Assembly (NCBI GenBank): GCA_963205275.1 | Contig: CAUJIH010000006.1 | Coordinates: 62,001-126,000, forward strand | Reading direction: 5' to 3' | Source of the DNA: Verrucomicrobiota bacterium | GTDB lineage: Bacteria > Verrucomicrobiota > Verrucomicrobiia > Verrucomicrobiales > DEV007 | DNA: 64,000 nt | Shown: piece by piece, positions 1 through 64,000 of the stretch | Layout of the letters: every line of letters starts with the position of its first letter | Numbering within the stretch: position 1 is the stretch's first letter | Program-made: the position numbers and the translations under genes | The notes under the pieces: model-generated | What the model was told of the DNA's origin: nothing | The model's database searches: none | Seen by the model: only the letters and a program-made list of their open reading frames with translations

Positions 1-1
1 C

Positions 2-175
2 GTGATCGTCGGACACAATCCAGGATTGCACCACGCAGTCATGGATTTTTCTAAGAAAGCCAGAGCACCCGAGCCAGATGATTTTCCGACCTTAGGCGTC
101 GTTCGTCTGACGCTACAAGTGGAATTTTGGGCCTTGACTGAATGGAACTCAGCCATCTCTCTCGATTGGCTGTGA
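2..175 (+). CDS. SixA-like histidine phosphatase, C-terminal fragment cut by the window edge
   Basis: The frame is open from the first base and ends at a TGA at 173-175, so only the last 57 residues are visible. It opens with VIVGHNPGLHH, the second histidine motif (GHNPGL) typical of SixA-type phosphohistidine phosphatases of the histidine phosphatase superfamily, and continues with a short FPT...W tail that also suits that family. The catalytic RHG motif would lie outside the window. In that family the enzyme removes phosphate from phosphohistidine, as on phosphorelay proteins. The motif is seen directly; the substrate is inferred from the family. Confidence 0.72.
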   Translation: MIVGHNPGLHHAVMDFSKKARAPEPDDFPTLGVVRLTLQVEFWALTEWNSAISLDWL

Positions 176-277
176 GCTGATTATTAACAGCATGTTCAAG
201 GCATAAGGGAATACCAAGCCCAAATCCATTGGCTGAATCCATACAGTCGCCCTATACTCCTCTAATCCTCTCTCAGC

Positions 278-988
278 ATGAACAACTCCCCACCACCGAT
301 TGATCCTCAGCAGTCTCCTGCTTCACAAACCGGGACACAAGCGAAGAAATCCAAGAGCTGCCTATTCGGAGGAATGGGATGTGGTCTCGGATGCCTCCTC
401 GTTCTCGCGATCTTCATCGGCCTGAGCGCTTTCGTCGTCGTTAAAGTGAACCACTTCATCGCGCAAGCCACATCAGCTCCCCCTATAGAAGCTCCTGTAG
501 CGTCCAGTGATGAAATTCAGGCTTCCGTTAACAAATTTCACCGCCTCCTGAGCGCCGACAACACGGAGCCCTTTTCATTCACCGACAGAGAGCTGAACAT
601 CGTCTTAGCGAACGATCCTATATTTCAGAAGATCGCTGACAAGGTACAGGTCGAAATCAATCGTGACGTATTCACAGGAAAATTCAGCGTGGCCACAGAC
701 GATCTCCCGATTCCTGATGAGGAGTTCCCGCCCTTTCTGAAAGGCCGAAACCTCAACGGAAAAGTTTCCCTTACAGCCTACACCGATAATAATCAACTCA
801 CGGCTCGATTAAATGGCATCGAAGTCAACGGATTTTCCGTACCGACAATTTTTCTTTCACGCTATCAGACGATCAACTTATTCGATCTAATGAAAGAAAA
901 ACCGGAAGGAAAGAAGGCTCTGGAGAAATTCGAATCCATACGAGTCGAGGATGGTAAGATCTGGATCGTTCCAAAACCGAAATCCTGA
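278..988 (+). CDS. membrane-anchored hypothetical protein
   Basis: A 236-residue protein of no family I recognise. The first 30 residues are rich in Pro, Gln and Ser and end in a lysine patch. A glycine/cysteine-rich stretch (about residues 36-45) and one transmembrane helix (about 45-62) follow, so the remaining roughly 170 residues probably lie outside the cytoplasm. That outer part has a polar N-terminal section and strand-rich repeats ending in a lysine-rich tail. It starts with ATG about 100 bases after the SixA-like gene and could share its transcript. Function unknown; a role in the cell envelope is a guess from topology only. Confidence 0.75.
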   Translation: MNNSPPPIDPQQSPASQTGTQAKKSKSCLFGGMGCGLGCLLVLAIFIGLSAFVVVKVNHFIAQATSAPPIEAPVASSDEIQASVNKFHRLLSADNTEPFSFTDRELNIVLANDPIFQKIADKVQVEINRDVFTGKFSVATDDLPIPDEEFPPFLKGRNLNGKVSLTAYTDNNQLTARLNGIEVNGFSVPTIFLSRYQTINLFDLMKEKPEGKKALEKFESIRVEDGKIWIVPKPKS

Positions 989-1013
989 AGAAGCCGAAAC
1001 GCTTTACCGATCT

Positions 1014-1268
1014 CTACAGTTTCTCGTATGTTCCTTGATCTCGACGCTCCAGCACTGTGAAGCCTGCCTTTTTCGCATCACTGACAGAGAGCGGCTTGTT
1101 GATCGCCGGAGAACTGACGCGTTGAGAAATCAGCTTTTTTACAGGATTCTGACACAAGGGGCATTTCTCCAGAGGCGGACGACTAATCGGGCGGCGCAAC
1201 TCGAAGCCTTTGCGACAGATACGACAGCCCTTTTCTGGATCGGCGCTGATGTACTCATAGATAGGCAT
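1014..1268 (-). CDS. FmdB-type zinc ribbon protein
   Basis: An 84-residue protein starting MPIYEY, the hallmark opening of FmdB/CxxC_CxxC_SSSS regulatory-protein family members. Two CxxC pairs (Cys15/Cys18 and Cys36/Cys39) form a four-cysteine zinc ribbon. The frame is open further upstream, but the ATG at 1266-1268 is chosen because family members begin exactly there. It lies 3' of rpsN on the same strand, though a strong terminator separates them. The family's role is poorly defined (originally linked to formamidase regulation); a small zinc-binding regulatory or assembly protein is as far as the sequence supports. Confidence 0.85.
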   Translation of the reverse strand: MPIYEYISADPEKGCRICRKGFELRRPISRPPLEKCPLCQNPVKKLISQRVSSPAINKPLSVSDAKKAGFTVLERRDQGTYEKL

Positions 1269-1366
1269 GAGAAAAGATCGCGCTTTGAAGGAAACGCGCA
1301 ACTGTCTTGTGAGAAGAACGAGGAAGCTTCCGCCTGATCGTCGAATCCGTGTGAAGCGAATCACAA

Positions 1367-1395
1367 CAAAAAAGCAGAGTCGAATTCGACTCTGC
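1367..1395 (-). terminator. intrinsic terminator after rpsN
   Basis: A perfect 22-base palindrome (1374-1395, 11-base arms with no unpaired centre) is followed on the minus strand by a run of T (seen as A residues at 1368-1373 on the plus strand). It lies 31 bases beyond the rpsN stop codon, as expected for a Rho-independent terminator of that gene. Confidence 0.8.
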
Positions 1396-1425
1396 TCTTC
1401 ATTATAGAAAAGATGAAACGGCTGA

Positions 1426-1695
1426 TTACCAACTCGACTTGGTAACCCCTGGAAGCATCCCCTGAGAAGCCATTTCACGGAAAGTGATCCGAGACATCTT
1501 AAAGCGACGCAGATAACCACGGCGGCGGCCCGTCACCTCGCAACGATTGACGAGACGCGTCGGACTAGCGTCACGCGGAAGCATGGAGAGACCTTCATAG
1601 TCCTTCTCCGCCTTCAACTTCTCACGAAGCTTCGCGTATTTTGCTACGGTGCGTGCCTTGCGCTTGTTGCGTGTAATCCAGCTCTGTTTTGCCAT
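1426..1695 (-). CDS. rpsN: 30S ribosomal protein S14
   Basis: An 89-residue basic protein with the S14 signature: [13 protein letters not shown] start, [11 protein letters not shown] core and the [14 protein letters not shown]-terminal helix, ending KSSW. It lacks the CxxC pairs of the short zinc-binding S14, so this is the zinc-independent type. It assembles into the head of the 30S subunit. It stands alone here rather than inside the spc ribosomal operon and has its own terminator, so it is an independent transcription unit in this genome. Confidence 0.96.
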
Positions 1696-1802
1696 AATCG
1701 GGGCGGGAACTTGAACCTTTTCAGCTAGGATTCAAGTAAAAAATGGTAAAAGATGCCTCAGAAGTGTAATGATTCTGTGATATTCGCCTCTGATCTTCTT
1801 TC

Positions 1803-2570
1803 ATGCACCTCCTTTTTCCCCGTCGAATCTTGTCTTTTTGTCTAGTCCTCGTCCTCACCGCAGCTCTGTCTGTACACGGCGAGGATCAACGGGACTGGCT
1901 GGAATCATACTACGAGCACCCGACTCCAGAGCTCTTCGTATCACAATTGCGGGAATGGTCAGCGGACGGGACTCTGGATAACGATGGGGCCAAGCCCGCT
2001 CTGGTCGCCTTCATAAGTCAGGTGCTGCGACAGAATCGAGAAAAGATCGCCGCTTGGTATACGGCGGTGCAGGATCTGCCGTCGCGCCAGCTTCAGGTGC
2101 TTCAGACGGCCATGCTCTTCTCTCGCGTCTCCGAGGCAGATGAAATTCTGCATGATCGATTCGGAGCCGCTTACGAAAAACAGCGCCAGGAAGTGGGGAA
2201 GATCCTCGAGCTGCCTCTCGACAAAGAGGGAACCCTCGACATGCTCTGGGGATTCTTCTACGCAACAGGGTCCGACGAAGCCCTACGCCGTATCGTGCTC
2301 GGCTTCCGCTTTCAGTACGCACCTGAGAAGCCGAAAGGGGTGGATGTTCCTGAAGGTTATATCCCGTATTATACCGCCCTACCGACTTTTGCCCTCGATT
2401 CCTTGGTGACTAATGGGGAAAAACATCCCCGGATCATTATTGCACTTCGGAAAATGTTGAGAGACGACGAAACGCTCAGCCCCGCTGAAAAAAAAGGAGT
2501 CCAACAAGTTTTGGATGAATTGGCAAATCACGGAGAGGGTTCAGCCAATCCGTCCCCAAAGACAGATTGA
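1803..2570 (+). CDS. secreted hypothetical protein
   Basis: A 255-residue protein with a clear signal peptide (MHLLFPRRILSFCLVLVLT and on to about residue 26). The mature part is mostly helical, with many Glu, Arg, Leu and Trp, and a polar C-terminus. No enzyme motif is visible. It converges on the kdgK-like gene, with only about 40 bases between the two stops. I do not recognise the family; the helical, charge-rich composition could suit a periplasmic scaffold protein, but nothing in the context fixes a role. Confidence 0.75.
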   Translation: MHLLFPRRILSFCLVLVLTAALSVHGEDQRDWLESYYEHPTPELFVSQLREWSADGTLDNDGAKPALVAFISQVLRQNREKIAAWYTAVQDLPSRQLQVLQTAMLFSRVSEADEILHDRFGAAYEKQRQEVGKILELPLDKEGTLDMLWGFFYATGSDEALRRIVLGFRFQYAPEKPKGVDVPEGYIPYYTALPTFALDSLVTNGEKHPRIIIALRKMLRDDETLSPAEKKGVQQVLDELANHGEGSANPSPKTD

Positions 2571-2609
2571 CTGGACTGTCGAACTCTCCCGATAGAATCG
2601 ACTATCGAC

Positions 2610-3707
<1,098 letters not shown>

Positions 3708-3737
3708 AGTGAGTAAATTATTGATCGTGCAGTAGGA

Positions 3738-4715
3738 TTATTCAAAGCGATTTGCTTGGATGTAATCCGAATCACCATTCAGGTAATTGATCAGATTATT
3801 TGTGGCTCGCATCGCTTGGCGTTCCACGCTCTCGTAGGTTCGGGATGCGATATGACTCGTAATAACGCAGTTCGGAGCATCGAACAGTGGATGCCCCGCA
3901 CGCGGCGGCTCTTCATCCAGCACGTCGGCACCATAGCCACCTACCTTACCGCTGACGAGACCATCGCGGATATCGTCGGTGACGACCAATTCGCCGCGCG
4001 CGCAGTTCAACACGATCACGCCATCTTTCATCTCGGCGATTTTATCCTTGTTGATCATGTTGCGAGTCGTGTCGTCCAAGAAACAATGCAGACTGACGAC
4101 ATTTGCTTCCAACAACACTTCATCCATAGATGCGCAGCGCTTTACATCGTGCGCAGCGGCGAACGCTTCGTCAAAATACGGATCGTAGGCGATCACGGGC
4201 ATTCCGAACGCTTTCGCTCGAATGGCGACTTCTTTTCCAATCCGTCCCAACCCAATGATACCCATCGTGCTGCCAAGAATCTCATGCCCCACAGGCTTCT
4301 TCCAACCTGCCACCCACTTTCCTTCCCTGACTTGGATCGCGTTATCGATAATCGTTTTCGTGATCCCGAGCAACAGGCCGAAGGTATGCTCCGACACAGT
4401 CGTATGATTGACGCCAGGCGTATTCAGGACGGGAATTCGGTTTGAGGTAGCATGGGCGACATCGATCTTGTCTAGGCCGATCCCGTATTTACTAATCACC
4501 TTCAGTCGCGGGAGGGATTTATCAATCACAGCGCGAGTGATGGCATCGTCGCCACAGAGGAATGCGTCAAACTCGCCCGCCAGATCGAGCATAGCCGATT
4601 CAGGCAGGGGACCTCGTTCCCGCACGATTTCGAAGCCTTGCGACTCCAACAGGGCATGATGGGGGCCGGGAGTATCCTGATAGCTGGTAGTGGAGAGTAA
4701 AATACGAGTTGTCAT
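3738..4715 (-). CDS. D-isomer-specific 2-hydroxyacid dehydrogenase (phosphoglycerate dehydrogenase-like)
   Basis: A 325-residue NAD-dependent dehydrogenase. The nucleotide motif GLGRIG is at 155-160 in the central Rossmann domain, and the catalytic triad of the family is intact: Arg240 (NCARG), Glu269 (LDEEP) and His288 (SHIAS). There is no C-terminal ACT regulatory domain, so it is the short form, about the length of glyoxylate or 2-ketogluconate reductases. SerA-like annotation would be usual, but its place just upstream of a KdgK-like kinase suggests a sugar-acid substrate rather than serine synthesis. Expected location is the cytoplasm. Confidence 0.88.
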   Translation of the reverse strand: MTTRILLSTTSYQDTPGPHHALLESQGFEIVRERGPLPESAMLDLAGEFDAFLCGDDAITRAVIDKSLPRLKVISKYGIGLDKIDVAHATSNRIPVLNTPGVNHTTVSEHTFGLLLGITKTIIDNAIQVREGKWVAGWKKPVGHEILGSTMGIIGLGRIGKEVAIRAKAFGMPVIAYDPYFDEAFAAAHDVKRCASMDEVLLEANVVSLHCFLDDTTRNMINKDKIAEMKDGVIVLNCARGELVVTDDIRDGLVSGKVGGYGADVLDEEPPRAGHPLFDAPNCVITSHIASRTYESVERQAMRATNNLINYLNGDSDYIQANRFE

Positions 4716-4782
4716 GTACGAGGGAAACGCTTAGCAAGAAGAACGGTAAAAACAAGGCGCAAGTGTCGCTTGAGAACAAAGA

Positions 4783-5073
4783 ATGGATAATATATCAGAA
4801 GAATCTCAAATTCGCGAGTTTGGGCCTCAGCCACTCGATGCGATTCTGACGGCTCGGGGGCTGGATGCGAGCGCTCTGGTGAACCGGAGCACAGAACAGC
4901 TCACCCACAAGCAGATTCAGAAAGCCCGACGTGGACGCTACGTGACAGGAAACATTCAGAGAAAAATCCTCTCTGCCGTGAACGCTGCGATCCAAGAGCA
5001 ACGGTCAGAGACGGACGAGGAGGAATCTGCCCAGATTTTCGCTCTGAGAGACTTGTTCAATTATCGACCCTGA
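4783..5073 (+). CDS. small HTH-like conserved protein
   Basis: A 96-residue protein with no catalytic motif. The middle (residues about 17-70) reads like a helix-turn-helix: PLDAILTARGLDASALV, then TEQLTHKQIQKARRGR with a strongly basic second helix, then a helix ending near AAIQEQ. The tail is acidic (ETDEEE). I recall similar small proteins in Verrucomicrobiota but cannot name a family. It ends 9 bases before an Rrf2 regulator and is probably co-transcribed with it, so the pair may act together in regulation. DNA binding is an inference from the predicted helices. Confidence 0.75.
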   Translation: MDNISEESQIREFGPQPLDAILTARGLDASALVNRSTEQLTHKQIQKARRGRYVTGNIQRKILSAVNAAIQEQRSETDEEESAQIFALRDLFNYRP

Positions 5074-5082
5074 ATCCGTATC

Positions 5083-5511
5083 ATGCAGCTCTCCAAGAAA
5101 GCCGACTACGCAATCCGAGCGATGACGATTCTCGCCACGCAGCCTCTGGAGAAAAACCTTCTAGCTCAGGAATTAGCGGATACCGGACAAATCCCGATCA
5201 AATTTCTGGAGCAAATTCTTCTGGAATTGAAGCGAGCGAACCTTCTTGAAAGCCGTCGTGGAGTGCGAGGGGGTTACCGCTTAGCCCGACCCTCTCGCCT
5301 CATTACTGTCGCGGAGATCATCGAATCAGTAGACGGAGGACTACTGCGGATGTTTCAGGAAAAGGATTATCCCGATTTCCCTGGAATGCGTGGCATTCAG
5401 AGATGCCTCTCCGAAGCGGAAAGTGCCGCCAATCGCATCTTGCGTGAGACTTCTCTGGAGGATTTGGTTCGTGTCGCATCGGACGCAGCGATGGTGAGAT
5501 TCGAGATTTAA
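5083..5511 (+). CDS. Rrf2-family transcriptional regulator without Fe-S ligands
   Basis: A 142-residue protein with the Rrf2/IscR winged-helix start MQLSKKADYAIRAM and the wing motif ESRRGVRGGYRLARP at about residues 57-71. In IscR and NsrR three cysteines between the wing and the C-terminus bind an Fe-S cluster. Here only one cysteine is present (RCLSEAES), so it should not hold a cluster and must sense something else or act constitutively. It lies 9 bases after a small HTH protein and just upstream of the PBP2 gene. Family assignment is firm; the ligand and targets are unknown. Confidence 0.9.
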   Translation: MQLSKKADYAIRAMTILATQPLEKNLLAQELADTGQIPIKFLEQILLELKRANLLESRRGVRGGYRLARPSRLITVAEIIESVDGGLLRMFQEKDYPDFPGMRGIQRCLSEAESAANRILRETSLEDLVRVASDAAMVRFEI

Positions 5512-5576
5512 CGGAATCTCGCTTTGCCTTGAATTCTGACCGGATTTGTTCTATTCTCGGCACTGGTGCTGGAGGG

Positions 5577-7667
5577 ATGCGAAGTGCTTCTGAATCAGAC
5601 GCGGGAATGGCAACGACGGACGGCATGAGAGTATTCAAGAGCGATATTTTACAGACTTCGGCGAGGATTCCTCGACGGACTGTTGCGATTTTGCTTCTCT
5701 GCGGCGCTTTTCCCTTCTCCGTATTTTCTACTGAGTCTAAACTGCCAGCGATCCGGCCCGTTGCGAGTCAACTGGTGACCATCCCACTGGAACGGATCGA
5801 TTCCGGCCCGAGTCCGATGGACGCCCAGCCAGACTGGACTCTCGGCACATATTCCATTCCAGCCCCCCGGAGCATCGTCCTATCCTCCGATGGCGAAGTC
5901 CTCGCGAGGAATCGAATCGGCTGGCGTCTTAGCTGCCGATTGGGAACGATGGCGAAAACAGCAGACGAAGCCATCGCTCGGATCGCCGCACTCCCGGCAA
6001 TTTTTAGCCCGGAATTGCCCTTCCTGTCGCTCTCTGAAGACGAAATTAGAAAGCATTTCCAGAATCGTCGATGGATTCCAATCCCGGTGACGGATCGGAT
6101 CGATGACGGACTGGTAGATGTCATGAAACAGGGCTTACCGGACGACTGTACCCTGTCTGCGTTTTACAGAAGAGAGTATCCACAGGGCGAACTGACGGCC
6201 CACCTACTCGGCTACATCGGGGTATCACTTCCTGATCAGCACGGGCCGATCGGCAAGGAGGAATACGATTTTCCTCCGACCGAAGGTCGAGCCGGGATGG
6301 AAAAATCGCTCGATGCTGTTTGGAAAGGGCAGGACGGTGAGGTGCTGCGACTCGTGGATTCGAAAGGCGTCTTGCGTCATCAGGACATCGTGCGCAAAGT
6401 CAAGCCCGGCGAGACAGTCGTGCTGACCATCCATCTCGGGATGCAGAAACTCGCGAAGAAGATGCTCGAGCGCACCGGGCGTTCCGGTGCATTTGTCGCA
6501 GTGGACGCCGATACCGGGAACATTCTGGCGCTGGTATCTCATCCATCCTTCAACCCGAATTTGTTTGAAGGCGGAATCTCTCAGAGCGACTACGATGCCT
6601 TGTCCGCATCGAAAGACGCCCCATTATTTGATCGAGCTGTCAGCGGGGCCTATCCGCCAGGATCTACGTTCAAGCCTTTCGTGGCTCTGGCGGGAATGGA
6701 TTCAGGCGTAATCGACGGTGCCTACACTCTCTATCCCGGGCCTGCTGGGATGATGATCGGAGGACGCTATTTTAAGAATCACAGCAGTTTTGCAGAGGGA
6801 CCGATGGACGTACGCTATGCACTGATCCGATCCTGTAATACTTGGTTTTATCAGGCGGGATTAGATACAGGGGCATCTGCGATTGCCGAAGTGAGTCGGC
6901 GCTTCGGATTCGGGACGACTCCCGAGCTTCCGCTGCCGTCGATCTCCAGCGGGAATATTCCCAATCCAGATACTTATAATGATCCTCGTAGCCTCGCTAA
7001 CTTCGCTATCGGCCAGGGGCAAGTGCTCGTCTCGCCCGTGCAACTTGCCCTCGCCATGAGCGGGCTAGCGAATGGTCGCTTTATTCCGAAAGCACGGCTC
7101 GTAAAGGAGATGATCGATCCGCGCAGTGGGCAGACCTCTAGTTCTGATGAACCAGCGATCGCCCATGCACTCAATCTTCGCGAAGAGGACATCGATCTGA
7201 TCCGCGATGGAATGTGGGGTGTGGTCAATCACCCTGCCGGAACGGCGGGGAGCGCCTCTATGCGAAATCCCGTGGTCTACGGAAAGACAGGGACATCACA
7301 GTGGGCCACAGGTGGGAGACTGCGCTCTCTCGCTTGGTTCTCCGGCTGGGTGGACGCTGACCATCCTCGTATCGCCTTCGCCGCTGTGACGATGGGAGAC
7401 AGGGGCGAGACTCTCAGTGGAGGACGAAGCGCAGGACCAATTGCTGCCGGCTTCCTGCAAGGGATTTACAAAGCCCCGGAGAGCTATGCCGTAAAACTGC
7501 CCGAAAGACCGTCTCGCGATGTACCATCCATCATTTCTGCGGCACCAGCTCCCGAGGAGATCATCGTAGAAATCGCTCCGGAAGAATCCAAAATCGGAGG
7601 CTTTTTTCGACGCTTGTTTGGTGGAGGTCGCCGCACCATTCGCAATCCTGCCCCCACTTTCCCGTGA
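5577..7667 (+). CDS. mrdA: penicillin-binding protein 2 (class B transpeptidase)
   Basis: A class B PBP that cross-links peptidoglycan during elongation. The sequence has the PBP2 dimerisation region with ELTAHLLGYIG and GRAGMEKSLDAVWKG, then all three penicillin-fold motifs: SxxK as STFK (Ser363), SxN as SCN, and KTG in YGKTGTSQW. A weak N-terminal hydrophobic segment (AILLLCGAFPFSVF) would anchor it. The start is uncertain: ATG at 5577 sits directly after GGAGGG, the frame is open back to a TTG at 5529, and ATG at 5625 is also possible. The stop overlaps the GTG of the next gene (GTGA), so translation is coupled to PBP1. Confidence 0.9.
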   Translation: MRSASESDAGMATTDGMRVFKSDILQTSARIPRRTVAILLLCGAFPFSVFSTESKLPAIRPVASQLVTIPLERIDSGPSPMDAQPDWTLGTYSIPAPRSIVLSSDGEVLARNRIGWRLSCRLGTMAKTADEAIARIAALPAIFSPELPFLSLSEDEIRKHFQNRRWIPIPVTDRIDDGLVDVMKQGLPDDCTLSAFYRREYPQGELTAHLLGYIGVSLPDQHGPIGKEEYDFPPTEGRAGMEKSLDAVWKGQDGEVLRLVDSKGVLRHQDIVRKVKPGETVVLTIHLGMQKLAKKMLERTGRSGAFVAVDADTGNILALVSHPSFNPNLFEGGISQSDYDALSASKDAPLFDRAVSGAYPPGSTFKPFVALAGMDSGVIDGAYTLYPGPAGMMIGGRYFKNHSSFAEGPMDVRYALIRSCNTWFYQAGLDTGASAIAEVSRRFGFGTTPELPLPSISSGNIPNPDTYNDPRSLANFAIGQGQVLVSPVQLALAMSGLANGRFIPKARLVKEMIDPRSGQTSSSDEPAIAHALNLREEDIDLIRDGMWGVVNHPAGTAGSASMRNPVVYGKTGTSQWATGGRLRSLAWFSGWVDADHPRIAFAAVTMGDRGETLSGGRSAGPIAAGFLQGIYKAPESYAVKLPERPSRDVPSIISAAPAPEEIIVEIAPEESKIGGFFRRLFGGGRRTIRNPAPTFP

Positions 7668-9604
7668 GTATGAATCAGGAAGACGAAACGGAACAGCTCG
7701 AACAACCAAGCACTGTAGTGACTTCCAAGCGCCCCTGGTGGAAGCACGGACTACTGATCGGCGTCCAGTCAATTCTGTTGCTTCCGCTGTATGCCGTGAT
7801 TCTAGCAGCAGCCACGATTGCAGGAATCGGTTGGTGTTATTATGACGCGAGTGCCGATCTCGATCTGGAAAAAGTTTCTCGTCCCGACATCGGTGCTTTA
7901 ATCCTCGACTCCCACAATGTAGAAATCGGTCGTGTTGGCTCACTGAACCAAATTCTCGTCACTCGCGAGGAGATTCCCCAGATTTTTATCGATGCCCTGC
8001 TGGCCGCCGAGGATCAGCGTTTCTACACCCATCCCGGCTTTGACTTCATGGGTTCCGTCCGGGCCGCTCTAGCGAATTATCGCTCTGAAGGCATTCGCGA
8101 GGGCGGAAGCACGCTCACTCAACAACTCGCCCGGGATGTTTATCGGATGGAGGGTAAAAGCTATGACAGAAAACTCTCTGAAATCGCTGCTGCGGTACGG
8201 CTGGAAGGGCGCTACACAAAAGACCAGATTCTCGTCAATTATCTGAACCGAGTCTATTTTGGCAGTGGATTTTACGGGCTTGGAGCCGCCGCACGCGGTT
8301 ACTTCGGAAAGAAGGCGAGCGAACTCACCATCGATCAAGCGGCCCTGATCTGCGGAATCATCCCCTCCCCCAGTCGATACTCTCCCTTGATCAGCCCCAA
8401 GCGCGCACGTGAAAACCGCGATCAGACGCTGAATCGTATGCGCACGAATGGAACGCTGAGCGATGAAGAATTGCAACATTTTCTCTCGCTCGATACTCCC
8501 GTCGCCAGCTCTCACGAAGACTCGCTGACACGAGGCCAAACCTCGTACCTCGTTGCACGAATCGAGCGCGAACTTCGCTCGGAAATCGCGACTTGGTCAC
8601 AGCCGCCAGCTTCACTCGATGGTTTTACAATCAGAACATCCGTCGATCTCTCCGGCCAGCAGGAGGCAGCAAAGACGATGGATCGCTATCTCAAGGAACT
8701 CCCCGTGTCTCAACCGAAAGATGATCCTCTCGAAGCTGCCTTCATCCTGTTAGAGAACCGCAGTGGGCAAATCCTTCTGTCCGTGGGTAGTCGCGATTTT
8801 CAAAAGAGCGAATATGATCGCTCAGTCGAGATGAAGCGTCCACCCGGCTCATCTTTCCTGCCCTTCCTCTACGCCGCAGCATACGAAAACGGGCCCTTCA
8901 CTCCTGCGACGATGCTCTTAGATGCCCCCTTCGATAATCGGGAGCTCGGACTAGGATCCGTTGGGGGAGTTCTCGGAGAATGGAGCACGGAAAACCCCGA
9001 CAATCACTGGGAAGGGCCGATCCCCTCCTCGATGGCTCTTTCCCAGTCGAAAAATTCCCCTGCGGCGCGACTTTCTCAGCATGTCGGCCTCGACAATATG
9101 CGCCGCATCGTGAAATCCTGCGGGATCTCCACCGATCTGCGCGATATTCCCGGCAGTCTGATGGGAGCTAGTGAACTCGGGCTGCTCGAACTCGTTCGCG
9201 CCTATACGGTATTCGCCAACTCCGGAATCCCTGCCCCACTTCCTCGACTGATCCGCGAGATTGAGGCTCCTTCAGGCAAAGTGATCTCACGTCCGGCCTC
9301 GTATGCTCCCGCTCGAGCGCTCAAGGCCAGCACGGCGCAATGGATTTCCGATGCCCTGCCCACTTCGGAAAAGTTACCAGCCACACGAGGAAAATCCGGT
9401 ACGACTGCCACCTATACAGATGCTTGGTATTTCGGATTTAATGATGAGTTCACTTGGGGATTGTGGGTAGGACGAGATCGTTTCACTCCCATTGCATCAC
9501 CTGCTTTCGGTGGGCGAATTGCTCAGCCGCTCGCAGAAGAGATCATGTCGAGTCGTATCAGACCCTCTCTTTCTTCCTCGACATCCCATCCTGACCACCC
9601 CTGA
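7664..9604 (+). CDS. class A penicillin-binding protein with intact glycosyltransferase and altered transpeptidase site
   Basis: A 646-residue membrane protein: cytoplasmic tail, one transmembrane helix (about 32-58), a GT51 domain, then a penicillin-binding domain. GT51 motifs are complete: EDQRFYTHPGFD, GGSTLTQQLARD and the NYLNRVYFG/YGLGAAARGYFG blocks, so it should polymerise lipid II. In the transpeptidase domain Ser396 is present but the motif reads SSFL, with Leu399 where SxxK needs lysine. SxN is SKN and KTG is KSG. Acylation by the stem peptide should therefore be impaired. The GTG start overlaps the PBP2 stop. Probably a glycosyltransferase partner of PBP2. Confidence 0.9.
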   Translation: MSMNQEDETEQLEQPSTVVTSKRPWWKHGLLIGVQSILLLPLYAVILAAATIAGIGWCYYDASADLDLEKVSRPDIGALILDSHNVEIGRVGSLNQILVTREEIPQIFIDALLAAEDQRFYTHPGFDFMGSVRAALANYRSEGIREGGSTLTQQLARDVYRMEGKSYDRKLSEIAAAVRLEGRYTKDQILVNYLNRVYFGSGFYGLGAAARGYFGKKASELTIDQAALICGIIPSPSRYSPLISPKRARENRDQTLNRMRTNGTLSDEELQHFLSLDTPVASSHEDSLTRGQTSYLVARIERELRSEIATWSQPPASLDGFTIRTSVDLSGQQEAAKTMDRYLKELPVSQPKDDPLEAAFILLENRSGQILLSVGSRDFQKSEYDRSVEMKRPPGSSFLPFLYAAAYENGPFTPATMLLDAPFDNRELGLGSVGGVLGEWSTENPDNHWEGPIPSSMALSQSKNSPAARLSQHVGLDNMRRIVKSCGISTDLRDIPGSLMGASELGLLELVRAYTVFANSGIPAPLPRLIREIEAPSGKVISRPASYAPARALKASTAQWISDALPTSEKLPATRGKSGTTATYTDAWYFGFNDEFTWGLWVGRDRFTPIASPAFGGRIAQPLAEEIMSSRIRPSLSSSTSHPDHP

Positions 9605-9638
9605 CTCCGCGCTCCATCTCGACTCAGGTCTTTTCTTC

Positions 9639-10049
9639 ATGCGAATTTTTTCTCTGGTCTGTTCTCTGATTCTCCTCATCATCGGGATCATCTCATGGCA
9701 GGGTTGGGATGCGATGGGATGGCCCCCTGCAGACTGGGCTGCTCCGTTGCCCGTTTTTGTGGGGGGAGCGATGATGACAGGGACTCTTCTATCCTTTCTT
9801 CTGCGGAGAACAGGTCTTCAAATCGCCTTTCTCTCCGCCCTCTGTGGTATAGGTCTCGCCATCGGCAGGATGCTGCCTTCTTGGCTCAAGGAGGCCTTCA
9901 ATCCGTCTGATTTAGACAATCAATTCCTGATTTCGATGGCTGGACTTTGCACCGTGTATGTCCTTCTGTCCGCGATCCGTTTCATCTTTCGGCCTCGTCC
10001 GATTCAGAACGCAGGGGTGGAACCACCGATCCAAGCTGACGAAGATTGA
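9639..10049 (+). CDS. small integral membrane protein
   Basis: A 136-residue protein with four hydrophobic segments: LVCSLILLIIGIISW, a second around the PLPVFVGGAMMTGTLLSFL stretch, a third around AFLSALCGIGLAIG and a fourth around LCTVYVLLSAIRFIF, followed by a short polar tail. The frame is open further upstream, but that part overlaps the PBP1 gene in another frame, so the ATG at 9639 is chosen. It lies 34 bases after PBP1 and probably ends the PBP2-PBP1 operon. No known family recognised; a cell-envelope role is inferred from its neighbours only. Confidence 0.75.
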   Translation: MRIFSLVCSLILLIIGIISWQGWDAMGWPPADWAAPLPVFVGGAMMTGTLLSFLLRRTGLQIAFLSALCGIGLAIGRMLPSWLKEAFNPSDLDNQFLISMAGLCTVYVLLSAIRFIFRPRPIQNAGVEPPIQADED

Positions 10050-10207
10050 GTCTTTCTCGTGAATCTCCAAGTCCTTGGATGCATCATCTCCGAGATCTTG
10101 TTAATTCTCGATTTCTCCAAAAGCAGAGCGACGAAGCGCCCCTGAGCGGAACAGCTTCGCCGCGCTATGTGAAGAGCGAGCCGGTCGGCTCGAGGAAGAA
10201 GATCGAA

Positions 10208-10921
10208 TCAGAACATGTAGCGAGCACCGAAGAGCACCGCACTATCCAGAGTGCTAATCTCAGCCGAGACTTCAAGAGCTACGGAATCGGTGAGATGATA
10301 AAGAACCCCAGGGCAGAAGAGCCAGCCATTCCAGCTACTGCCTAGGCCTGCGTTGGTCTGATTGCGCAGGAGTTCCTGCTCATAGTCGCCCTCGCGGCCA
10401 GTGTAGAGTGCCTTGGCAAACATCTCGAAGCGTCCGGCACGGGCACGAATCCCAGGCCCAAAATAGTAGCCCCAAGAATCGTGATTGTACCAAGGCTTCG
10501 CATCAAAACGAGCGTCCACATGATCAAATCCACCCTCAAAAGTGAGATCGATGCAGCTGGTCAGATGCTTCCTAGCACCGAGTCCCATGCGATAGCGATG
10601 CGTATCGACGCCTACTTCGCCGCATCCGCAGAGCTGGTAAAAATCATGGCTTCCAGAGGAATAGGAACCCGTCAGAAAGAACGCTGAGCCGAGAGACTTT
10701 GAAAATCCGACAGACCAGAAATCCCCGTCATACATGTAGGGGGTATCGAAGGAGTCAATTCCGTATCCGACATTGATGTAGTCGTAGGAAAGACAATTTT
10801 CGGGAGTTATTGGACCGGCGAGTGGAGCGGGGCTTTTTCCGCTGAATGACCAATCACCTGCCCGGACGCCACCAATCGTTACCAAAAGGAGGGAGATGGT
10901 TAAGAGGAGAGCTTTCTTCAT
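10208..10921 (-). CDS. outer-membrane beta-barrel protein
   Basis: A 237-residue protein with a signal peptide (MKKALLLTISLLLVTIGGVRA) and a mature part of alternating aromatic/glycine strands, for example VGFSKSLGSAFFLTGSYSSGS and YYFGPGIRARAGRFEMFAKALY. It ends in an aromatic residue (GARYMF), the usual signal for outer-membrane insertion by the BAM complex. About eight strands would suit its length. Several cysteines (LCGCGE) lie in a likely loop. It is transcribed from an AT-rich upstream region that contains an inverted repeat. Outer-membrane location is a good inference; its cargo or function is unknown. Confidence 0.75.
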   Translation of the reverse strand: MKKALLLTISLLLVTIGGVRAGDWSFSGKSPAPLAGPITPENCLSYDYINVGYGIDSFDTPYMYDGDFWSVGFSKSLGSAFFLTGSYSSGSHDFYQLCGCGEVGVDTHRYRMGLGARKHLTSCIDLTFEGGFDHVDARFDAKPWYNHDSWGYYFGPGIRARAGRFEMFAKALYTGREGDYEQELLRNQTNAGLGSSWNGWLFCPGVLYHLTDSVALEVSAEISTLDSAVLFGARYMF

Positions 10922-10924
10922 AAG

Positions 10925-11060
10925 ATTTTCGAGGGAATGCAGATAATTTATATTGCGAGAAAATTAAATTTTACTAACAATAAAGAAAATTATATTACAT
11001 TTCACAAATCGTCAATATTATTTATAGTTTCAATAATTTAATTTTTATTGAAACCAATTT
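10925..11060. promoter_or_regulatory. AT-rich promoter island with inverted repeat
   Basis: The intergenic stretch upstream of the beta-barrel gene is strikingly AT-rich compared with the coding DNA around it. Inside it a 10-base perfect inverted repeat (GTTTCAATAA at 11027-11036 and TTATTGAAAC at 11045-11054, 8-base spacer) could be an operator, or a terminator for the GH16 gene's antisense side. The rest to 11166 holds no recognisable gene. No specific binding protein can be named. Confidence 0.4.
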
Positions 11061-11166
11061 GATGACGTAATACTCGGCCTGCGGAGAGAACTCGCCTGCC
11101 CGTCAAAGTGAAATCAAAGCGCTTCTTCTCGCTTGTATCGCTCTCGAATCTCTCGGTGATCTCTGA

Positions 11167-11949
11167 CTACTCACCTTTCTTTCTCCAGGCTTTCACATAA
11201 TCGACTTCGAAATCCGCTGGGAAAACAGTGTCCTTCGTCGGTGCTTTCGCCCATCCGCCGCCGATGGCCAGATTGACCAGCAGAAACATCGGCTGATCAG
11301 GGATACTCTCGGCAGAACGGAATCGCAGAATGCCATCGACATACCAGCGGATTTCTCCTGACTCCCACTCGACTGCGACGGTATGGAAGCCCTGGGAAAA
11401 ATCGACTCCTTTGTAATCTCCAGAACGAGAGAGAGAGGGGCCGTCAGGATTCGATGGATTCGCCCAGTGATGGGTGAGGTAAATGCGATCCGGCTCGTGT
11501 CCGAGGATCTCGAGCACGTCGATCTCCGGCGGCCAAGCTGGTGGCTCGGGCAGCATCCAGAAGGCAGGCCACAAACCTCGACCTTTGGGAATCCGACAGC
11601 GAATCTCGAAACGGCCGTATTTTTGTGAAAATTTTCCGGTCGTACTCATCATGCCCGAACGATAATCGCGCTTCGCACCGTCGTAAAAAGCCGGTTCTTT
11701 TTCAGCGCGGATGTGGAGGATGCCATCCGCGATGGAGAACGCTTTCATGATGTAGGCTTGCAGCTCGTCATTGCGTACCACACCCCAAGGATCTTTGGGC
11801 GACCACTTCGTCAAATCGAGACTCTCACCATCAAAGTCATCCGAAAAGGTCAATTCCCACTCTTTCGGATCAAAACCGTCTCCGCTCTGCACGATGACAG
11901 AACTCAACGCAAGAAGAGCAGTCATCAAGGCCAGTGGAATTCGGATCAT
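11167..11949 (-). CDS. secreted glycoside hydrolase family 16 enzyme
   Basis: A 260-residue protein with a signal peptide and the GH16 beta-sandwich. The catalytic signature ExDxxE is complete as EIDVLE, with nucleophile Glu142, Asp144 and acid/base Glu147. The GLWPAFWMLPE strand precedes it, as in laminarinases and other beta-glucan or galactan hydrolases. GH16 enzymes cleave beta-1,3 or beta-1,4 bonds in laminarin, lichenan, agar or carrageenan by a retaining mechanism. The ATG at 11949 is preferred over one 11 codons upstream because the signal peptide begins there. It lies 40 bases after an alpha/beta-hydrolase gene. Substrate cannot be fixed from sequence alone. Confidence 0.9.
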   Translation of the reverse strand: MIRIPLALMTALLALSSVIVQSGDGFDPKEWELTFSDDFDGESLDLTKWSPKDPWGVVRNDELQAYIMKAFSIADGILHIRAEKEPAFYDGAKRDYRSGMMSTTGKFSQKYGRFEIRCRIPKGRGLWPAFWMLPEPPAWPPEIDVLEILGHEPDRIYLTHHWANPSNPDGPSLSRSGDYKGVDFSQGFHTVAVEWESGEIRWYVDGILRFRSAESIPDQPMFLLVNLAIGGGWAKAPTKDTVFPADFEVDYVKAWRKKGE

Positions 11950-11989
11950 ATAAGAAGTTCTTTCGGAATCTGAAAACTGCAAGAGCGAC

Positions 11990-12877
11990 TCAAAAGTCTC
12001 CCTCTCTCCAAGAAATCACCTGCGTTTCTTCGGAAAGCGAACTCTTCGGCAAAATGTGCTGCTCCTCCAGAAAGTGATCGATCTCACCGAGCAAGGCTTC
12101 GTAGGAAACAGGATCCACATTGAACTGATAAAAATCACGCGCTCGTCCTTCAAGCTCGATCAGTCGACAGGGATTCCCCTTCTTCTGCATCTGATCAACG
12201 AAATCCCATGCAATCTCTATCGGCACAAGGTGATCTGCATTTCCCTGTGCGATCAGTAGAGGCGGACATCCGGAATAAATGTGTCGAAACAGAGAGAGTT
12301 CGCGAGCTTCTCCGTCAGCTACTTCCAACAAAGCTGGACAATCCCCCCTATGATCGAAATAAGAACTAAGCATGATTCCCGCGTCCGGGCGCGACACTGC
12401 CAGATCGAGCTGCTCTTCCTTTACTCTCTCCGAATCAATCCCCAGCATCACCGCCGCGATCAGCATCGCACTCACTCCGGCTCCGACAGCGACCAAGCGA
12501 TCCGAAGAGAAGCCCCACTCTTCCGCTGCGGCACGAGCGTGACCGACGGCAGCGCGGATCTCCCCCAATAGATCGGATAGCGTTACATTGCGCGCAAGAT
12601 CCTGCATCCGATGCTCGACCAGTATGCACACGGCACTCCGTGCCGCGTAATGGAGTGCATGAGGGACGAACTGAAGTCGAGCAGCTCCTCCCGAGGCCCC
12701 AGAATAGAAAAATAGCAGTGCAGGAGCGTTTTCCCTCGCCACATCCTTCTCTGGAGCCAAAACATGCATTGTCAGCGGACGTGCACCCGGCGGCTCTGCA
12801 TAAACCACACGATGGGCCTTTTCATCCAGCCATCGCTCGCGATCAATCAGCCATTGGAAAGCAGCTTCTCCACTCAT
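11990..12877 (-). CDS. alpha/beta-hydrolase fold protein, probably catalytically dead
   Basis: A 295-residue protein with the layout of the BD-FAE/hormone-sensitive-lipase esterases: LLFFYSG at the oxyanion-hole strand, DRLVAVGAG at the nucleophile elbow, and NADHLVPIE with the family aspartate (Asp215). The nucleophile elbow reads GAGVS, with Gly134 in place of the serine of GxSxG. The histidine position near the end reads RARDF instead of GHGF. The HGG oxyanion motif is also replaced (YSGAS). So the serine and histidine both seem lost while the fold and aspartate remain. It lies directly upstream of the GH16 gene and may be translated with it. A binding or regulatory role is possible but not shown. 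Confidence 0.75.
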   Translation of the reverse strand: MSGEAAFQWLIDRERWLDEKAHRVVYAEPPGARPLTMHVLAPEKDVARENAPALLFFYSGASGGAARLQFVPHALHYAARSAVCILVEHRMQDLARNVTLSDLLGEIRAAVGHARAAAEEWGFSSDRLVAVGAGVSAMLIAAVMLGIDSERVKEEQLDLAVSRPDAGIMLSSYFDHRGDCPALLEVADGEARELSLFRHIYSGCPPLLIAQGNADHLVPIEIAWDFVDQMQKKGNPCRLIELEGRARDFYQFNVDPVSYEALLGEIDHFLEEQHILPKSSLSEETQVISWREGDF

Positions 12878-12984
12878 TAGCTCAATCAGGCGTGCAGACT
12901 AGATCAGTGACTGGGTATTTCAAGGGTCAAGTCGGTGAGATCAGAAATTCGCAAAATATCGATCCATACGCTATCCTAGAAGCG

Positions 12985-13881
12985 ATGCAGACATTTCGTG
13001 TTCTACTTACCGCCCTTCTGATTTCGACCCTCAGTAATTCGCTCGCCCAAGACCCGATGACGGCTGAATCCGGTGCTGCACAGCCAGATAACAGCCTCCG
13101 CGTCACGCTGGAATCGACCTACGAAACGTGGCGTCGATCCATCGACACAAATGATCTCTCACTCTGGGAGCAGTCCACTGCCTTCTCCCGCCAGATCGAG
13201 ACTAGGAATCGCATCGTATCCCAAAAGATGCCTTTTCCGAAGGCGCTCTTTGACGACCCGATCGGCGCACCGCCTCTAGCCGGACTCATTTCTCTAGGAG
13301 TTCTCTCCACTGGAGACACAGCCACCTCTACCTATTTCGGGAAAATCAATCTCGGAGAAGGCGACGGAGGATCGATCCCTGACAATCTGCTAGTGCTCCA
13401 TTTTCTAAAAGAAGAAGGGCGCTGGCTGTTCGACAATCTTCGGATCGTCAAAATCGGAAATGACGGCGAGTTGCTTTTTCAGATCCGGAATCGAGACTTT
13501 TCCTTTCTGCGAGGAGAGGAATTTCAGCCAGCGAAAGTTCTCCCCCCTATCCCCCAGCCTATCGAGAATCCAGACTTCGTAGCCGAAGCTTGGATCGATG
13601 CGACGGGCTATGAAGTGACGCTCACCGTCAATGGCCGACTCACGGGAACTTTCAAAAACCTGAAGACGACAGAACTTGTCATCGGAGGACTGAGAAAAGG
13701 AGAAAATACGGTAAAGCTCGATATTCAGTCCGCGAAGGCTTCTTCCGGGGGCACTCCCAAGGTCGAAATTGCGATCTATGCGGCCCCCAGTTCAAAGGAT
13801 CCCGCTCAACGCGTGTACCACTATAGTCCCGGCGCGAATGTCCCTCCGACAATCTCGGAAACCTTCGCAACGGGTCAGTGA
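12985..13881 (+). CDS. secreted hypothetical protein
   Basis: A 298-residue protein starting at the ATG at 12985, where a good signal peptide begins (MQTFRVLLTALLISTLSNSLAQ). The frame is open further upstream, but that part lies over the opposite-strand esterase gene and is rejected. The mature N-terminal half reads like an NTF2-like or lumenal domain with many acidic residues; the C-terminal half (from about residue 190) has beta-strand patterns such as GYEVTLTVNGRLTG and a lysine-rich strand. It converges on the PEGA/FGE gene. No catalytic residues recognised and no family named. Confidence 0.75.
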   Translation: MQTFRVLLTALLISTLSNSLAQDPMTAESGAAQPDNSLRVTLESTYETWRRSIDTNDLSLWEQSTAFSRQIETRNRIVSQKMPFPKALFDDPIGAPPLAGLISLGVLSTGDTATSTYFGKINLGEGDGGSIPDNLLVLHFLKEEGRWLFDNLRIVKIGNDGELLFQIRNRDFSFLRGEEFQPAKVLPPIPQPIENPDFVAEAWIDATGYEVTLTVNGRLTGTFKNLKTTELVIGGLRKGENTVKLDIQSAKASSGGTPKVEIAIYAAPSSKDPAQRVYHYSPGANVPPTISETFATGQ

Positions 13882-13912
13882 CGGATAGTAACGGACAGTG
13901 ATAGACTAGTGA

Positions 13913-16135
13913 TCAGTCCCGCATCAGAACGACGCGGAAGCCAATATCATAGCGATCCTTCGACGCTGGCGCAGCAGCCATTCGAGTTCCGATCTCCAGA
14001 TCATACTTGCCCGAACGATTCCAAGCGCCTCCACGCAGCACTTTCCGATCCGTACCTACCCATTCTGGATTCGGGGTGGCACCATCCCTCTGGATTCTCC
14101 TGACGATAGTCTGCGAATACCAGTCTGAAACCCATTCTAGGACGTTTCCGCGTATGTCGTAGAGTCCGAGATCATTCGGAGGCAGAGTTCCGACCGGAGC
14201 GGTAGACAACTGCCGCTGAAACAGGCTAGAAATCGCTCCGTCGAGCTTTTGTCCTGCCACCAAATGATCCCACTCCTCATCACTCGGCAGGCGATAGCGA
14301 TAGCCCGCAGGCAGAGTGCCGAGCGCTTTCTCATGCGAGGAAAGAGCCTCGCAGAAGCGAACGGCATCAAACCAAGTGACGCTATCCACGGGATGATCCG
14401 GTGCTTTGAAATAGCTCGGGTTGTTGCCGCCCAAGCGCTCATACTCCGCCTGGGTAACTTCGTGTGCTCCCGCCCATCCCTTCAGATCGGGAATCCACAC
14501 CATGGGACGGCCGAGACCATTAACGAAATTCCGGCTCGTCACAGGAGTCGGGTCGTACGTCAGCGCTGCAGAGAATCGAAGCTTCGCCCCAGATTCCACC
14601 ATACCGCCGATGGTCGCAGAACGAAAACCTTCCTTGCTCAGTTCATAGCGATGTTCCCCTGGCGGCACGACCGACAGGATCAGTGGAGTCCGACCGAGCG
14701 GCCGCCCATCTGAAACCACCGCTGCCCCCGGAGGATCGCTCTCCAGAGCCACCGATCCGTAATCAAAGCGAAACTCGACCCTGTTTGATTGAGAATCTGA
14801 CCCTGTCTTGTTTTCGGAGGAGGTAGAACCCGTTTCCCCTCCGATCTCCAAGGTTTGCGTTACATCACCCAAAAGCGAATGTCGGGCATGTAGCGTGTAA
14901 TTCCCCTCAGGCAACTCCCATTGAAAAGGAGTCGTCTGCATCCCCCGTCCTAGGCGTCGGTTCTCCAGATACACCTCGGCTCCGGGAGGATCGCTCTCGA
15001 ACGATACCAGCGAGCGCGTCCATTCGAATTCTAAGTCCTGAGTGGCCCCGGCTACGACATCAACCGTGCGATGAATCGGACTCCAGTCACCGTAGCGCAA
15101 TTCGATCCGATGTTTGCCCGCCGTCAGATTTGGAATACTGAGCGGAGTATTTCCGACTCTACGAAAGTTGGCTTCTTTCCCCTCGTCAGAGGCAATCAAA
15201 ACTTCCGCACCAGAGGGATCGCTCGTCAGATTGAGAGTGCCTCGGGCAAACACAGCCGATACAGAAGAATTTCGATTCCTCTCCACTCGCACCTTCTGAG
15301 CCTGTTCAGGAAATCCTGAAATCGACATAAACACCTCATAATCCCCTGGATCCAGCTTATCAATCTTCGCTGGTGTTTGTCCGACCTTAACCAGCTCCTC
15401 CGGCTTGCTCTCACGCGTGCGCACAACCTTGAACTCCGCTCCTTTCGGCTCGCTCACTACTTCGATCTGTCCAGAGCTGGGCTTTAAAATGATTCCCGCC
15501 AAGGCGACTGGGGACTCTCCTTTCACCTCCACCTCGCGGATGATGGGATCAAAACCATCCATCGTGATGGACAATTCGTAGTCCCCGAAGGGTACGGAAG
15601 TGAAGATCGCGGGGCTTTTTTGCTCAGGAGCAGATCCTAGGCGCACGGTGGCACCCGCTGGAACGGTATCCACGCGAACCGTGCCGCGGACTTCCGCCAA
15701 GCGTCGTTCGATCAGAGGAAGGGATGCCAGGGCATCGGCATTGGTCGGATCCACCTCGTGCACGTCTTTAAACAAGCGCAATGCTTCCAGCCAGTTTCCT
15801 GCAGCCACCGCCTCACGTGCTGCGGCGATCATGGGAGCGACATCTGGAGTGGGGGCAGCAGGCTGGATCGGAGTTTCCTTTCGCTCGTCAGACTCTTTCG
15901 AATCCACTCCCTTTTTCTCTTCTTTAATCGGTGTGGCGGGGGCTTCGCTCGGCTGATCTTTTTTCTCTGTCGCCCGAGTTACCTCTCGCGCCTGCCCCAT
16001 GCGCCATCCCAGCCAAGCACCACCCGCCAATGAGACTGTGATCAGAGTGATCCAAACCCACAGGGATACCCTCCTCCTCGGTCTGCGATACGGTCGAGGG
16101 GGTGGCAGATCGATCCTGACTGTGCCGGGATTCAT
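13913..16135 (-). CDS. PEGA-repeat protein with C-terminal FGE-sulfatase-like domain
   Basis: About 740 residues. A basic cytoplasmic N-terminus (PRPYRRPRRR) is followed by one transmembrane helix (about 25-46) and an acidic/lysine linker. Then come a helical segment and five or six PEGA-type beta repeats, recognisable by SDPPGAEV, TVPAGATVRL and SEPKGAEF. The last 200 residues form a formylglycine-generating-enzyme-like domain (EVTQAEYE, PVDSVTWFDAVRFCE, RLPSDEEWDH, LRGGAWN, IGFRVVL). Such domains occur in true sulfatase activators and in many non-catalytic binding proteins. Here the domain is probably periplasmic and attached to a surface stalk. The ATG at 16135 is preferred over one five codons upstream. 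Confidence 0.88.
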   Translation of the reverse strand: MNPGTVRIDLPPPRPYRRPRRRVSLWVWITLITVSLAGGAWLGWRMGQAREVTRATEKKDQPSEAPATPIKEEKKGVDSKESDERKETPIQPAAPTPDVAPMIAAAREAVAAGNWLEALRLFKDVHEVDPTNADALASLPLIERRLAEVRGTVRVDTVPAGATVRLGSAPEQKSPAIFTSVPFGDYELSITMDGFDPIIREVEVKGESPVALAGIILKPSSGQIEVVSEPKGAEFKVVRTRESKPEELVKVGQTPAKIDKLDPGDYEVFMSISGFPEQAQKVRVERNRNSSVSAVFARGTLNLTSDPSGAEVLIASDEGKEANFRRVGNTPLSIPNLTAGKHRIELRYGDWSPIHRTVDVVAGATQDLEFEWTRSLVSFESDPPGAEVYLENRRLGRGMQTTPFQWELPEGNYTLHARHSLLGDVTQTLEIGGETGSTSSENKTGSDSQSNRVEFRFDYGSVALESDPPGAAVVSDGRPLGRTPLILSVVPPGEHRYELSKEGFRSATIGGMVESGAKLRFSAALTYDPTPVTSRNFVNGLGRPMVWIPDLKGWAGAHEVTQAEYERLGGNNPSYFKAPDHPVDSVTWFDAVRFCEALSSHEKALGTLPAGYRYRLPSDEEWDHLVAGQKLDGAISSLFQRQLSTAPVGTLPPNDLGLYDIRGNVLEWVSDWYSQTIVRRIQRDGATPNPEWVGTDRKVLRGGAWNRSGKYDLEIGTRMAAAPASKDRYDIGFRVVLMRD

Positions 16136-16293
16136 AGGACTGCACTGCAAGCGGGGATTACTTTTGAAAAAGAAGATTCCGGGATAAAAATATCCGAGAT
16201 ATTACCGTAGTTTTAAAACCGAGCGATTTACATCGCTTCATTCTTCTTTTCTCAAGTCGGTAATTTGTGACACACAAATATTCATTTTCATAC

Positions 16294-16326
16294 AAAAAAG
16301 GACGGGAAATTCATCCCGTCCTTTTT
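16294..16326 (-). terminator. bidirectional intrinsic terminator after rpsA
   Basis: A perfect hairpin of about 12 base pairs (arms 16295-16306 and 16315-16326, 8-base loop) with A/T runs on both flanks, so it can act on either strand. It lies 54 bases past the rpsA stop and upstream of the PEGA/FGE gene. Its arms contain GGACGGG and CCCGTCC. Confidence 0.85.
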
Positions 16327-16379
16327 GTGATGGATTCTTCTCGACTCTTCGCGAATCGGAGAGTCGGGAGACAGCGATC

Positions 16380-18083
16380 TTACTTTGAGTCTTCGCCCGG
16401 ACGCCATTCTTCGGCGAAGGCCTGATTGAAGGCCTGATCCAGTCCGACGAGATCCGAGCTGGGTCGCAGCGCGTCGAAGGCAGCGCTTTCCATACGGACC
16501 TGCTCCTCAGAGTAGTCGGCAGCCTTAATAGACAATCCAATGCGGCGCTCCAACTTGTCCACTTTGATGACGCGGGCCTCAACTTCGTCGCCGACCTTCA
16601 GCACATCTTTCACCTTCGCGACATGCTCTTCGCTCAGCTGAGAAATATGCACAAGACCATCGATTTCGTCTTCTAACTGAATGAAGGCTCCGAAGCTGGC
16701 GATCTTCGCGACCGTGCCCTTGACCAGATCGCCCACCTTGAACCGATTGTCGATAATGCTCCAAGGATCCTGCTCCAGCTGCTTCATGCCTAGACTGATG
16801 CGCTGATTGGTCTTGTCGATTTCGATCACTACAGCCTCGACTACATCGCCCTTCTTCGCGATTTCGCTGGGGTGATTGATCTTGCGAGTCCAACTGAAGT
16901 CGGAGACGTGGATCATGCCGTCAATGCCATCTTCCAGCTCCACAAAGGCACCGTAGGGAGTGAGGTTCCGAATCTCGCCCTTGATTGTAGAACCGATGGG
17001 GTAACGGGTTTCCACGTTGTCCCAAGGATTGGGTTCGAGCTGGCGAACTCCGAGAGAGATTTTCTGCTCTTCGATGCTGATCGCCAGCACGACAGCTCGC
17101 ACTTCCTGATGCATCGACAGAACATCGCTCGGACGGGTAATCCGCTTGGTCCAAGAGAGTTCGGAAACGTGAATGAGTCCTTCCACACCCTTCTCTAGTT
17201 CGACGAAGGCACCATAGGGAACCAGTTTCGTGATCTGACCGGCCACTTCCATCCCGATGGGGAATTTAGATTCGATTTCCTCCCATGGGTTGGGCTGAAG
17301 CTGCTTCGCACCGAGAGAAACGCGCTCCTTGTCCTTGTCCACATCCAAGATGACCACCTTCACCTTCTGTCCGACGACGAGCATTTCGCTCGGGTGATTG
17401 ATCCGACCCCAGCTCATATCTGTGATGTGCAACAGTCCGTCCATGCCCTGGAGATCCACGAACGCACCGAAGTCGGTGATATTTTTGACCACTCCCTCCA
17501 CCTGATCGCCGATTTTGACGGAGTCAAGGAACTCGGCACGCTGCTCGGCACGCTCGGCTTCGATGACTTCCCGACGACTCAGCACGATATTTTTCCGAAT
17601 ATCGTTCACCTTGACGATTTTGAATTCGTACACATTCCCCACATATTCCGAAAGATCCTTCGGGGGGATAATGTCGATCTGAGAACCCGGCAAGAACGCC
17701 TCCACACCGACATTGACCGTGAGGCCACCCTTTACTACGGACTTAATCTTGCCCTTCACTAGGCCGCCATCTTCGTAGACCTTGAGAATCTTATCCCAGT
17801 TCTGCTTGTGGGCCGCTTTTTCCTTGGAGAGAACGACCATCCCTTCATCATTCTCATTGCGCTCGAGGAGGACTTCAATCTCGTCTCCCACGTTAAATTC
17901 TTCGTCCTCGAACTCGGATACGGGGATAATTCCCTCGGATTTTCCGCCCACATCGACGACGACGACCTGAGGGCGAATTTCTATGATCGTTCCACGTACA
18001 ATGGAATTCTCGCGGTTAAGGTGAAAGCTTTCGTCGATCAGTTTCAGCAGGTCCTGATCATCTTGAGTTAGGGTTCTTGACAT
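16380..18083 (-). CDS. rpsA: 30S ribosomal protein S1
   Basis: A 567-residue protein with six S1/OB-fold repeats, close to the length of E. coli S1. The first two domains (about 28-180) are the divergent ribosome-docking ones. The last four carry the RNA-binding pattern GAFVxL...GLxHISxLSW, as in GAFVDLQGMDGLLHITDMSW and GAFVELEKGVEGLIHVSELSW. It binds mRNA 5' regions and helps the 30S subunit initiate, which matters in genomes where Shine-Dalgarno sites are weak, as many seem to be here. It lies downstream of DUF58 but with about 200 bases of leader, so it probably has its own promoter. Confidence 0.97.
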   Translation of the reverse strand: MSRTLTQDDQDLLKLIDESFHLNRENSIVRGTIIEIRPQVVVVDVGGKSEGIIPVSEFEDEEFNVGDEIEVLLERNENDEGMVVLSKEKAAHKQNWDKILKVYEDGGLVKGKIKSVVKGGLTVNVGVEAFLPGSQIDIIPPKDLSEYVGNVYEFKIVKVNDIRKNIVLSRREVIEAERAEQRAEFLDSVKIGDQVEGVVKNITDFGAFVDLQGMDGLLHITDMSWGRINHPSEMLVVGQKVKVVILDVDKDKERVSLGAKQLQPNPWEEIESKFPIGMEVAGQITKLVPYGAFVELEKGVEGLIHVSELSWTKRITRPSDVLSMHQEVRAVVLAISIEEQKISLGVRQLEPNPWDNVETRYPIGSTIKGEIRNLTPYGAFVELEDGIDGMIHVSDFSWTRKINHPSEIAKKGDVVEAVVIEIDKTNQRISLGMKQLEQDPWSIIDNRFKVGDLVKGTVAKIASFGAFIQLEDEIDGLVHISQLSEEHVAKVKDVLKVGDEVEARVIKVDKLERRIGLSIKAADYSEEQVRMESAAFDALRPSSDLVGLDQAFNQAFAEEWRPGEDSK

Positions 18084-18279
18084 GGATGGATAAGTTTAGG
18101 GTTCGGTTGTTCGGTTAAGAATTTTCCAACATTGCTCCGAGAAAGCCCGATCGTCCGTGGAGCGCCTGCGACGGCGGGAGGGCGGGAATTTACCGGAAAG
18201 TATTCGGATCACAAGTCTTTTTCCTCTGGAAAGCACCGACAGTCACCCGAGCAATCATCTCCCTAGGAGCTGCTCCGCA
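18084..18279. other. rpsA leader region, no gene seen
   Basis: The roughly 195 bases between the DUF58 stop and the S1 start hold no open frame that looks coding. The middle is GC-rich with imperfect GC hairpins (around 18160-18190). In other bacteria S1 represses its own mRNA through the leader, and this stretch would be the place for such control, but no specific structure can be claimed. Confidence 0.35.
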
Positions 18280-19161
18280 TCATCCCCGTATCCGCACGAA
18301 CTCGAAGAGCACCTTTTCGAGAGGCTCATCGGTGGGTACCAGACGATAGCTGATGCCGTTGCGAGCACAGAGTTCCTTCACGGCATCGAGATGCTGGTGG
18401 AGGCGCTCTAGGTAGCCGGACCTCGCGACTGCCGGATCGACAAACAGGGATAGAAGATCTTCGCTATCCCGAAAGAGTGTCGGACGGTCAAAGCTGAAAT
18501 CGAGTTCCTGACGATCCAGAAATTGGAATACGGCCAGTTCGTGCCGAGCTGCCGCAAAATACCCGATTTCTCTCTCGAGATCAGCAATCGGTGCGAGAAA
18601 ATCAGAAAATAACACGATGAATCCACGCTTTCTCACCAATGCGTGCAGGCCACGCATCGCAGTGGAAAGATCGGTCCCCTGACCAGCCGGTGCTTTTTCG
18701 AGCGTCACTAGGATTTCGCGTAGTTGCCCTGGTCGCTGTCGAGCTGGCAGATGGGATTCGATGCCCTGATCGAAGGTCGTCAGACCGACCGCGTCGTGCT
18801 GCCCCATCAGGAAGTAGGCGAAAGTAGCGGCCAGCGTTGCCGAGTAATCTGCCTTCGTATAGCCGCCAGACCCGTAGGCCATTGATCGACTCCGATCGAG
18901 CACCAAATGAGCATGCAGATTCGTCTCATCCTCAAACTTCTTCAAGTAAGCCCGATCCGTACGCGCCATCACCTTCCAGTCCAGATAACGCAGATCATCC
19001 CCCCGCACATAAGGACGATATTCGCTGAATTCCACTGAAAACCCATGATACGGAGAGCGGTGCAATCCCTTCCAGAAGCCTTCCATCACCATGCGAACAC
19101 GTAGCTCCAGAGACTTCACTCGCATCAGAGCGGTAGGATCGATGAATTTCGCTACTGACAT
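18280..19161 (-). CDS. DUF58 domain protein (VWA-like)
   Basis: A 293-residue protein with the DUF58 signature at about 45-65: YRPYVRGDDLRYLDWKVMAR. A VWA-like MIDAS pattern LVLDRSRSMA (DxSxS) follows at about 87-96. There are no transmembrane helices, so this is the short cytoplasmic form. It lies 45 bases downstream of a MoxR ATPase, the standard partner: MoxR/DUF58 pairs are thought to act as chaperone-like systems for assembling envelope or cofactor-containing complexes, with the VWA domain picking the substrate. No third partner (transglutaminase, BatA/B) lies nearby. The family is clear; the client is unknown. Confidence 0.92.
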   Translation of the reverse strand: MSVAKFIDPTALMRVKSLELRVRMVMEGFWKGLHRSPYHGFSVEFSEYRPYVRGDDLRYLDWKVMARTDRAYLKKFEDETNLHAHLVLDRSRSMAYGSGGYTKADYSATLAATFAYFLMGQHDAVGLTTFDQGIESHLPARQRPGQLREILVTLEKAPAGQGTDLSTAMRGLHALVRKRGFIVLFSDFLAPIADLEREIGYFAAARHELAVFQFLDRQELDFSFDRPTLFRDSEDLLSLFVDPAVARSGYLERLHQHLDAVKELCARNGISYRLVPTDEPLEKVLFEFVRIRG

Positions 19162-19206
19162 GCGAATCGAGTGATCGGATTGAATTTCGCCTATGTCACG
19201 ATGTCA

Positions 19207-20247
19207 CTACGACTGCGGGGTGAGTGCCAGCAGCTTTTGAATCACATCCACTACCGAAATTCCCTCCGCCTCTGCGCGATAATTGGTCAGGATCCGATGT
19301 CGCAGCACCGGAATGGCGAGAGCACGAATATCCTCATGTGTCACATGCGCTCGTCCATCCAGCAAGGCACGAGTTTTGCCTCCCAGCACCAGATACTGCC
19401 CGGCTCGAGTCCCCGCCCCCCAGTTGACCCATTCATTGATGTAGGAGGGCGTGTGCGGCTGATTCGGACGAGAATTGGCCGCTAGGCGGACTGCATAGCG
19501 AATCACTTCCTCGGCGATGGGTACCTGACGAATTACCTCATGGCACTGGAGCAGTTCTTCTCCAGAAAAAACAGCCTGAACCTCATCCCGAACTGCTGAA
19601 GTTGTTCGCGAAACTACGGCAACCTCCTCATCTTCCGAGAGATAGTCGATCACGATATTGAACATGAAGCGGTCGAGCTGTGCTTCAGGCAAGGGATAGG
19701 TCCCCTCCATCTCGATAGGGTTTTGCGTGGCCAAAACGAAGAATGGCTCGGGCAGCGCGAGACTTTGTCCAGAGACTGTCACTTGTTTTTCCTGCATCGC
19801 CTCCAGCAGAGCGGCCTGAGTCTTAGGCGGAGTTCGGTTGATTTCGTCGGCGAGCAGGAGATTGGCAAATACGGGTCCTAGTTTGAACACTAGCTCGCGC
19901 TGACCGCTCTCGGTTTCCTCTAGAATCTCCGTGCCTGTAATATCCGATGGCATCAGATCTGGCGTGAACTGAATACGACGAAAGGACAAGTCGAATACAC
20001 GAGCCAAAGTCTTCACCAGTAGAGTTTTCGCTAGACCTGGGGCACCTGTAATCAAGCAATGCCCACCCGAGAGCAGAGCGATCAGCATTGCCTCCACTAC
20101 CTCCTGTTGACCGACGATCACTTTCCCGAGTTCTCTCCCAATGACTTCGCGAGCCTGACTCAACTTTTCCACCATGGACGCGATCGGATCGCTTTCCGCA
20201 TCGGATCGTTCGACATCATGTTCAGCAGAGGAAGGGGAAGGACTCAT
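19207..20247 (-). CDS. MoxR-family AAA+ ATPase
   Basis: A 346-residue AAA+ protein. Walker A is GAPGLAKT at 68-75, Walker B is LLLADE at 130-135 followed by INRTPPKTQAALLEAMQE, the characteristic MoxR block, and sensor 1 is ATQNP. A disordered acidic N-terminus of about 25 residues precedes the core. It uses ATP to remodel client proteins and usually works with a VWA/DUF58 protein, here encoded 45 bases downstream. Its 5' side faces the mobile-element island at 20.3-22.6 kb, so its promoter lies close to the first copy of the 55-bp repeat. Confidence 0.95.
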   Translation of the reverse strand: MSPSPSSAEHDVERSDAESDPIASMVEKLSQAREVIGRELGKVIVGQQEVVEAMLIALLSGGHCLITGAPGLAKTLLVKTLARVFDLSFRRIQFTPDLMPSDITGTEILEETESGQRELVFKLGPVFANLLLADEINRTPPKTQAALLEAMQEKQVTVSGQSLALPEPFFVLATQNPIEMEGTYPLPEAQLDRFMFNIVIDYLSEDEEVAVVSRTTSAVRDEVQAVFSGEELLQCHEVIRQVPIAEEVIRYAVRLAANSRPNQPHTPSYINEWVNWGAGTRAGQYLVLGGKTRALLDGRAHVTHEDIRALAIPVLRHRILTNYRAEAEGISVVDVIQKLLALTPQS

Positions 20248-20330
20248 GAGGATGCGAGTAAATAAAAATACAGAATCAATGGCGACGATAGCGAGAAACT
20301 GTTCCGAAGGGAAAGGAAAAATCGATTTCG

Positions 20331-20385
20331 AAACCTCTTCTTGCGGATGACAGAGCGGAGTAGCCTAAGAAAATGGCTTGTGCTG
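20331..20385 (+). repeat. 55-bp direct repeat, copy 1
   Basis: This 55-base sequence (starting AAACCTCTTCTTGCG, ending ATGGCTTGTGCTG) recurs in the same orientation at 22511-22565 with 51 of 55 identities. It ends where recognisable IS30 transposase sequence begins. The two copies bracket a 2.2-kb accessory island. It does not look like a simple target-site duplication because it is too long. Confidence 0.85.
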
Positions 20386-20865
20386 GGGCATTGAGTCACT
20401 CGTGACAATAGTGGAGCGTAAGAGTCGCTATGCTCTGATCGCTCTCTCTCCGAGCAAGGAAGCGGTGCAGGTCGGGGTGGCTATTCTCAAGATCATGCTT
20501 CCGCATAAGGATAAAGTGCTTACGATAATGGCAAGGAATCGAAGCGTAGCGCAGATAGGCAGCCACAGGCTGCCCGAAGGGTGAGCACAGCGAATCAATT
20601 TGCCCATCACGTTGTCTTGGCGGAGCTTCTCGATGCGAAGGCCTACTTCGCACATCCCGATCACTCGTGGGAGAGAGGCCTCAACGAAAGCACCAACGGT
20701 CTCATTCGACAATACTTCCCGAAGAAATCTGATTTTGCTACCCTCATGCCTGCGGATGTTCAAGCCGACCAAGACAAACTGAATTCCAGACCTCGAAAAT
20801 GTCTTGATTATCAGACTCCGAATAACATATTTTTCGCCTCAACTCCGATTGCGTTAGCTGCTTGA
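20386..20865 (+). pseudogene. IS30-family transposase, decayed C-terminal half
   Basis: The sequence encodes IS30 DDE-domain blocks: LVTIVERKSRYALI, then after a frame change YDNGKE (second catalytic Asp) at 20521-20538, then FAHP..SWERGLNESTNGLIRQYFPK with the catalytic Glu, and the C-terminus PRKCLDYQTPNNIFF. The N-terminal half with the HTH and first Asp is missing. A shift near 20515-20521 separates the first block from the second, and a 60-bp palindromic insertion splits YDNGKE from FAHH. It cannot encode an active enzyme. No terminal inverted repeats found. Confidence 0.85.
20539..20598 (+). repeat. REP-like palindromic insertion inside the IS30 remnant
   Basis: Removing 60 bases joins GGCAAGGAA to TTTGCCCAT and restores the IS30 block GKEFAHH, so these bases are an insertion. 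The centre is a perfect hairpin, GGCAGCC-ACA-GGCTGCC at 20558-20574. The bases GAATC occur at both sides (20536-20540 and 20592-20596), which could be a target duplication. The insert is a multiple of three and has no stop in the transposase frame. Confidence 0.6.
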
Positions 20866-20879
20866 ATCCGCGCTCAGCC

Positions 20880-22151
20880 ATGAAACTCATCCGTAACTAT
20901 CTCATCGCGCTTCTCGCTTGCGTCATGGTGTCACCCGGCCACGTCAGTCTCTCTGCTGATGTGGGGTGGAAATGGCAGTCCGCGCTGGTGCCCGACGTGG
21001 GCTTTGACCTCGATCAGGCAAGGGTCATTCGTGTGACGTCGCTGGCTTCCAAAGGTGACGGAACCCTGCGCGCCGCCCTAGCTGAAAAAGGCCCGCGCAT
21101 CATCGTGTTCGAAGTCGGCGGTGTGATCGACCTAGATCAAACGTTTTTGGAGGCAACAGAGCCGCAGGTTTACCTCGCTGGGCAGACAGCTCCGAAGCCC
21201 GGCGTCACGCTCATCCGTGGCGGACTCCGTATCGCGGCAAGCCAGTGCGTGGTGCAGCATCTCTGCGTGCGTCCCGGCGACGCGGGGCAGGGCAAAGGCA
21301 GCGGCTGGCAGCCAGACGGCATCACCACCACGGGCGGTCCGGTGGACGTGTGGATCGATCATTGTTCCGCGACTTGGGGTTGCGACGAGAACATTAGCGC
21401 CGCCACCTACAATTCACCGACCGGGCAGCCTGCCCGGCGCATTTTCATCCGCGACTGCATCATCGCAGAGGGACTCGCAGAAAGCACGCACGCGAAAGGC
21501 GATCATTCCAAGGGCACACTCGTTCTCGACGGCACGAAGGAAGTCGCCATCGTGAACAATCTCTATTGCAGCAACTCGCAGCGGAACCCGCGCTTCAAGC
21601 CGGACACCTCGGGAGTAGTGGTGAACAACGTCATTGTGAATCCCGGCCAGCAGGTGATGATGGTCGGCGGAGATCAGACTGGCGCGATTCCACCGCGTCT
21701 CAGCGTGGCTGGGAACGTCGTGCTGCTCGGCCCGGATTCGAAGAAGAAAGCCCACGTCATCTTCCAAGGCTCCGCTCAAGCGTGGCTGAAAGACAATGAG
21801 GGCAGAGACATGCAGGGCCTGCCACTGGCCGTGACGAAGGATTCTTTCAAATCGCTGCCGTCTCCTCCCGTGTGGCCGGCGGGTCTCGACGCGGCCTCTC
21901 CTGCGGCAGCGCGTGATCATGTGGCGAAGTTCGCCGGCGCACGGCCCGCACAGCGTGATCCCATCGATCAGCGCATCGTCTCGGTTGCATTCGACGGCAG
22001 CGCGAAAATCATCAACAGCCAGGATGACGTCGGCGGTTATCCGAAATACACGCCGACGAAGCGCTCGCTTGCGGTGCCGGAGAAAGGGCGCGCTGCCTGG
22101 CTGGAAAGACTGGCGCGGGAAGTCACCTTGGGCACCGGATTGAAGAATTGA
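20880..22151 (+). CDS. secreted pectate lyase-like protein (polysaccharide lyase family 1 type)
   Basis: A 423-residue protein with a signal peptide (MKLIRNYLIALLACVMVSPGHVSLSA) and a parallel beta-helix. PL1-like blocks include GTLRAAL, IIVFEVGGVIDL, GITTTGGPVDVWIDHCSATWGCDEN and VVNNVIVNPG. Such enzymes cut pectate by Ca2+-dependent beta-elimination outside the cytoplasm. Its composition is clearly more GC-rich than its neighbours, with many GGC, GCG and CTG codons, and it begins 15 bases after the IS30 remnant. It thus looks acquired. The ATG at 20880 is chosen over an upstream alternative because the signal peptide starts there. Exact pectin substrate unproven. Confidence 0.85.
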   Translation: MKLIRNYLIALLACVMVSPGHVSLSADVGWKWQSALVPDVGFDLDQARVIRVTSLASKGDGTLRAALAEKGPRIIVFEVGGVIDLDQTFLEATEPQVYLAGQTAPKPGVTLIRGGLRIAASQCVVQHLCVRPGDAGQGKGSGWQPDGITTTGGPVDVWIDHCSATWGCDENISAATYNSPTGQPARRIFIRDCIIAEGLAESTHAKGDHSKGTLVLDGTKEVAIVNNLYCSNSQRNPRFKPDTSGVVVNNVIVNPGQQVMMVGGDQTGAIPPRLSVAGNVVLLGPDSKKKAHVIFQGSAQAWLKDNEGRDMQGLPLAVTKDSFKSLPSPPVWPAGLDAASPAAARDHVAKFAGARPAQRDPIDQRIVSVAFDGSAKIINSQDDVGGYPKYTPTKRSLAVPEKGRAAWLERLAREVTLGTGLKN

Positions 22152-22179
22152 TCGAACGAAAAATGCGCGAGCCGTGAAG

Positions 22180-22302
22180 GGGTTATGGGGTCAGGGTTAT
22201 GGGGTCAGGTCACAGGTTATGGAGTCATGCAACATTTCTTGACAAAACTTTCGCTAGTTTCTGGTGCATGGCCGTGTACCGTCAAGAAATGTTGTATGGC
22301 TC
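22180..22302 (+). mobile_element. RAYT/REP-type miniature element
   Basis: Two tandem copies of GGGTTATGGGGTCA (22180-22193, 22194-22207) and a diverged third (22214-22227) precede an inverted repeat: 22222-22243 pairs with 22281-22302 at 20 of 22 positions, including 14 perfect bases CAACATTTCTTGAC/GTCAAGAAATGTTG. Between the arms lies TTTCTGGTGCATGGCC, which resembles what I recall as the start of REP-associated tyrosine transposase genes. It is best read as an internally deleted, non-autonomous derivative. The comparison with RAYT loci is from memory. Confidence 0.55.
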
Positions 22303-22387
22303 CAAAAATGATCGATAGAGACTGTGATGCGCCACAAATTCAATTTCCTTTCTTCCCAAACTCTCCCGTTTCCACTATCCTGCCCCA

Positions 22388-22489
22388 GTGAGACGCCTAT
22401 CTCCGCTGCATTTTCTCGTCTTCACCCTGCTCTTCATCGCAGGAGTTCCCAGCATCGCCTCCGCTTGTCACCGTGCTGGACGAGGTTGA
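22388..22489 (+). pseudogene. signal-peptide stub, possible remnant of the transporter's binding protein
   Basis: From a GTG at 22388 the frame reads RRLSPLHFLVFTLLFIAGV and on to PSIASAC, a convincing Sec signal peptide, then stops at a TGA (22487-22489) after eight more residues. The stub is 33 residues long. It sits directly upstream, same strand, of an amino-acid ABC permease and ATPase that have no substrate-binding protein. The simplest reading is that the binding-protein gene was truncated when the island formed. It could also be a chance hydrophobic frame. Confidence 0.4.
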
Positions 22490-22510
22490 TAACTACGCTG
22501 ACAGCTAATG

Positions 22511-22565
22511 AAACCTCTTCTTGCGAATGACAGAGTGGAGTTGCCTAAGAAAATGGCTTGCGCTG
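22511..22565 (+). repeat. 55-bp direct repeat, copy 2
   Basis: Same orientation and 51/55 identical to 20331-20385. It closes the accessory island and runs into the 5' end of the ABC permease gene, so the permease start is uncertain. It begins 21 bases after the stop of the signal-peptide stub. Confidence 0.85.
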
Positions 22566-22611
22566 CGACCCTCTTCGCCTCCAAAATGCCTTTGTTTCCT
22601 ATTCAATCGCC

Positions 22612-23349
22612 GTGTGGAAAAGTGCATTCAGCTATTTTATCTCTCTCTGCCTGCTAGCCAGCTTCTGCTTCGTCTTGTGGGTAGTGGTTTCGCATGACTA
22701 TCACTGGGAGGCGATTACTCCCTATCGAGCGAATCTGCTCTCTGGCTGGCTCACAACCCTGTGGCTCTCGACTGCTGCGCTGGTGCTGAGCATCATCATC
22801 GGCGCACTGCTCACGGCAGGGCAGCTCTCCGGACAGCGTGCCTCCTCACTGCTCTGTCGGATTTACATCGAGGGAATCCGTGGAACCCCGTTGCTGACCC
22901 AGATTCTAATCGGCTACTATCTGGTGGCCAATGCCGTAGGCTGGGACAGCCGCCTGGGAGTCGGGATCGTGGTGCTCTCCTGTTTTTCCGCTGCGTATCT
23001 GGCCGAAATCTTCCGAGCAGGCATCGAATCTATCCCTCAGTCGCAGTGGCTCTCCGCTCGAGCCATCGGATTTTCAGAAGCGCAGACCTATCGCTTCGTC
23101 GTTATCCCGCAGGCCGTCCGCCGGATTCTGCCCGCTGCCGCTGGCCAATTCGCCAATCTGATCAAAGATTCCTCTCTACTCTTCGTGATCAGCGTACAGG
23201 AATTCACCATGCAGGCACGGGAAGCAAATGCGAATACCTATGCGACCTTCGAAGCCTACCTGCCGCTCATCTTGGGCTATTTCATCCTAACCTTTCCCAT
23301 CTCCCTCCTGAGCCGTCACCTGGAGGATCGTTTCCACTATGAGGACTGA
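22612..23349 (+). CDS. polar amino-acid ABC transporter permease
   Basis: About 245 residues with five or six membrane helices and the HisM/GlnP-type signature: GWLTTLWLSTAALVLSIIIG, then EGIRGTPLLTQI and the EAA-loop ARAIGFSEAQTYRFVVIPQA that docks the ATPase. It would move polar amino acids across the inner membrane. The GTG at 22612 is preferred; the frame is open to a TTG at 22558, but that part is the 55-bp repeat. It overlaps the ATPase gene by 11 bases. No periplasmic binding protein is encoded nearby except the stub at 22388, so function may depend on a distant binding protein. Confidence 0.9.
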   Translation: MWKSAFSYFISLCLLASFCFVLWVVVSHDYHWEAITPYRANLLSGWLTTLWLSTAALVLSIIIGALLTAGQLSGQRASSLLCRIYIEGIRGTPLLTQILIGYYLVANAVGWDSRLGVGIVVLSCFSAAYLAEIFRAGIESIPQSQWLSARAIGFSEAQTYRFVVIPQAVRRILPAAAGQFANLIKDSSLLFVISVQEFTMQAREANANTYATFEAYLPLILGYFILTFPISLLSRHLEDRFHYED

Positions 23350-24073
23350 TCTCGAACATGTAGGGAAGCGCTACGGTGACACCCGTGCTCTGGCGGATGT
23401 GACGATATCGCTGAGTGAGGAAGATCAAGTCGTAGTGCTGATTGGCCCGTCGGGTGGAGGGAAATCGACTCTGCTGCGCCTCCTAGGGGGCTTGGAGACA
23501 GCCGACGAGGGAGCACTGAGCAGAAACGGAATCGAGTTTCCACGCACGGAGCCGGAACTGCGAGAGTTCCGTCGGCAGAATGGCTTTCTTTTTCAAGCCT
23601 TCAATCTCTTTCCCCACCTGAGTGCTCTCGAAAATATCGTACTCCCGCTGGTAGAGGTTCATCATTGGGAGCGCAATGCGGCTCATGCTCGGGCTGAGGA
23701 AGTCGTAGAGCGCTTCGGAATGAAAGCACACCTGAGCAAGCGTCCTGCTGAGATGTCCGGTGGCCAGCAGCAGAGAATCGCACTGGCGCGTGCGATGGCT
23801 CACAGCCCCGCCACCCTGCTGCTCGATGAACCCACTTCAGCACTGGATCCAGAGATGAAGGCAGAAGTGCTCGATCTGATCGAAGACCTGTGTCGTAGCG
23901 GGCAGCGCATCGTGCTCTCGACTCACGAGATGGGCTTTGCCCGTCAGTGCGCCGATACCGTCGTCTTTCTCTCGGGTGGTCGAGTCGAGGAATGTGGACC
24001 TGCGAAAGATGTGTTCGATCACCCGTGCTCGGAAACTGTTCGGCAGTTTCTTAGTAAGGTGATGAAGTGGTGA
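23339..24073 (+). CDS. polar amino-acid ABC transporter ATP-binding protein
   Basis: A 244-residue GlnQ/HisP-type ATPase. Walker A is GPSGGGKST, the Q-loop is FQAFNLFPHL, the signature is MSGGQQQRIALARAMA and Walker B is LLLDEPTSALDP, with STHEMGFA as the switch region. All catalytic residues are present, so it should be active. It starts inside the permease gene, indicating translational coupling. It powers import together with the permease at the inner membrane. A tail-to-tail arrangement with the SYLF gene closes the unit only 12 bases on. Confidence 0.95.
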   Translation: MRTDLEHVGKRYGDTRALADVTISLSEEDQVVVLIGPSGGGKSTLLRLLGGLETADEGALSRNGIEFPRTEPELREFRRQNGFLFQAFNLFPHLSALENIVLPLVEVHHWERNAAHARAEEVVERFGMKAHLSKRPAEMSGGQQQRIALARAMAHSPATLLLDEPTSALDPEMKAEVLDLIEDLCRSGQRIVLSTHEMGFARQCADTVVFLSGGRVEECGPAKDVFDHPCSETVRQFLSKVMKW

Positions 24074-24085
24074 TGCCGTTTTTTC

Positions 24086-24796
24086 TTACCTAGCAGAGAA
24101 ATTATAGATCGTCTGGATCAGTCGCTGTCCCCAAGGATCTGGCTGCACTGCGGGATCGAACAGGACATCGTTCATGATACGACCATAATACAGGCCATTA
24201 CTTTTTTCTGCCGGGATAATTCCTCCGCCCTGAATGGCCGCTCCGGCGAATAGTCCCCCTCCACTGCTGTATACGAGAATCGGGGCACTGATCGTCGCCG
24301 TATTGATCCCAGCGCCTTCATCGAGTGGGCCAGCGGTAGCGGCAACATTAACCCCGATATTGAGAGAGCCACCTTGGAGAGGCTTTAGCCCTGCCTCATT
24401 CATCAGAAGCATGACTACTGTCGATTCTTTCGCACCGATCTGGAGTCCCCAACTTCCCGCTGCGGAAGAAACAAAGGCCGGGGCACTCCACTGCCCAGTT
24501 CGGGGATTTCGCACCATCGCGACACCATTCCCCGCCTCTCCCCCAATAATAAAGCCAGCTTTGAGCTTGTGAATGATAATGATTCCCCGAGCACGAGCGA
24601 TCAACTGTGGTGGAATACGCTTCCCAGGCACGGATTGCATCGCAGCAAAGCGGTCAGCACTGCGCTGGAGTCGCTGTGAGAGCTTCGTAGTCGTATTCCC
24701 AAACGGTGCAGCCTGCATCGAAGACGCTGTGAATAGAACCATCCCTGCGAGAAGAACCACGCTGAGAATTCGAGGCAAAATCGCATTCGGTTTCAT
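24086..24796 (-). CDS. SYLF (Ysc84-like) lipid-binding domain protein
   Basis: A 236-residue exported protein: signal peptide (MKPNAILPRILSVVLLAGMVLFTASSMQA), then a SYLF domain with RARGIIIIHKLKAGFIIGGEAGNG, the TGQWSAPAFVSSAAGSWGLQIG block and LVYSSGGGLFAGAAIQGG. SYLF domains bind phosphoinositides in eukaryotes; bacterial ones are secreted and poorly understood, probably membrane-associated. The ATG at 24796 is chosen because the signal peptide begins there. It is divergent from the next gene across an AT-rich spacer. Confidence 0.9.
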   Translation of the reverse strand: MKPNAILPRILSVVLLAGMVLFTASSMQAAPFGNTTTKLSQRLQRSADRFAAMQSVPGKRIPPQLIARARGIIIIHKLKAGFIIGGEAGNGVAMVRNPRTGQWSAPAFVSSAAGSWGLQIGAKESTVVMLLMNEAGLKPLQGGSLNIGVNVAATAGPLDEGAGINTATISAPILVYSSGGGLFAGAAIQGGGIIPAEKSNGLYYGRIMNDVLFDPAVQPDPWGQRLIQTIYNFSAR

Positions 24797-24841
24797 TAGA
24801 GAGCTGAAGAAGAGACAGGTGATCATCTGACGACGAGCCAT

Positions 24842-24933
24842 AAATTAGCATTTTATTTAACAAATGTAAATTTAAAAAATATTGCATTTTTCATAATTCG
24901 TTCTCAATTGAGAGAAGTTTCTGATGATTGAGA
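24842..24933. promoter_or_regulatory. AT-rich divergent promoter region
   Basis: A short, very AT-rich spacer (runs such as TTTAAAAAATATTGCATTTTTCAT) between the divergent SYLF gene and the secreted protein at 24934. It probably carries the promoters of both. Specific -35/-10 boxes cannot be assigned with confidence. Confidence 0.4.
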
Positions 24934-25668
24934 ATGAGAAGTTCCTTTTTACTCTGCCTAGCGCTCCTGTTCGGTGCGATCCTTTCTCCGGTAATCTCTG
25001 AAGACTCGACAGCAATTCCCGAGTCGGCGCGGACGCAGGCGAACGCCCTGAACGACCTCGTACGCGAGCTACCTCTGACGGCGGGCTCATGGATGGACCA
25101 GCTTCGCCGTCGCTCTGCGATTCAGGAACAGCTTCATTTACACGAACTCAAAACGCGAGGGGAAGGTCTCCCGACAGAAATGGCTCAGAAATTTTCAGAG
25201 AATTACTGTGCGATTCTCACGGCGCTGGTCGAAGACCGACTGGAGGAGCAAAGCGGACGAGAACTCCTGGCCGAGCATCGTCGCCTCCTCTCGCTGGCTC
25301 GTCAGTGGATCGCTCGCTCTGAGCGCCTGCGCAACCCATCGTTCCCCGATTGGCTATCGGAGAATCTGCTTCGCCTTCAGGCGGATCGAGAGCAGCGCAG
25401 TCTTCCATTGGATCAGGTTCCAGATGACATGCGCACGCCCGTGGTCAATGGCTACCAGGCTTGGGTGGGCGAACTAATCGCCTGGGGAGAGGCGAGCGGT
25501 CGATTGACGGGAGGCGACCTCTCTCGTCTCCGCACTAAACTCGCAGAGCTGGAGCGATTTGAATCCCTTTACAAGGCGGACGGCAGACTGCTCCCGAACG
25601 AGCGTGAAAAGCTTCACGGTCGCCTGATCAGCCAAGCGGTCGATATCGTAACTGTCGTTTCCCGCTGA
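24934..25668 (+). CDS. secreted helical hypothetical protein
   Basis: A 244-residue protein with a signal peptide (MRSSFLLCLALLFGAILSPVIS). The mature part is almost wholly alpha-helical and rich in Leu, Arg, Glu and Gln, with heptad-like stretches such as LVEDRLEEQSGRELLAEH and LSRLRTKLAELERFESL, so a coiled coil or helical bundle is likely. The ATG at 24934 is preferred over a TTG two codons earlier. It lies divergent from SYLF and convergent with gpmI. No family recognised. Confidence 0.75.
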   Translation: MRSSFLLCLALLFGAILSPVISEDSTAIPESARTQANALNDLVRELPLTAGSWMDQLRRRSAIQEQLHLHELKTRGEGLPTEMAQKFSENYCAILTALVEDRLEEQSGRELLAEHRRLLSLARQWIARSERLRNPSFPDWLSENLLRLQADREQRSLPLDQVPDDMRTPVVNGYQAWVGELIAWGEASGRLTGGDLSRLRTKLAELERFESLYKADGRLLPNEREKLHGRLISQAVDIVTVVSR

Positions 25669-25712
25669 TCCGATAGAAAAAGGATCAAAGTCGCTTCAAT
25701 TTCAGAAACGAT

Positions 25713-27251
25713 TTATTTACGCTTCAGCAGTGAATGTCCCGTCATCTCCGGCGGTTGGGGAATCTCCATGAGAGCCAGCAAGGTCGGAGAGATATCCGCT
25801 AAGATACCTTCGGATAATTGATACTGGCCAGCATCGTCAGAAACATAAATCATCGGCACTGTAAAGGTGGTATGTGCCGTCTGAGGAGAACCGTCCTCCT
25901 TGATCATCCACTCACAGTTCCCGTGGTCTGCGGTAATCAGCAGACAGCCTCCCAATTCGAGAACCTTGGCTACGACTCGCTCCAGGCATCGATCCACACA
26001 CTCGACCGCTCGTATCGTGGCGGGAACGCTGCCTGTGTGCCCGACCATATCGGTATTGGCATAGTTCACGATTACGAGATCATAATCCGCTACTCGATTC
26101 AGAATCACCTCCGTGACACCCTCGGCAGACATTTCAGGCTTCAGATCGTAGGTCGGAACATCCTTGGGTGAGGGCACCATCTGACGATCTTCTCCCGGAT
26201 TCGGCTCTTCGACTCCTCCATTAAAGAAAAACGAGACGTGAGGATATTTTTCCGTCTCAGCGACGCGGAGCTGACGACGCCCTGCTTTGGACACAACCTC
26301 GCCGAGCGTATTGTTCAGCCCCACGGGAGGAAAGACGACGGGGCAATCATAGGTCTCGTCGTATTCCGTCAGCGTCACATACTCCACGTGAATCGCTCCC
26401 CCTCGATCAAAGCCATCAAATCCCTCCTCTAGAAAAGCACGACTCAGTTGCCGTGCCCGGTCGGCTCGAAAATTGAAGAAAAGAACGACGTCGCCATCGC
26501 GTACGCGCAATTCGTTGTCGTGACCGAAAATTAGAGGCTTGAGAAACTCGTCCGTCGTTCCCTCTGCATACTTGGCCACCACGGCAGCAGAGGTGGAATC
26601 CTGTCGGACCTCCCCCACCCCGTGCACAATCGCATCCCACGCCAGCTTCGTGCGATCCCATCGCTTATCGCGATCCATCGCGTAGTAACGACCCACCACC
26701 GTCACGATCTTCGCTCCGGAGGCGGCGAGTTTTTCCTCGCAATACGCCAGATAATCCTTTCCTCCTGTGGGAGAAGTATCTCGTCCATCAGTGAAGGCAT
26801 GGACGAAAATCTCAGAGACTCCGGAGGCTTTTGCCGCGTTCGCCAGAGCGATCAAATGATCCTGATGGCTGTGAACTCCTCCATCCGAGACCAGCCCCAA
26901 CAGGTGCAATCGAGTCTTCGAAGCCTTTGAAAATGCCGTTTTCAGAACTTCATTCGTCGCAAGCTCGCCCTCTGATACCGCCTTGTTAATCCGCGTGAAA
27001 TCCTGATAGACGATACGACCCGCTCCCAGATTCAGATGACCCACTTCGGAATTGCCCATCTGGCCCTCGGGCAAGCCGACGTCCAGACCGGAGGTGCGAA
27101 GCATCGCCACGGGATATTTCTCGTGGAGGGATCGCGTAAAGGGAATATTGGCCAAGCGAGGACAATCCCCGTTCTTCACGGCCTTTTCTGGTCCATCGGG
27201 GTTCTCACCCCACCCGTCACGGATGACAAATACAACTGGTTTTTTCGGCAT
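25713..27251 (-). CDS. gpmI: 2,3-bisphosphoglycerate-independent phosphoglycerate mutase
   Basis: A 512-residue enzyme of the alkaline-phosphatase superfamily that interconverts 3- and 2-phosphoglycerate in glycolysis with two metal ions. It opens VVFVIRDGWGENP, with a metal ligand in the DG pair. The phosphorylated serine is Ser68 in MGNSEVGHLNLGAGR, and the C-terminal metal motifs (NTDMVGHTG and TADHGNCE) are present. Length matches the family. The ATG at 27251 fits the usual start. It stands alone here with no other glycolytic gene. Confidence 0.96.
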   Translation of the reverse strand: MPKKPVVFVIRDGWGENPDGPEKAVKNGDCPRLANIPFTRSLHEKYPVAMLRTSGLDVGLPEGQMGNSEVGHLNLGAGRIVYQDFTRINKAVSEGELATNEVLKTAFSKASKTRLHLLGLVSDGGVHSHQDHLIALANAAKASGVSEIFVHAFTDGRDTSPTGGKDYLAYCEEKLAASGAKIVTVVGRYYAMDRDKRWDRTKLAWDAIVHGVGEVRQDSTSAAVVAKYAEGTTDEFLKPLIFGHDNELRVRDGDVVLFFNFRADRARQLSRAFLEEGFDGFDRGGAIHVEYVTLTEYDETYDCPVVFPPVGLNNTLGEVVSKAGRRQLRVAETEKYPHVSFFFNGGVEEPNPGEDRQMVPSPKDVPTYDLKPEMSAEGVTEVILNRVADYDLVIVNYANTDMVGHTGSVPATIRAVECVDRCLERVVAKVLELGGCLLITADHGNCEWMIKEDGSPQTAHTTFTVPMIYVSDDAGQYQLSEGILADISPTLLALMEIPQPPEMTGHSLLKRK

Positions 27252-27413
27252 AGCTGCTGCAAGAGATCGGGCCAAATCCCGCCTCTCGCAAGAAAAAGCG
27301 AGTATCGGACACTAGTTCTTCGCGAGGACCAAAGACCTTCATCTAAGTGCTCCGAATCCACGCTGAAGCGAGGGGGAAGGCTAACACATCCCTCGAGTAG
27401 AACTCCCGAGGTC

Positions 27414-28928
27414 TCACTCCAGCCCCTTCCACAATCTCAGAGCAGCAGTCTCGAACTGCTCCTGCCATTGCGGATCGAGGACACAGTCGCTGTCTTCCTG
27501 TGCTCCGCCCCGGTTTTTCGCCTGCTCGGCAGTGGGGGCATAGTAAAGGTAGCCGTTTGTGTAGCCGGACACGAAGGAGTTTGGCTTCTCGGCTCGTTTC
27601 TTCAAGCCCAGCCCGATGCGGACAGTTAGCTCAGCTGGGAAGGTGACGAGCCGGAACTCTCCGATGCGCAGAGCGACGGTCTCGGCCTTTACGGTAGTTC
27701 CCAGTTTCTCGCGCTCAGCCTGGTGCTTGACCAGAAGATTGCGATTGATTTGCTTCCGCGTCAGTTCTTCCATGAGACGAATGTTCTGAAGATAGGCCTC
27801 CATCGCAGAGCGATTGTTTTCATCCAAGGTCTTCCAGTCGCTACGCTTGAGCATCTCATCCTGCAGATAACGGCTGGCGGTCTCGGACGGAAAATTAGAA
27901 TTGAGATGATACTTTACGTAGAGGGGCAGGAAGGTTTCGAAATTGAGCGTCGTGCCTTTCAGTGAGGCGCTCAGCTTGTCGATCTCCTGATCCATTTCGA
28001 TGATGCGGGTGGCATTATCGATGCGTGGCATCTCTAGAGTCTCGTGAATGATTTTCAACGGAGCATCGGCCGAAGTCTTGATCTTTTGCAGTCCACTCAG
28101 AGCGCTGAGACCGAGTTTCATCCCGAGAGGTTTGGAGTCGTGCGGAATGGTAAAGGATTTGTAGAGGACAGGATTAATGTCGCCTCCGCATCCTTGGAGA
28201 AAGAGAGCAGTCGCCGTGCCGTCGCCGAGATGCGCCTCAATCGTCTCCGCTGCATAACCGCAGAGATCGGCGCTGTTACTTCCGTCGGGCACGCCGATGA
28301 TGGGATGGCAGGCGAACTGAAATACCGCAGCCAGAGGCTGGCCATTGTCCACGCGATCCAAGCGCAGCAATCCGATCTCGGGATCGATGGGGCCCATCGC
28401 AGCGACTTCGTCGTCAAATGGCAGTGCATAGGCGTGACGAACATCTGCTTCCTTCCCACTCTTCAGCAGCAGGCGACGATTCTCCGAGACGGAGTCTTCG
28501 TATCCAGTTCCGGCACCGACTTTCACGGGAACGCGACCATTCCAAGCGGCAAGCGCGGCCTGAATCGTGCGGGCGACCATATCGGGGGTGACTCGAGCAT
28601 GGCTGTGACTGGCATTGAATACGAGAGACTCTGGAGCCAGTTCGATTTGCTCCTTCAGCGCGGCACGCACGTCGGCCATGTAGGGGTCACGGATGCTCCC
28701 GATCTCGGCGACGGCGACAGCATCGACCGCGATGAGCATGATATGCGTCGAGCCTTTGGACAAGGCGAGCGCTTTGACCATGGGGGGATTTTCCTTCGAC
28801 GGAGAGTCAGGATGACTGATCTCGACTTTCCCGACTCCCGCCAGCAGAGGCTCCTCTGCCGTAGCATGGGAAACTACAGCCCACAGAAGCAATGAGAGAC
28901 AAAGTGTGAAGATGATCGGATTTTTCAT
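27414..28928 (-). CDS. neutral ceramidase-like secreted hydrolase
   Basis: A 504-residue protein with a signal peptide (MKNPIIFTLCLSLLLWAVVSHATA). The mature start resembles the N-terminal domain of neutral/alkaline ceramidases and related proteins: AGVGKVEISHPD, MLIAVDAVAV, then NASHSHARVTPDM (His pair of the zinc site), FQFACHPIIG and LQGCGGDINPVLY. Ceramidases split ceramide into sphingosine and fatty acid, but many bacterial relatives of this fold act on unknown substrates. Its ATG overlaps the stop of the upstream molybdopterin oxidoreductase by four bases (ATGA), so the two are translationally coupled. Substrate unproven. Confidence 0.75.
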   Translation of the reverse strand: MKNPIIFTLCLSLLLWAVVSHATAEEPLLAGVGKVEISHPDSPSKENPPMVKALALSKGSTHIMLIAVDAVAVAEIGSIRDPYMADVRAALKEQIELAPESLVFNASHSHARVTPDMVARTIQAALAAWNGRVPVKVGAGTGYEDSVSENRRLLLKSGKEADVRHAYALPFDDEVAAMGPIDPEIGLLRLDRVDNGQPLAAVFQFACHPIIGVPDGSNSADLCGYAAETIEAHLGDGTATALFLQGCGGDINPVLYKSFTIPHDSKPLGMKLGLSALSGLQKIKTSADAPLKIIHETLEMPRIDNATRIIEMDQEIDKLSASLKGTTLNFETFLPLYVKYHLNSNFPSETASRYLQDEMLKRSDWKTLDENNRSAMEAYLQNIRLMEELTRKQINRNLLVKHQAEREKLGTTVKAETVALRIGEFRLVTFPAELTVRIGLGLKKRAEKPNSFVSGYTNGYLYYAPTAEQAKNRGGAQEDSDCVLDPQWQEQFETAALRLWKGLE

Positions 28929-31249
28929 GAATGATTTACAGTGGGACTGACGCGCACGATGACAGATTTCGAGCAGGGCGTATTGGAACCCTCTGCTGTG
29001 CTGTCGATGGGGACGAGGACGTTCAGCTCTGGAAAATATCCGGCCACAGCCCTCTTCGGCAGGTCATAGGGAATCGCGAGAAAACGATGAGCGATGCGCT
29101 CGCGCCCCCCGTCCTCGTTACGAATATCGATCTCAGCCAAGGGTTTCAATCCGCGCTCGGCCATGTCCTCCGGGTGCATGAAGAGGACACGACGCTCGTT
29201 GCCGATTCCTCGATAGCGGTCATTGAGACCGTAGATGGTGGTATTGAACTGGTCGTGACTGCGCACGGTCATCAGCATCAGTTCATCCCCCTGCGGCTGT
29301 GCACAGGAGATCGCATCGGCAGAAAAGTTCGCCTTTCCATTGTGCGTGTCGAATACACGCTGTTTCGCGGCATTCGGTAGGTAAAATCCACCGGGATGGC
29401 GGACACGCTGATTGTAGTCATCAAAACCAGGAATCACTCGCTCGATTAGATCGCGGACGCGGTCGTAGTCGCGAGCAGTCTCGACGAAGGGAAAACTGCT
29501 TCGCTCTCCTAGCACGGCTTCAGCGAGACGGGCCACGATCATCGTCTCGCTCAGGAGATGATCGGAGGCAGGTTCAAGCGTGCCTTTCGTCTGATGGACG
29601 ATGCCCATGGAGTTCTCGACGGAGGAGAACTGATATTCGCCCTTCGCATCGAGATCGGCCTCACTTCGTCCGTAGCAGGGTAGGATCAGTGCTGTGCGTC
29701 CGGTTACGACATGGCTGCGGTTAAGTTTGGTGGAGACGTGGACGGTCAGGTTACACTGGCGTAGCCCGGCGGCTGTGAATTCCGTATCGGGCGTAGCCTG
29801 GAGGAAGTTCCCTCCCATGGCAAAGAACACTTTCGCCCGCCCCTGATTCATGGCGAGGATAGACTCTACCGTATCGAATCCAGCTTCGCGAGGTGACTGG
29901 AAACTGAAGACCTCGTCGATGGCATCGTGATAGCTGGCAGGCATTTTTTCCCAGATCCCGACCGTGCGATCTCCCTGCACATTACTGTGACCGCGCACTG
30001 GACAGAGTCCAGCACCAGGACGACCCACGGCCCCGAGAAGAAGATGCAGATTGGTGACTTCCCGAATCGTCGCGACCGCGTTCGTGTGCTGAGTGAGTCC
30101 CATCGCCCAGCAGGTGATCACCCTCCGTTCCCGCCGGAGAAGAGAATGTGCCGTTTCCTCAATCTCGTCGCGTGCAACACCAGAGAGCTGTTCGATCTCC
30201 TCCCATTCCGTCATCTCCACGGCCCTCAGGTAGTCGCTAAAACCTTCGGTATATTTCTCGATAAAGTCTTGATCGAACACCTGTCCGGGATCTTTTTTCT
30301 CCAGTGCCAGAAGTGCTTTCGAGAATCCTCGGAAGAGCGCCATGTCGCCATTGATCGCGACGCGGAGGTAGCGCGAGGCGAGCGGCGTCGATCCTCCGAG
30401 AAGCCCCACGACCTGCTGCGGATGAGAAAACCCGACCAGTCCAGCTTCCTTCATCGGATTGATCGCGACAATCTCGGCTCCGTTTTGTACGGCCACCTGC
30501 AGGGTGGATAACATGCGCGGATGGTTGGTCCCGGGATTCTGACCTGCGATCAAAATCACGTCCGCCTCCTCCAGATCACGCATGGAAACGGTCCCCTTAC
30601 CGACTCCGATGGCCTGTTTCAATGCGAGACCACTCGACTCATGGCACATGTTCGAGCAGTCAGGCAGGTTATTGGTGCCGAACAATCGGGCGAATACGCC
30701 ATAGAGGAAGGCTGCTTCATTGACCGTCCGACCCGAGGTGTAAAAAAGCGCCTCATTCGGATGATCGAGCGCGTTTAGTTCCTTCGCAATTAGGGCAAAG
30801 GCACCATCCCAGGAGATGGGTTCATAGTGAGTAGCTCCTGGCCGAAGGACCATCGGTTCGGTGATGCGCCCCTGTTTCTCCATCCAGTAATCGGATTCGT
30901 GTGAAATCTCTGCTACGGAGTGTTGCGCGAAGAATTCCGCATTCGCCCGAGCTTTCGTGGTCTCGGAGGCTAGAGCTTTCGCCCCATTTTCACAGAACTC
31001 CGTAACCGAACGCTCACCATCCGGATCAGGCCAAGCACAGGAAGCACAGTCGAAACCGTCCTTCTGATTCAGATGAGCCATCCCCTTGATTCCTCGAGAG
31101 ACTCCGGCTTCACCGATGACATGCTTCAGCGAAGCTGCGACGGCGGGAACTCCTGCGGCCTTATTTTTGGGAGTCTTCAGATGAATGCCCGTCAGATCGG
31201 CGGGTGATTCGGCGAGAATGTCTTCTGAAATTTTGTTACTCGTTTCCAT
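28925..31249 (-). CDS. FdhF/YdeP-family molybdopterin oxidoreductase
   Basis: A 774-residue protein of the formate-dehydrogenase-like YdeP family. The N-terminal block FDCASCAWPDPDGERSVT and FCENGAKALASE is characteristic. The molybdopterin-binding domain has FYTSGRTVNEAAFLYG, CSNMCHESSGLALK and GQNPGTNHPRMLSTL, and the C-terminal domain VRSHDQFNTTIYGLNDRYRG. It has no signal peptide, so it is probably cytoplasmic. E. coli YdeP is linked to acid resistance, but its reaction is unknown. It is transcribed before and overlaps a ceramidase-like gene. No fdhD or molybdenum-cofactor genes lie nearby. Confidence 0.9.
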   Translation of the reverse strand: METSNKISEDILAESPADLTGIHLKTPKNKAAGVPAVAASLKHVIGEAGVSRGIKGMAHLNQKDGFDCASCAWPDPDGERSVTEFCENGAKALASETTKARANAEFFAQHSVAEISHESDYWMEKQGRITEPMVLRPGATHYEPISWDGAFALIAKELNALDHPNEALFYTSGRTVNEAAFLYGVFARLFGTNNLPDCSNMCHESSGLALKQAIGVGKGTVSMRDLEEADVILIAGQNPGTNHPRMLSTLQVAVQNGAEIVAINPMKEAGLVGFSHPQQVVGLLGGSTPLASRYLRVAINGDMALFRGFSKALLALEKKDPGQVFDQDFIEKYTEGFSDYLRAVEMTEWEEIEQLSGVARDEIEETAHSLLRRERRVITCWAMGLTQHTNAVATIREVTNLHLLLGAVGRPGAGLCPVRGHSNVQGDRTVGIWEKMPASYHDAIDEVFSFQSPREAGFDTVESILAMNQGRAKVFFAMGGNFLQATPDTEFTAAGLRQCNLTVHVSTKLNRSHVVTGRTALILPCYGRSEADLDAKGEYQFSSVENSMGIVHQTKGTLEPASDHLLSETMIVARLAEAVLGERSSFPFVETARDYDRVRDLIERVIPGFDDYNQRVRHPGGFYLPNAAKQRVFDTHNGKANFSADAISCAQPQGDELMLMTVRSHDQFNTTIYGLNDRYRGIGNERRVLFMHPEDMAERGLKPLAEIDIRNEDGGRERIAHRFLAIPYDLPKRAVAGYFPELNVLVPIDSTAEGSNTPCSKSVIVRVSPTVNHS

Positions 31250-31416
31250 GTTGGGATGCGAACTGGGGATCGTGAGAATAGCAGGAATTTCCTACTCTCT
31301 CCAGCCTTTCAGGCAAATATTTAAGTTCTTCATGTTGTGACTGTATCGCTTCTTGAAACCACCCTGTCTCTGCTTTTCCTGTTTCGGGCATTTTCCCTGT
31401 CGATTGATGCATCATT
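31250..31416. other. spacer before the YdeP-like gene, no confident feature
   Basis: About 165 bases between lldD-like and YdeP-like genes. A short frame on the minus strand (31236-31460) starts inside the lldD-like gene and runs into the YdeP start; its composition is not convincing and no Shine-Dalgarno or hairpin was found. The promoter of the YdeP/ceramidase unit probably lies here. Confidence 0.3.
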
Positions 31417-32577
31417 CTAAGGGGTGATGCGATGTTTCGGGAGATCGCTCGGCCTTTCACAGGCGATCTGATCCATCACTTGGCGAAGCTGGCGTTTGAG
31501 CATCGTGGCCACATGCTCGCCCCCCTTTTTCCCCAAGGCACCGACGCCATACATGAAGGTACGCCCTAGGAAGACAAAGCGAGCTCCACTCGCGAGAGCG
31601 CAGGCAATGTCCGGTCCCGAGCGAACGCCGCTATCGAGCATGAGAACCGTGCGATCACCACAGGACCGAGCCAGTCGCGACAGTGCCGTGATCGTGCTTT
31701 CACCGGCATCGAGCTGCCGCCCGCCGTGATTTGAAACAATGAGACCATCCACTCCGAGCGAAATCGCAGTCTCGGCGTCCTCTTCCGTGACGACTCCTTT
31801 GATGACGATCTTTCCCTTCCATCGATCCCGGATTGCGGCGATGCGCTCGGGCGTGAGACGACCGGAAAAGGTCCGATTCATGAATAGCCCGAGGTGCTTC
31901 ATGTCCAGTCCTGCCGGAATGTAGGGCATCAGGGTTCTGAACTTCGGCACTCCAGCGAGCAACTGACTCAATGACCAAGTGGGATGCCCCATCATTTGTA
32001 GGATGTTTTCTGCCGTCATCTTCGGCGGAATGGAGAGTCCATTGCGGATTTCCTTCGGCCGATAGCCAAAGACAGGAGTATCGGCTAACAGAACCAACAC
32101 TGAAAGCCCCGCCGCCTCGACACGATCAAGAATCTGATCTCGCAGAGAATCTTCCGCTGGATGGTAGAGCTGGAACCAAGCTCGGCCCTCAGTGATGCGA
32201 GCGACGGTCTCGATGTCCGCCGTCGCCACGGTGCTGAGAACAAATGGGATCTGATGCGCAGTGGCTGCGGCAGCCAGGATTTCGGTGGCTCGTGGCCACA
32301 TCAGTCCCTGCAAACCGATCGGAGCGATCCCGAAAGGGGCCTCCCACGTGTTGCCGAAGAGTTCCGTCCTCAAATCCGTCCCAGTGAATTCAGTGAGGTA
32401 GTGCGGTCGCAGACGAATTTCCCGAATCTCCTCAGTATTCCGGCGGAGATTGAGTTCAGAATTGCAGCCACCCTCCAGATACTCAAAGGCAAAGCGAGGC
32501 AAGCGACGGCGAGTCTGCTCTCTCAGGTGTTCGGTCGAGGGATAGCGAGAGTCAAAAATTTCTTCCATGAGCGTCAC
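31417..32577 (-). CDS. FMN-dependent alpha-hydroxy-acid dehydrogenase/oxidase
   Basis: A 386-residue TIM-barrel flavoprotein of the lactate dehydrogenase LldD / glycolate oxidase family. Signatures are complete: LSTVATADIE early, IKGVVTEEDAE with the FMN-contacting lysine, and SNHGGRQLDAGES with the catalytic histidine and following arginine. The phosphate site is LDSGVRSGPDI and GRTFMYGVGA. It oxidises L-2-hydroxy acids such as lactate or glycolate to keto acids; the exact substrate is not fixed by sequence. It begins 9 bases after a UPF0261 protein and is co-transcribed with it. Confidence 0.93.
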   Translation of the reverse strand: MTLMEEIFDSRYPSTEHLREQTRRRLPRFAFEYLEGGCNSELNLRRNTEEIREIRLRPHYLTEFTGTDLRTELFGNTWEAPFGIAPIGLQGLMWPRATEILAAAATAHQIPFVLSTVATADIETVARITEGRAWFQLYHPAEDSLRDQILDRVEAAGLSVLVLLADTPVFGYRPKEIRNGLSIPPKMTAENILQMMGHPTWSLSQLLAGVPKFRTLMPYIPAGLDMKHLGLFMNRTFSGRLTPERIAAIRDRWKGKIVIKGVVTEEDAETAISLGVDGLIVSNHGGRQLDAGESTITALSRLARSCGDRTVLMLDSGVRSGPDIACALASGARFVFLGRTFMYGVGALGKKGGEHVATMLKRQLRQVMDQIACERPSDLPKHRITP

Positions 32578-32586
32578 AGATGAAGC

Positions 32587-33867
32587 TTAGTGCAATCCCG
32601 CTCGATCTGCCAGCATCGCTAACAAGGCATCCGCGCAGGCATCGGAAAAAACCGGATCATTGATGGCCGCGTCGATTTCGATGCAGGGAATGCGAGAATC
32701 TAGATAATTTCGAATCGCGGAAAAAAGCGCGTCGTCGGCCTCAGGGTCGTAAAAGGGCTGTCCTACTGCTGTGAGAAGTGAAATTCCCCCAAGCGGTAAA
32801 AGGACGCGGACAGGCCCAGTGTAGGCATTCACCTTTTCCGCCAGAATCCGACCGAGTTGGGCACACTCTTCCGGCGTGGTGCGCATGAGCGTGACCTGGG
32901 GATTATGTCGATAGAAGGTCCGATCAGCGAATCGCGACGGGACAGTCTCCGGAGCGCCGAAGTTCACCATGTCGAGACAGCCAGGAGCCACGACGGCAGG
33001 AATGCCGACTAGCCCCGCAGCTTCCAGTCGCGAGGGACCGGCCCCGAGAATTCCCCCGACGAGTTCATCTGCCCACTCGGTGGTGGTGACATCAAGGACG
33101 GCCTCGAATAGCCCATCCGCGATCAGCGATTCCATCGTGCGTCCACCCGCTCCCGTCGCGTGGAAGACGAGCACCTCATAGCCCGCCATCTCCAGTCGCC
33201 CACGCGCAGCATCGACGCAGCGAGTCGTATTCCCAAACATGCTCGCAGCGATCAAGGGGCGATCTTCCTCCCCCTGAGTCCCCTCCCCTATCCGGCTCGG
33301 TCGAAAGCGATCCACCATCCCGCAGATCGCGGCTGCGGCTTCGCGGAAGATGGCACGGGAGATGCGGTTGAGGCCGGAGACATCGACGACAGCGGGAACC
33401 ATCACGATGTCTCGCCCGGCTAGGTAGGGAGCTGTGTTTCCACTCGCCAGAGTCGATACCATGAGCTTGGGAAAGCCGAGCGGGAGCGCTCGCATCGCCG
33501 CTGTAGCGATGGCCGTCCCTCCTCCGCCCCCGAGAGAGACCACCCCCTGAATACGCCCCTCCTCTACGAGCCGAGAGAGTAGCACGGGTGCCGCCTCAGC
33601 CATCGCAGACACACATTCCCCTCGATCCTGCCGTGCCATGAGCGCACTCAGATCGATTCCAGCGGCAGCAGCCACTTCTTCACGCGAGACGTCCGGGGTG
33701 ACAAGTGGAGCCTCCCCCGTACCGACGTCGATGAGCAGTGAATCGTGGCCGAATTCGCGAATGAGGTCAGCCAGCCACTGGTGCTCTCGACCTTTCGAAT
33801 CGAGAGTCCCCAAGACAGCGATCACTTTTCGCGCCGAGTCCGAGTGGCCGAGTGGCGAAGATTGCAT
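32587..33867 (-). CDS. UPF0261 (Tm-1-like) nucleotide-binding protein
   Basis: A 426-residue protein starting with the Tm-1/UPF0261 block VIAVLGTLDSKGREHQWLAD and continuing with SLGGGGGTAIATAAMRALPLG and MFGNTTRCVDAAR, all typical. In tomato, Tm-1 blocks tobamovirus replication; in bacteria the family often neighbours hydrolases or oxidoreductases and its activity is unknown, though a nucleotide-binding role is supported by structure of relatives. It lies upstream of an FMN hydroxyacid oxidase with a 9-base gap, suggesting a shared catabolic task. Family firm, role unknown. Confidence 0.88.
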   Translation of the reverse strand: MQSSPLGHSDSARKVIAVLGTLDSKGREHQWLADLIREFGHDSLLIDVGTGEAPLVTPDVSREEVAAAAGIDLSALMARQDRGECVSAMAEAAPVLLSRLVEEGRIQGVVSLGGGGGTAIATAAMRALPLGFPKLMVSTLASGNTAPYLAGRDIVMVPAVVDVSGLNRISRAIFREAAAAICGMVDRFRPSRIGEGTQGEEDRPLIAASMFGNTTRCVDAARGRLEMAGYEVLVFHATGAGGRTMESLIADGLFEAVLDVTTTEWADELVGGILGAGPSRLEAAGLVGIPAVVAPGCLDMVNFGAPETVPSRFADRTFYRHNPQVTLMRTTPEECAQLGRILAEKVNAYTGPVRVLLPLGGISLLTAVGQPFYDPEADDALFSAIRNYLDSRIPCIEIDAAINDPVFSDACADALLAMLADRAGLH

Positions 33868-33944
33868 GGATACCTCCTTGGATTCTGGCAGACACTTTGC
33901 ACCAGAGACAATGAAAATCGAGAGAGTGGAATCAAGGTGTCAGT

Positions 33945-35207
33945 TTACTTTTTCGACTGAAAGGGACCGAAGATCTTCGTGACTTTATGACTCTCAGATG
34001 TGTTGTCCACGATCACGACGCGATATTCGCCTCCATCGGGAGCGATGCGCAGGACGATGTGGCCCTGGGTGCTGGCGATACGGTCGAATTCTTTGATACT
34101 GTCTCGCGCTTTCTGATGCGCATCCAAAGCGAAGAGATCGCGTGGACCAGGGTAAAGCTTCTCCGAGAAGAGACGCTCCACGACACCAGGCGTCGGGTGA
34201 TCGTCATCCCAGACAGAAACCGTCCAGACTCGAGCCTGCAAGGTGGACACAAAGAACTCGTTCATCGTATCTACATAACCGTGGTGATCCAGAATCGCCG
34301 CATCCACGGGACCGACGACTTTCGCCACCGGTGTTTCAGTGTCATACCAATCTGGCTTATTCGGACGAATCCCAGCCTGATCAGCACCATTAAAAAAGCG
34401 AAAATTGCCGTAACGAAGAAGAAAAATGGCGCTGAAAATATTCTCATCCGGAAGCTGCTTTTCCGAAACGCCCTCGAATGAGGGAAAATGGTGCTCGGTC
34501 GCCGTTCCCTCGCCAGTCCAGATCTCTCCATTGATCCCCACGTTCCGAAACTCAAACTGCGGGTATTTTTCCGGATCGCGCCGCAATACGATCTGATCGT
34601 TGCGACCGGGGATGAATCGCTCTGCTTTCACACCATTGTGCTCCACCTGCCACTTCACGAAGTTGCGATAGTGACTCATCAGATTCTTGGTCATAGGGAT
34701 CGGATAGTCGTAATCCGGCCATCCACGATCTAGCAAGGTACCGATCGGGAGTTCCTCACCCACCCAGGTGATACCCGTTAGTCGATAGGCACCTGAGCGT
34801 GACATGGGCAGATCGCCGGTAACACCTCCGATGTGATCCTGGTGAAAGTGAGTCAGAAGTGCATAGTCGAGCGATGGCTTCGGATCGTGACGTAAAGCGT
34901 GACGGATATAGCGAACGATCCACTCGCCTGCCGGACGCGAACTGTCCGGACGGTCGGGCGTGTGATTGGAAGTCTTCTGTTCTAACTCGCCTGCATCTAC
35001 CAGCAATGTGGTGCCATCCGGGAGGATGTAGAGTCCTGCGTTCCCTCGCCCTGTGCTAATCTGATGGATGTCTATCATTCCCGGCTGCCAGTGCGTAATT
35101 TCTTTGCCCACGACATCTTCAGCACGTAGGGAAGTCGTCACAGCAGTGACAGCACAGATGATCAGAAGAAGACAGATAGCGTTCCGGAGTAAATATTTTC
35201 GTTTCAT
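33945..35207 (-). CDS. secreted metallo-beta-lactamase-fold hydrolase
   Basis: A 420-residue protein with a signal peptide (MKRKYLLRNAICLLLIICAVTAVTTSLRA). The MBL metal motif HFHQDHIGG (HxHxDH) sits at about residue 118, after IDIHQISTGRGNAGLYILPDG and LLVDAGE, which define the first strand of the fold. Further ligands appear later (DHHGYVD). ComEC-like and other exported MBL proteins share this layout. The enzyme is periplasmic or secreted and probably zinc-dependent; the substrate cannot be guessed. It sits 20 bases after an alpha/beta hydrolase on the same strand, forming a pair. Confidence 0.85.
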   Translation of the reverse strand: MKRKYLLRNAICLLLIICAVTAVTTSLRAEDVVGKEITHWQPGMIDIHQISTGRGNAGLYILPDGTTLLVDAGELEQKTSNHTPDRPDSSRPAGEWIVRYIRHALRHDPKPSLDYALLTHFHQDHIGGVTGDLPMSRSGAYRLTGITWVGEELPIGTLLDRGWPDYDYPIPMTKNLMSHYRNFVKWQVEHNGVKAERFIPGRNDQIVLRRDPEKYPQFEFRNVGINGEIWTGEGTATEHHFPSFEGVSEKQLPDENIFSAIFLLRYGNFRFFNGADQAGIRPNKPDWYDTETPVAKVVGPVDAAILDHHGYVDTMNEFFVSTLQARVWTVSVWDDDHPTPGVVERLFSEKLYPGPRDLFALDAHQKARDSIKEFDRIASTQGHIVLRIAPDGGEYRVVIVDNTSESHKVTKIFGPFQSKK

Positions 35208-35227
35208 GGCGTATTTGCTTACGGCTT

Positions 35228-36202
35228 TCAGCTTTTCAGATTCTTCTCAAAAAATCTCTTTACTTGCTCCCACATGGCGGGACTCAGTTCGTGCCCGACT
35301 CCGGCCTCGATAAAGCTGGAAAACTGATCCGAGGCAGCCGCCTTCACATAAGCGGCGTGAATTCGCTCTAGGCCTCGGCGAACAGAATCGATGGGACTGC
35401 CGGAATCATCCTCTCCGAAGTTGAGATGCAGTGCTCGCGGTGCCGTCAGAGCGGCGATTTCGGGAGTGTCTCCGTATTGAAACCAGCCGGGCACGAAATT
35501 GGGAAAACAATGGAGAATCTCGTGCTCGTGGATCGCCTCATAGGTAGGCAGACAGCAGTTCCCGAGGAAGGCCTTCAGACGAGGTTCGTGCGGACCGAGT
35601 AACCAGGTATGCGTCGACCCCATGGAGTGGCCATAGCAGCCCATCCGATCCTTTTTCACCTCGGGCCGTGATTCGAGATAATCGATGGCTCGCTTCATAT
35701 CGAGAATGTTTTTCCAAGCGAGGCTTTTCCCAGAGACGACGTAGCGGAGAAACTCGAAACGCTCGTAATTGCCTTTTTTTTGACGCCCACTGGGATCTTG
35801 CCTCTCCTCGAAGCAGAGGGCATCGGGGCAGAGCACGACGTATCCTTCCTTCGCCAATGCGACGCCCGTATAGTGCATGGGGTTCCCTGCCAGTCCAGCG
35901 GGCTCGCTTTTCCCCAATTCATACTGACCATTGTGCTGATGCCAGATCGCAACAGCCGGTGCCGGGTGATCAGCATCCACACCGTCTGGCACGATGAAAT
36001 ACGCAGGAATCTGATCGATTCCACCCTCGGGCAATCCGCTCGGGGCATCGTAAACGACGGATTCGAGCCGGTATCCGTCTTTCTGAATCGTCTCCCGCAC
36101 CAGAGGGTGAAGCGGACTGAACGCTGGCCAAGGGCCGCCCAAGCAGTCGATCAGCGTTTTGCGAAGTTCATCGGGAGAATCACTCATGTGTGAAACGCCC
36201 AT
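35228..36202 (-). CDS. dienelactone-hydrolase-like alpha/beta hydrolase
   Basis: A 324-residue enzyme without signal peptide. The nucleophile motif is intact as GHSMGS; the acid and histidine are supported by LNFGEDDSGSPID and GVGHELSP. The central part PAVAIWHQHNGQYELGKSEPAGLAG resembles the acetyl-xylan-esterase/dienelactone-hydrolase group that acts on large ester or lactone substrates. It is followed at 20 bases by an MBL-fold hydrolase. Both could serve in breakdown of a sugar ester, but no transport or sugar-kinase genes support one pathway. Confidence 0.8.
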   Translation of the reverse strand: MGVSHMSDSPDELRKTLIDCLGGPWPAFSPLHPLVRETIQKDGYRLESVVYDAPSGLPEGGIDQIPAYFIVPDGVDADHPAPAVAIWHQHNGQYELGKSEPAGLAGNPMHYTGVALAKEGYVVLCPDALCFEERQDPSGRQKKGNYERFEFLRYVVSGKSLAWKNILDMKRAIDYLESRPEVKKDRMGCYGHSMGSTHTWLLGPHEPRLKAFLGNCCLPTYEAIHEHEILHCFPNFVPGWFQYGDTPEIAALTAPRALHLNFGEDDSGSPIDSVRRGLERIHAAYVKAAASDQFSSFIEAGVGHELSPAMWEQVKRFFEKNLKS

Positions 36203-36249
36203 GGTAAATGAACTGCTAATCGATGGGAAGGGCGAAATCGCGTATCTCG

Positions 36250-36606
36250 CTACCCGGTGACGCCACGCGTGATCTCGATGCTGACACTGTCGCAGTCGGG
36301 CAAGATGAACTTCTCCACCTCCACTGTGACTTCTGTAACCCCCTGAAAATCCAGCACCGCAGACGCCAAGTCCTCGGCCAAAGTCTCGATCAACAATCGT
36401 TCTCCTGCGACAGCGACCTCGCGGAGCTTCGTCGCGACCTGGTAGTAATCCACAGTCGCCTCCAGTGTATCCCCGGCCTTCTCGACACGGTGTGCGAGCG
36501 AAATCGCTACATTCGCCGACAATGACTGGGGCAAAGCACGCTCCTCCTCTGGCACTCCGATTCGGGAGACGAGTCGCAGTCCTGTGATGCGGATGATATC
36601 GCTCAT
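36250..36606 (-). CDS. folB: dihydroneopterin aldolase
   Basis: A 118-residue protein of the FolB fold with the usual opening IRITGLRLVSRIGVPEEER and the motifs ATVDYYQVATKL and ETLAEDLASAVL. It makes 6-hydroxymethyl-dihydropterin in folate synthesis as an octamer in the cytoplasm. It stands apart from folE, folK and folP here. The gene lies 81 bases after a DUF721 protein, on the same strand, and before the alpha/beta hydrolase. Confidence 0.9.
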   Translation of the reverse strand: MSDIIRITGLRLVSRIGVPEEERALPQSLSANVAISLAHRVEKAGDTLEATVDYYQVATKLREVAVAGERLLIETLAEDLASAVLDFQGVTEVTVEVEKFILPDCDSVSIEITRGVTG

Positions 36607-36687
36607 GAATCGCCCAACCTGACCCTGTTTCGTCGCAGATGCAACCCTGTTTGACTCTGTTCGATCAACAGCAGGCTCACAATCGTC

Positions 36688-37056
36688 TTAGCCCAGACGG
36701 AACCGCACCTCTCGAATGCGATCCTTCCCAAAACGCTCCTGCATCCGAGCGAGAAGCTGACCTTTCATCCGATCCAGTTCGTAGTGAACAGCCGCATGGA
36801 GCACCTGAATGATCAGCGTGCGCCCCTGGAGGGCCACCGGTCGGGCATTGCTGGCCATAAAATTATCCACCATCGAGTGCCAAGCCTCAAAAATCATCTC
36901 TTCCTGAAACCGCTCCTTCAGACCTAATGTCTTCATCATGGCAGGCAGGAGATCGCCGATCTTATTCTCGAACTGCGAGGTATCCTGCTCCTCCCAATAC
37001 CCGCGCCATTCCGCGATAACTCGCTCTTTAGTAGATCGACTCGGGCGATAGCGCAT
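36688..37056 (-). CDS. DUF721/DciA-family protein
   Basis: A 122-residue protein with the DUF721 pattern: an N-terminal helix-rich stretch, then FEAWHSMVDNFMASNARPVALQG, LIIQVLHAAVHYELDRMKGQLL and a final VRFRLG strand. In bacteria without DnaC or DnaI, DciA proteins of this family load the replicative helicase DnaB; the core fold resembles a KH domain. Length and position fit. A replication link is known for the family; nothing nearby adds to it. Confidence 0.82.
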   Translation of the reverse strand: MRYRPSRSTKERVIAEWRGYWEEQDTSQFENKIGDLLPAMMKTLGLKERFQEEMIFEAWHSMVDNFMASNARPVALQGRTLIIQVLHAAVHYELDRMKGQLLARMQERFGKDRIREVRFRLG

Positions 37057-37139
37057 GGGAATAAAGGCGGACGATGAAACTCCTGAGCAGCACGCAAAGG
37101 CACAGGACAGATACTCGAATCTCTGTGGATTCGCAAGAG

Positions 37140-37470
37140 TTTACGGGGTCGCAGGAAGCTCGTTGATGGTTAGTCGCTTGAAACCCTCCAGAGGACTCCG
37201 TGAGAATGTTATCGGCGAAGATGATGCACGCTGAGACCTTCTCCTAGAGCGCTCCATCCGGCGCGATGAGCCTGCGCAGCATGTTGTTCACGAAGAGGCT
37301 GTCCGAGCACTAATCGATAGTGAAACGTCATGGTCGCTCGATGCTGAGGGGATTGAACGTGTTTCCGGTCACGGTAATTCGCTTGTAGCGGGTGAGGTGG
37401 TGATCGCGAGTTGATCGGGCGAGTTTCACGCTCAAGGCTATTTCTACTCTCGCGGTCAGGTCCCAGATCG
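37140..37470 (-). pseudogene. decayed gene, possibly a beta-helix protein fragment
   Basis: Read on the minus strand, one frame gives protein-like text broken by three in-frame stops: YKRITVTGNTFNPLSIERP, stop, RFTID, stop, SDSLFVNNMLRRLIAPDGAL, stop, then ACIIFADNILTESSGGF. The pattern ITVTGNTF and IIFADNIL is typical of right-handed beta-helix rungs. There is no start codon or signal peptide left. This explains an otherwise gene-free 415-base gap between DUF721 and the ABC-F gene. Reading it as a relic is an inference. Confidence 0.4.
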
Positions 37471-37472
37471 GT

Positions 37473-39080
37473 TCACTCCGAAGTGAGCGCAGCCCGCTCG
37501 TCTCCGGCACCGGACTTCTCGATGAAGTATTCCCAATCGCCATGGAATCTCTTCGCGTGACCATTGGCCACATGGATCACGTCTTTCGCTAATTTCTTGA
37601 TGAAATGTACGTCGTGCGAAATGAAGACTAGGGTTCCCGCATAGTTTTCCAGAGCGAGGATGAGGGACTCGACAGTGAGAATGTCTAGGTGAGTCGTCGG
37701 CTCGTCCATCAGGAGGATATTCGGGGGGTCGACGAGGAATTTGATCAGATTGAGCCGACTTTTTTCTCCACCGCTCAGAACCTTGGTCAGCTTATAAACC
37801 TCCTCCTTGCGAAACATGAAGGAACCGAGAATGCCGCGTGCTTCATCTTCGCGAACGGTGGGATTCGCCTCCATCACCTCAGCTAGCACTGAATTATTCG
37901 GATTCAGCGTCGCAGAGCGATGCTGGGAGAAATAACCGATCTTCGCATTGTGCCCAGGAATCACTTTTCCCTTTTGCGGAATGAGTTCTCCGGCGAGCAA
38001 TTTCAGCAGAGTCGATTTTCCTGAACCGTTCGGGCCAACCAGCACCGTGCGCTCTCCACGCTCAATCTGGAGATCGAGTCCCTGATATACCGGATACGAG
38101 CCATAGGAAAAATGAACTCCTTCCAGTTCCAGTGCTTTTTGTCCTCCACGAGGTGGTTCGGGAATCTGGAATCGGAAGGGCTTCCTCGGAGCGACCGGCT
38201 TCTCGATCTTCTCCATGCGCTCGATTTCCTTCAGCTTGGACTGAGCCTGGGAAGCCTTCGAGGAAACGGAGCGAAACTTATTCGCAAAGGCCTGCAGCTC
38301 GCCGATCTGCTTCTGCTGATTCTTGTACGCGTTGTTCTGGCGTTCGTAATTCTCCTGTCGCCGCTCCTCGAAATCCGTGTAATTCCCCGAGTAATGGAGG
38401 AGTCTTCGATTCGAAATTTCATGTACCTCCGTGACGATAGTGTCCATGAATTCACGGTCGTGTGAAATCATGAGGATAGCTCCGTTATAGGTTCTCAGAT
38501 AATCCTGAAACCAAAGCAATGACATGAGGTCGAGATGGTTAGTCGGCTCGTCCAGCATCAGAAGACTGGGCTCGATCACTAGCAGTCGCGCTAGGTGGGC
38601 ACGCATGATCCATCCACCGCTCATCTCTTTGGCTGGACGATCAAAGTTCTCGGCGAGATAGCCCAATCCGCGCAGCATTTTTTTGGCTTTCGCCTCAACT
38701 TGGGGATCGTTCAGTGCATCAAACTGAGTATGAGCCTCATAGTAGGCTCGTGAATCCACTTCGCCCGCCTCCTCCATTTTTTTAAGTGAGCGCTCCAGTT
38801 CTTCCATGACACCCGCACGTCCAGTGGCGATCTCGAGCACGCTAAAGTCACCGACATCTTCGCTCTCTTGGGGCAGGAAGCCGACCAAGGACCACTCGTC
38901 CAGCTCGACTGTGCCCTGATCCGCTTCTTCTTGGCCCAGAATAATGCGGAAGATGGTCGATTTACCCGCACCGTTCGGGCCCACAAGTGCGGCGCGAGTG
39001 TCGTAATTGATCTGGAGGTCAGCCTCTTCGAAAAGGGGAGTTCCGCCGTAGGATTTTTTGAGATTCCGAATGGTAAGCAT
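37473..39080 (-). CDS. ABC-F family ATPase (YbiT/Uup-like)
   Basis: A 535-residue protein with two ABC domains and no membrane helices. Domain 1 has GPNGAGKST, EMSGGWIMRAHLARLL and LLMLDEPTNHLDL; domain 2 has GPNGSGKST, LSGGEKSRLNLIKFL and ILLMDEPTTHLDI, joined by a charged coiled-coil linker (about 240-315). ABC-F proteins act on ribosomes: EttA-type factors control translation entry, others relieve antibiotic-stalled ribosomes. No arm or P-site-tRNA-interaction-motif length can be judged by eye, so the subfamily is not fixed; the linker and signatures best suit YbiT-like housekeeping factors. Confidence 0.95.
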   Translation of the reverse strand: MLTIRNLKKSYGGTPLFEEADLQINYDTRAALVGPNGAGKSTIFRIILGQEEADQGTVELDEWSLVGFLPQESEDVGDFSVLEIATGRAGVMEELERSLKKMEEAGEVDSRAYYEAHTQFDALNDPQVEAKAKKMLRGLGYLAENFDRPAKEMSGGWIMRAHLARLLVIEPSLLMLDEPTNHLDLMSLLWFQDYLRTYNGAILMISHDREFMDTIVTEVHEISNRRLLHYSGNYTDFEERRQENYERQNNAYKNQQKQIGELQAFANKFRSVSSKASQAQSKLKEIERMEKIEKPVAPRKPFRFQIPEPPRGGQKALELEGVHFSYGSYPVYQGLDLQIERGERTVLVGPNGSGKSTLLKLLAGELIPQKGKVIPGHNAKIGYFSQHRSATLNPNNSVLAEVMEANPTVREDEARGILGSFMFRKEEVYKLTKVLSGGEKSRLNLIKFLVDPPNILLMDEPTTHLDILTVESLILALENYAGTLVFISHDVHFIKKLAKDVIHVANGHAKRFHGDWEYFIEKSGAGDERAALTSE

Positions 39081-39197
39081 GGAAGCGTAATGCGAGCCTT
39101 GTACATACTCGAGACTCCATTTTCCGCAAATCGAAAGCAGACGTGGAAATTTTGACGGGCTTCACCATTCCCACCTGTGAAGCTGCACGCGAAAGGC

Positions 39198-40625
39198 TCA
39201 GCGCTTTTTCTTTCCAGCCTTTTTCGTCACTGGCTTTTTCGTCCGATTGATCAGGTTGACATCAGCACGATCTACCTTGCTCGCATCGCCTCTCGACTGA
39301 ACGCGAAACTGAGACAGAAGACCGTCCTTCCGCCCAAGCGCAGCACTGGTGGGAGTCACTTCGACTCGGTAAAGACTCGATTGACGCCCAGCCAGCACCT
39401 CATTCCGCCCGGTAAAAGCCGATGCAGATACGTTCACATACTTGGCCCCCTGACGCCGCATGACCTTGACGGTGAAGTAACGATTTCCGCGAGTCACCTT
39501 CGTGAGAATCGTATCGCTTCTGGTGCTATCGTTTTCTACGCGAGCATACCAACTAGTGGATTTGGCCGTGCGCTGAGTGAGATTTAAGCGCTGGCGCTGT
39601 GCTGTCGGGGAATAGAGATTCCCTCCGGTCAGAGAAGTCAGGCTACGACCGATCAGGACATCCGGACGAAAGGGAGGAAGCGTGACGGGTGGGATAGGAA
39701 ACACAGGATTCACCAGATCAACCTTCACATTTTCACTCCCTGACCATGTAAATGCGACGATCTCAGATCGGCCTTCACTATCTTTCACGATCAGATCGTA
39801 GGCACCAGAACTCACGCCGTAGAGATTGATCGAATACCCGCCAGAGGCCCATGTGTTCCCCGAGGCGACCTTTGCCCCACCTTGCCGCCAGACTTCGAGC
39901 GTGAGCCTCCCCGCCGTCTCGCCGGGATCGTACATCTGATTCGAGTTGAGATCATGATAGATCACCCCGGTGACAAAGCGTCGATTCGCAGAGTTGGCAA
40001 AATTTTGAACGCTGAGGACTTCATTAAATCCGGGTCCGAAAACTGAGACGGAATTCACATCCGTTCGGATCGCGATGCCGACTTCGCGGTAATCGGGAAG
40101 CAGCATATTGATACGGTGCCCGCGTCCCTCGACATCTCCATCGATGAACAATCCCTCATGATGCTCATTCACCCGAGTCGCATTCAGCGGATGAGCACCG
40201 CTAGAAGCATTCGTCGCCAGATTTTCACCCGAGCCGGAAGGAGGGGTGAACACGTATCCCGCATTCTGCATCCGCGTTTGGGGCGTACCATTGGCGGTAT
40301 GGCTAAACTGGTTCTTTAACAGCAAGTAGTCCGCATAATTCGATGCACTATCCATGAGGCGCAGATCAAAGGCCAGCGGCTGCCGAACCGTATTCGTGAT
40401 CGTCTCTGGAGCAAGCCCCTCGTTGAGATCAGCGATCGCAGGAGTTCCTTCGTCTCCCCAAGTCCGACTGGACAGTCGTGTCACTTCGGCCCCTGGATTC
40501 GCCCGGGCACGATTGAGGAGCTCCAGATAATACTGCTCCAGATCGCTGGGTTCTCGAGACTCCACAATTCCTGCGATCAAAAGAAGGCAAAGAACTGGAA
40601 AAAAGCATCGGAGAAAATGAATCAT
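39198..40625 (-). CDS. secreted CAP-domain protein
   Basis: A 475-residue protein with signal peptide (MIHFLRCFFPVLCLLLIAGIVES), then a CAP/SCP domain (about 28-205): LEQYYLELLNRARANPGAE, FSHTANGTP, GSGENLATNAS and GHRINMLLPDYREVGIAI. A SdrD B-like Ca2+ repeat follows (DLNSNQMYDPGETAG), then about 170 residues of strand-rich sequence ending in a Lys/Arg tail. CAP proteins are secreted and bind lipids, metals or other proteins; some cleave. It is the downstream member of a run with an M1 aminopeptidase. Confidence 0.85.
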   Translation of the reverse strand: MIHFLRCFFPVLCLLLIAGIVESREPSDLEQYYLELLNRARANPGAEVTRLSSRTWGDEGTPAIADLNEGLAPETITNTVRQPLAFDLRLMDSASNYADYLLLKNQFSHTANGTPQTRMQNAGYVFTPPSGSGENLATNASSGAHPLNATRVNEHHEGLFIDGDVEGRGHRINMLLPDYREVGIAIRTDVNSVSVFGPGFNEVLSVQNFANSANRRFVTGVIYHDLNSNQMYDPGETAGRLTLEVWRQGGAKVASGNTWASGGYSINLYGVSSGAYDLIVKDSEGRSEIVAFTWSGSENVKVDLVNPVFPIPPVTLPPFRPDVLIGRSLTSLTGGNLYSPTAQRQRLNLTQRTAKSTSWYARVENDSTRSDTILTKVTRGNRYFTVKVMRRQGAKYVNVSASAFTGRNEVLAGRQSSLYRVEVTPTSAALGRKDGLLSQFRVQSRGDASKVDRADVNLINRTKKPVTKKAGKKKR

Positions 40626-40664
40626 AATTGAATTATAAATACCATAACTACCAGAATCAAGAAT

Positions 40665-43358
40665 TTAATTCTCTTTTCTTGTCTGGGGAGTCTTCTTCAT
40701 TTTTGTCGCAGAGGTGGGGGTGGCAGGATGAGTCTCTCTCAAATGAGTCTCCTGCGCTTCACGAAGCTTTCTGAGTTCAGCCTGGAGCTCGGTAACCGCC
40801 CGTCTCAAATCGATGAGCTCTGCCGCTTGTGACTGTGACGACTGGAGACTCCGAATCGCCTCTTTCGCAGCCTTCCCTTCGACACTGTCCACCCCCTCTG
40901 CGTTCAGAAAGGTCTGCAAGACAGCGACAGAACGGATGTCTCCGAGACTTCCCAGGGCATTCATGGCCGCGACTCTTATCCCCTGTTTAGGATTTTCCAG
41001 CCAAGACAGGAGGAACAGTCTCGCATCCTCTCGCTGATCATTCTCGACTGAGTGAGCCAGCGTCCCGAGGGCCTCCAGAGACTTCCCAAAATCCGCCGTC
41101 GGAATTTGCGAGGCGTGTCCGCGCAAATAATCCACTAGAGGCTTTACCGCAACAGCGTCACCGGCCACTTTCAAGCCCTGAATCGCAGAGGTAGCGACGC
41201 GATTGCGATAGCTCTTCCGTTCAAGCCCTGTCAGCAAAAGAGGCATGACTTCTTTTCGAGGGAATTTTGCGAGCGAAACGAGGACATTCCCCAAGATGTC
41301 TGGATTTTTCTCTTTCTTCGCGAGCTCCAGCAGAGCGTCGGAAGCCTCTGTTCGATAAAACGATCCGATGGCAGTCAACACAGCCTGACGCACGCGAGCA
41401 TCCGGCTGATCGAGAGCGCCTATGAGCTGATCGAGAGCCTCTGTGGTGTGCGTTTTCGCCAAAGCCTCGGCTACAGAGATTCGAACACCGTAGAACGCAT
41501 CCGATCTGATCACCTCACCAAGACGATTCATACTTTCACGATCCTCTCTCCCGCTCAGAAGGGTAGCAGCCTGAACGCGACCGATGGCATCATCGGCAGC
41601 GCTCAATTGTGCGAGTAATAGCGGAGTCGGCGGCGTGAGGTCGATTTCAGCGAGTACCGTCACCTCGGGATCAATTCGGGCGATCTTCGGCTGAGTCGGC
41701 AGGTCAAAATAAAAATCCTCTATCGCTGAACGCACTCGAATAGTGAAATCGTGTCTCCCTCCCTTTCCATCGACAAAACGAACCGGAAGCGGGAAATCAA
41801 AGAACAGAACCGCCTCACTGACCTTCTGAATCTGTCGGATGGAAAGCTTCACCTGATGTCGTGCCTCGTCCCACGCATAGGTAATCTTCAGCCTCGGCAC
41901 GCCCCCGTGAAACACCCACTGATCGAAGAATCGATCCCAAGAACGCCCGGTCATTTCCTCGAATACCGCCACCAGATCACTGGTCTCGACCGAGCGGTTT
42001 CGATAGCGCTCTAGATAGGTTTGAACACACTTCTGAAACAGATCGGCCCCGACTTGACTCCGCAGCATGTGCAGAACCCACGCTCCTTTCGGATAAATAC
42101 GATACCCGAACATCTCCCACGGCTCGCTGTATCCTCGCCAGACGATGGGGATTTCATCCGTCTCCTGCAATATCTTCCGCGAATCCAACAGGAGGCGGTA
42201 GCGCATCTGATCCACACTGAACTTTTGTGCGTTATAGAGATGGGTATAATAGGTGGCGAACCCCTCATTCAACCAGACATGAGACCAGTCCTTGCAGGTA
42301 ATGAGATCTCCGAACCACTGATGCACCGCCTCATGCGTCCACAGGTCACGAGAGGAGCGCAGATTTTCCGTCTCCTTCGAAAAAAGCGTGCTGGTGTTCA
42401 GTGTCGTGATGCTGGTATTCTCCATGCCTCCGACCAGAAAATCGGTGACGCAAACATTGTCATATTTTACCCAAGGGTATTTCACCCCAATTTCTTTCTC
42501 CAGAAAAGCGAGTATCTCGACACCCTCGTCGAAGGAATTGCCTGCCTCACCGAACTCCGAAGGCGGAGTGTAGAACGATAAGGGGAGATCGCCATGCTTC
42601 GCTTCCAGCTTCTTAAAATAGCCACCGACCACTGAGATCAGGTAATTCGGATGCTCTTGTTCCTGCGCCCAGTGGAATTGGCTCAGCTCTCCCGACGGCC
42701 CCTGTACGGACTTCTCCTCCACCAGACGGCCATTCGAGAGCACGATCATGCCCTTGGGAACGCGACAGATCACCTCGCTGGTAAAGCGCTCGTTCGGATA
42801 ATCGTAGCCAGGAAACCAGTTTCGGTGATAGTCCGGTTCGCCTTGCGTCCAGAAATGATCATCACCTGCCGGATAGCCCATCTCCTCCGTACGGAAATAC
42901 CAACCCTTTTTCGGTCGAGTCGTATAAGTCACCGTAACACTCGCCTCTGCTCCGGCTTTGATCGGATCGACGAAGACGATCCGCAAAGTATCATCATCGA
43001 TCACCCAATCTTTCAGCGGAGCCGTAGATTCGACCGTTAACACCTGAAGACGCACCGCATCTAGGCGTAGCCGAGCCAGCGGCTGTGCAATGGGCGAAAA
43101 TCTCAGCGTCGCCTTCCCCGCGAGCGAGCGCCCGGCAAAGTCAGGATCGAGTTCCAACCGAAGATGTTTCACATCGATCTCGCGATCTCTTGCATACTGA
43201 CGAGTGTTTGAGCTGTCCACCGCGCCATCAGACGCTTGGAGAGCCTCGTAGATTAGATGATGAGAGCACCCCATCCAGTCTTCGCGAGAATTAACTTCTG
43301 CCCCAACAGAGAACGGAAGCAAGGCAAAAACCGCTAGAGAAAGAAACGAAAAGCGCAT
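40665..43358 (-). CDS. secreted M1-family aminopeptidase with C-terminal HEAT repeats
   Basis: About 897 residues with a signal peptide (MRFSFLSLAVFALLPFSVGA). The N-terminal beta domain is followed by the exopeptidase motif GGMEN and the zinc motif HEAVH with the third ligand Glu in NEGFATYY 18 residues later, all intact. The last 300 residues are HEAT/armadillo repeats (ADDAIGRVQAATLL, DARVRQAVLTAIGSF) and a coiled coil (about 860-890), not usual in PepN. It trims N-terminal residues from peptides outside the cytoplasm, and the repeats may bind substrate or partner proteins. The ATG at 43358 starts the signal peptide. Confidence 0.92.
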   Translation of the reverse strand: MRFSFLSLAVFALLPFSVGAEVNSREDWMGCSHHLIYEALQASDGAVDSSNTRQYARDREIDVKHLRLELDPDFAGRSLAGKATLRFSPIAQPLARLRLDAVRLQVLTVESTAPLKDWVIDDDTLRIVFVDPIKAGAEASVTVTYTTRPKKGWYFRTEEMGYPAGDDHFWTQGEPDYHRNWFPGYDYPNERFTSEVICRVPKGMIVLSNGRLVEEKSVQGPSGELSQFHWAQEQEHPNYLISVVGGYFKKLEAKHGDLPLSFYTPPSEFGEAGNSFDEGVEILAFLEKEIGVKYPWVKYDNVCVTDFLVGGMENTSITTLNTSTLFSKETENLRSSRDLWTHEAVHQWFGDLITCKDWSHVWLNEGFATYYTHLYNAQKFSVDQMRYRLLLDSRKILQETDEIPIVWRGYSEPWEMFGYRIYPKGAWVLHMLRSQVGADLFQKCVQTYLERYRNRSVETSDLVAVFEEMTGRSWDRFFDQWVFHGGVPRLKITYAWDEARHQVKLSIRQIQKVSEAVLFFDFPLPVRFVDGKGGRHDFTIRVRSAIEDFYFDLPTQPKIARIDPEVTVLAEIDLTPPTPLLLAQLSAADDAIGRVQAATLLSGREDRESMNRLGEVIRSDAFYGVRISVAEALAKTHTTEALDQLIGALDQPDARVRQAVLTAIGSFYRTEASDALLELAKKEKNPDILGNVLVSLAKFPRKEVMPLLLTGLERKSYRNRVATSAIQGLKVAGDAVAVKPLVDYLRGHASQIPTADFGKSLEALGTLAHSVENDQREDARLFLLSWLENPKQGIRVAAMNALGSLGDIRSVAVLQTFLNAEGVDSVEGKAAKEAIRSLQSSQSQAAELIDLRRAVTELQAELRKLREAQETHLRETHPATPTSATKMKKTPQTRKEN

Positions 43359-43427
43359 CGCAGCAAAAGATACCGATATAGGCTCACCAAGAACAGAAAA
43401 ATCGCTCGCCTGACTCATCTGCGCCAT

Positions 43428-44615
43428 TCACGGCTGCGATGCCGGAAGGATTTTCCCGACGAGAAAGTCATTATAGTGACTCCCCCCTCCCCCTTCCGCT
43501 CCGACTACGTACACGGTATCGCCAATCACACAGACACCGGGATCGTTGAAGTGCGCTCCCGTGAGTAGAGAACCCTCACATCGCATCCAGCAATCCCTCT
43601 GTGTATCATAGACGAACACCAGATCATTCCATCGCGTTCCGGCACCGCCGATCACGATCAGATATCGCTTCTCCCACGTGCCCGCTGCCCATCCGGAAAT
43701 CGGTATCGGGAAATCAGCTAATCGAGTCCACGAATCACTGAGCGGATCGTAGCGAAGGCATTCAGCTAGTCTCTTGCGCCCTGCTTCAGTCCATGTGACT
43801 CCTCCCATCAGATACACCCTCCCCTCAACGACAGCGGAAGCAGACCAACCACGAGGAAGCCCGGGAATCGGCGTTCCGAATTCCCAGTTCGCGTTTTGAT
43901 CTTTCAAATCAAAAATTTCAGTGATTCCTCGGATCGTCCGGACACTGTAGCCTTTCTCCGAAAGCTCGTATTCGTTCCCTCCCATGACGATCAGGAGATC
44001 TCCGACACGATTCGCTGCAGTATGACTGCGCGGCACCTTCATCGGAGGAAGAGTAGACCATTGAGGAGCGTTTTCTGCCCATGACAGTTGAAACACTTCA
44101 GCCGCCGCACGCCCCGGCGATCCCTGGGAAAATCCGCCGACAATCAGAAAAGAATCCTCCAAGCCTACTCCTCGAGTGTATTCTCGACGAGCAGGCAGAT
44201 CGGGCAGACGCACCCACTCATTCTTCTGCGGATCATAGCTGTAGGCCAGTCGCGATGAACGATTCCACGCCTCGCCAGTATCATCACCCGAGGGAGTAAA
44301 ACCTCCCGCCATATACACTTTTCCACCCACCTCGGCCATGCCCATCCCACTGATCCCGCCATGCGGCCCCTGATCAATAAAAGGCAGGCTTTTTACAGTC
44401 CACTGAATCTCGCCAAAAACTGGCAGCGCTTGAATTTCAGCCGACATCTCCTTCGACAAAGAACGCTCCACCCCAGTACGATAGGCAATCTCCTCTCTGA
44501 GTATCCGACGTGACTCCAATGAATTCCGTTTGGGTTCCTGAGCTTCGAATACGCTCCCTCCCAACAGAATCAAGCAAATGCAGATCCACTCACGATACAG
44601 AACATTTTCGCCCAT
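43428..44615 (-). CDS. secreted Kelch-repeat protein
   Basis: About 395 residues with a hydrophobic N-terminus (EWICICLILLGGSVFEAQ) that serves as signal peptide or anchor. It then carries about six Kelch blades: VYMAGGFTPSG, FLIVGGFSQG, DLLIVMGGNEY, VYLMGGVTW, YLIVIGGAG and VYVVGAEGGGG, each followed by a W..LP strand. This makes a six-bladed beta-propeller, as in NanM sialate mutarotase and other secreted Kelch proteins. No enzyme residues identified. Starts at 44615 and 44630 are both possible. It lies 69 bases upstream of the M1 aminopeptidase on the same strand. Confidence 0.85.
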   Translation of the reverse strand: MGENVLYREWICICLILLGGSVFEAQEPKRNSLESRRILREEIAYRTGVERSLSKEMSAEIQALPVFGEIQWTVKSLPFIDQGPHGGISGMGMAEVGGKVYMAGGFTPSGDDTGEAWNRSSRLAYSYDPQKNEWVRLPDLPARREYTRGVGLEDSFLIVGGFSQGSPGRAAAEVFQLSWAENAPQWSTLPPMKVPRSHTAANRVGDLLIVMGGNEYELSEKGYSVRTIRGITEIFDLKDQNANWEFGTPIPGLPRGWSASAVVEGRVYLMGGVTWTEAGRKRLAECLRYDPLSDSWTRLADFPIPISGWAAGTWEKRYLIVIGGAGTRWNDLVFVYDTQRDCWMRCEGSLLTGAHFNDPGVCVIGDTVYVVGAEGGGGSHYNDFLVGKILPASQP

Positions 44616-44754
44616 CCCCTCTACTTTCATCGATACGAAGCAGATTGTCATTTGCAATCGAACAAGGAATGCTAATTATTTACAAAACTTAGAAAGCTTC
44701 TATTTCTTTCGCTCGAACTTTTGATTCCAGTGAAAAAAGATCAGTCTGATCCTC

Positions 44755-45411
44755 ATGAAACCAAGCGTAACACCCTCTTCTAAAATTCTGAACGATCTCA
44801 GTCGCCCTCACTGGTTCCCCATTCTGGAGAAGATCAAGTGCTCGGATGGCCTCTCCGTCGCAGAATTGGCGGAAGAAATGGGGATGAGCTACATGGGCAT
44901 AAAGAAGCACTGTCAGGCGATGCACAAGTTGGGCTGGTTGGAAACGTGGAGAACTCCCTCGACCTCCGGTCGGCCTCAGAAGCTCTACCGTCTCACTGAT
45001 AAAACAGAGCCAATCTTTTCTCAGATCGGAAATGCTACATGCTTGGCGATTCTGGATGCCGCGACACAATTGGAAGCCCACGGGGCGGAGAAGCTGCTCT
45101 TGGCATTCTTTCGAAATCAAACCGAAAGACTCGTGCAGATCATCGGTGGTGACTCGGTACAGGAACGTGCGGAGCGACTCTCAGCGGAGCGATCTGTGCA
45201 GGGATATTACTCCACTTGCTCCGTGATCGGAGAGGAATCTATGCGAATCGAAGAGTGGCACAATCCGCTCCAACCTCTCTTTGACCGATACGAGACCCTC
45301 TCGCGCATGGAAGTTCAAATGTTCGAAAGACTCCTCGGAGCCAGAGTCGAGCGCACCGTAACACAAACTGCCCATCACACACGATACCAGTTTGACATCT
45401 CGCCGCGCTAG
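44755..45411 (+). CDS. SufR/DeoR-type transcriptional regulator without the metal-binding cysteines
   Basis: A 218-residue protein: N-terminal winged HTH (about 20-85) with LSVAELAEEMGMSYMGIKKHC and a GRPQKLYRLT wing, then a C-terminal domain like the SufR Fe-S regulators (IEEWHNPLQPLFDRYETLSRM, FERLLGARVERTVT, RYQFDI). As I recall the family, cysteines sit at HNC, near the LSRMEV position, after VER and in RCxYxI; here all are replaced. It therefore should not hold a cluster. Its stop overlaps the GTG of the NUDIX gene (TAGTG), so both are translated together. It diverges from the Kelch gene. Confidence 0.82.
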   Translation: MKPSVTPSSKILNDLSRPHWFPILEKIKCSDGLSVAELAEEMGMSYMGIKKHCQAMHKLGWLETWRTPSTSGRPQKLYRLTDKTEPIFSQIGNATCLAILDAATQLEAHGAEKLLLAFFRNQTERLVQIIGGDSVQERAERLSAERSVQGYYSTCSVIGEESMRIEEWHNPLQPLFDRYETLSRMEVQMFERLLGARVERTVTQTAHHTRYQFDISPR

Positions 45412-46079
45412 TGTCGATTCCTGCCCATATGGGAAAATATGAGAATGAAAATGTATTAGTCGTGTCGCGGGAGTTATTCGACCAACTGGGCGCATTCGAT
45501 GGAATTTGCTTCGACACAGATCGCTATCTCCTCTCTCTGCTCAATCCTGCCAATAACTACTTTCTCTCACGAGACCTAGCAGAACACGATCCCGGGCATA
45601 AGCAGATCATCCCCTACGTGATCTTTCGCCACGGCGATAAATACCTGCACTACGTTCGTGGTAGCAAAGGTGGCGAAACCAGACTACATGCGAAAGGCTC
45701 CATCGGGATCGGAGGGCATGTGAACGATACAGACTACGCAAGCCCCTCACTGGATACTGACACTTATTCCAATGGAGTCGAGCGTGAGATTCACGAAGAA
45801 CTCAATCTGTCCGGCACATTTCGTCGTCAGATTCTTGCCCTGATCAACGACGATTCGAACGAAGTCGGACAGGTCCATCTGGGAATCGTTCATCTCTTCG
45901 ATCTCGAAACTGATCAGGTCACAGCACGCGAAGCAAATATTCAGGAACTCTCCTTCCTTACACTCGCTGAGCTATCAGAACGTCACGAGAACCTGGAATC
46001 CTGGTCACAAATCTGTCTCGACGGTCTTCTTCAGGCACTGCGACAAGGGATCATCAACGATAGATCATCGGAAAATTAA
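45411..46079 (+). CDS. NUDIX-fold phosphoesterase (COG4112-like)
   Basis: A 222-residue protein with an N-terminal cap of about 75 residues (VLVVSRELFDQLGAFDGI, then PYVIFRHGDKYLHYVRG) and a NUDIX core: KGSIGIGGHVNDTD, then GVEREIHEELNLSG. The box has a long insertion between the glycine loop and the REIHEE helix, as in the predicted phosphoesterases of COG4112 rather than classic MutT. It would hydrolyse a nucleoside-diphosphate-linked substrate with Mg2+. GTG start overlaps the regulator's stop, so the two are coupled and the regulator may control or respond to this enzyme's substrate. Confidence 0.8.
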   Translation: MSIPAHMGKYENENVLVVSRELFDQLGAFDGICFDTDRYLLSLLNPANNYFLSRDLAEHDPGHKQIIPYVIFRHGDKYLHYVRGSKGGETRLHAKGSIGIGGHVNDTDYASPSLDTDTYSNGVEREIHEELNLSGTFRRQILALINDDSNEVGQVHLGIVHLFDLETDQVTAREANIQELSFLTLAELSERHENLESWSQICLDGLLQALRQGIINDRSSEN

Positions 46080-46162
46080 CTATCCGCGATTTCAATTTTT
46101 CTAAACGTCAGTCAGGGTCAAAACAAAAATATGAAACAAGTTAGTTCTCGTAGGAAAAACTC

Positions 46163-46190
46163 TTTACAAGCACTGAGATAAAAGTAATCT
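46163..46190 (+). promoter_or_regulatory. possible sigma-70-type promoter
   Basis: TTTACA (46163-46168) and TAATCT (46185-46190) with a 16-base spacer, 62 bases upstream of the HTH/coiled-coil gene, inside an AT-rich stretch. The boxes are imperfect; assigned because nothing else in the 170-base gap looks like a promoter. Confidence 0.3.
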
Positions 46191-46251
46191 TTCACTCTTG
46201 CTTAATCAAGACTCACACATATTCAAATCAACAAACAACAAACTTTCAATT

Positions 46252-46623
46252 ATGCCAAAGGGATTAAAATACGAACAAAGCTTTAAGGACGAAGTCATCA
46301 AATTTGTTCAGCAGCACAACACAGAACATGAGTGGGGCGGACAAACCGCTGCAATCAAGAAGTATGGAATTAGCGGCCTTACCATCAAAGCTTGGCTCGA
46401 CAAAGCGGGCGTTGTAACCCCTGGCCGAGGCGGTAGACGTAGTGGCTCTGAAAGAGCACCGCGTAAGAAGAGCGTAGTCAAGAGAGCACGAACTCAGAAG
46501 ACTACCGGAAGAAGCTCTGGTTCAGGTAAGGATTTGGAATCCAAGCTCAACAGAATGCTGGAACTCCGTAATGAAATTGCCGTTCTTGAGAAGGAATTCG
46601 AACATCTGCGAAAGAATCTCTAA
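46252..46623 (+). CDS. transposase-OrfA-like HTH protein with basic linker and coiled coil
   Basis: A 123-residue protein in three parts. Residues 1-53 (MPKGLKYEQSFKDEVIKF, then QTAAIKKYGISGLTIKAWLDKAG) form an HTH like that of IS3-type OrfA. Residues 54-90 are a basic Gly/Arg/Lys/Ser linker (RGGRRSGSERAPRKK and KKSVVKRARTQKTT). Residues 95-123 are a leucine-zipper-like helix (LESKLNRMLELRNEIAVLEKEFEHL). No OrfB or inverted repeats are near, so it seems domesticated as a DNA-binding or nucleoid protein. The ATG at 46252 is chosen over an upstream frame extension that lacks HTH content. Function not known. Confidence 0.75.
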   Translation: MPKGLKYEQSFKDEVIKFVQQHNTEHEWGGQTAAIKKYGISGLTIKAWLDKAGVVTPGRGGRRSGSERAPRKKSVVKRARTQKTTGRSSGSGKDLESKLNRMLELRNEIAVLEKEFEHLRKNL

Positions 46624-46626
46624 GTA

Positions 46627-46645
46627 GTCTGCAGTCAGACCTTTT
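46627..46645 (+). terminator. weak terminator-like hairpin
   Basis: GTCTG-CAGT-CAGAC (46627-46640) followed by CTTTTG, 4 bases after the stop of the HTH/coiled-coil gene. The stem is only five pairs, so this is tentative. Confidence 0.3.
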
Positions 46646-46693
46646 GAAATAAAAGTCCGCTCTCGACTCAGCGCGTCACTCGGAGGAATTCTG

Positions 46694-46831
46694 ATGATGC
46701 TCGCCTCGAACAGCGGGCTTTTCATTTTCACTCGACGAGACACTCACCGAGAGATTGCAAATGAGAACTTCCCGACACCGACACTTGCAGAGAAGCGGAG
46801 ATTGTTCTATCGTCCAGAGCTGTATTCGTAA
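46694..46831 (+). CDS. possible small protein (45 residues)
   Basis: A short frame MMLASNSGLFIFTRR... to YRPELYS, 45 residues, ending in TAA at 46829-46831. It is preceded by GGAGG at 46682-46686, seven bases from the ATG at 46694, a better Shine-Dalgarno site than most genes in this window have. It fills the 240-base gap before the HMA gene. There is no known family and composition is mixed (basic, with one hydrophobic LFIF stretch). Real translation is plausible but unproven. Confidence 0.35.
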   Translation: MMLASNSGLFIFTRRDTHREIANENFPTPTLAEKRRLFYRPELYS

Positions 46832-46862
46832 CCCAATTCTGTAGAACAAATCACTAACTGAC

Positions 46863-47201
46863 ATGAAATTCCTCGCTTTCCTTGCTTCATTGGTTCTGAT
46901 GACTTCTTTCTCACGCGCTGACTCCGAGAATTCCGTCTTTCAGCTGAAAGTCCCGGATATGTCCTGTCAGAGTTGCGTTCTGTCTGTGAGCGAGGAAGTC
47001 AAGCGCGTCGATCAGGTCGCGGATATCTTCATCGACCTGAAGACCAAGACAGTTCTTATCGCGTCGAAAGCGTCCGAAGCTCCGAAAGAGGCGTCCGTCG
47101 TCGAAGCCGTCCGCGTCGCCGGATATCAGGCTCGCGACTATAAGAAATTGGATAAAAGCTTCGCTGAAGCGAAAGCTGAATTAGTAAAAAAGAAAGACTA
47201 A
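46863..47201 (+). CDS. secreted heavy-metal-associated (HMA) domain protein
   Basis: A 112-residue protein: signal peptide (MKFLAFLASLVLMTSFSRA), then an HMA domain with the metal motif MSCQSC (MxCxxC) and the strand-helix pattern VKRVDQVADIFIDLKTKTVLI...VVEAVRVAGYQA. Such domains bind Cu+ or other soft metals and pass them between proteins. Being exported it would act in the periplasm. The C-terminus is lysine-rich (KAELVKKKD) and its last bases are part of a 14-base tandem duplication. No metal-transport P-type ATPase is nearby. Confidence 0.85.
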   Translation: MKFLAFLASLVLMTSFSRADSENSVFQLKVPDMSCQSCVLSVSEEVKRVDQVADIFIDLKTKTVLIASKASEAPKEASVVEAVRVAGYQARDYKKLDKSFAEAKAELVKKKD

Positions 47202-47213
47202 AAAAGAAAGACT
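47186..47213 (+). repeat. 14-bp tandem duplication over the HMA stop codon
   Basis: AAAAAAGAAAGACT occurs twice in tandem (47186-47199 and 47200-47213). The first copy ends the coding region (KKKD) and the stop is built from the junction. With one copy the protein would end at the same residue but with TGA instead of TAA. Likely a slippage event. Confidence 0.7.
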
Positions 47214-47328
47214 GATTGGCGACGTTTCAGTCGCACGAACAGTTTTCGTTTAACCCAAGCTCGCCGACGAAGATCGAACTTGGTTATTCGCGCACTGGTC
47301 CTAGGTTGTAGGAATTTACTGTTGGTCC

Positions 47329-47823
47329 ATGCGTCTCCATCTGATTCCTGATCCGGAACTCCATCCTCAGATCCATTATTCTCCGCTGCTCGATCTGGCG
47401 ATCTTGACATTACGATGCCTTTCCAGCGCAATCTTTGGATACTACCTGTTGTCAGAACAGATCTCTCTGGCATTTCAACACCTGTTCAATGGCGAGGACT
47501 GGATGATGGCCACCTTTCTGGCTGAACTCGGTTTGCCGAGACCAGAGCTTTTCGCCACGGCGTTCGTTGTGATCACTGGTTTCGCAGTAATAGGCATGAT
47601 CGTCGGCTTTTTCACTCGTTTGTGCGCACTCTTTCTGGCGGCAACTCTGGGAGCAATCTTGATCTTCACACTCTCCGTGTCCCCAACGCTGACGCCTCAA
47701 TCCATCCTCCTGTATCTTTGTATCTATCTCGGGATCGCCGTTGGGGGGGCGGGGCGCATTTCCCTCGACGCTCTTCTATTAGGCAGAAAGAGCCAGAAAG
47801 AAGACTCAGAAGTCGATTTCTAG
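47329..47823 (+). CDS. DoxX-family membrane protein
   Basis: A 164-residue protein with four membrane segments (LDLAILTLRCLSSAIFGYYLL, the FATAFVVITGFAVIGMIVGFF block, ALFLAATLGAILIFTL, ILLYLCIYLGIAVGG) and the DoxX-like GYYLLSEQISLAFQHL start. DoxX proteins are small inner-membrane proteins linked to thiosulfate:quinone oxidoreductase and redox stress in some organisms. It follows the HMA protein by about 130 bases; metal or redox homeostasis would join them loosely, but that is inference. Confidence 0.75.
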   Translation: MRLHLIPDPELHPQIHYSPLLDLAILTLRCLSSAIFGYYLLSEQISLAFQHLFNGEDWMMATFLAELGLPRPELFATAFVVITGFAVIGMIVGFFTRLCALFLAATLGAILIFTLSVSPTLTPQSILLYLCIYLGIAVGGAGRISLDALLLGRKSQKEDSEVDF

Positions 47824-47887
47824 CGAATTGAGTAAAACAAAGTGAAATTCCTCTTGAAAGGAAGAGCTGTCGCCTCTTTGATCAAGA

Positions 47888-49084
47888 ATGCCTTCTTTTG
47901 AAGAACTAGGATTGGATCGCCCCGTATTGATGGCGATCACTCGAACGAACTATGTGGAACCGACGCCGATTCAGGCTCAGGCGATTCCAGTGGTTCTCGA
48001 TGGCAAAGATATCATCGGTGCATCGCAGACCGGAACGGGAAAAACGGCAGCGTTCGGTCTACCCATCATTTCCGAACTCAAGCCGTCGAATCGCCCTCAG
48101 TGCATCGTCCTCGAACCCACACGGGAACTCGCTGCACAGGTCGAGGATCAGATGAACGTCTTTTCCTACTATAAGCCGCTCAATGTAGTGCTCATCCACG
48201 GCGGAGTCGGATATGCTCACCAAATTGATGCGATAGAAAATAAGCCCGATGTGGTGATCGCAACTCCAGGACGCATGCTCGATCATTTGGAAAAAGGCAA
48301 CTTGGACCTCAGTGAAGTGAAATTTCTTGTCCTCGACGAGGTAGATCGCATGCTGGACATGGGATTTCTCCCCGATGTGAAACGCATCATCGACCAGTGT
48401 CCAAAATCTCGGCAGACACTTTTCTTCTCGGCCACTATGCCTCCAGCGATCCAGACATTGGCCAACTGGGCGCTCCAAGAGCCTGTAGCCATCGAAATCG
48501 GAGAGGGTCACTCACCCGCCGAAACCGTCACTCATGCGTTTTATCCGGTCGGGATGGATCAGCGGGACGATCTACTGCTCGAGCTGGTGAAGAGGACTGA
48601 ATATTCGAGCATGATGATCTTTACTCGAACCAAGAAGGAGGCAGACACGCTGCTCCCGCTTATCGAAGCGCTTCCGGGCACGCGGCCTGCTGCTTTGCAC
48701 TCTGACATCAAGCAGAGCGACCGAACGAAAGCACTGCAGGGCTTCCGTGACGACACCTTTAATATTATCATTGCCACAGACATCGCCGCACGCGGACTGG
48801 ATATCTCGGGCGTCACTCATGTGATCAATTATCGAGTTCCAGAGAATCCGGAGGACTATGTGCATCGCATCGGGCGAACCGGGCGTGCACAAAAAGAGGG
48901 AGATGCCTTCACGATCCTGACAGCCGACGAGCTGGATAATGCATGTGCCGTGGAACACTTTATCGATCAGAAAATCGAGCGACGAAAGCTCGAGGACTTC
49001 CCCTATCAATACACGGCTTTACTGGAAGAGAATCCGCAGCCTCTTCGGAAAAAGCGCCCTGCATCAGGCAAGCGTCGACACTAA
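47888..49084 (+). CDS. DEAD-box RNA helicase (RhlE-like), motif II is DEVD
   Basis: A 398-residue helicase. It has the Q motif (TPIQAQAIP), motif I ASQTGTGKT, Ia PTRELAAQ, II VLDEVDRMLDMGF, III SAT, IV MIFTRTKKEA, V ATDIAARGLD and VI HRIGRTGRA. Motif II is DEVD rather than DEAD, a tolerated variant as the metal-binding Asp-Glu and the last Asp remain. A short basic tail (LRKKRPASGKRRH) may bind RNA. It unwinds short RNA duplexes with ATP, in ribosome assembly or RNA turnover. Its end overlaps nothing; the next gene begins 76 bases later. Confidence 0.95.
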   Translation: MPSFEELGLDRPVLMAITRTNYVEPTPIQAQAIPVVLDGKDIIGASQTGTGKTAAFGLPIISELKPSNRPQCIVLEPTRELAAQVEDQMNVFSYYKPLNVVLIHGGVGYAHQIDAIENKPDVVIATPGRMLDHLEKGNLDLSEVKFLVLDEVDRMLDMGFLPDVKRIIDQCPKSRQTLFFSATMPPAIQTLANWALQEPVAIEIGEGHSPAETVTHAFYPVGMDQRDDLLLELVKRTEYSSMMIFTRTKKEADTLLPLIEALPGTRPAALHSDIKQSDRTKALQGFRDDTFNIIIATDIAARGLDISGVTHVINYRVPENPEDYVHRIGRTGRAQKEGDAFTILTADELDNACAVEHFIDQKIERRKLEDFPYQYTALLEENPQPLRKKRPASGKRRH

Positions 49085-49160
49085 GAGCCACCTCTCAGGG
49101 ACACATCTCAGCATCGTTCGTGGTTCCTTTCCGAAGGGCGATTTCCATGATCACAATTCT

Positions 49161-49979
49161 ATGAAATACGCTATCTGTAACGAAACATTTCAAGACTGGC
49201 CGTTGGACAAAGCCTTTGCTTATGCCCGGTCTATCGGCTACACAGGAATCGAGATCGCACCGTTCACCCTAGAAGCACAGCCACCGAACCTGAGCGCGGA
49301 AGCCCGTCAGACTCTGCGCCGACAGATCGAGGAGGCGGATCTCGAATGCGTAGGACTCCACTGGCTACTGGCGAAAACCGAAGGTTTCTACCTCACGACT
49401 CCCGACGAGGAAGTCCGTCGTCGCACAGGACAGCGTTTCGCCGATCTTGCTCAACTCTGTTCCGACATCGGCGGAAAGATCATGGTCCTCGGCTCTCCGC
49501 AACAAAGAAATCTGCTACCTGGGGTGGCGCATGAGCAAGCAATGGAATTTGCCGCCGATACTCTCCGACGTGCGATGCCCATCGTGGAAGACCTCGGTGT
49601 AACGATTGCCTTGGAGCCACTCGCCCCTTCGGAGGGTGACTTTCTCAATACTGCGGCCTCTGGAATCGAGCTGGCGAAAATGATCGATTCACCGAACTGT
49701 CGTCTCCACCTAGACGTGAAGGCCATGTCGAGTGAATCGACTCCCATCGATCAGATCATTCGCGACAGTAAAGAATGGGTCGCTCATTTTCATGCCAACG
49801 ATCCGAATCTTCTCGGTCCAGGCATGGGCGAGATGGACTTCGCCCCTATTTTCCACGCTCTCAAAGAGATCGATTATCAAGGGTGGATTTCAGTCGAGGT
49901 GTTTCGTTACGAACCGGGCATTGAAACCATCTGTGAAAACAGCATACGCTACATGCGCGATGTTGCTGCGCGAGTGTGA
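49161..49979 (+). CDS. sugar phosphate isomerase/epimerase family TIM-barrel protein
   Basis: A 272-residue protein of the AP-endonuclease-2-like TIM-barrel family. It starts MKYAICNETFQDWPLDKAFAYA, has the first strand GYTGIEIAP, and metal ligands are suggested by ALEPLAPSEGDFL (Glu), HLDVKAM (Asp), HFHAND (His) and ISVEVFRYEPG (Glu). Members interconvert keto-sugars or inositols, for example hydroxypyruvate isomerase or tagatose epimerase; the exact reaction is unfixed. The longer upstream frame overlaps the helicase and is rejected in favour of the ATG at 49161. Confidence 0.88.
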   Translation: MKYAICNETFQDWPLDKAFAYARSIGYTGIEIAPFTLEAQPPNLSAEARQTLRRQIEEADLECVGLHWLLAKTEGFYLTTPDEEVRRRTGQRFADLAQLCSDIGGKIMVLGSPQQRNLLPGVAHEQAMEFAADTLRRAMPIVEDLGVTIALEPLAPSEGDFLNTAASGIELAKMIDSPNCRLHLDVKAMSSESTPIDQIIRDSKEWVAHFHANDPNLLGPGMGEMDFAPIFHALKEIDYQGWISVEVFRYEPGIETICENSIRYMRDVAARV

Positions 49980-49988
49980 GCTTCCCTC

Positions 49989-50372
49989 TCACTTCACGGT
50001 TGGCAATCCTGCTTCTACCCAACCTCTGTATCCTTTCACCAAGTGTCGGATATTGGTGAAGCCGAGTTTTTGGAATATTTTCATCGACCGCCCGCTCCGA
50101 ATTCCGGCCTCGCAGTGGACAAGATAAGGCTTTTCTCTGTCTAGCTTCTCAAGCTGTGCAGCGAATCCGTTTTCCGTGAAGTCGAGATTCAGAGCATCTT
50201 TCAGGTGCCCTTCCTCGAATTCCGCAGGAGTGCGAACATCGATTACGACCGCATCTTTCTCCGATGCCAGCCACTGTGCCGATTCTTCGGGAGTGACGTT
50301 CACCGGATCGGCAGCAGACAAGGAGAAAAGAGAGGCAAATGTCATCGCGAATACTGTAAGAATCGATTTCAT
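49989..50372 (-). CDS. exported rhodanese-like protein
   Basis: A 127-residue protein with a signal peptide (MKSILTVFAMTFASLFSLSA) and one rhodanese domain. The active-site cysteine is present in VHCEAGIRSGRS, and the preceding VIDVRTPAEFEEGHLKDALNLDF is the family opening. Rhodanese domains bind sulfane sulfur on that cysteine and pass it to acceptors. It converges on the sugar isomerase with only 9 bases between. Periplasmic location is inferred from the signal peptide. Confidence 0.88.
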   Translation of the reverse strand: MKSILTVFAMTFASLFSLSAADPVNVTPEESAQWLASEKDAVVIDVRTPAEFEEGHLKDALNLDFTENGFAAQLEKLDREKPYLVHCEAGIRSGRSMKIFQKLGFTNIRHLVKGYRGWVEAGLPTVK

Positions 50373-50485
50373 GACGGTATGATCGCAGAGAACTCGCAGA
50401 TTGCCACACCTGATCCTCTCATCTCAGTGTTAATCTTTCAGCTCGATTTTCAGCGGTAATCCTTTACACTGGCCGGGATTAACTC

Positions 50486-51757
50486 ATGAAGCCCGCCGTT
50501 ATCCTTACTCATCTCGCTACATTCGCTCTTGGAGCAGGAATTATTTCTCTGATTTCGTTTCCAGGTACGAAGGCAAAGAATTCTTCGTCCGATGCTTCTC
50601 CCTCGGCGACAACCATGCTCGGAAAGCAATCCGCATCGCCTAGCAGCGCGTCCGTGCCCGATCCGGATAGCCTGAGTTCCTACGCTCTGGGACAATCTGG
50701 TTACGAAATGGGGCATAAGGATCCAATCGCAGCGGTGAATGCCGCAAAAAAGATCCCCGGTCGCGATAATCGATCCCTCTACACCGATTCCGTCTATACC
50801 GCATGGGGCGAGAAGAATGGACGAGAAGCAGCCGAATGGGCGATGGCCAATCTGAAAGGCACGGAAAGGAATGATGCCCTCTATAGCATCGCCGACGGAT
50901 GGTCCGAGTCCGATCCCGCCGCTGCCGCTGCATGGTTCAGCGAAAGCACCAGCGGTTCTGCTCGGAACGATGCGATATACGAGATTCTCGAAGCTTGGGG
51001 ACGGAAGGATCCAACGAAAGCGCTCGCCTGGAGTGAGTCCCTAGATGACAATACCCGCTCGTCTGTCATGGATTCTCTCGCAACCGGCTGGGCTTCGATT
51101 GATCCCAAAGCAGCCGCCAAAGCATCCGAAGGACTCCTAAAACACGACTTCGGAGACGAATTCGTTATGAATGTCGCCAGTCAGTGGGCCAGTACAGATC
51201 CGTCTGCTGCTGCCTCCTGGGCCGGAACAATTCAGAATGAGGATGCCCGAGCCATCGCTCAAATGGAGGTTGGTACCGAATGGGCAAAGGAAGACCCGAG
51301 CAAAGCCACCGCCTGGTATAGCAGTCTGGCATCAGAGGATGACAAGCAGTACGCCGCAGCGGGAATCGCCCAAGGCTGGGCTGAACACGATCAGGGGGCT
51401 GCCCTCAAATGGGCCATTGGTTCTGTCGCCAGTCCAGAGACGCGTCAGCGCATCATCGAGGACGTGATGATCGACTGGAGTTACAACGATCCCGACTCTG
51501 CTGCGAACTGGCTCAAGGAGCAGCCAAAAGGACCTCAGAATGACGAAGTTCTGGCTACCTTTAGCAGTGCGATTATTGACATGGATCCAGAGGCGGCAGC
51601 CACCTGGGCTTCGACGATTTCCAATCCTGAAAAGCGTGACGAAAGCATCTCTTCTATCATGGAAGAGTGGATTTCTTCCGATGAGAAAGAAGCCCGTGCC
51701 TGGCTCGCCAAGTCGACGTTAAGCGAGGAAGTGAAGAAGAAATTCACAAAAGAATAG
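50486..51757 (+). CDS. secreted protein of eleven tandem DPxxAAxW repeats
   Basis: A 423-residue protein: membrane anchor or signal peptide (TFALGAGIISLISF), a Ser-rich spacer to about residue 60, then eleven repeats of 30-33 residues. The consensus is DPxxAAxWaxxl....R...(a/s)i...Wa, visible in DPAAAAAWFSES, DPTKALAWSESL, DPSAAASWAGTI, DPSKATAWYSSL, DPDSAANWLKEQ and DPEAAATWASTI. Two helices per repeat would build a superhelix like Sel1 or HEAT, for protein binding. I recall such alanine/tryptophan repeat proteins in Verrucomicrobiota; no function assigned. Confidence 0.85.
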   Translation: MKPAVILTHLATFALGAGIISLISFPGTKAKNSSSDASPSATTMLGKQSASPSSASVPDPDSLSSYALGQSGYEMGHKDPIAAVNAAKKIPGRDNRSLYTDSVYTAWGEKNGREAAEWAMANLKGTERNDALYSIADGWSESDPAAAAAWFSESTSGSARNDAIYEILEAWGRKDPTKALAWSESLDDNTRSSVMDSLATGWASIDPKAAAKASEGLLKHDFGDEFVMNVASQWASTDPSAAASWAGTIQNEDARAIAQMEVGTEWAKEDPSKATAWYSSLASEDDKQYAAAGIAQGWAEHDQGAALKWAIGSVASPETRQRIIEDVMIDWSYNDPDSAANWLKEQPKGPQNDEVLATFSSAIIDMDPEAAATWASTISNPEKRDESISSIMEEWISSDEKEARAWLAKSTLSEEVKKKFTKE

Positions 51758-51855
51758 GTCACTCTCGTGCAAAGACCGAGGTATCAATCTTTGAGTGTCT
51801 TTCTGGCGGGATCGCGATCATTGACTCACTTGCCAAAGGCACTATAACTTTCTGT

Positions 51856-54800
51856 GTGAGTCGTTCTCTCTTCATCGTATTCTCGTGGGCACTGTTGGTT
51901 TCTATCAGCCTCGCCCAGACCTTCCAGGACAATTTCACTACTACCGCTACTGGGAGCGATGGAACCCCAAACTGGGAGCCGCAAAGCGTCGGCTGGGAAA
52001 TCCGCGATGGTGCTTTATTCGGCGATGAGGGTTCGTGTGTCTGGCAGAGCGTTCCCTTCGCATCAGCCATGACATTCGCCTGCGACGTCACCGTCCTAGA
52101 GCAACTGAAGGGTGACTGGCTAATTGCCGGAATCGGCATACAGACAGACGAGCAGAACTACTGGGCTACCAATCTCGTGGCAGCACCGGAAGCAAGACAG
52201 CGTCAACATTCGGCAGAACTGAATGAATCCCTCAACGCTCACTGGCTGGCTGCCGGAGATACAAACACACGACTTCCCTCCTTACCGGGAAAAGGCGGCT
52301 TCGACTGGCTGTTCAATCAGACATATCGGATGGAAATCAGCCTCAGCTCCGATAGGATCACCGCACGCATCACGAAAGGGGCCGAAGAGATGGCTCGCTA
52401 TGCTTACGAGCTGCCTGCCTCGACACCTGCGGTTCGTTTCGGTCGTCCCTTTCTGCGCGTGAATGGTTTACGCGTTCGGTTTAGCAATGTCAAAGCCACC
52501 GTGACACAAACTGTACCGAAGCCAAAAACAGCATTGACTCAGTTTCCGCCATGGGTGTCCCGCGAAGGAAGCCCGATTTCGAAAGCGACTGGTTTCTTCC
52601 GGACAGTGGAAAAGGATGGCCGCTGGTGGCTGCTTGATCCCGAAGGCAAGCCTTTCTTTGATGTCGGGACCGATCACGTCAATTACCGCGCTCATTGGTG
52701 CGAAGCTCTCGGCTACGCGCCGTATCACCGGAATGTCGAGGCGAAGTTTCATCGCGAGGAAGCATGGGGAGATAGTGCAATTCAGAGACTCACGAAATGG
52801 GGATTCAATACACTACCCGCTGGTCACAGTCCCTCACTGCGTTATCGAGGACTCCCGCACATTCTCTTCGCTTCCTTCGGTTCCAGCTTCGCCAAACGCG
52901 AATGGATCGCAGAGCCGATTCACTGGACAGGATTTCCCGACGTATTCAGCCCGCGCTGGCCCATACATTGTCGAATCGTAGCTCGTAAGATAGCAGCGGA
53001 AAGCCGAAGTGATCCGTGGTGTATCGGCACCTTCCTCGACAACGAACTGGAATGGTATGGGAAGAAGGGTTTCCTGGTGGACGAGGTCTTTAAGCTTTCC
53101 CCTAAGGCCCCTGCCAAGCGCGAGCTGCTGGGCTGGCTAATGAAACGCTGGGGCAGTCTGGCAGAGATGAATCATCGGCTCCGGTCAGACTATGCGGACG
53201 AGGCGGCATTCCTAGCCTCGACCACCGTTCCGTCCGCTAGTACCTCACTGACAGAAGTGCGAGCAGGTTTTCTCGCTGAAATCGCTGACCGATACTTCAG
53301 CGTAGCGACGAAAGCGATGCGAGAAGCCGATCCAGATCATCTGATCCTCGGCTGCCGCTTCGCGGGTCGTGCACCTGAGGAATTACTCCCGTCGGCAGGT
53401 CGATACAATGACATTTTCACCTTCAACACCTATCCCCGTGTCGATTTCGAGAATCTATGGCACCCAGACGGCACCGGCGGTGTCGTACGCGATGTGCCTC
53501 GCCAGTTGACTGACATGTATCGAGTCATGCGCAAGCCGATGATCATTACCGAATGGAGCTTCCCAGCGCTCGATAGTGGGCTGCCCTGCAAACACGGTGC
53601 CGGGATGCGCGTCGATACACAGGAGCAGAAAGCCGCTTGCTATCGCATCTTCGCCAATGCCATGAGCGATCTGCCCTTCATGGTGGGCTATCACTACTTC
53701 ATGTGGGCAGATGAACCGAAACAAGGGATCAGTTCAACTTTTCCTGAGGACAGCAACTACGGTCTGGTGAATGAAAAGGATGAGCCATACGAGACGCTGG
53801 TCAAAACCGCCGCCGAGGTGAATCGCGGCGCTGCCTCGCGCCATGCTCGGAGCATTACCTCCGGCGATCTCGAGCTCCACATCGCGGGAAATGAGGTCGA
53901 AGTAGTCAATGTCAGTGACGAGATTCCGGCGCACGGCCTATTGCGAATCACCACCGATGGAACGAGCCGGATCGAAGAGGTGATGCTGAAAGCAAAGAGC
54001 CGTCAACGCTTTGCCATCGACTCTCAGGGAGCGTGGTACGCAGAACTGCAACAGTGGGATGGGACAAAGAAGCGTGTCATCGGTGGAAGAGCACTGGGGC
54101 CGCAAGAAGTCGCCAATGTGTCCACAGAGAACTTGGACGGTATCCCAGTCGTAATCGACGGTTCACCGGTGATCGCGGTCACGCTCACGCAACTGAAGCC
54201 AGGACATACCAGAATACTCCCCACACCGACAGCCGCCTTCGTCGAGTCTCAGACTCTGAAGTTGAAAGCCGACAGCGTCACCTGGGAGAACGAGCGCAAG
54301 GACGGCAGCCTCTTCAGCAACATCCATACCGGAGATCTGCAGATGGGTCGAGTGGTGTTCGCATTGCACCAGAAAGTCGATGGGCACGATTACTGGACTG
54401 AAACAGATCGCGTCCACTCCCTGCGTATCCAAGAGCAGGCTGACGCCTGGATCATCGAAGCTGTAGCGGAGTATGCCGGTGGCACGGGGACGAGTGGTCC
54501 AGCCCATTTCCAGTCGGCGATGCGAGGCATCGTCTTCAAGCGCGGTGGCCTCGCCCAAGTGAAGCCACTCTGGGTGGAGAACACAGATTCACGCTCGTGG
54601 CAATTATCCGAAATGTTCTGGTTCTGCCGCTCAGCGATTGGAGGCTCGTCCGATGATGACATTATCGGTGGCCCAGATGTGCCCAATTACTATCGACGAG
54701 CGCAATTCATCACTGATCGCAAGCTCGGTGGCTGCTTCGGTGCGATCAGTCAGTCGGACGACTGGCATATTCAGTTTTGGCGCGACAGCAGCATCCATCC

Positions 54801-54963
54801 TGATGTCTATTGGAAAGTGGACCGAGAAATGCAGAAGGGACAGCGCTACGAATGCGACGATATTCCGTATGTCTCGATTTATGCCCTGTCCGATCTCACA
54901 GGCTGGAACGATATCGCACGCCGCAATCAGCAGGCCGCTCACGCAGTGCTGACAGGAAGGTGA
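51856..54963 (+). CDS. large secreted glycosidase with N-terminal lectin-like domain and TIM barrel
   Basis: 1,035 residues with a GTG start and signal peptide (MSRSLFIVFSWALLVSISLA). Residues about 20-205 form a LamG/DUF1349-like beta-sandwich. From about 235 the sequence DGRWWLLDPEGKPFFDVGTDHVN opens a TIM barrel as in agarase-type GH-A enzymes, with DNELEW as likely acid/base region and ITEWSFPALDSG as likely nucleophile strand. The last 350 residues are beta-rich and may be galactose-mutarotase-like. It probably cleaves an agar- or galactan-like polymer outside the cell; the family number is not fixed. Confidence 0.8.
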   Translation: MSRSLFIVFSWALLVSISLAQTFQDNFTTTATGSDGTPNWEPQSVGWEIRDGALFGDEGSCVWQSVPFASAMTFACDVTVLEQLKGDWLIAGIGIQTDEQNYWATNLVAAPEARQRQHSAELNESLNAHWLAAGDTNTRLPSLPGKGGFDWLFNQTYRMEISLSSDRITARITKGAEEMARYAYELPASTPAVRFGRPFLRVNGLRVRFSNVKATVTQTVPKPKTALTQFPPWVSREGSPISKATGFFRTVEKDGRWWLLDPEGKPFFDVGTDHVNYRAHWCEALGYAPYHRNVEAKFHREEAWGDSAIQRLTKWGFNTLPAGHSPSLRYRGLPHILFASFGSSFAKREWIAEPIHWTGFPDVFSPRWPIHCRIVARKIAAESRSDPWCIGTFLDNELEWYGKKGFLVDEVFKLSPKAPAKRELLGWLMKRWGSLAEMNHRLRSDYADEAAFLASTTVPSASTSLTEVRAGFLAEIADRYFSVATKAMREADPDHLILGCRFAGRAPEELLPSAGRYNDIFTFNTYPRVDFENLWHPDGTGGVVRDVPRQLTDMYRVMRKPMIITEWSFPALDSGLPCKHGAGMRVDTQEQKAACYRIFANAMSDLPFMVGYHYFMWADEPKQGISSTFPEDSNYGLVNEKDEPYETLVKTAAEVNRGAASRHARSITSGDLELHIAGNEVEVVNVSDEIPAHGLLRITTDGTSRIEEVMLKAKSRQRFAIDSQGAWYAELQQWDGTKKRVIGGRALGPQEVANVSTENLDGIPVVIDGSPVIAVTLTQLKPGHTRILPTPTAAFVESQTLKLKADSVTWENERKDGSLFSNIHTGDLQMGRVVFALHQKVDGHDYWTETDRVHSLRIQEQADAWIIEAVAEYAGGTGTSGPAHFQSAMRGIVFKRGGLAQVKPLWVENTDSRSWQLSEMFWFCRSAIGGSSDDDIIGGPDVPNYYRRAQFITDRKLGGCFGAISQSDDWHIQFWRDSSIHPDVYWKVDREMQKGQRYECDDIPYVSIYALSDLTGWNDIARRNQQAAHAVLTGR

Positions 54964-55097
54964 GTGAATCGTGAGAAGTAGCTCGAGTAATTTACGAACT
55001 CAATGAGGGAGCGAGTCGACACGACACCTCGAAGCCTAATTTCCCGTTTTGATCCGTTTGCCGGAAGTAGAATCGCAAGGTATGCTGAAGCCGTCCC

Positions 55098-55682
55098 ATG
55101 AATCTGCCCAATCAACTCACCGTAGCCCGATTCTTTCTGGCCCTTGCTTATGTGGCGGCATCGTCGATTGATGGCTTCCCTCAGGCGGGGACTGTGGCGC
55201 TGATCATCTTCTCGATCGCTGCTTATACAGATTATTTGGATGGACAGATCGCACGAAAACGCAATCTGATCACAAATTTTGGTAAACTGATGGATCCACT
55301 GGTGGACAAAATTTTGCTCTGTGCGGGTTTTGTGATTCTGTGTGAGAAAGGATATTTCCCCGCTTGGATTGTCGTCATAATTCTTGCCCGCGAGTTTCTA
55401 GTGACCGGACTTCGCCTGATTGCTTCGGCTGAGGGAAAAGTGCTGGCAGCAGAGGCTCTGGGAAAATATAAAACCACTTTTCAGATTATTGCGGTCATAT
55501 ACTTCCTGATCATCGAGGCAGCAAAGGAACCCGCCTTTCTCTGGCTCGATCCCGTCCTGACGAACAGTGGTCTCGGACCGCACATGATGGGTCAGGCCTT
55601 GATCTGGATCGCACTGGGACTGACGATCGCTTCAGGCGTGAGCTACGCATGGAAGAATCGAGGATTGGTTACCGACTGGTGA
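55098..55682 (+). CDS. pgsA: CDP-diacylglycerol-glycerol-3-phosphate 3-phosphatidyltransferase
   Basis: A 194-residue membrane enzyme starting MNLPNQLTVARFFLAL, with the complete CDP-alcohol phosphotransferase motif DG-x2-AR-x8-G-x3-D-x3-D: YLDGQIARKRNLITNFGKLM followed by DPLVDK. It makes phosphatidylglycerophosphate, the step towards phosphatidylglycerol and cardiolipin, at the inner membrane. Several hydrophobic helices are present. Length is normal for PgsA. It converges on the hybrid histidine kinase. Confidence 0.93.
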   Translation: MNLPNQLTVARFFLALAYVAASSIDGFPQAGTVALIIFSIAAYTDYLDGQIARKRNLITNFGKLMDPLVDKILLCAGFVILCEKGYFPAWIVVIILAREFLVTGLRLIASAEGKVLAAEALGKYKTTFQIIAVIYFLIIEAAKEPAFLWLDPVLTNSGLGPHMMGQALIWIALGLTIASGVSYAWKNRGLVTDW

Positions 55683-55704
55683 TCAAGTAAAGGCGCTCCG
55701 CCCA

Positions 55705-58700
55705 CTAACTATTTTTCCGATGGAGGACTGAGCTGATCGTCGCGAGCAAGTCGGTATAGCCGTGACTTCCTTTCCGCAGAACTGCATCCACACGCTCGCT
55801 CAGGAAGCTGCGCTCATCATCTGTAGGATCAGCTCCACTCATGACGATTACAGGGATAGAACTCAGGCTCGAGTTCTCTCGAAGACGGCGGAGAAACTCA
55901 AATCCATCCATCTCCGGCATCATGAGATCGAGAATAATCGCCGCCGGTCTAGTTTTGGCGAGAGCCGCCAGAGCCACGGCCCCGTTGGGAGCCGCCAGCG
56001 TTAGCCAGCCTTCGGCCTCCAGAAGGCGAGCCATGTTAGAGAGCGCATTCACATCGTCATCCACCAGAAGCAGATTGTGCTGTGGCGCATGTTCTGTCGC
56101 TCGAGCGACCGCTCGCGAGAGTCGGTGCATATCGAGAGGCTTCTCCAGATAATCTTCGATCTCCAATGCCAACGCGTGTTCCTGCTCGGCCATTAGCGAG
56201 ACCATGATGACGGGGATCGAATGAGTTTCGGACGATTCCTTGAGACGACGAAGAACTTCCCATCCATCCATGTCCCCCGGCATCACGACATCGAGAATGA
56301 TCGCGTCGGGTCTCTGTTCTCGTGCGAGACGAAGACCAGTCGCACCGTCTCCGGCGACCAAGATACGATGTCCGCTATTTTCCAACAGCCGACAGAGCAA
56401 TTCTCGAGTCGCCTGATCATCATCGACCACCAACAGCGTAGGCTTTCCGCGATCCGCGATATCAACTGAAGCGGAAGAACCTAACTGTCCACCGACACGA
56501 GACTCGCGCTGTGCTGATGGACGATCCGCCGAGCTGCGTTCGGGATCGTATCCAGGTGCATTCGGACTTCGAGGCAGTCGCACACAGAAATGCGTGCCCC
56601 GATCGAGTTCACTGACAAAGCCGATCCGTCCTCCCATTTGCGTAGTCAGCTCTCGACAGATCGACAATCCCAGCCCAGTGCCTCCAGCATTGTCTTTTTT
56701 GTTGGAAACGAATGGAGTAAAGACTTTTGATTGCTCTTCCGGAGTCATCCCCCGTCCGGTATCCGTAACGGTAAACTCGATCCACTCTTCGTTGCCAATC
56801 AGTAAAGAGCGTCCCGCCAATGTGATGCTGCCCTCGCGAGTGAATTTACAAGCATTTCCGAGAAGATTACCTAGAATCTGACGCAAACGGCGCTCATCAG
56901 CAGTCAGTGATCCGATAGACTCAGGGCAATTTTCTATCAAACAAATCGGTCGATCACCGAGGGAAGTTCGGTACGTCGAAGCGAGATCGGCCATCAGCGC
57001 GGTGATATCGATGGAGTCCCGTCGCAGAACTTCGGCTCCCATGATGATCTTTTGATATTCTAGGATGTCGTTGACCAGCGTCAGTTCGCGTGCGGCATGA
57101 TCACTGATGCGATCTAGATCGTCACGCTGCTGATCATCCAATGAGGAGAGTTTAAGTGCCTCGACCTGCAGAAAAATCGCATTCAACGGCTGTCGCAGAT
57201 CATGGCTGACTTTGGCGACAAAGGAGTCTTTTTCATAGCTCAGCGTCTTAAGCTTCTCGTTCGCGACCTCAAGCTCGAGATTGGTTCGGCGAAGTTCCGT
57301 CGTCCGCTCGGTGACACGCTTTTCTAGATCGCTCTGAAAGGCGATGATTTCTTCGAAGAGTCGTTTCGACGCTCGCGCAATATCCCCGATTTCGTCGCGC
57401 CGTTTGAAATCGAGTCTTTTCGTCAGGAGTGTGACTTCTTCGACTAGGCGCTCGCGAGGGCTATCAGTAATCTTCTGCGCCGCGTGAGTCATCTCCTTCA
57501 AAGGGCGAATGAAACGCATTGCCAGCAGAAATCCGACTAGACCAAAGCCACCGGCTACAAGCAGAGAAATCAATCGCACCAACGTCATCTCTGACTGAAT
57601 CGAGGAAGCGAGTTCATCGTCGAGCACGGCGTAATGCAGTAGATAGTCAGATCGATTTCGCCCTTCCCCCACGAAGAAGCGGAGCACCCAAGAGTGCATT
57701 TCATCACACCGCACCATATTCCTCCAGTGAATCGCGAAAGTGTCGTGCCCCAGTCGTTTTCCGAGCACTGCTGCGAGCTTACTACGCACTTCCTCGAGGC
57801 TCTTTCGGCTGCGAGCCAGTAGGCGCACCTCGCGCACGCCAGAAAGCAGACCACCTACACGGACGGCATCACCACCCAGCTCACTCTGTATAGCCAACAT
57901 GCTTTCTTCGAGACTGTCGGGAGCAATCGTGGAAAGAGTCTGCGCCATCTCCCGATTCGGAAGTCCTTCTTGAAAATAATAGGGTACCTTCAGAGGAACG
58001 GAATCACTACGCACCAGCCGATCCACCTTAGGTTCCGGCTTCCGGGTCGGATTACTCTCTGCCTCTTGGCGCTTCTTCAGAGCATCCTTCAATTCCTGCG
58101 ACTGATTGAGCGCGGTAAAAACTAGATCATTCCCCTGATCTGGTTCTATCCCCTCATCTACGCGAACAAGTTGGGTTCCATCTGGAGCGAACAGTGCAAA
58201 GAGGTGACGAGCGGATTCTGTGCTCTGCAGAGTCATCAATATCCGAAGAAAAATTGGGGCATTCGGCGACGCTCCATTCGTTCCATTCGAAGGATCCACT
58301 CGTGCGACAGCCCAGATCACCGGTTCCCATTGATTACTAATGGCACCAGTGGCATCGCTCCGTGAAACTTGGACGCGTCGAATTTGCGATAAGTGAAGGC
58401 GCGAGCCAGCCGCTGCATCGGCTGCAGGAAACCAGAAATCCGCCTTCGGGACGCTCGCTGCTTCGTGAATGGCTCCGATGACCGATTGACCTGAGGCATC
58501 TACCAGATCAATTCGTAGATCCTGTGCCCAGGTAGCGCGGCAATGGATCCGCGTCAGAGACTCCAGATCGACTCCGAATTTCTCATCATAAACAGCTTTC
58601 TGAAATTCAAAAGCTTGGGTCAGGCTGATCACATCGTCGTGCAGATTATTGACTTGATTGATCAGCGTCCAAGCACGCAGCGAGGCTTCGTCAGCGAGAT

Positions 58701-58827
58701 CGACGATTTCGTGCTCGCGCAACACATCGACCGCACGGTCATTCAGCACCTTCGCTACGATTAGAGCGGACGATACAGTCGCGACGATCACCAGCAGAGC
58801 TACTTTCCCCTGGATTCCGAACGACAT
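55705..58827 (-). CDS. hybrid sensor histidine kinase with two receiver domains
   Basis: 1,040 residues. There is a membrane helix at about 7-25, a periplasmic sensor of about 380 residues, a second helix near 415-437 and a HAMP domain. HisKA has the phospho-accepting His542 in SHDLRQPLN. HATPase has EFTVTDTGRGMTP (N/G1 region) and GGTGLGLSICREL. Two REC domains follow, with phosphorylatable Asp846 (IILDVVMPGDMDGWE) and Asp967 (IILDLMMPEMDGFEF). There is no HPt or output domain, so the signal must leave through a separate protein. The ligand of the sensor is unknown. Pairs with no obvious response regulator nearby. Confidence 0.93.
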   Translation of the reverse strand: MSFGIQGKVALLVIVATVSSALIVAKVLNDRAVDVLREHEIVDLADEASLRAWTLINQVNNLHDDVISLTQAFEFQKAVYDEKFGVDLESLTRIHCRATWAQDLRIDLVDASGQSVIGAIHEAASVPKADFWFPAADAAAGSRLHLSQIRRVQVSRSDATGAISNQWEPVIWAVARVDPSNGTNGASPNAPIFLRILMTLQSTESARHLFALFAPDGTQLVRVDEGIEPDQGNDLVFTALNQSQELKDALKKRQEAESNPTRKPEPKVDRLVRSDSVPLKVPYYFQEGLPNREMAQTLSTIAPDSLEESMLAIQSELGGDAVRVGGLLSGVREVRLLARSRKSLEEVRSKLAAVLGKRLGHDTFAIHWRNMVRCDEMHSWVLRFFVGEGRNRSDYLLHYAVLDDELASSIQSEMTLVRLISLLVAGGFGLVGFLLAMRFIRPLKEMTHAAQKITDSPRERLVEEVTLLTKRLDFKRRDEIGDIARASKRLFEEIIAFQSDLEKRVTERTTELRRTNLELEVANEKLKTLSYEKDSFVAKVSHDLRQPLNAIFLQVEALKLSSLDDQQRDDLDRISDHAARELTLVNDILEYQKIIMGAEVLRRDSIDITALMADLASTYRTSLGDRPICLIENCPESIGSLTADERRLRQILGNLLGNACKFTREGSITLAGRSLLIGNEEWIEFTVTDTGRGMTPEEQSKVFTPFVSNKKDNAGGTGLGLSICRELTTQMGGRIGFVSELDRGTHFCVRLPRSPNAPGYDPERSSADRPSAQRESRVGGQLGSSASVDIADRGKPTLLVVDDDQATRELLCRLLENSGHRILVAGDGATGLRLAREQRPDAIILDVVMPGDMDGWEVLRRLKESSETHSIPVIMVSLMAEQEHALALEIEDYLEKPLDMHRLSRAVARATEHAPQHNLLLVDDDVNALSNMARLLEAEGWLTLAAPNGAVALAALAKTRPAAIILDLMMPEMDGFEFLRRLRENSSLSSIPVIVMSGADPTDDERSFLSERVDAVLRKGSHGYTDLLATISSVLHRKNS

Positions 58828-58919
58828 GGCCGTGATCTGATCAGATGACGGAATTTACCAAGAATCCTTCCTCCGCCCGCGACATGGACGTCTGTCCATG
58901 AGCGTGAACTGGTGGAAAA

Positions 58920-59105
58920 TCAGAGAAAGCTGCGAGTTAGATCACTCATACGTTCCTGCATCTGCTGATTTTTCTCGGCAGGTGTCGGATAGACTCGAGT
59001 GTCCGAGGAGGGATCCATCGATGTACAGGCGCTTAGACCTAAGCAGGCAGAAACGACGGCGAGCAACAGAAGAAGGCGAACGACAGAAAACAAAGCAACT
59101 TTCAT
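58920..59105 (-). CDS. small lipoprotein
   Basis: A 61-residue protein starting at the ATG at 59105. It has a short hydrophobic signal (VRLLLLLAVVSACLG) and a lipobox LSAC with the lipidated cysteine at about residue 27. The mature part is 35 residues and ends in a helix (EKNQQMQERMSDLTRSFL). It lies 92 bases upstream of the histidine kinase on the same strand and may be its accessory. Function unknown. Confidence 0.6.
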   Translation of the reverse strand: MKVALFSVVRLLLLLAVVSACLGLSACTSMDPSSDTRVYPTPAEKNQQMQERMSDLTRSFL

Positions 59106-59215
59106 TTGACTGGGGTAGAACAGGGTTAGAGACAGATGATTCACGTTAACGTATCCCTATGAATACTCCGACAGGACGATTCTGGTCAATCACGAAATCT
59201 CGATCAGAGTCAATT

Positions 59216-59683
59216 CTATTCGGGAATCTGCACTTTGATACCGAAGAAATCGCGCAAAACGCGAATGAATACCTTCGCTTTAAATCTCGGGACCCATGCC
59301 AGATCGAATTCGGAAGGATCGATCCAGCGGAAGCGTGCAAACTCTGGCGTGTGCACCATCAAATTAAAGTGGCCGTCTTGTCCGTGGTAGTCACATAGAA
59401 AGTAGGTCTGCTCTTGACCACAGAATTTCCCGTTCTTAAGCCGCCCTTTCGGAAATCGATAGCGGTATCCGGTGCGACAGGCGACTAACTCATATAAATG
59501 TGGGGAAATTCCAGTCTCCTCATATAACTCTCTCCGGAGAGCTGCGATCAGATCCTCACCCTTATCCACCCCTCCCTGCGGAAATTGCCAGCTCCCCGCA
59601 TAATCGATTCGCTCTCCAATGAAAATTTTTCCACTCTTCGGCTGTCTAAGAATGGCGGCTACATTCGGGCGAAATGAATTCAT
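59216..59683 (-). CDS. rppH: RNA pyrophosphohydrolase
   Basis: A 155-residue NUDIX protein starting MNSFRPNVAAILRQPKSGKIF. The NUDIX box is complete (GGVDKGEDLIAALRRELYEETGI), and the WQFPQGGVDKGE context is the RppH/Ap4A-hydrolase signature. It removes pyrophosphate from 5'-triphosphate mRNAs to start decay, or splits dinucleoside polyphosphates. Length is normal. It diverges from a membrane protein gene across an AT-rich spacer. Confidence 0.93.
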   Translation of the reverse strand: MNSFRPNVAAILRQPKSGKIFIGERIDYAGSWQFPQGGVDKGEDLIAALRRELYEETGISPHLYELVACRTGYRYRFPKGRLKNGKFCGQEQTYFLCDYHGQDGHFNLMVHTPEFARFRWIDPSEFDLAWVPRFKAKVFIRVLRDFFGIKVQIPE

Positions 59684-59760
59684 GGAGAAAAGATCGCAAA
59701 AGAAGATGATGAAATATTTTAATCTTTCTGTAATACAAGTATTCTGGAAATATATCCGCC

Positions 59761-60330
59761 ATGACAGCCATGCAATGTAAAAGAATCAATCAGAGAGGAC
59801 GAGGGGTCTGGCCGATTCTGGCGCTAGTCGTCGGCTTGATTCTCGGGACGCTGCTGATCCTCACACTACGACCATCCTCCATTCTAGCTCGAAGACAAGC
59901 GGAGCTGCTGCACGGGATCGAGAGTCGCAATCAAGCTCGCCTGCTGCGCTTGGTCTCACATAATTACGAAGATCGATGGGGATTTAATCGGGAGGACATC
60001 TCCTCAGCGATGGTCGATGCTGGACGTCAGTTTATGACACTGGTTCTCACTCCGAAAGATCCGAAGTGGGAGTTTAAGGGAAAGGAAGCGACGGTCTCCA
60101 TGGGGCTAACCGTCGGTGGCAAGGCTGTGGGTCCTGCTGCCATCGAAGTCATGCGGCAGATCAATCAGATTGAGCAACCTTTCGAAATGATCTGGCGAAA
60201 AGAGAGCTTCCTCCCCTCGGGATGGAAGCTGGTCCAGGTCAATCAACCTGCACTGCCAGACGATCTCTATGGGTATCATCCGGGGGACATCGGACGAGCG
60301 ATGGCGGGGGAATTCTCAAGCGATCTCTGA
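59761..60330 (+). CDS. membrane-anchored hypothetical protein
   Basis: A 189-residue protein. The basic N-terminus (KRINQRGRG) is followed by one transmembrane helix (about 16-36: VWPILALVVGLILGTLLILTL). The rest, about 150 residues, resembles a NTF2-like or lumenal domain (ELLHGIESRNQARLLRLVS, NYEDRWGF) and has no catalytic motif I recognise. It starts about 80 bases after rppH on the opposite strand and ends 36 bases before ribD, with which it may share a transcript. Function unknown. Confidence 0.75.
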   Translation: MTAMQCKRINQRGRGVWPILALVVGLILGTLLILTLRPSSILARRQAELLHGIESRNQARLLRLVSHNYEDRWGFNREDISSAMVDAGRQFMTLVLTPKDPKWEFKGKEATVSMGLTVGGKAVGPAAIEVMRQINQIEQPFEMIWRKESFLPSGWKLVQVNQPALPDDLYGYHPGDIGRAMAGEFSSDL

Positions 60331-60366
60331 TTCTTCTATCCTCAGAATAACAATGGTGACGGTGAT

Positions 60367-61407
60367 ATGATGAATCAAGACGAACTCTACATGCGGGCTG
60401 CCCTTGCGGAAGGTCACAAAGGACTGGGCAAAGCCAGTCCGAATCCCGCTGTGGGAGCCGTCATCGCCCGTGATGGGAAAATTATCGGTACCGGATGGCA
60501 CCAGCGTGCAGGGGAAGCTCACGCGGAACGCCGTGCGTTGCAAGATGCCGTAAAGCACTACAGTCCAGACGCGACTCGCGGAGCGACCCTCTATGTCACG
60601 TTGGAACCCTGCTCCACCCACGGGCGCACACCTCCCTGCACCGATGCAATCCTCGAGGCTGGAATTCAGCGTGTAGTCGTCTCCACCACAGACCCGAATC
60701 CCAATCATCAAGGCCGCGGTCTGGAAATATTGCGTCAGAATGGAGTCGAGGTATGCACCGGGGTTTTGGAAAAAGAAGGGCGAGACTTGATTCGCTTTTT
60801 CGCCAAACATGTTCTCAGTGGTCAGCCTTGGGTAATCGCGAAAACAGCGATCACGCTCGATGGACGAACGACCTTGGGCGAAGGCATGGATCGATGGATT
60901 TCCTGCCCTGAGTCACGCGAGGATGTGCAATCATGGCGTCACCAATGCGACGCGGTTCTCATCGGCGGCGAAACCTTTCGCCGTGACGATCCCGCTCTGA
61001 CCTTGCGAGGGAAATGGGCTGAGGATCGGGAGCAGCCCTGGCGAGTCGTTCTCACTTCCGATCATCTTCTTCCTCAAGGGCATCAGATGCTTCAGGACTC
61101 CTGGCGAGATCGAACTCTCATCTTTCAGGATCAGACTTTGCACGAGGCCCTCTCTGCACTGGGAAGAATGGGAGTGATCTCTGTGATGCTGGAGTCGGGA
61201 GGCCGACTGTTCACCCATGCGCTCACAAACCAACTGCTCGACGAAGTGCTCCTCTACATCGCCCCCATTCTGGGTGGAGGGAATACACGCCTGATCAGTG
61301 CTGATGGGCTGATCTCGCATCTAGAAGATCTGGAATGCGTCAGTATCGGGACTGATCTCCGCATTCGCGGACGAATCTCTCATTCCCTCATCCGCGCCTC
61401 GCAATAG
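60367..61407 (+). CDS. ribD: bifunctional riboflavin synthesis deaminase/reductase
   Basis: A 346-residue enzyme with an N-terminal cytidine-deaminase-like domain (AHAERRALQD zinc ligand and catalytic Glu; EPCSTHGRTPPC zinc cysteines) and a C-terminal NADPH-dependent reductase domain (ITLDGRTTLGEG, VLIGGETFRRDDP, MLESGGRLF). It performs the second and third steps of riboflavin synthesis from GTP. Both domains look intact. It follows a membrane protein by 36 bases. No ribA, ribB, ribE or FMN riboswitch is visible here. Confidence 0.95.
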   Translation: MMNQDELYMRAALAEGHKGLGKASPNPAVGAVIARDGKIIGTGWHQRAGEAHAERRALQDAVKHYSPDATRGATLYVTLEPCSTHGRTPPCTDAILEAGIQRVVVSTTDPNPNHQGRGLEILRQNGVEVCTGVLEKEGRDLIRFFAKHVLSGQPWVIAKTAITLDGRTTLGEGMDRWISCPESREDVQSWRHQCDAVLIGGETFRRDDPALTLRGKWAEDREQPWRVVLTSDHLLPQGHQMLQDSWRDRTLIFQDQTLHEALSALGRMGVISVMLESGGRLFTHALTNQLLDEVLLYIAPILGGGNTRLISADGLISHLEDLECVSIGTDLRIRGRISHSLIRASQ

Positions 61408-61462
61408 TCTTATTCCACCCACCCCATCTGTCTTACTCCTCTCCTTCTTTCCCTTTTAATTC

Positions 61463-62692
61463 ATGAAAAATTACCTCTGCTCTCTCCTTCTGATCATCGC
61501 TCTGCATTTCTCGATTTCCCCCTCCCCTATGGCCCAGGCTGCCGATCCGAAACTGGGAGAGATCAATGACGGCGCGGCCTTCCTCGCTGGCGAATCTCTC
61601 CCTGAAGAGACCGATCACCCACTGACCAAACTCGCCACTTGGCAGAGTCATTGCGCCGAACTAAATCGGGATTTTCAGAGTCACCTAGATCGCGTCTTGA
61701 CTCCCATGTCCACCTGGTCGGCGACAGAAATTTCCCCTGCGCAGTCTCCCGGAGCCACAATCCGCTATCTGTTCAGTGGTCCGGACATCCTCCACGCACT
61801 CCACATGTTCCCCACCGCTGGCACATACATTCTCTGCGGACTAGAACCCGTAGGCGTCGCTCCCGACATCACCCGCTTGAATACGGACAACGCATCTCGT
61901 GCGCTAGGTGAAATGCGTCACGCTCTGGCTGAGATCATCCAGTTCAACTTTTTTCGCACCAAGGACATGAAGAATGATCTTCAATCCGTCGTCTTTCCGG
62001 GAACCACGCCTGTGATGATGGTCTTTCTGGTTAAGTCGGGACAGTACATTCGAGAAGTCGAGTTTCTCCGTCTCGGCAAGGACGGGACACTCACATCCTT
62101 GGGACTCGATTCCAAAGGAGCCGACGGGGTGCGCATCGTCTTCTCTCCTCTCGCCTCCGATCAGACGAAAACACTTTTCTACTTCAGTTCTGATCTCTCA
62201 AACAGTGGCTTTGATACGAGTGGTTTCGGCACTTGGCTGGAGACCCAGCCTGACGGCAGTGCGTACCTGAAGGCAGCCTCCTATCTGCTTCACAATGACT
62301 GGTTTTCAAAAGTTCGCGATCACCTTCTGGCCCATAGTGTCCAGATCGTGGAGGACGATTCAGGGATTCCCTATCGTCGCTTTGATCAGACCCTGTGGAC
62401 TCCCACACTTTACGGGGTCTATAATGGCCCGATTAGCCTCTTTGCACAGGACTACCAAGCCGATCTGGTCGCCGCTTATCATGCAGCGAGCCATCCGCTG
62501 CCCTTCGGCACCGGCTACAAGTGGAGAAAAGGCGAATCTACTCTGATGCGCTTCGTCCGCAAAGATCTTCCAGCTCAACCTGCGCCGAATGTCACAGAAC
62601 CGGCGGCGGCAACACCGGTTGCCAATCCCGGACTCCGAGCCGAACCCGTGATTCCTGCGGAACCCGAGAAGCCCACTGAACCCGTCAACTAA
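61463..62692 (+). CDS. secreted hypothetical protein
   Basis: A 409-residue protein with signal peptide (MKNYLCSLLLIIALHFSISPSPMAQA). The mature part has no catalytic motif I can name; stretches such as TIRYLFSGPDILHALHMFPTAG and SVVFPGTTPVMMVFLVKSG suggest an alpha/beta domain, and the last 40 residues are a Pro/Glu/Ala-rich tail typical of surface-exposed linkers. It starts 55 bases after ribD and its TAA overlaps, tail to tail, the stop of the beta-lactamase-family gene. Function unknown. Confidence 0.75.
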   Translation: MKNYLCSLLLIIALHFSISPSPMAQAADPKLGEINDGAAFLAGESLPEETDHPLTKLATWQSHCAELNRDFQSHLDRVLTPMSTWSATEISPAQSPGATIRYLFSGPDILHALHMFPTAGTYILCGLEPVGVAPDITRLNTDNASRALGEMRHALAEIIQFNFFRTKDMKNDLQSVVFPGTTPVMMVFLVKSGQYIREVEFLRLGKDGTLTSLGLDSKGADGVRIVFSPLASDQTKTLFYFSSDLSNSGFDTSGFGTWLETQPDGSAYLKAASYLLHNDWFSKVRDHLLAHSVQIVEDDSGIPYRRFDQTLWTPTLYGVYNGPISLFAQDYQADLVAAYHAASHPLPFGTGYKWRKGESTLMRFVRKDLPAQPAPNVTEPAAATPVANPGLRAEPVIPAEPEKPTEPVN

Positions 62693-63894
62693 TTGCCTGA
62701 TCGCTTCCGAAAGAGGCTGAACCCATTGGGAAACAAAACCTTACCTCTAGTCTTATTCGCTGAAGCAGAATGTTCACCCGAGCGGGAGTTAGTCGTCGTC
62801 TCAGGTGACTTTTCCACCAATAGCGCAGGCTTCTGCGAATTTTGTCCGAAGAGAATGGACAGAAACTCTGCATCTCGGAAGCCCCGTGCTCCTTTCCTCC
62901 CTTGGTGGACGATCACCAGCGCCATGGACGGCACAACGTAGAGTCGTTGGAAGTTCGATCCGATCGAGCAAACCAAGTCCTGCGGAGCCTTCCTGCTCAG
63001 ACAAACTCGACGCCAGTCCTCGGGCAAGGGACTAACTTCGAGAAATTCCTCTACGTCCACCTCTCGGGCATCCGGCTGGCTGCTGTAGGCATTGGTCCAG
63101 AAGCAGAGACCGAAGGCGGGATTGATCTCGGTGGAGCGAAAGCACTTCGTGAGTTCCTCTGCCGACACCAGCCGTCGTCCGTTCGCCTCACCATAATGAC
63201 AGATCATTTCGCCGAATTTGACCCAGTCACGTCCACTCATCCACATTCCAGCGGAAGGGATCACATTGCCGTGACTGTCCGCTCGCCAGGTCGGGATATC
63301 CACTCCCAGCGGACGGATCAGCTTCTTGTCCAAGTAAGCACGATAGGAGATCCCCTTGCGATTGAGCTTTCGACGCAATACTTCGCAAAAGACCTGAAGA
63401 TTCGCCGGGCCATAGATGAAGGTGTCACCTCGCTCTGCCTTGACCGGCAATCCCACGGCCAAAGTTAGTTTATCCGCCGTCGAAGCTCCGTATATTTCTT
63501 CGAATCCTGTCACCATTCCGGAGGTAAAGTTCAGCAGTTCCCGGATCGTGATCTGAGACTTTCTGCGATCCGTCTTCCACTCCTTTATGGTATCCGCTAC
63601 CTTCTCATCCAGCGATAGAATCCCGTCTTCCTCGGCCATCACGGCGAGGACTCCGAAGAAGGATTTGGTGCCGGAGTAGATGTGGATCGCCTTTTTTCCG
63701 TCGTGCCCTTTAGCGTATCGTTCATAGCGAATGCGACCACCCTGCTCCACGATCAGGCCAATTCCCCCACGGGCTGTGGAGTATCGCTGTGCCGCATCAA
63801 TAGACTCCTGAGAGATCTGCGCCGATACGTCGGATGAACTCATCCAAGCAAAGAAGCAAAGGAAGAGAGGAAGCACACGGAGAGAATTCGGCAT
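62689..63894 (-). CDS. beta-lactamase-family serine hydrolase
   Basis: A 401-residue exported protein with signal peptide (MPNSLRVLPLFLCFFAWMSSSDVSA). The catalytic SxxK motif is SGTKSFFG (Ser74, Lys77), and a second family motif is TFIYGPANLQVF, in the position of the YxN box. This makes it a class C beta-lactamase/esterase-like protein, of the group that often acts on small peptides or esters rather than antibiotics. A roughly 45-residue basic tail (SGEHSASANKTRGKVLF) extends past the domain. Its 5' flank carries an inverted repeat. The substrate is unknown. Confidence 0.85.
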   Translation of the reverse strand: MPNSLRVLPLFLCFFAWMSSSDVSAQISQESIDAAQRYSTARGGIGLIVEQGGRIRYERYAKGHDGKKAIHIYSGTKSFFGVLAVMAEEDGILSLDEKVADTIKEWKTDRRKSQITIRELLNFTSGMVTGFEEIYGASTADKLTLAVGLPVKAERGDTFIYGPANLQVFCEVLRRKLNRKGISYRAYLDKKLIRPLGVDIPTWRADSHGNVIPSAGMWMSGRDWVKFGEMICHYGEANGRRLVSAEELTKCFRSTEINPAFGLCFWTNAYSSQPDAREVDVEEFLEVSPLPEDWRRVCLSRKAPQDLVCSIGSNFQRLYVVPSMALVIVHQGRKGARGFRDAEFLSILFGQNSQKPALLVEKSPETTTNSRSGEHSASANKTRGKVLFPNGFSLFRKRSGN

Positions 63895-63913
63895 TAGATA
63901 AAATGCCAGAGAA

Positions 63914-63928
63914 TTGACCTGCGGTCAA
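63914..63928. promoter_or_regulatory. possible operator upstream of the serine hydrolase
   Basis: A perfect inverted repeat TTGACC-TGC-GGTCAA begins 20 bases upstream of the serine hydrolase start. It has the size of a dimer-binding operator but no known regulator matches. Beyond it to 64,000 nothing is recognised. Confidence 0.25.
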
Positions 63929-64000
63929 CTGATGGGCGCGCCCTCACACACCTGCAATCTTCACAGCTCAAAGCTTCCGGATCGAAATATTGCGAAACTC

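Follow-up and report, generated by a model that had tools for sequence, protein, structure and literature searches.

A conserved class A penicillin-binding protein lacking the transpeptidase lysine, and its putative PBP2 partner, in Verrucomicrobiota

The class A PBP gene and its neighbours

The window (the whole stretch of 64,000 nt analysed here, from contig CAUJIH010000006.1 of a Verrucomicrobiota bacterium) contains a gene for a PBP2-like class B penicillin-binding protein (PBP) followed directly by a gene for a class A PBP (Table 1). The end of the first gene overlaps the start of the second, as the preliminary description of this DNA had reported; the overlap is 4 nt (GTGA).

The class A protein has one membrane helix, at its N-terminus, and matches the Pfam models Transgly (193 bits) and Transpeptidase (62.5 bits). 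Its GT51 domain was described earlier as having intact motifs; indeed, the catalytic residues E116, D117, S149, Q154, K170 and E173 do not vary in any of the 77 sequences aligned. The SKN and KSG boxes of the transpeptidase domain were also found as described (they lie at residues 462 and 577), and so was the SSFL reading of the SxxK box, with Leu in place of Lys. Thus, among the features that define class A PBPs, the protein has a GT51 domain with its catalytic residues as well as SxN and KTG motifs, and does not have the Ser and Lys pair of the SxxK box. Its score against TIGR02074 (PBP1A) is 410.5 bits, below the cut-off of 508.75; against TIGR02070 (monofunctional glycosyltransferase, GT) it is 133 bits, below the cut-off of 182.65, and a transpeptidase fold is present.

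The upstream gene product contains PBP_dimer and transpeptidase domains, the latter with SxxK, SxN and KTG motifs. It scores 368 bits against TIGR03423 (pbp2_mrdA), below the cut-off of 455, and is PBP2-like by best match only. The true start of this gene is probably a later ATG.

Table 1. Features of the locus, and positions of fusion ORFs found in other families
Feature	Position	Strand	Evidence
PBP2 (class B), STFK, SCN and KTG intact	5529..7667	+	ORF, Pfam, motif alignment
Class A PBP, GT51 and pseudo-transpeptidase, 646 aa	7664..9604	+	ORF, translation, Pfam, AlphaFold2
GT51 glycosyltransferase domain, residues 89-259	7928..8440	+	Pfam PF00912; invariant catalytic residues
E116 codon of the GT51 domain, class A PBP	8009-8011	+	
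Transpeptidase-fold domain, residues 359-593, putatively catalytically dead	8738..9442	+	Pfam match, predicted fold
SxxK box, S396-S-F-L399, codons TCA TCT TTC CTG	8849..8860	+	Sequence; clade-wide
Lys codon position of the SxxK box, CTG (Leu)	8858-8860	+	
SxN motif, SKN, residues 462-464, kept	9047..9055	+	
KTG motif, KSG, residues 577-579, kept	9392..9400	+	
Small predicted membrane protein, about four hydrophobic segments	9639..10049	+	Downstream conservation limited to the five closest pair loci
Fusion ORFs	L150:2-3784, L155:126-4178, L156:1-4026, L157:1524-5570, L158:2182-6321, L159:57-4061		

Loss of the SxxK lysine among homologues

An alignment with Lys-bearing Verrucomicrobiota class A PBPs, the check suggested together with the preliminary description, showed L399 in precisely the column of the catalytic Lys. 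In the 19-member clade of the window protein this column is occupied by Leu (nine proteins), Phe (four), Ile (two), Ala (two), Ser (one) and Thr (one); Lys occurs in 0/19. Since Lys is missing in all members of the clade, and these come from separately assembled genomes, Leu at position 399 is beyond chance. A sequencing error at codon 399 is ruled out, as the 18 further members lack Lys too. Among the 11 closest orthologues (down to 41% identity) there is no variation at S396, S462-K463-N464 or S578-G579-T580; residue 399 is bulky and hydrophobic throughout (L, F or I), and K463 is the sole invariant Lys of the transpeptidase domain.

Values of dN/dS were read from the three closest comparisons, with more distant ones being saturated at synonymous sites; they were ∼0.10-0.14 for the dead transpeptidase domain, ∼0.03-0.10 for the GT domain and ∼0.09-0.14 for PBP2. 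The AlphaFold2 model of the class A PBP, built with a 77-sequence alignment, had a pLDDT of 91.4 and a pTM of 0.86, and its best match in the PDB was Escherichia coli PBP1b (E 5e-33). The transpeptidase domain is maintained, not eroding; a pseudogene or a decaying domain is ruled out by the low dN/dS, the unbroken frames and the confident predicted fold.

A wider group of class A PBPs with decayed SxxK motifs

The genome containing the window encodes five class A PBPs, three with an intact SxxK box (STFK, SVFK and STLK) and two dead by this motif. The second dead paralogue, a protein of 912 aa (G000:C6:48007-49872; loci L003 and L012), has T-A-F-T and GKN, and neither Ser nor Lys of the SxxK box remains. 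A decayed SxxK box occurs in many class A PBPs across the class Verrucomicrobiae, in most cases with Thr where Ser would stand; S-x-x-K is present without exception in the canonical set (34 rows of the motif table) and was also found in class A PBPs sampled from other classes of the phylum. The loss of Lys pointed out in the preliminary description is therefore real, though not private to the window gene: it is shared by a large set of proteins in Verrucomicrobiae.

Within this group, long proteins (mostly 850-930 aa) have Thr at the Ser position in 45/45 cases. Their Lys position is variable (K, T, M, L, F, H, A or Q), with Lys kept in six. A long dead paralogue is present in most relatives examined, so that this pattern is not accessory. 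We looked for PBP2 genes next to the long dead paralogues and found none; hence, a dead transpeptidase does not alone imply a linked PBP2. In deeper relatives, losses extend to Ser, SxN and KTG.

Two quick trees united the window-type and the long proteins in one clade (SH-aLRT 97 and 96); a more careful tree, with long-branched PBP1C-like proteins as the root, split them, and the AU test did not reject a single clade (p 0.30). Proteins bearing Ser in the SxxK box are nested among those bearing Thr, and Ser396 is therefore most parsimoniously explained as a Thr-to-Ser change. A reading in which the lysine alone was lost is therefore too simple: S396 itself is, by parsimony, secondary and not the ancestral nucleophile.

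Several further class A genes were observed. Proteins of 580-618 aa with a more eroded transpeptidase part were seen at loci L097, L099, L100, L101 and L170; at L099-L101 the gene lies directly behind that of a canonical class A PBP. A small-genome relative assembled as a single contig (G035, probably Akkermansia) has a dead transpeptidase in two of its three class A PBPs (C1:220455, C1:1448246 and C1:2538338). In the class-wide sample, a GT51 match was absent from 40 of the 67 genomes.

Linkage of the class A gene to PBP2

In 17/17 testable loci of the window's subclade, i.e. those on contigs reaching upstream (two other loci stop at contig ends), the gene immediately before the class A gene encodes a window-type PBP2. 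SxxK and KTG are intact in all 17 paired PBP2s, and the SxN pattern was seen in 16. Groupings in the PBP2 tree match those in the class A tree, even for three different pairs within one genome (G006), which indicates that the two genes were inherited together. Among shared neighbours we found no conserved regulator and no larger operon; what the loci have in common is PBP2 and, in the closest ones, the small membrane gene. Additional PBP2 copies of the window type, beside which no class A gene of that type was detected, were located at G013:C197, G001:C427, G010:C81, G020:C1 and G019:C167.

The window genome has four class B PBPs and two SEDS genes, and the PBP2 of the pair was counted as additional on this ground. 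No extra SEDS polymerase was found to accompany it, SEDS matches numbering at most two in every pair-bearing genome. The idea that GT51 substitutes for a missing RodA is ruled out by the two SEDS genes of the window genome.

The N-terminus of the window PBP2 has a short hydrophobic core and a signal-peptidase-like site. The resemblance of the N-termini of the pair PBP2s to signal peptides rather than to class B anchors is suggestive only. Another class B PBP of the window genome (G000:C83, L094) likewise has an N-terminus that looks like a cleavable signal peptide and unlike a membrane anchor.

Natural fusions of class A PBP and PBP2

Six fusion ORFs, typically of about 1340 aa and ranging from 1261 to 1380 aa, turned up in the class-wide sample (Table 1); the families concerned are f22, f76, f80 and f82. 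Their domain order is GT51, dead transpeptidase, PBP_dimer and then a PBP2 transpeptidase with intact SxxK, SxN and KTG/KSG. The SxxK box of the dead transpeptidase reads SLLQ, SVLQ, ALLQ or YLLS, and its SxN and KTG are altered too. Apart from an N-terminal one (missing in the N-truncated L150), no hydrophobic segment was found; the PBP2 half thus lacks an anchor of its own. Genomes with fusions keep two SEDS genes plus separate class B PBPs; in these genomes and the window genome, three to four class B PBPs stand against two SEDS genes.

In a quick tree with long branches the fusions branch apart from the window's group, and the class A part precedes PBP2, in the order opposite to that of the window pair. 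Both observations make more than one origin of class A-PBP2 coupling probable. As to one common origin of every dead class A protein, the results diverge: the AU test does not reject one clade, the careful tree splits the group, and the fusions take a separate position.

Proposed division of labour and alternatives

The preliminary description had suggested a polymerase-only class A protein with PBP2 as the cross-linker. Judged from sequence data, this reading gains support from the uninterrupted linkage, the congruent trees, the fusions, the absence of an added SEDS gene and purifying selection. We consider it likely that the class A PBP polymerizes glycan and carries a pseudo-transpeptidase domain, and that the PBP2 encoded upstream does the cross-linking. 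The GT51 domain would polymerize lipid II. The transpeptidase domain, which keeps its predicted fold and most motifs of the groove, would not be expected to be acylated, because the general-base lysine is replaced by Leu; some residual chemistry is conceivable given the strong conservation of S396, SKN and KSG in close orthologues. Strands made by the class A PBP would then be cross-linked by its neighbour, and the pseudo-transpeptidase may dock or regulate PBP2, possibly by physical contact, or may bind stem peptides. Two observations weigh against this account: several genomes have pair-type PBP2 copies that lack a class A neighbour, and no PBP2 was found beside the long dead paralogues.

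Such a division of labour between GT51 and PBP2 is biochemically plausible in view of two precedents. Pneumococcal PBP2b and PBP2x cross-link together with a class A PBP whose transpeptidase was inactivated by mutation (PMC4632607), and in MRSA, PBP2A is believed to rely on the GT domain belonging to Staphylococcus aureus PBP2 (PMC12369386). A more far-reaching version, to which we give slightly less than even weight, is a SEDS-independent two-part synthase, in which a naturally transpeptidase-dead class A PBP would dock a class B transpeptidase that is devoted to it and has no anchor. One order of Verrucomicrobiae would have this synthase as an operon, and other families would have it as a separately arisen single-chain fusion (GT51-dead transpeptidase-PBP2).

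The same conservation of the groove residues, together with the bulky hydrophobic residue at position 399, could also be expected of a ligand-binding or sensing domain, whose non-covalent binding of stem peptides regulates its own GT or other synthases; PBP2 would then work mostly with RodA, and the gene linkage would be regulatory only. The long dead paralogues, which stand alone, fit such a role. However, the fusions with PBP2 in other families and the 17/17 linkage point to a direct partnership, and the PBP2 of the pair has no obvious class B anchor; we regard a sensing role as the main explanation as unlikely.

Still less probable, in our view, is that the pair serves mainly as a β-lactam tolerance module, a non-acylatable class A polymerase with an extra class B enzyme. 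The logic would be that of the MRSA pair cited above, and the pair is accessory in its distribution among relatives. Against this, we recognized no bla- or mec-type regulator among the shared neighbours, the motifs of PBP2 are ordinary, and the long dead paralogue, being present in most relatives examined, is not accessory. Tolerance could be the reason for selection, and as such is compatible with a polymerase served by PBP2.

A transpeptidase still active with another residue as the base for Ser396 would account for the retained Ser396, SKN and KSG, with the invariant K463 as a candidate, and is very improbable: in this fold the central SxN residue is not known to act as a base, Ser, SxN and KTG are all lost in deeper relatives, and Ser396 is most parsimoniously secondary.

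Relation to known systems and significance

With bifunctional class A PBPs (PBP1a/PBP1b; TIGR02074; PDB 5hlb and 3udf) the window protein shares the single N-terminal membrane helix, the intact GT51 domain and the transpeptidase fold. It differs in the replacement of Lys (and, in most of its more distant relatives, of Ser as well) and falls below the TIGR02074 cut-off. Polymerization without cross-linking, expected for the window protein, is what monofunctional GTs of the MtgA type (TIGR02070) do; unlike these, it retains a folded, conserved pseudo-transpeptidase domain, and it misses their cut-off too.

In S. aureus (the GT of PBP2 with PBP2A) and Streptococcus pneumoniae (a transpeptidase mutant of class A PBP2A with PBP2b/PBP2x), a class A GT supplies the glycan for cross-linking by a class B enzyme (PMC12369386, PMC4632607), as we propose here. 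There the class A transpeptidase is blocked by a drug or by an engineered mutation, whereas in the window family the presumed inactivation occurs in nature, has become fixed and goes with genetic coupling to a class B partner. RodA-PBP2 and FtsW-FtsI (SEDS with class B PBP) likewise pair a polymerase with a class B transpeptidase; the polymerase proposed here is GT51 rather than SEDS, and an obvious class B membrane anchor is lacking in the PBP2 of the pair.

We found no earlier description of naturally transpeptidase-dead class A PBPs in the open-licence literature, which is weak evidence of novelty; a natural, conserved and genetically coupled split between a class A polymerase and a class B cross-linker appears to be new.

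Genome surveys treat class A PBPs as bifunctional. In one of them, a retained class A PBP gene was the ground for assigning classical peptidoglycan to Akkermansia, apparently with no regard to the transpeptidase motif (PMC8406291). Here, a dead cross-linking site lies in a domain kept under selection in a large group of class A proteins, among them those of small-genome relatives, probably Akkermansia. The data suggest that in this Verrucomicrobiota family the two jobs are split between partner proteins. If the pairing is true, it would provide an example from nature, open to testing, of a GT51 polymerase that works for a class B transpeptidase, would bear on the question of why GT and transpeptidase domains are fused, and would predict class A proteins beyond acylation by β-lactams.
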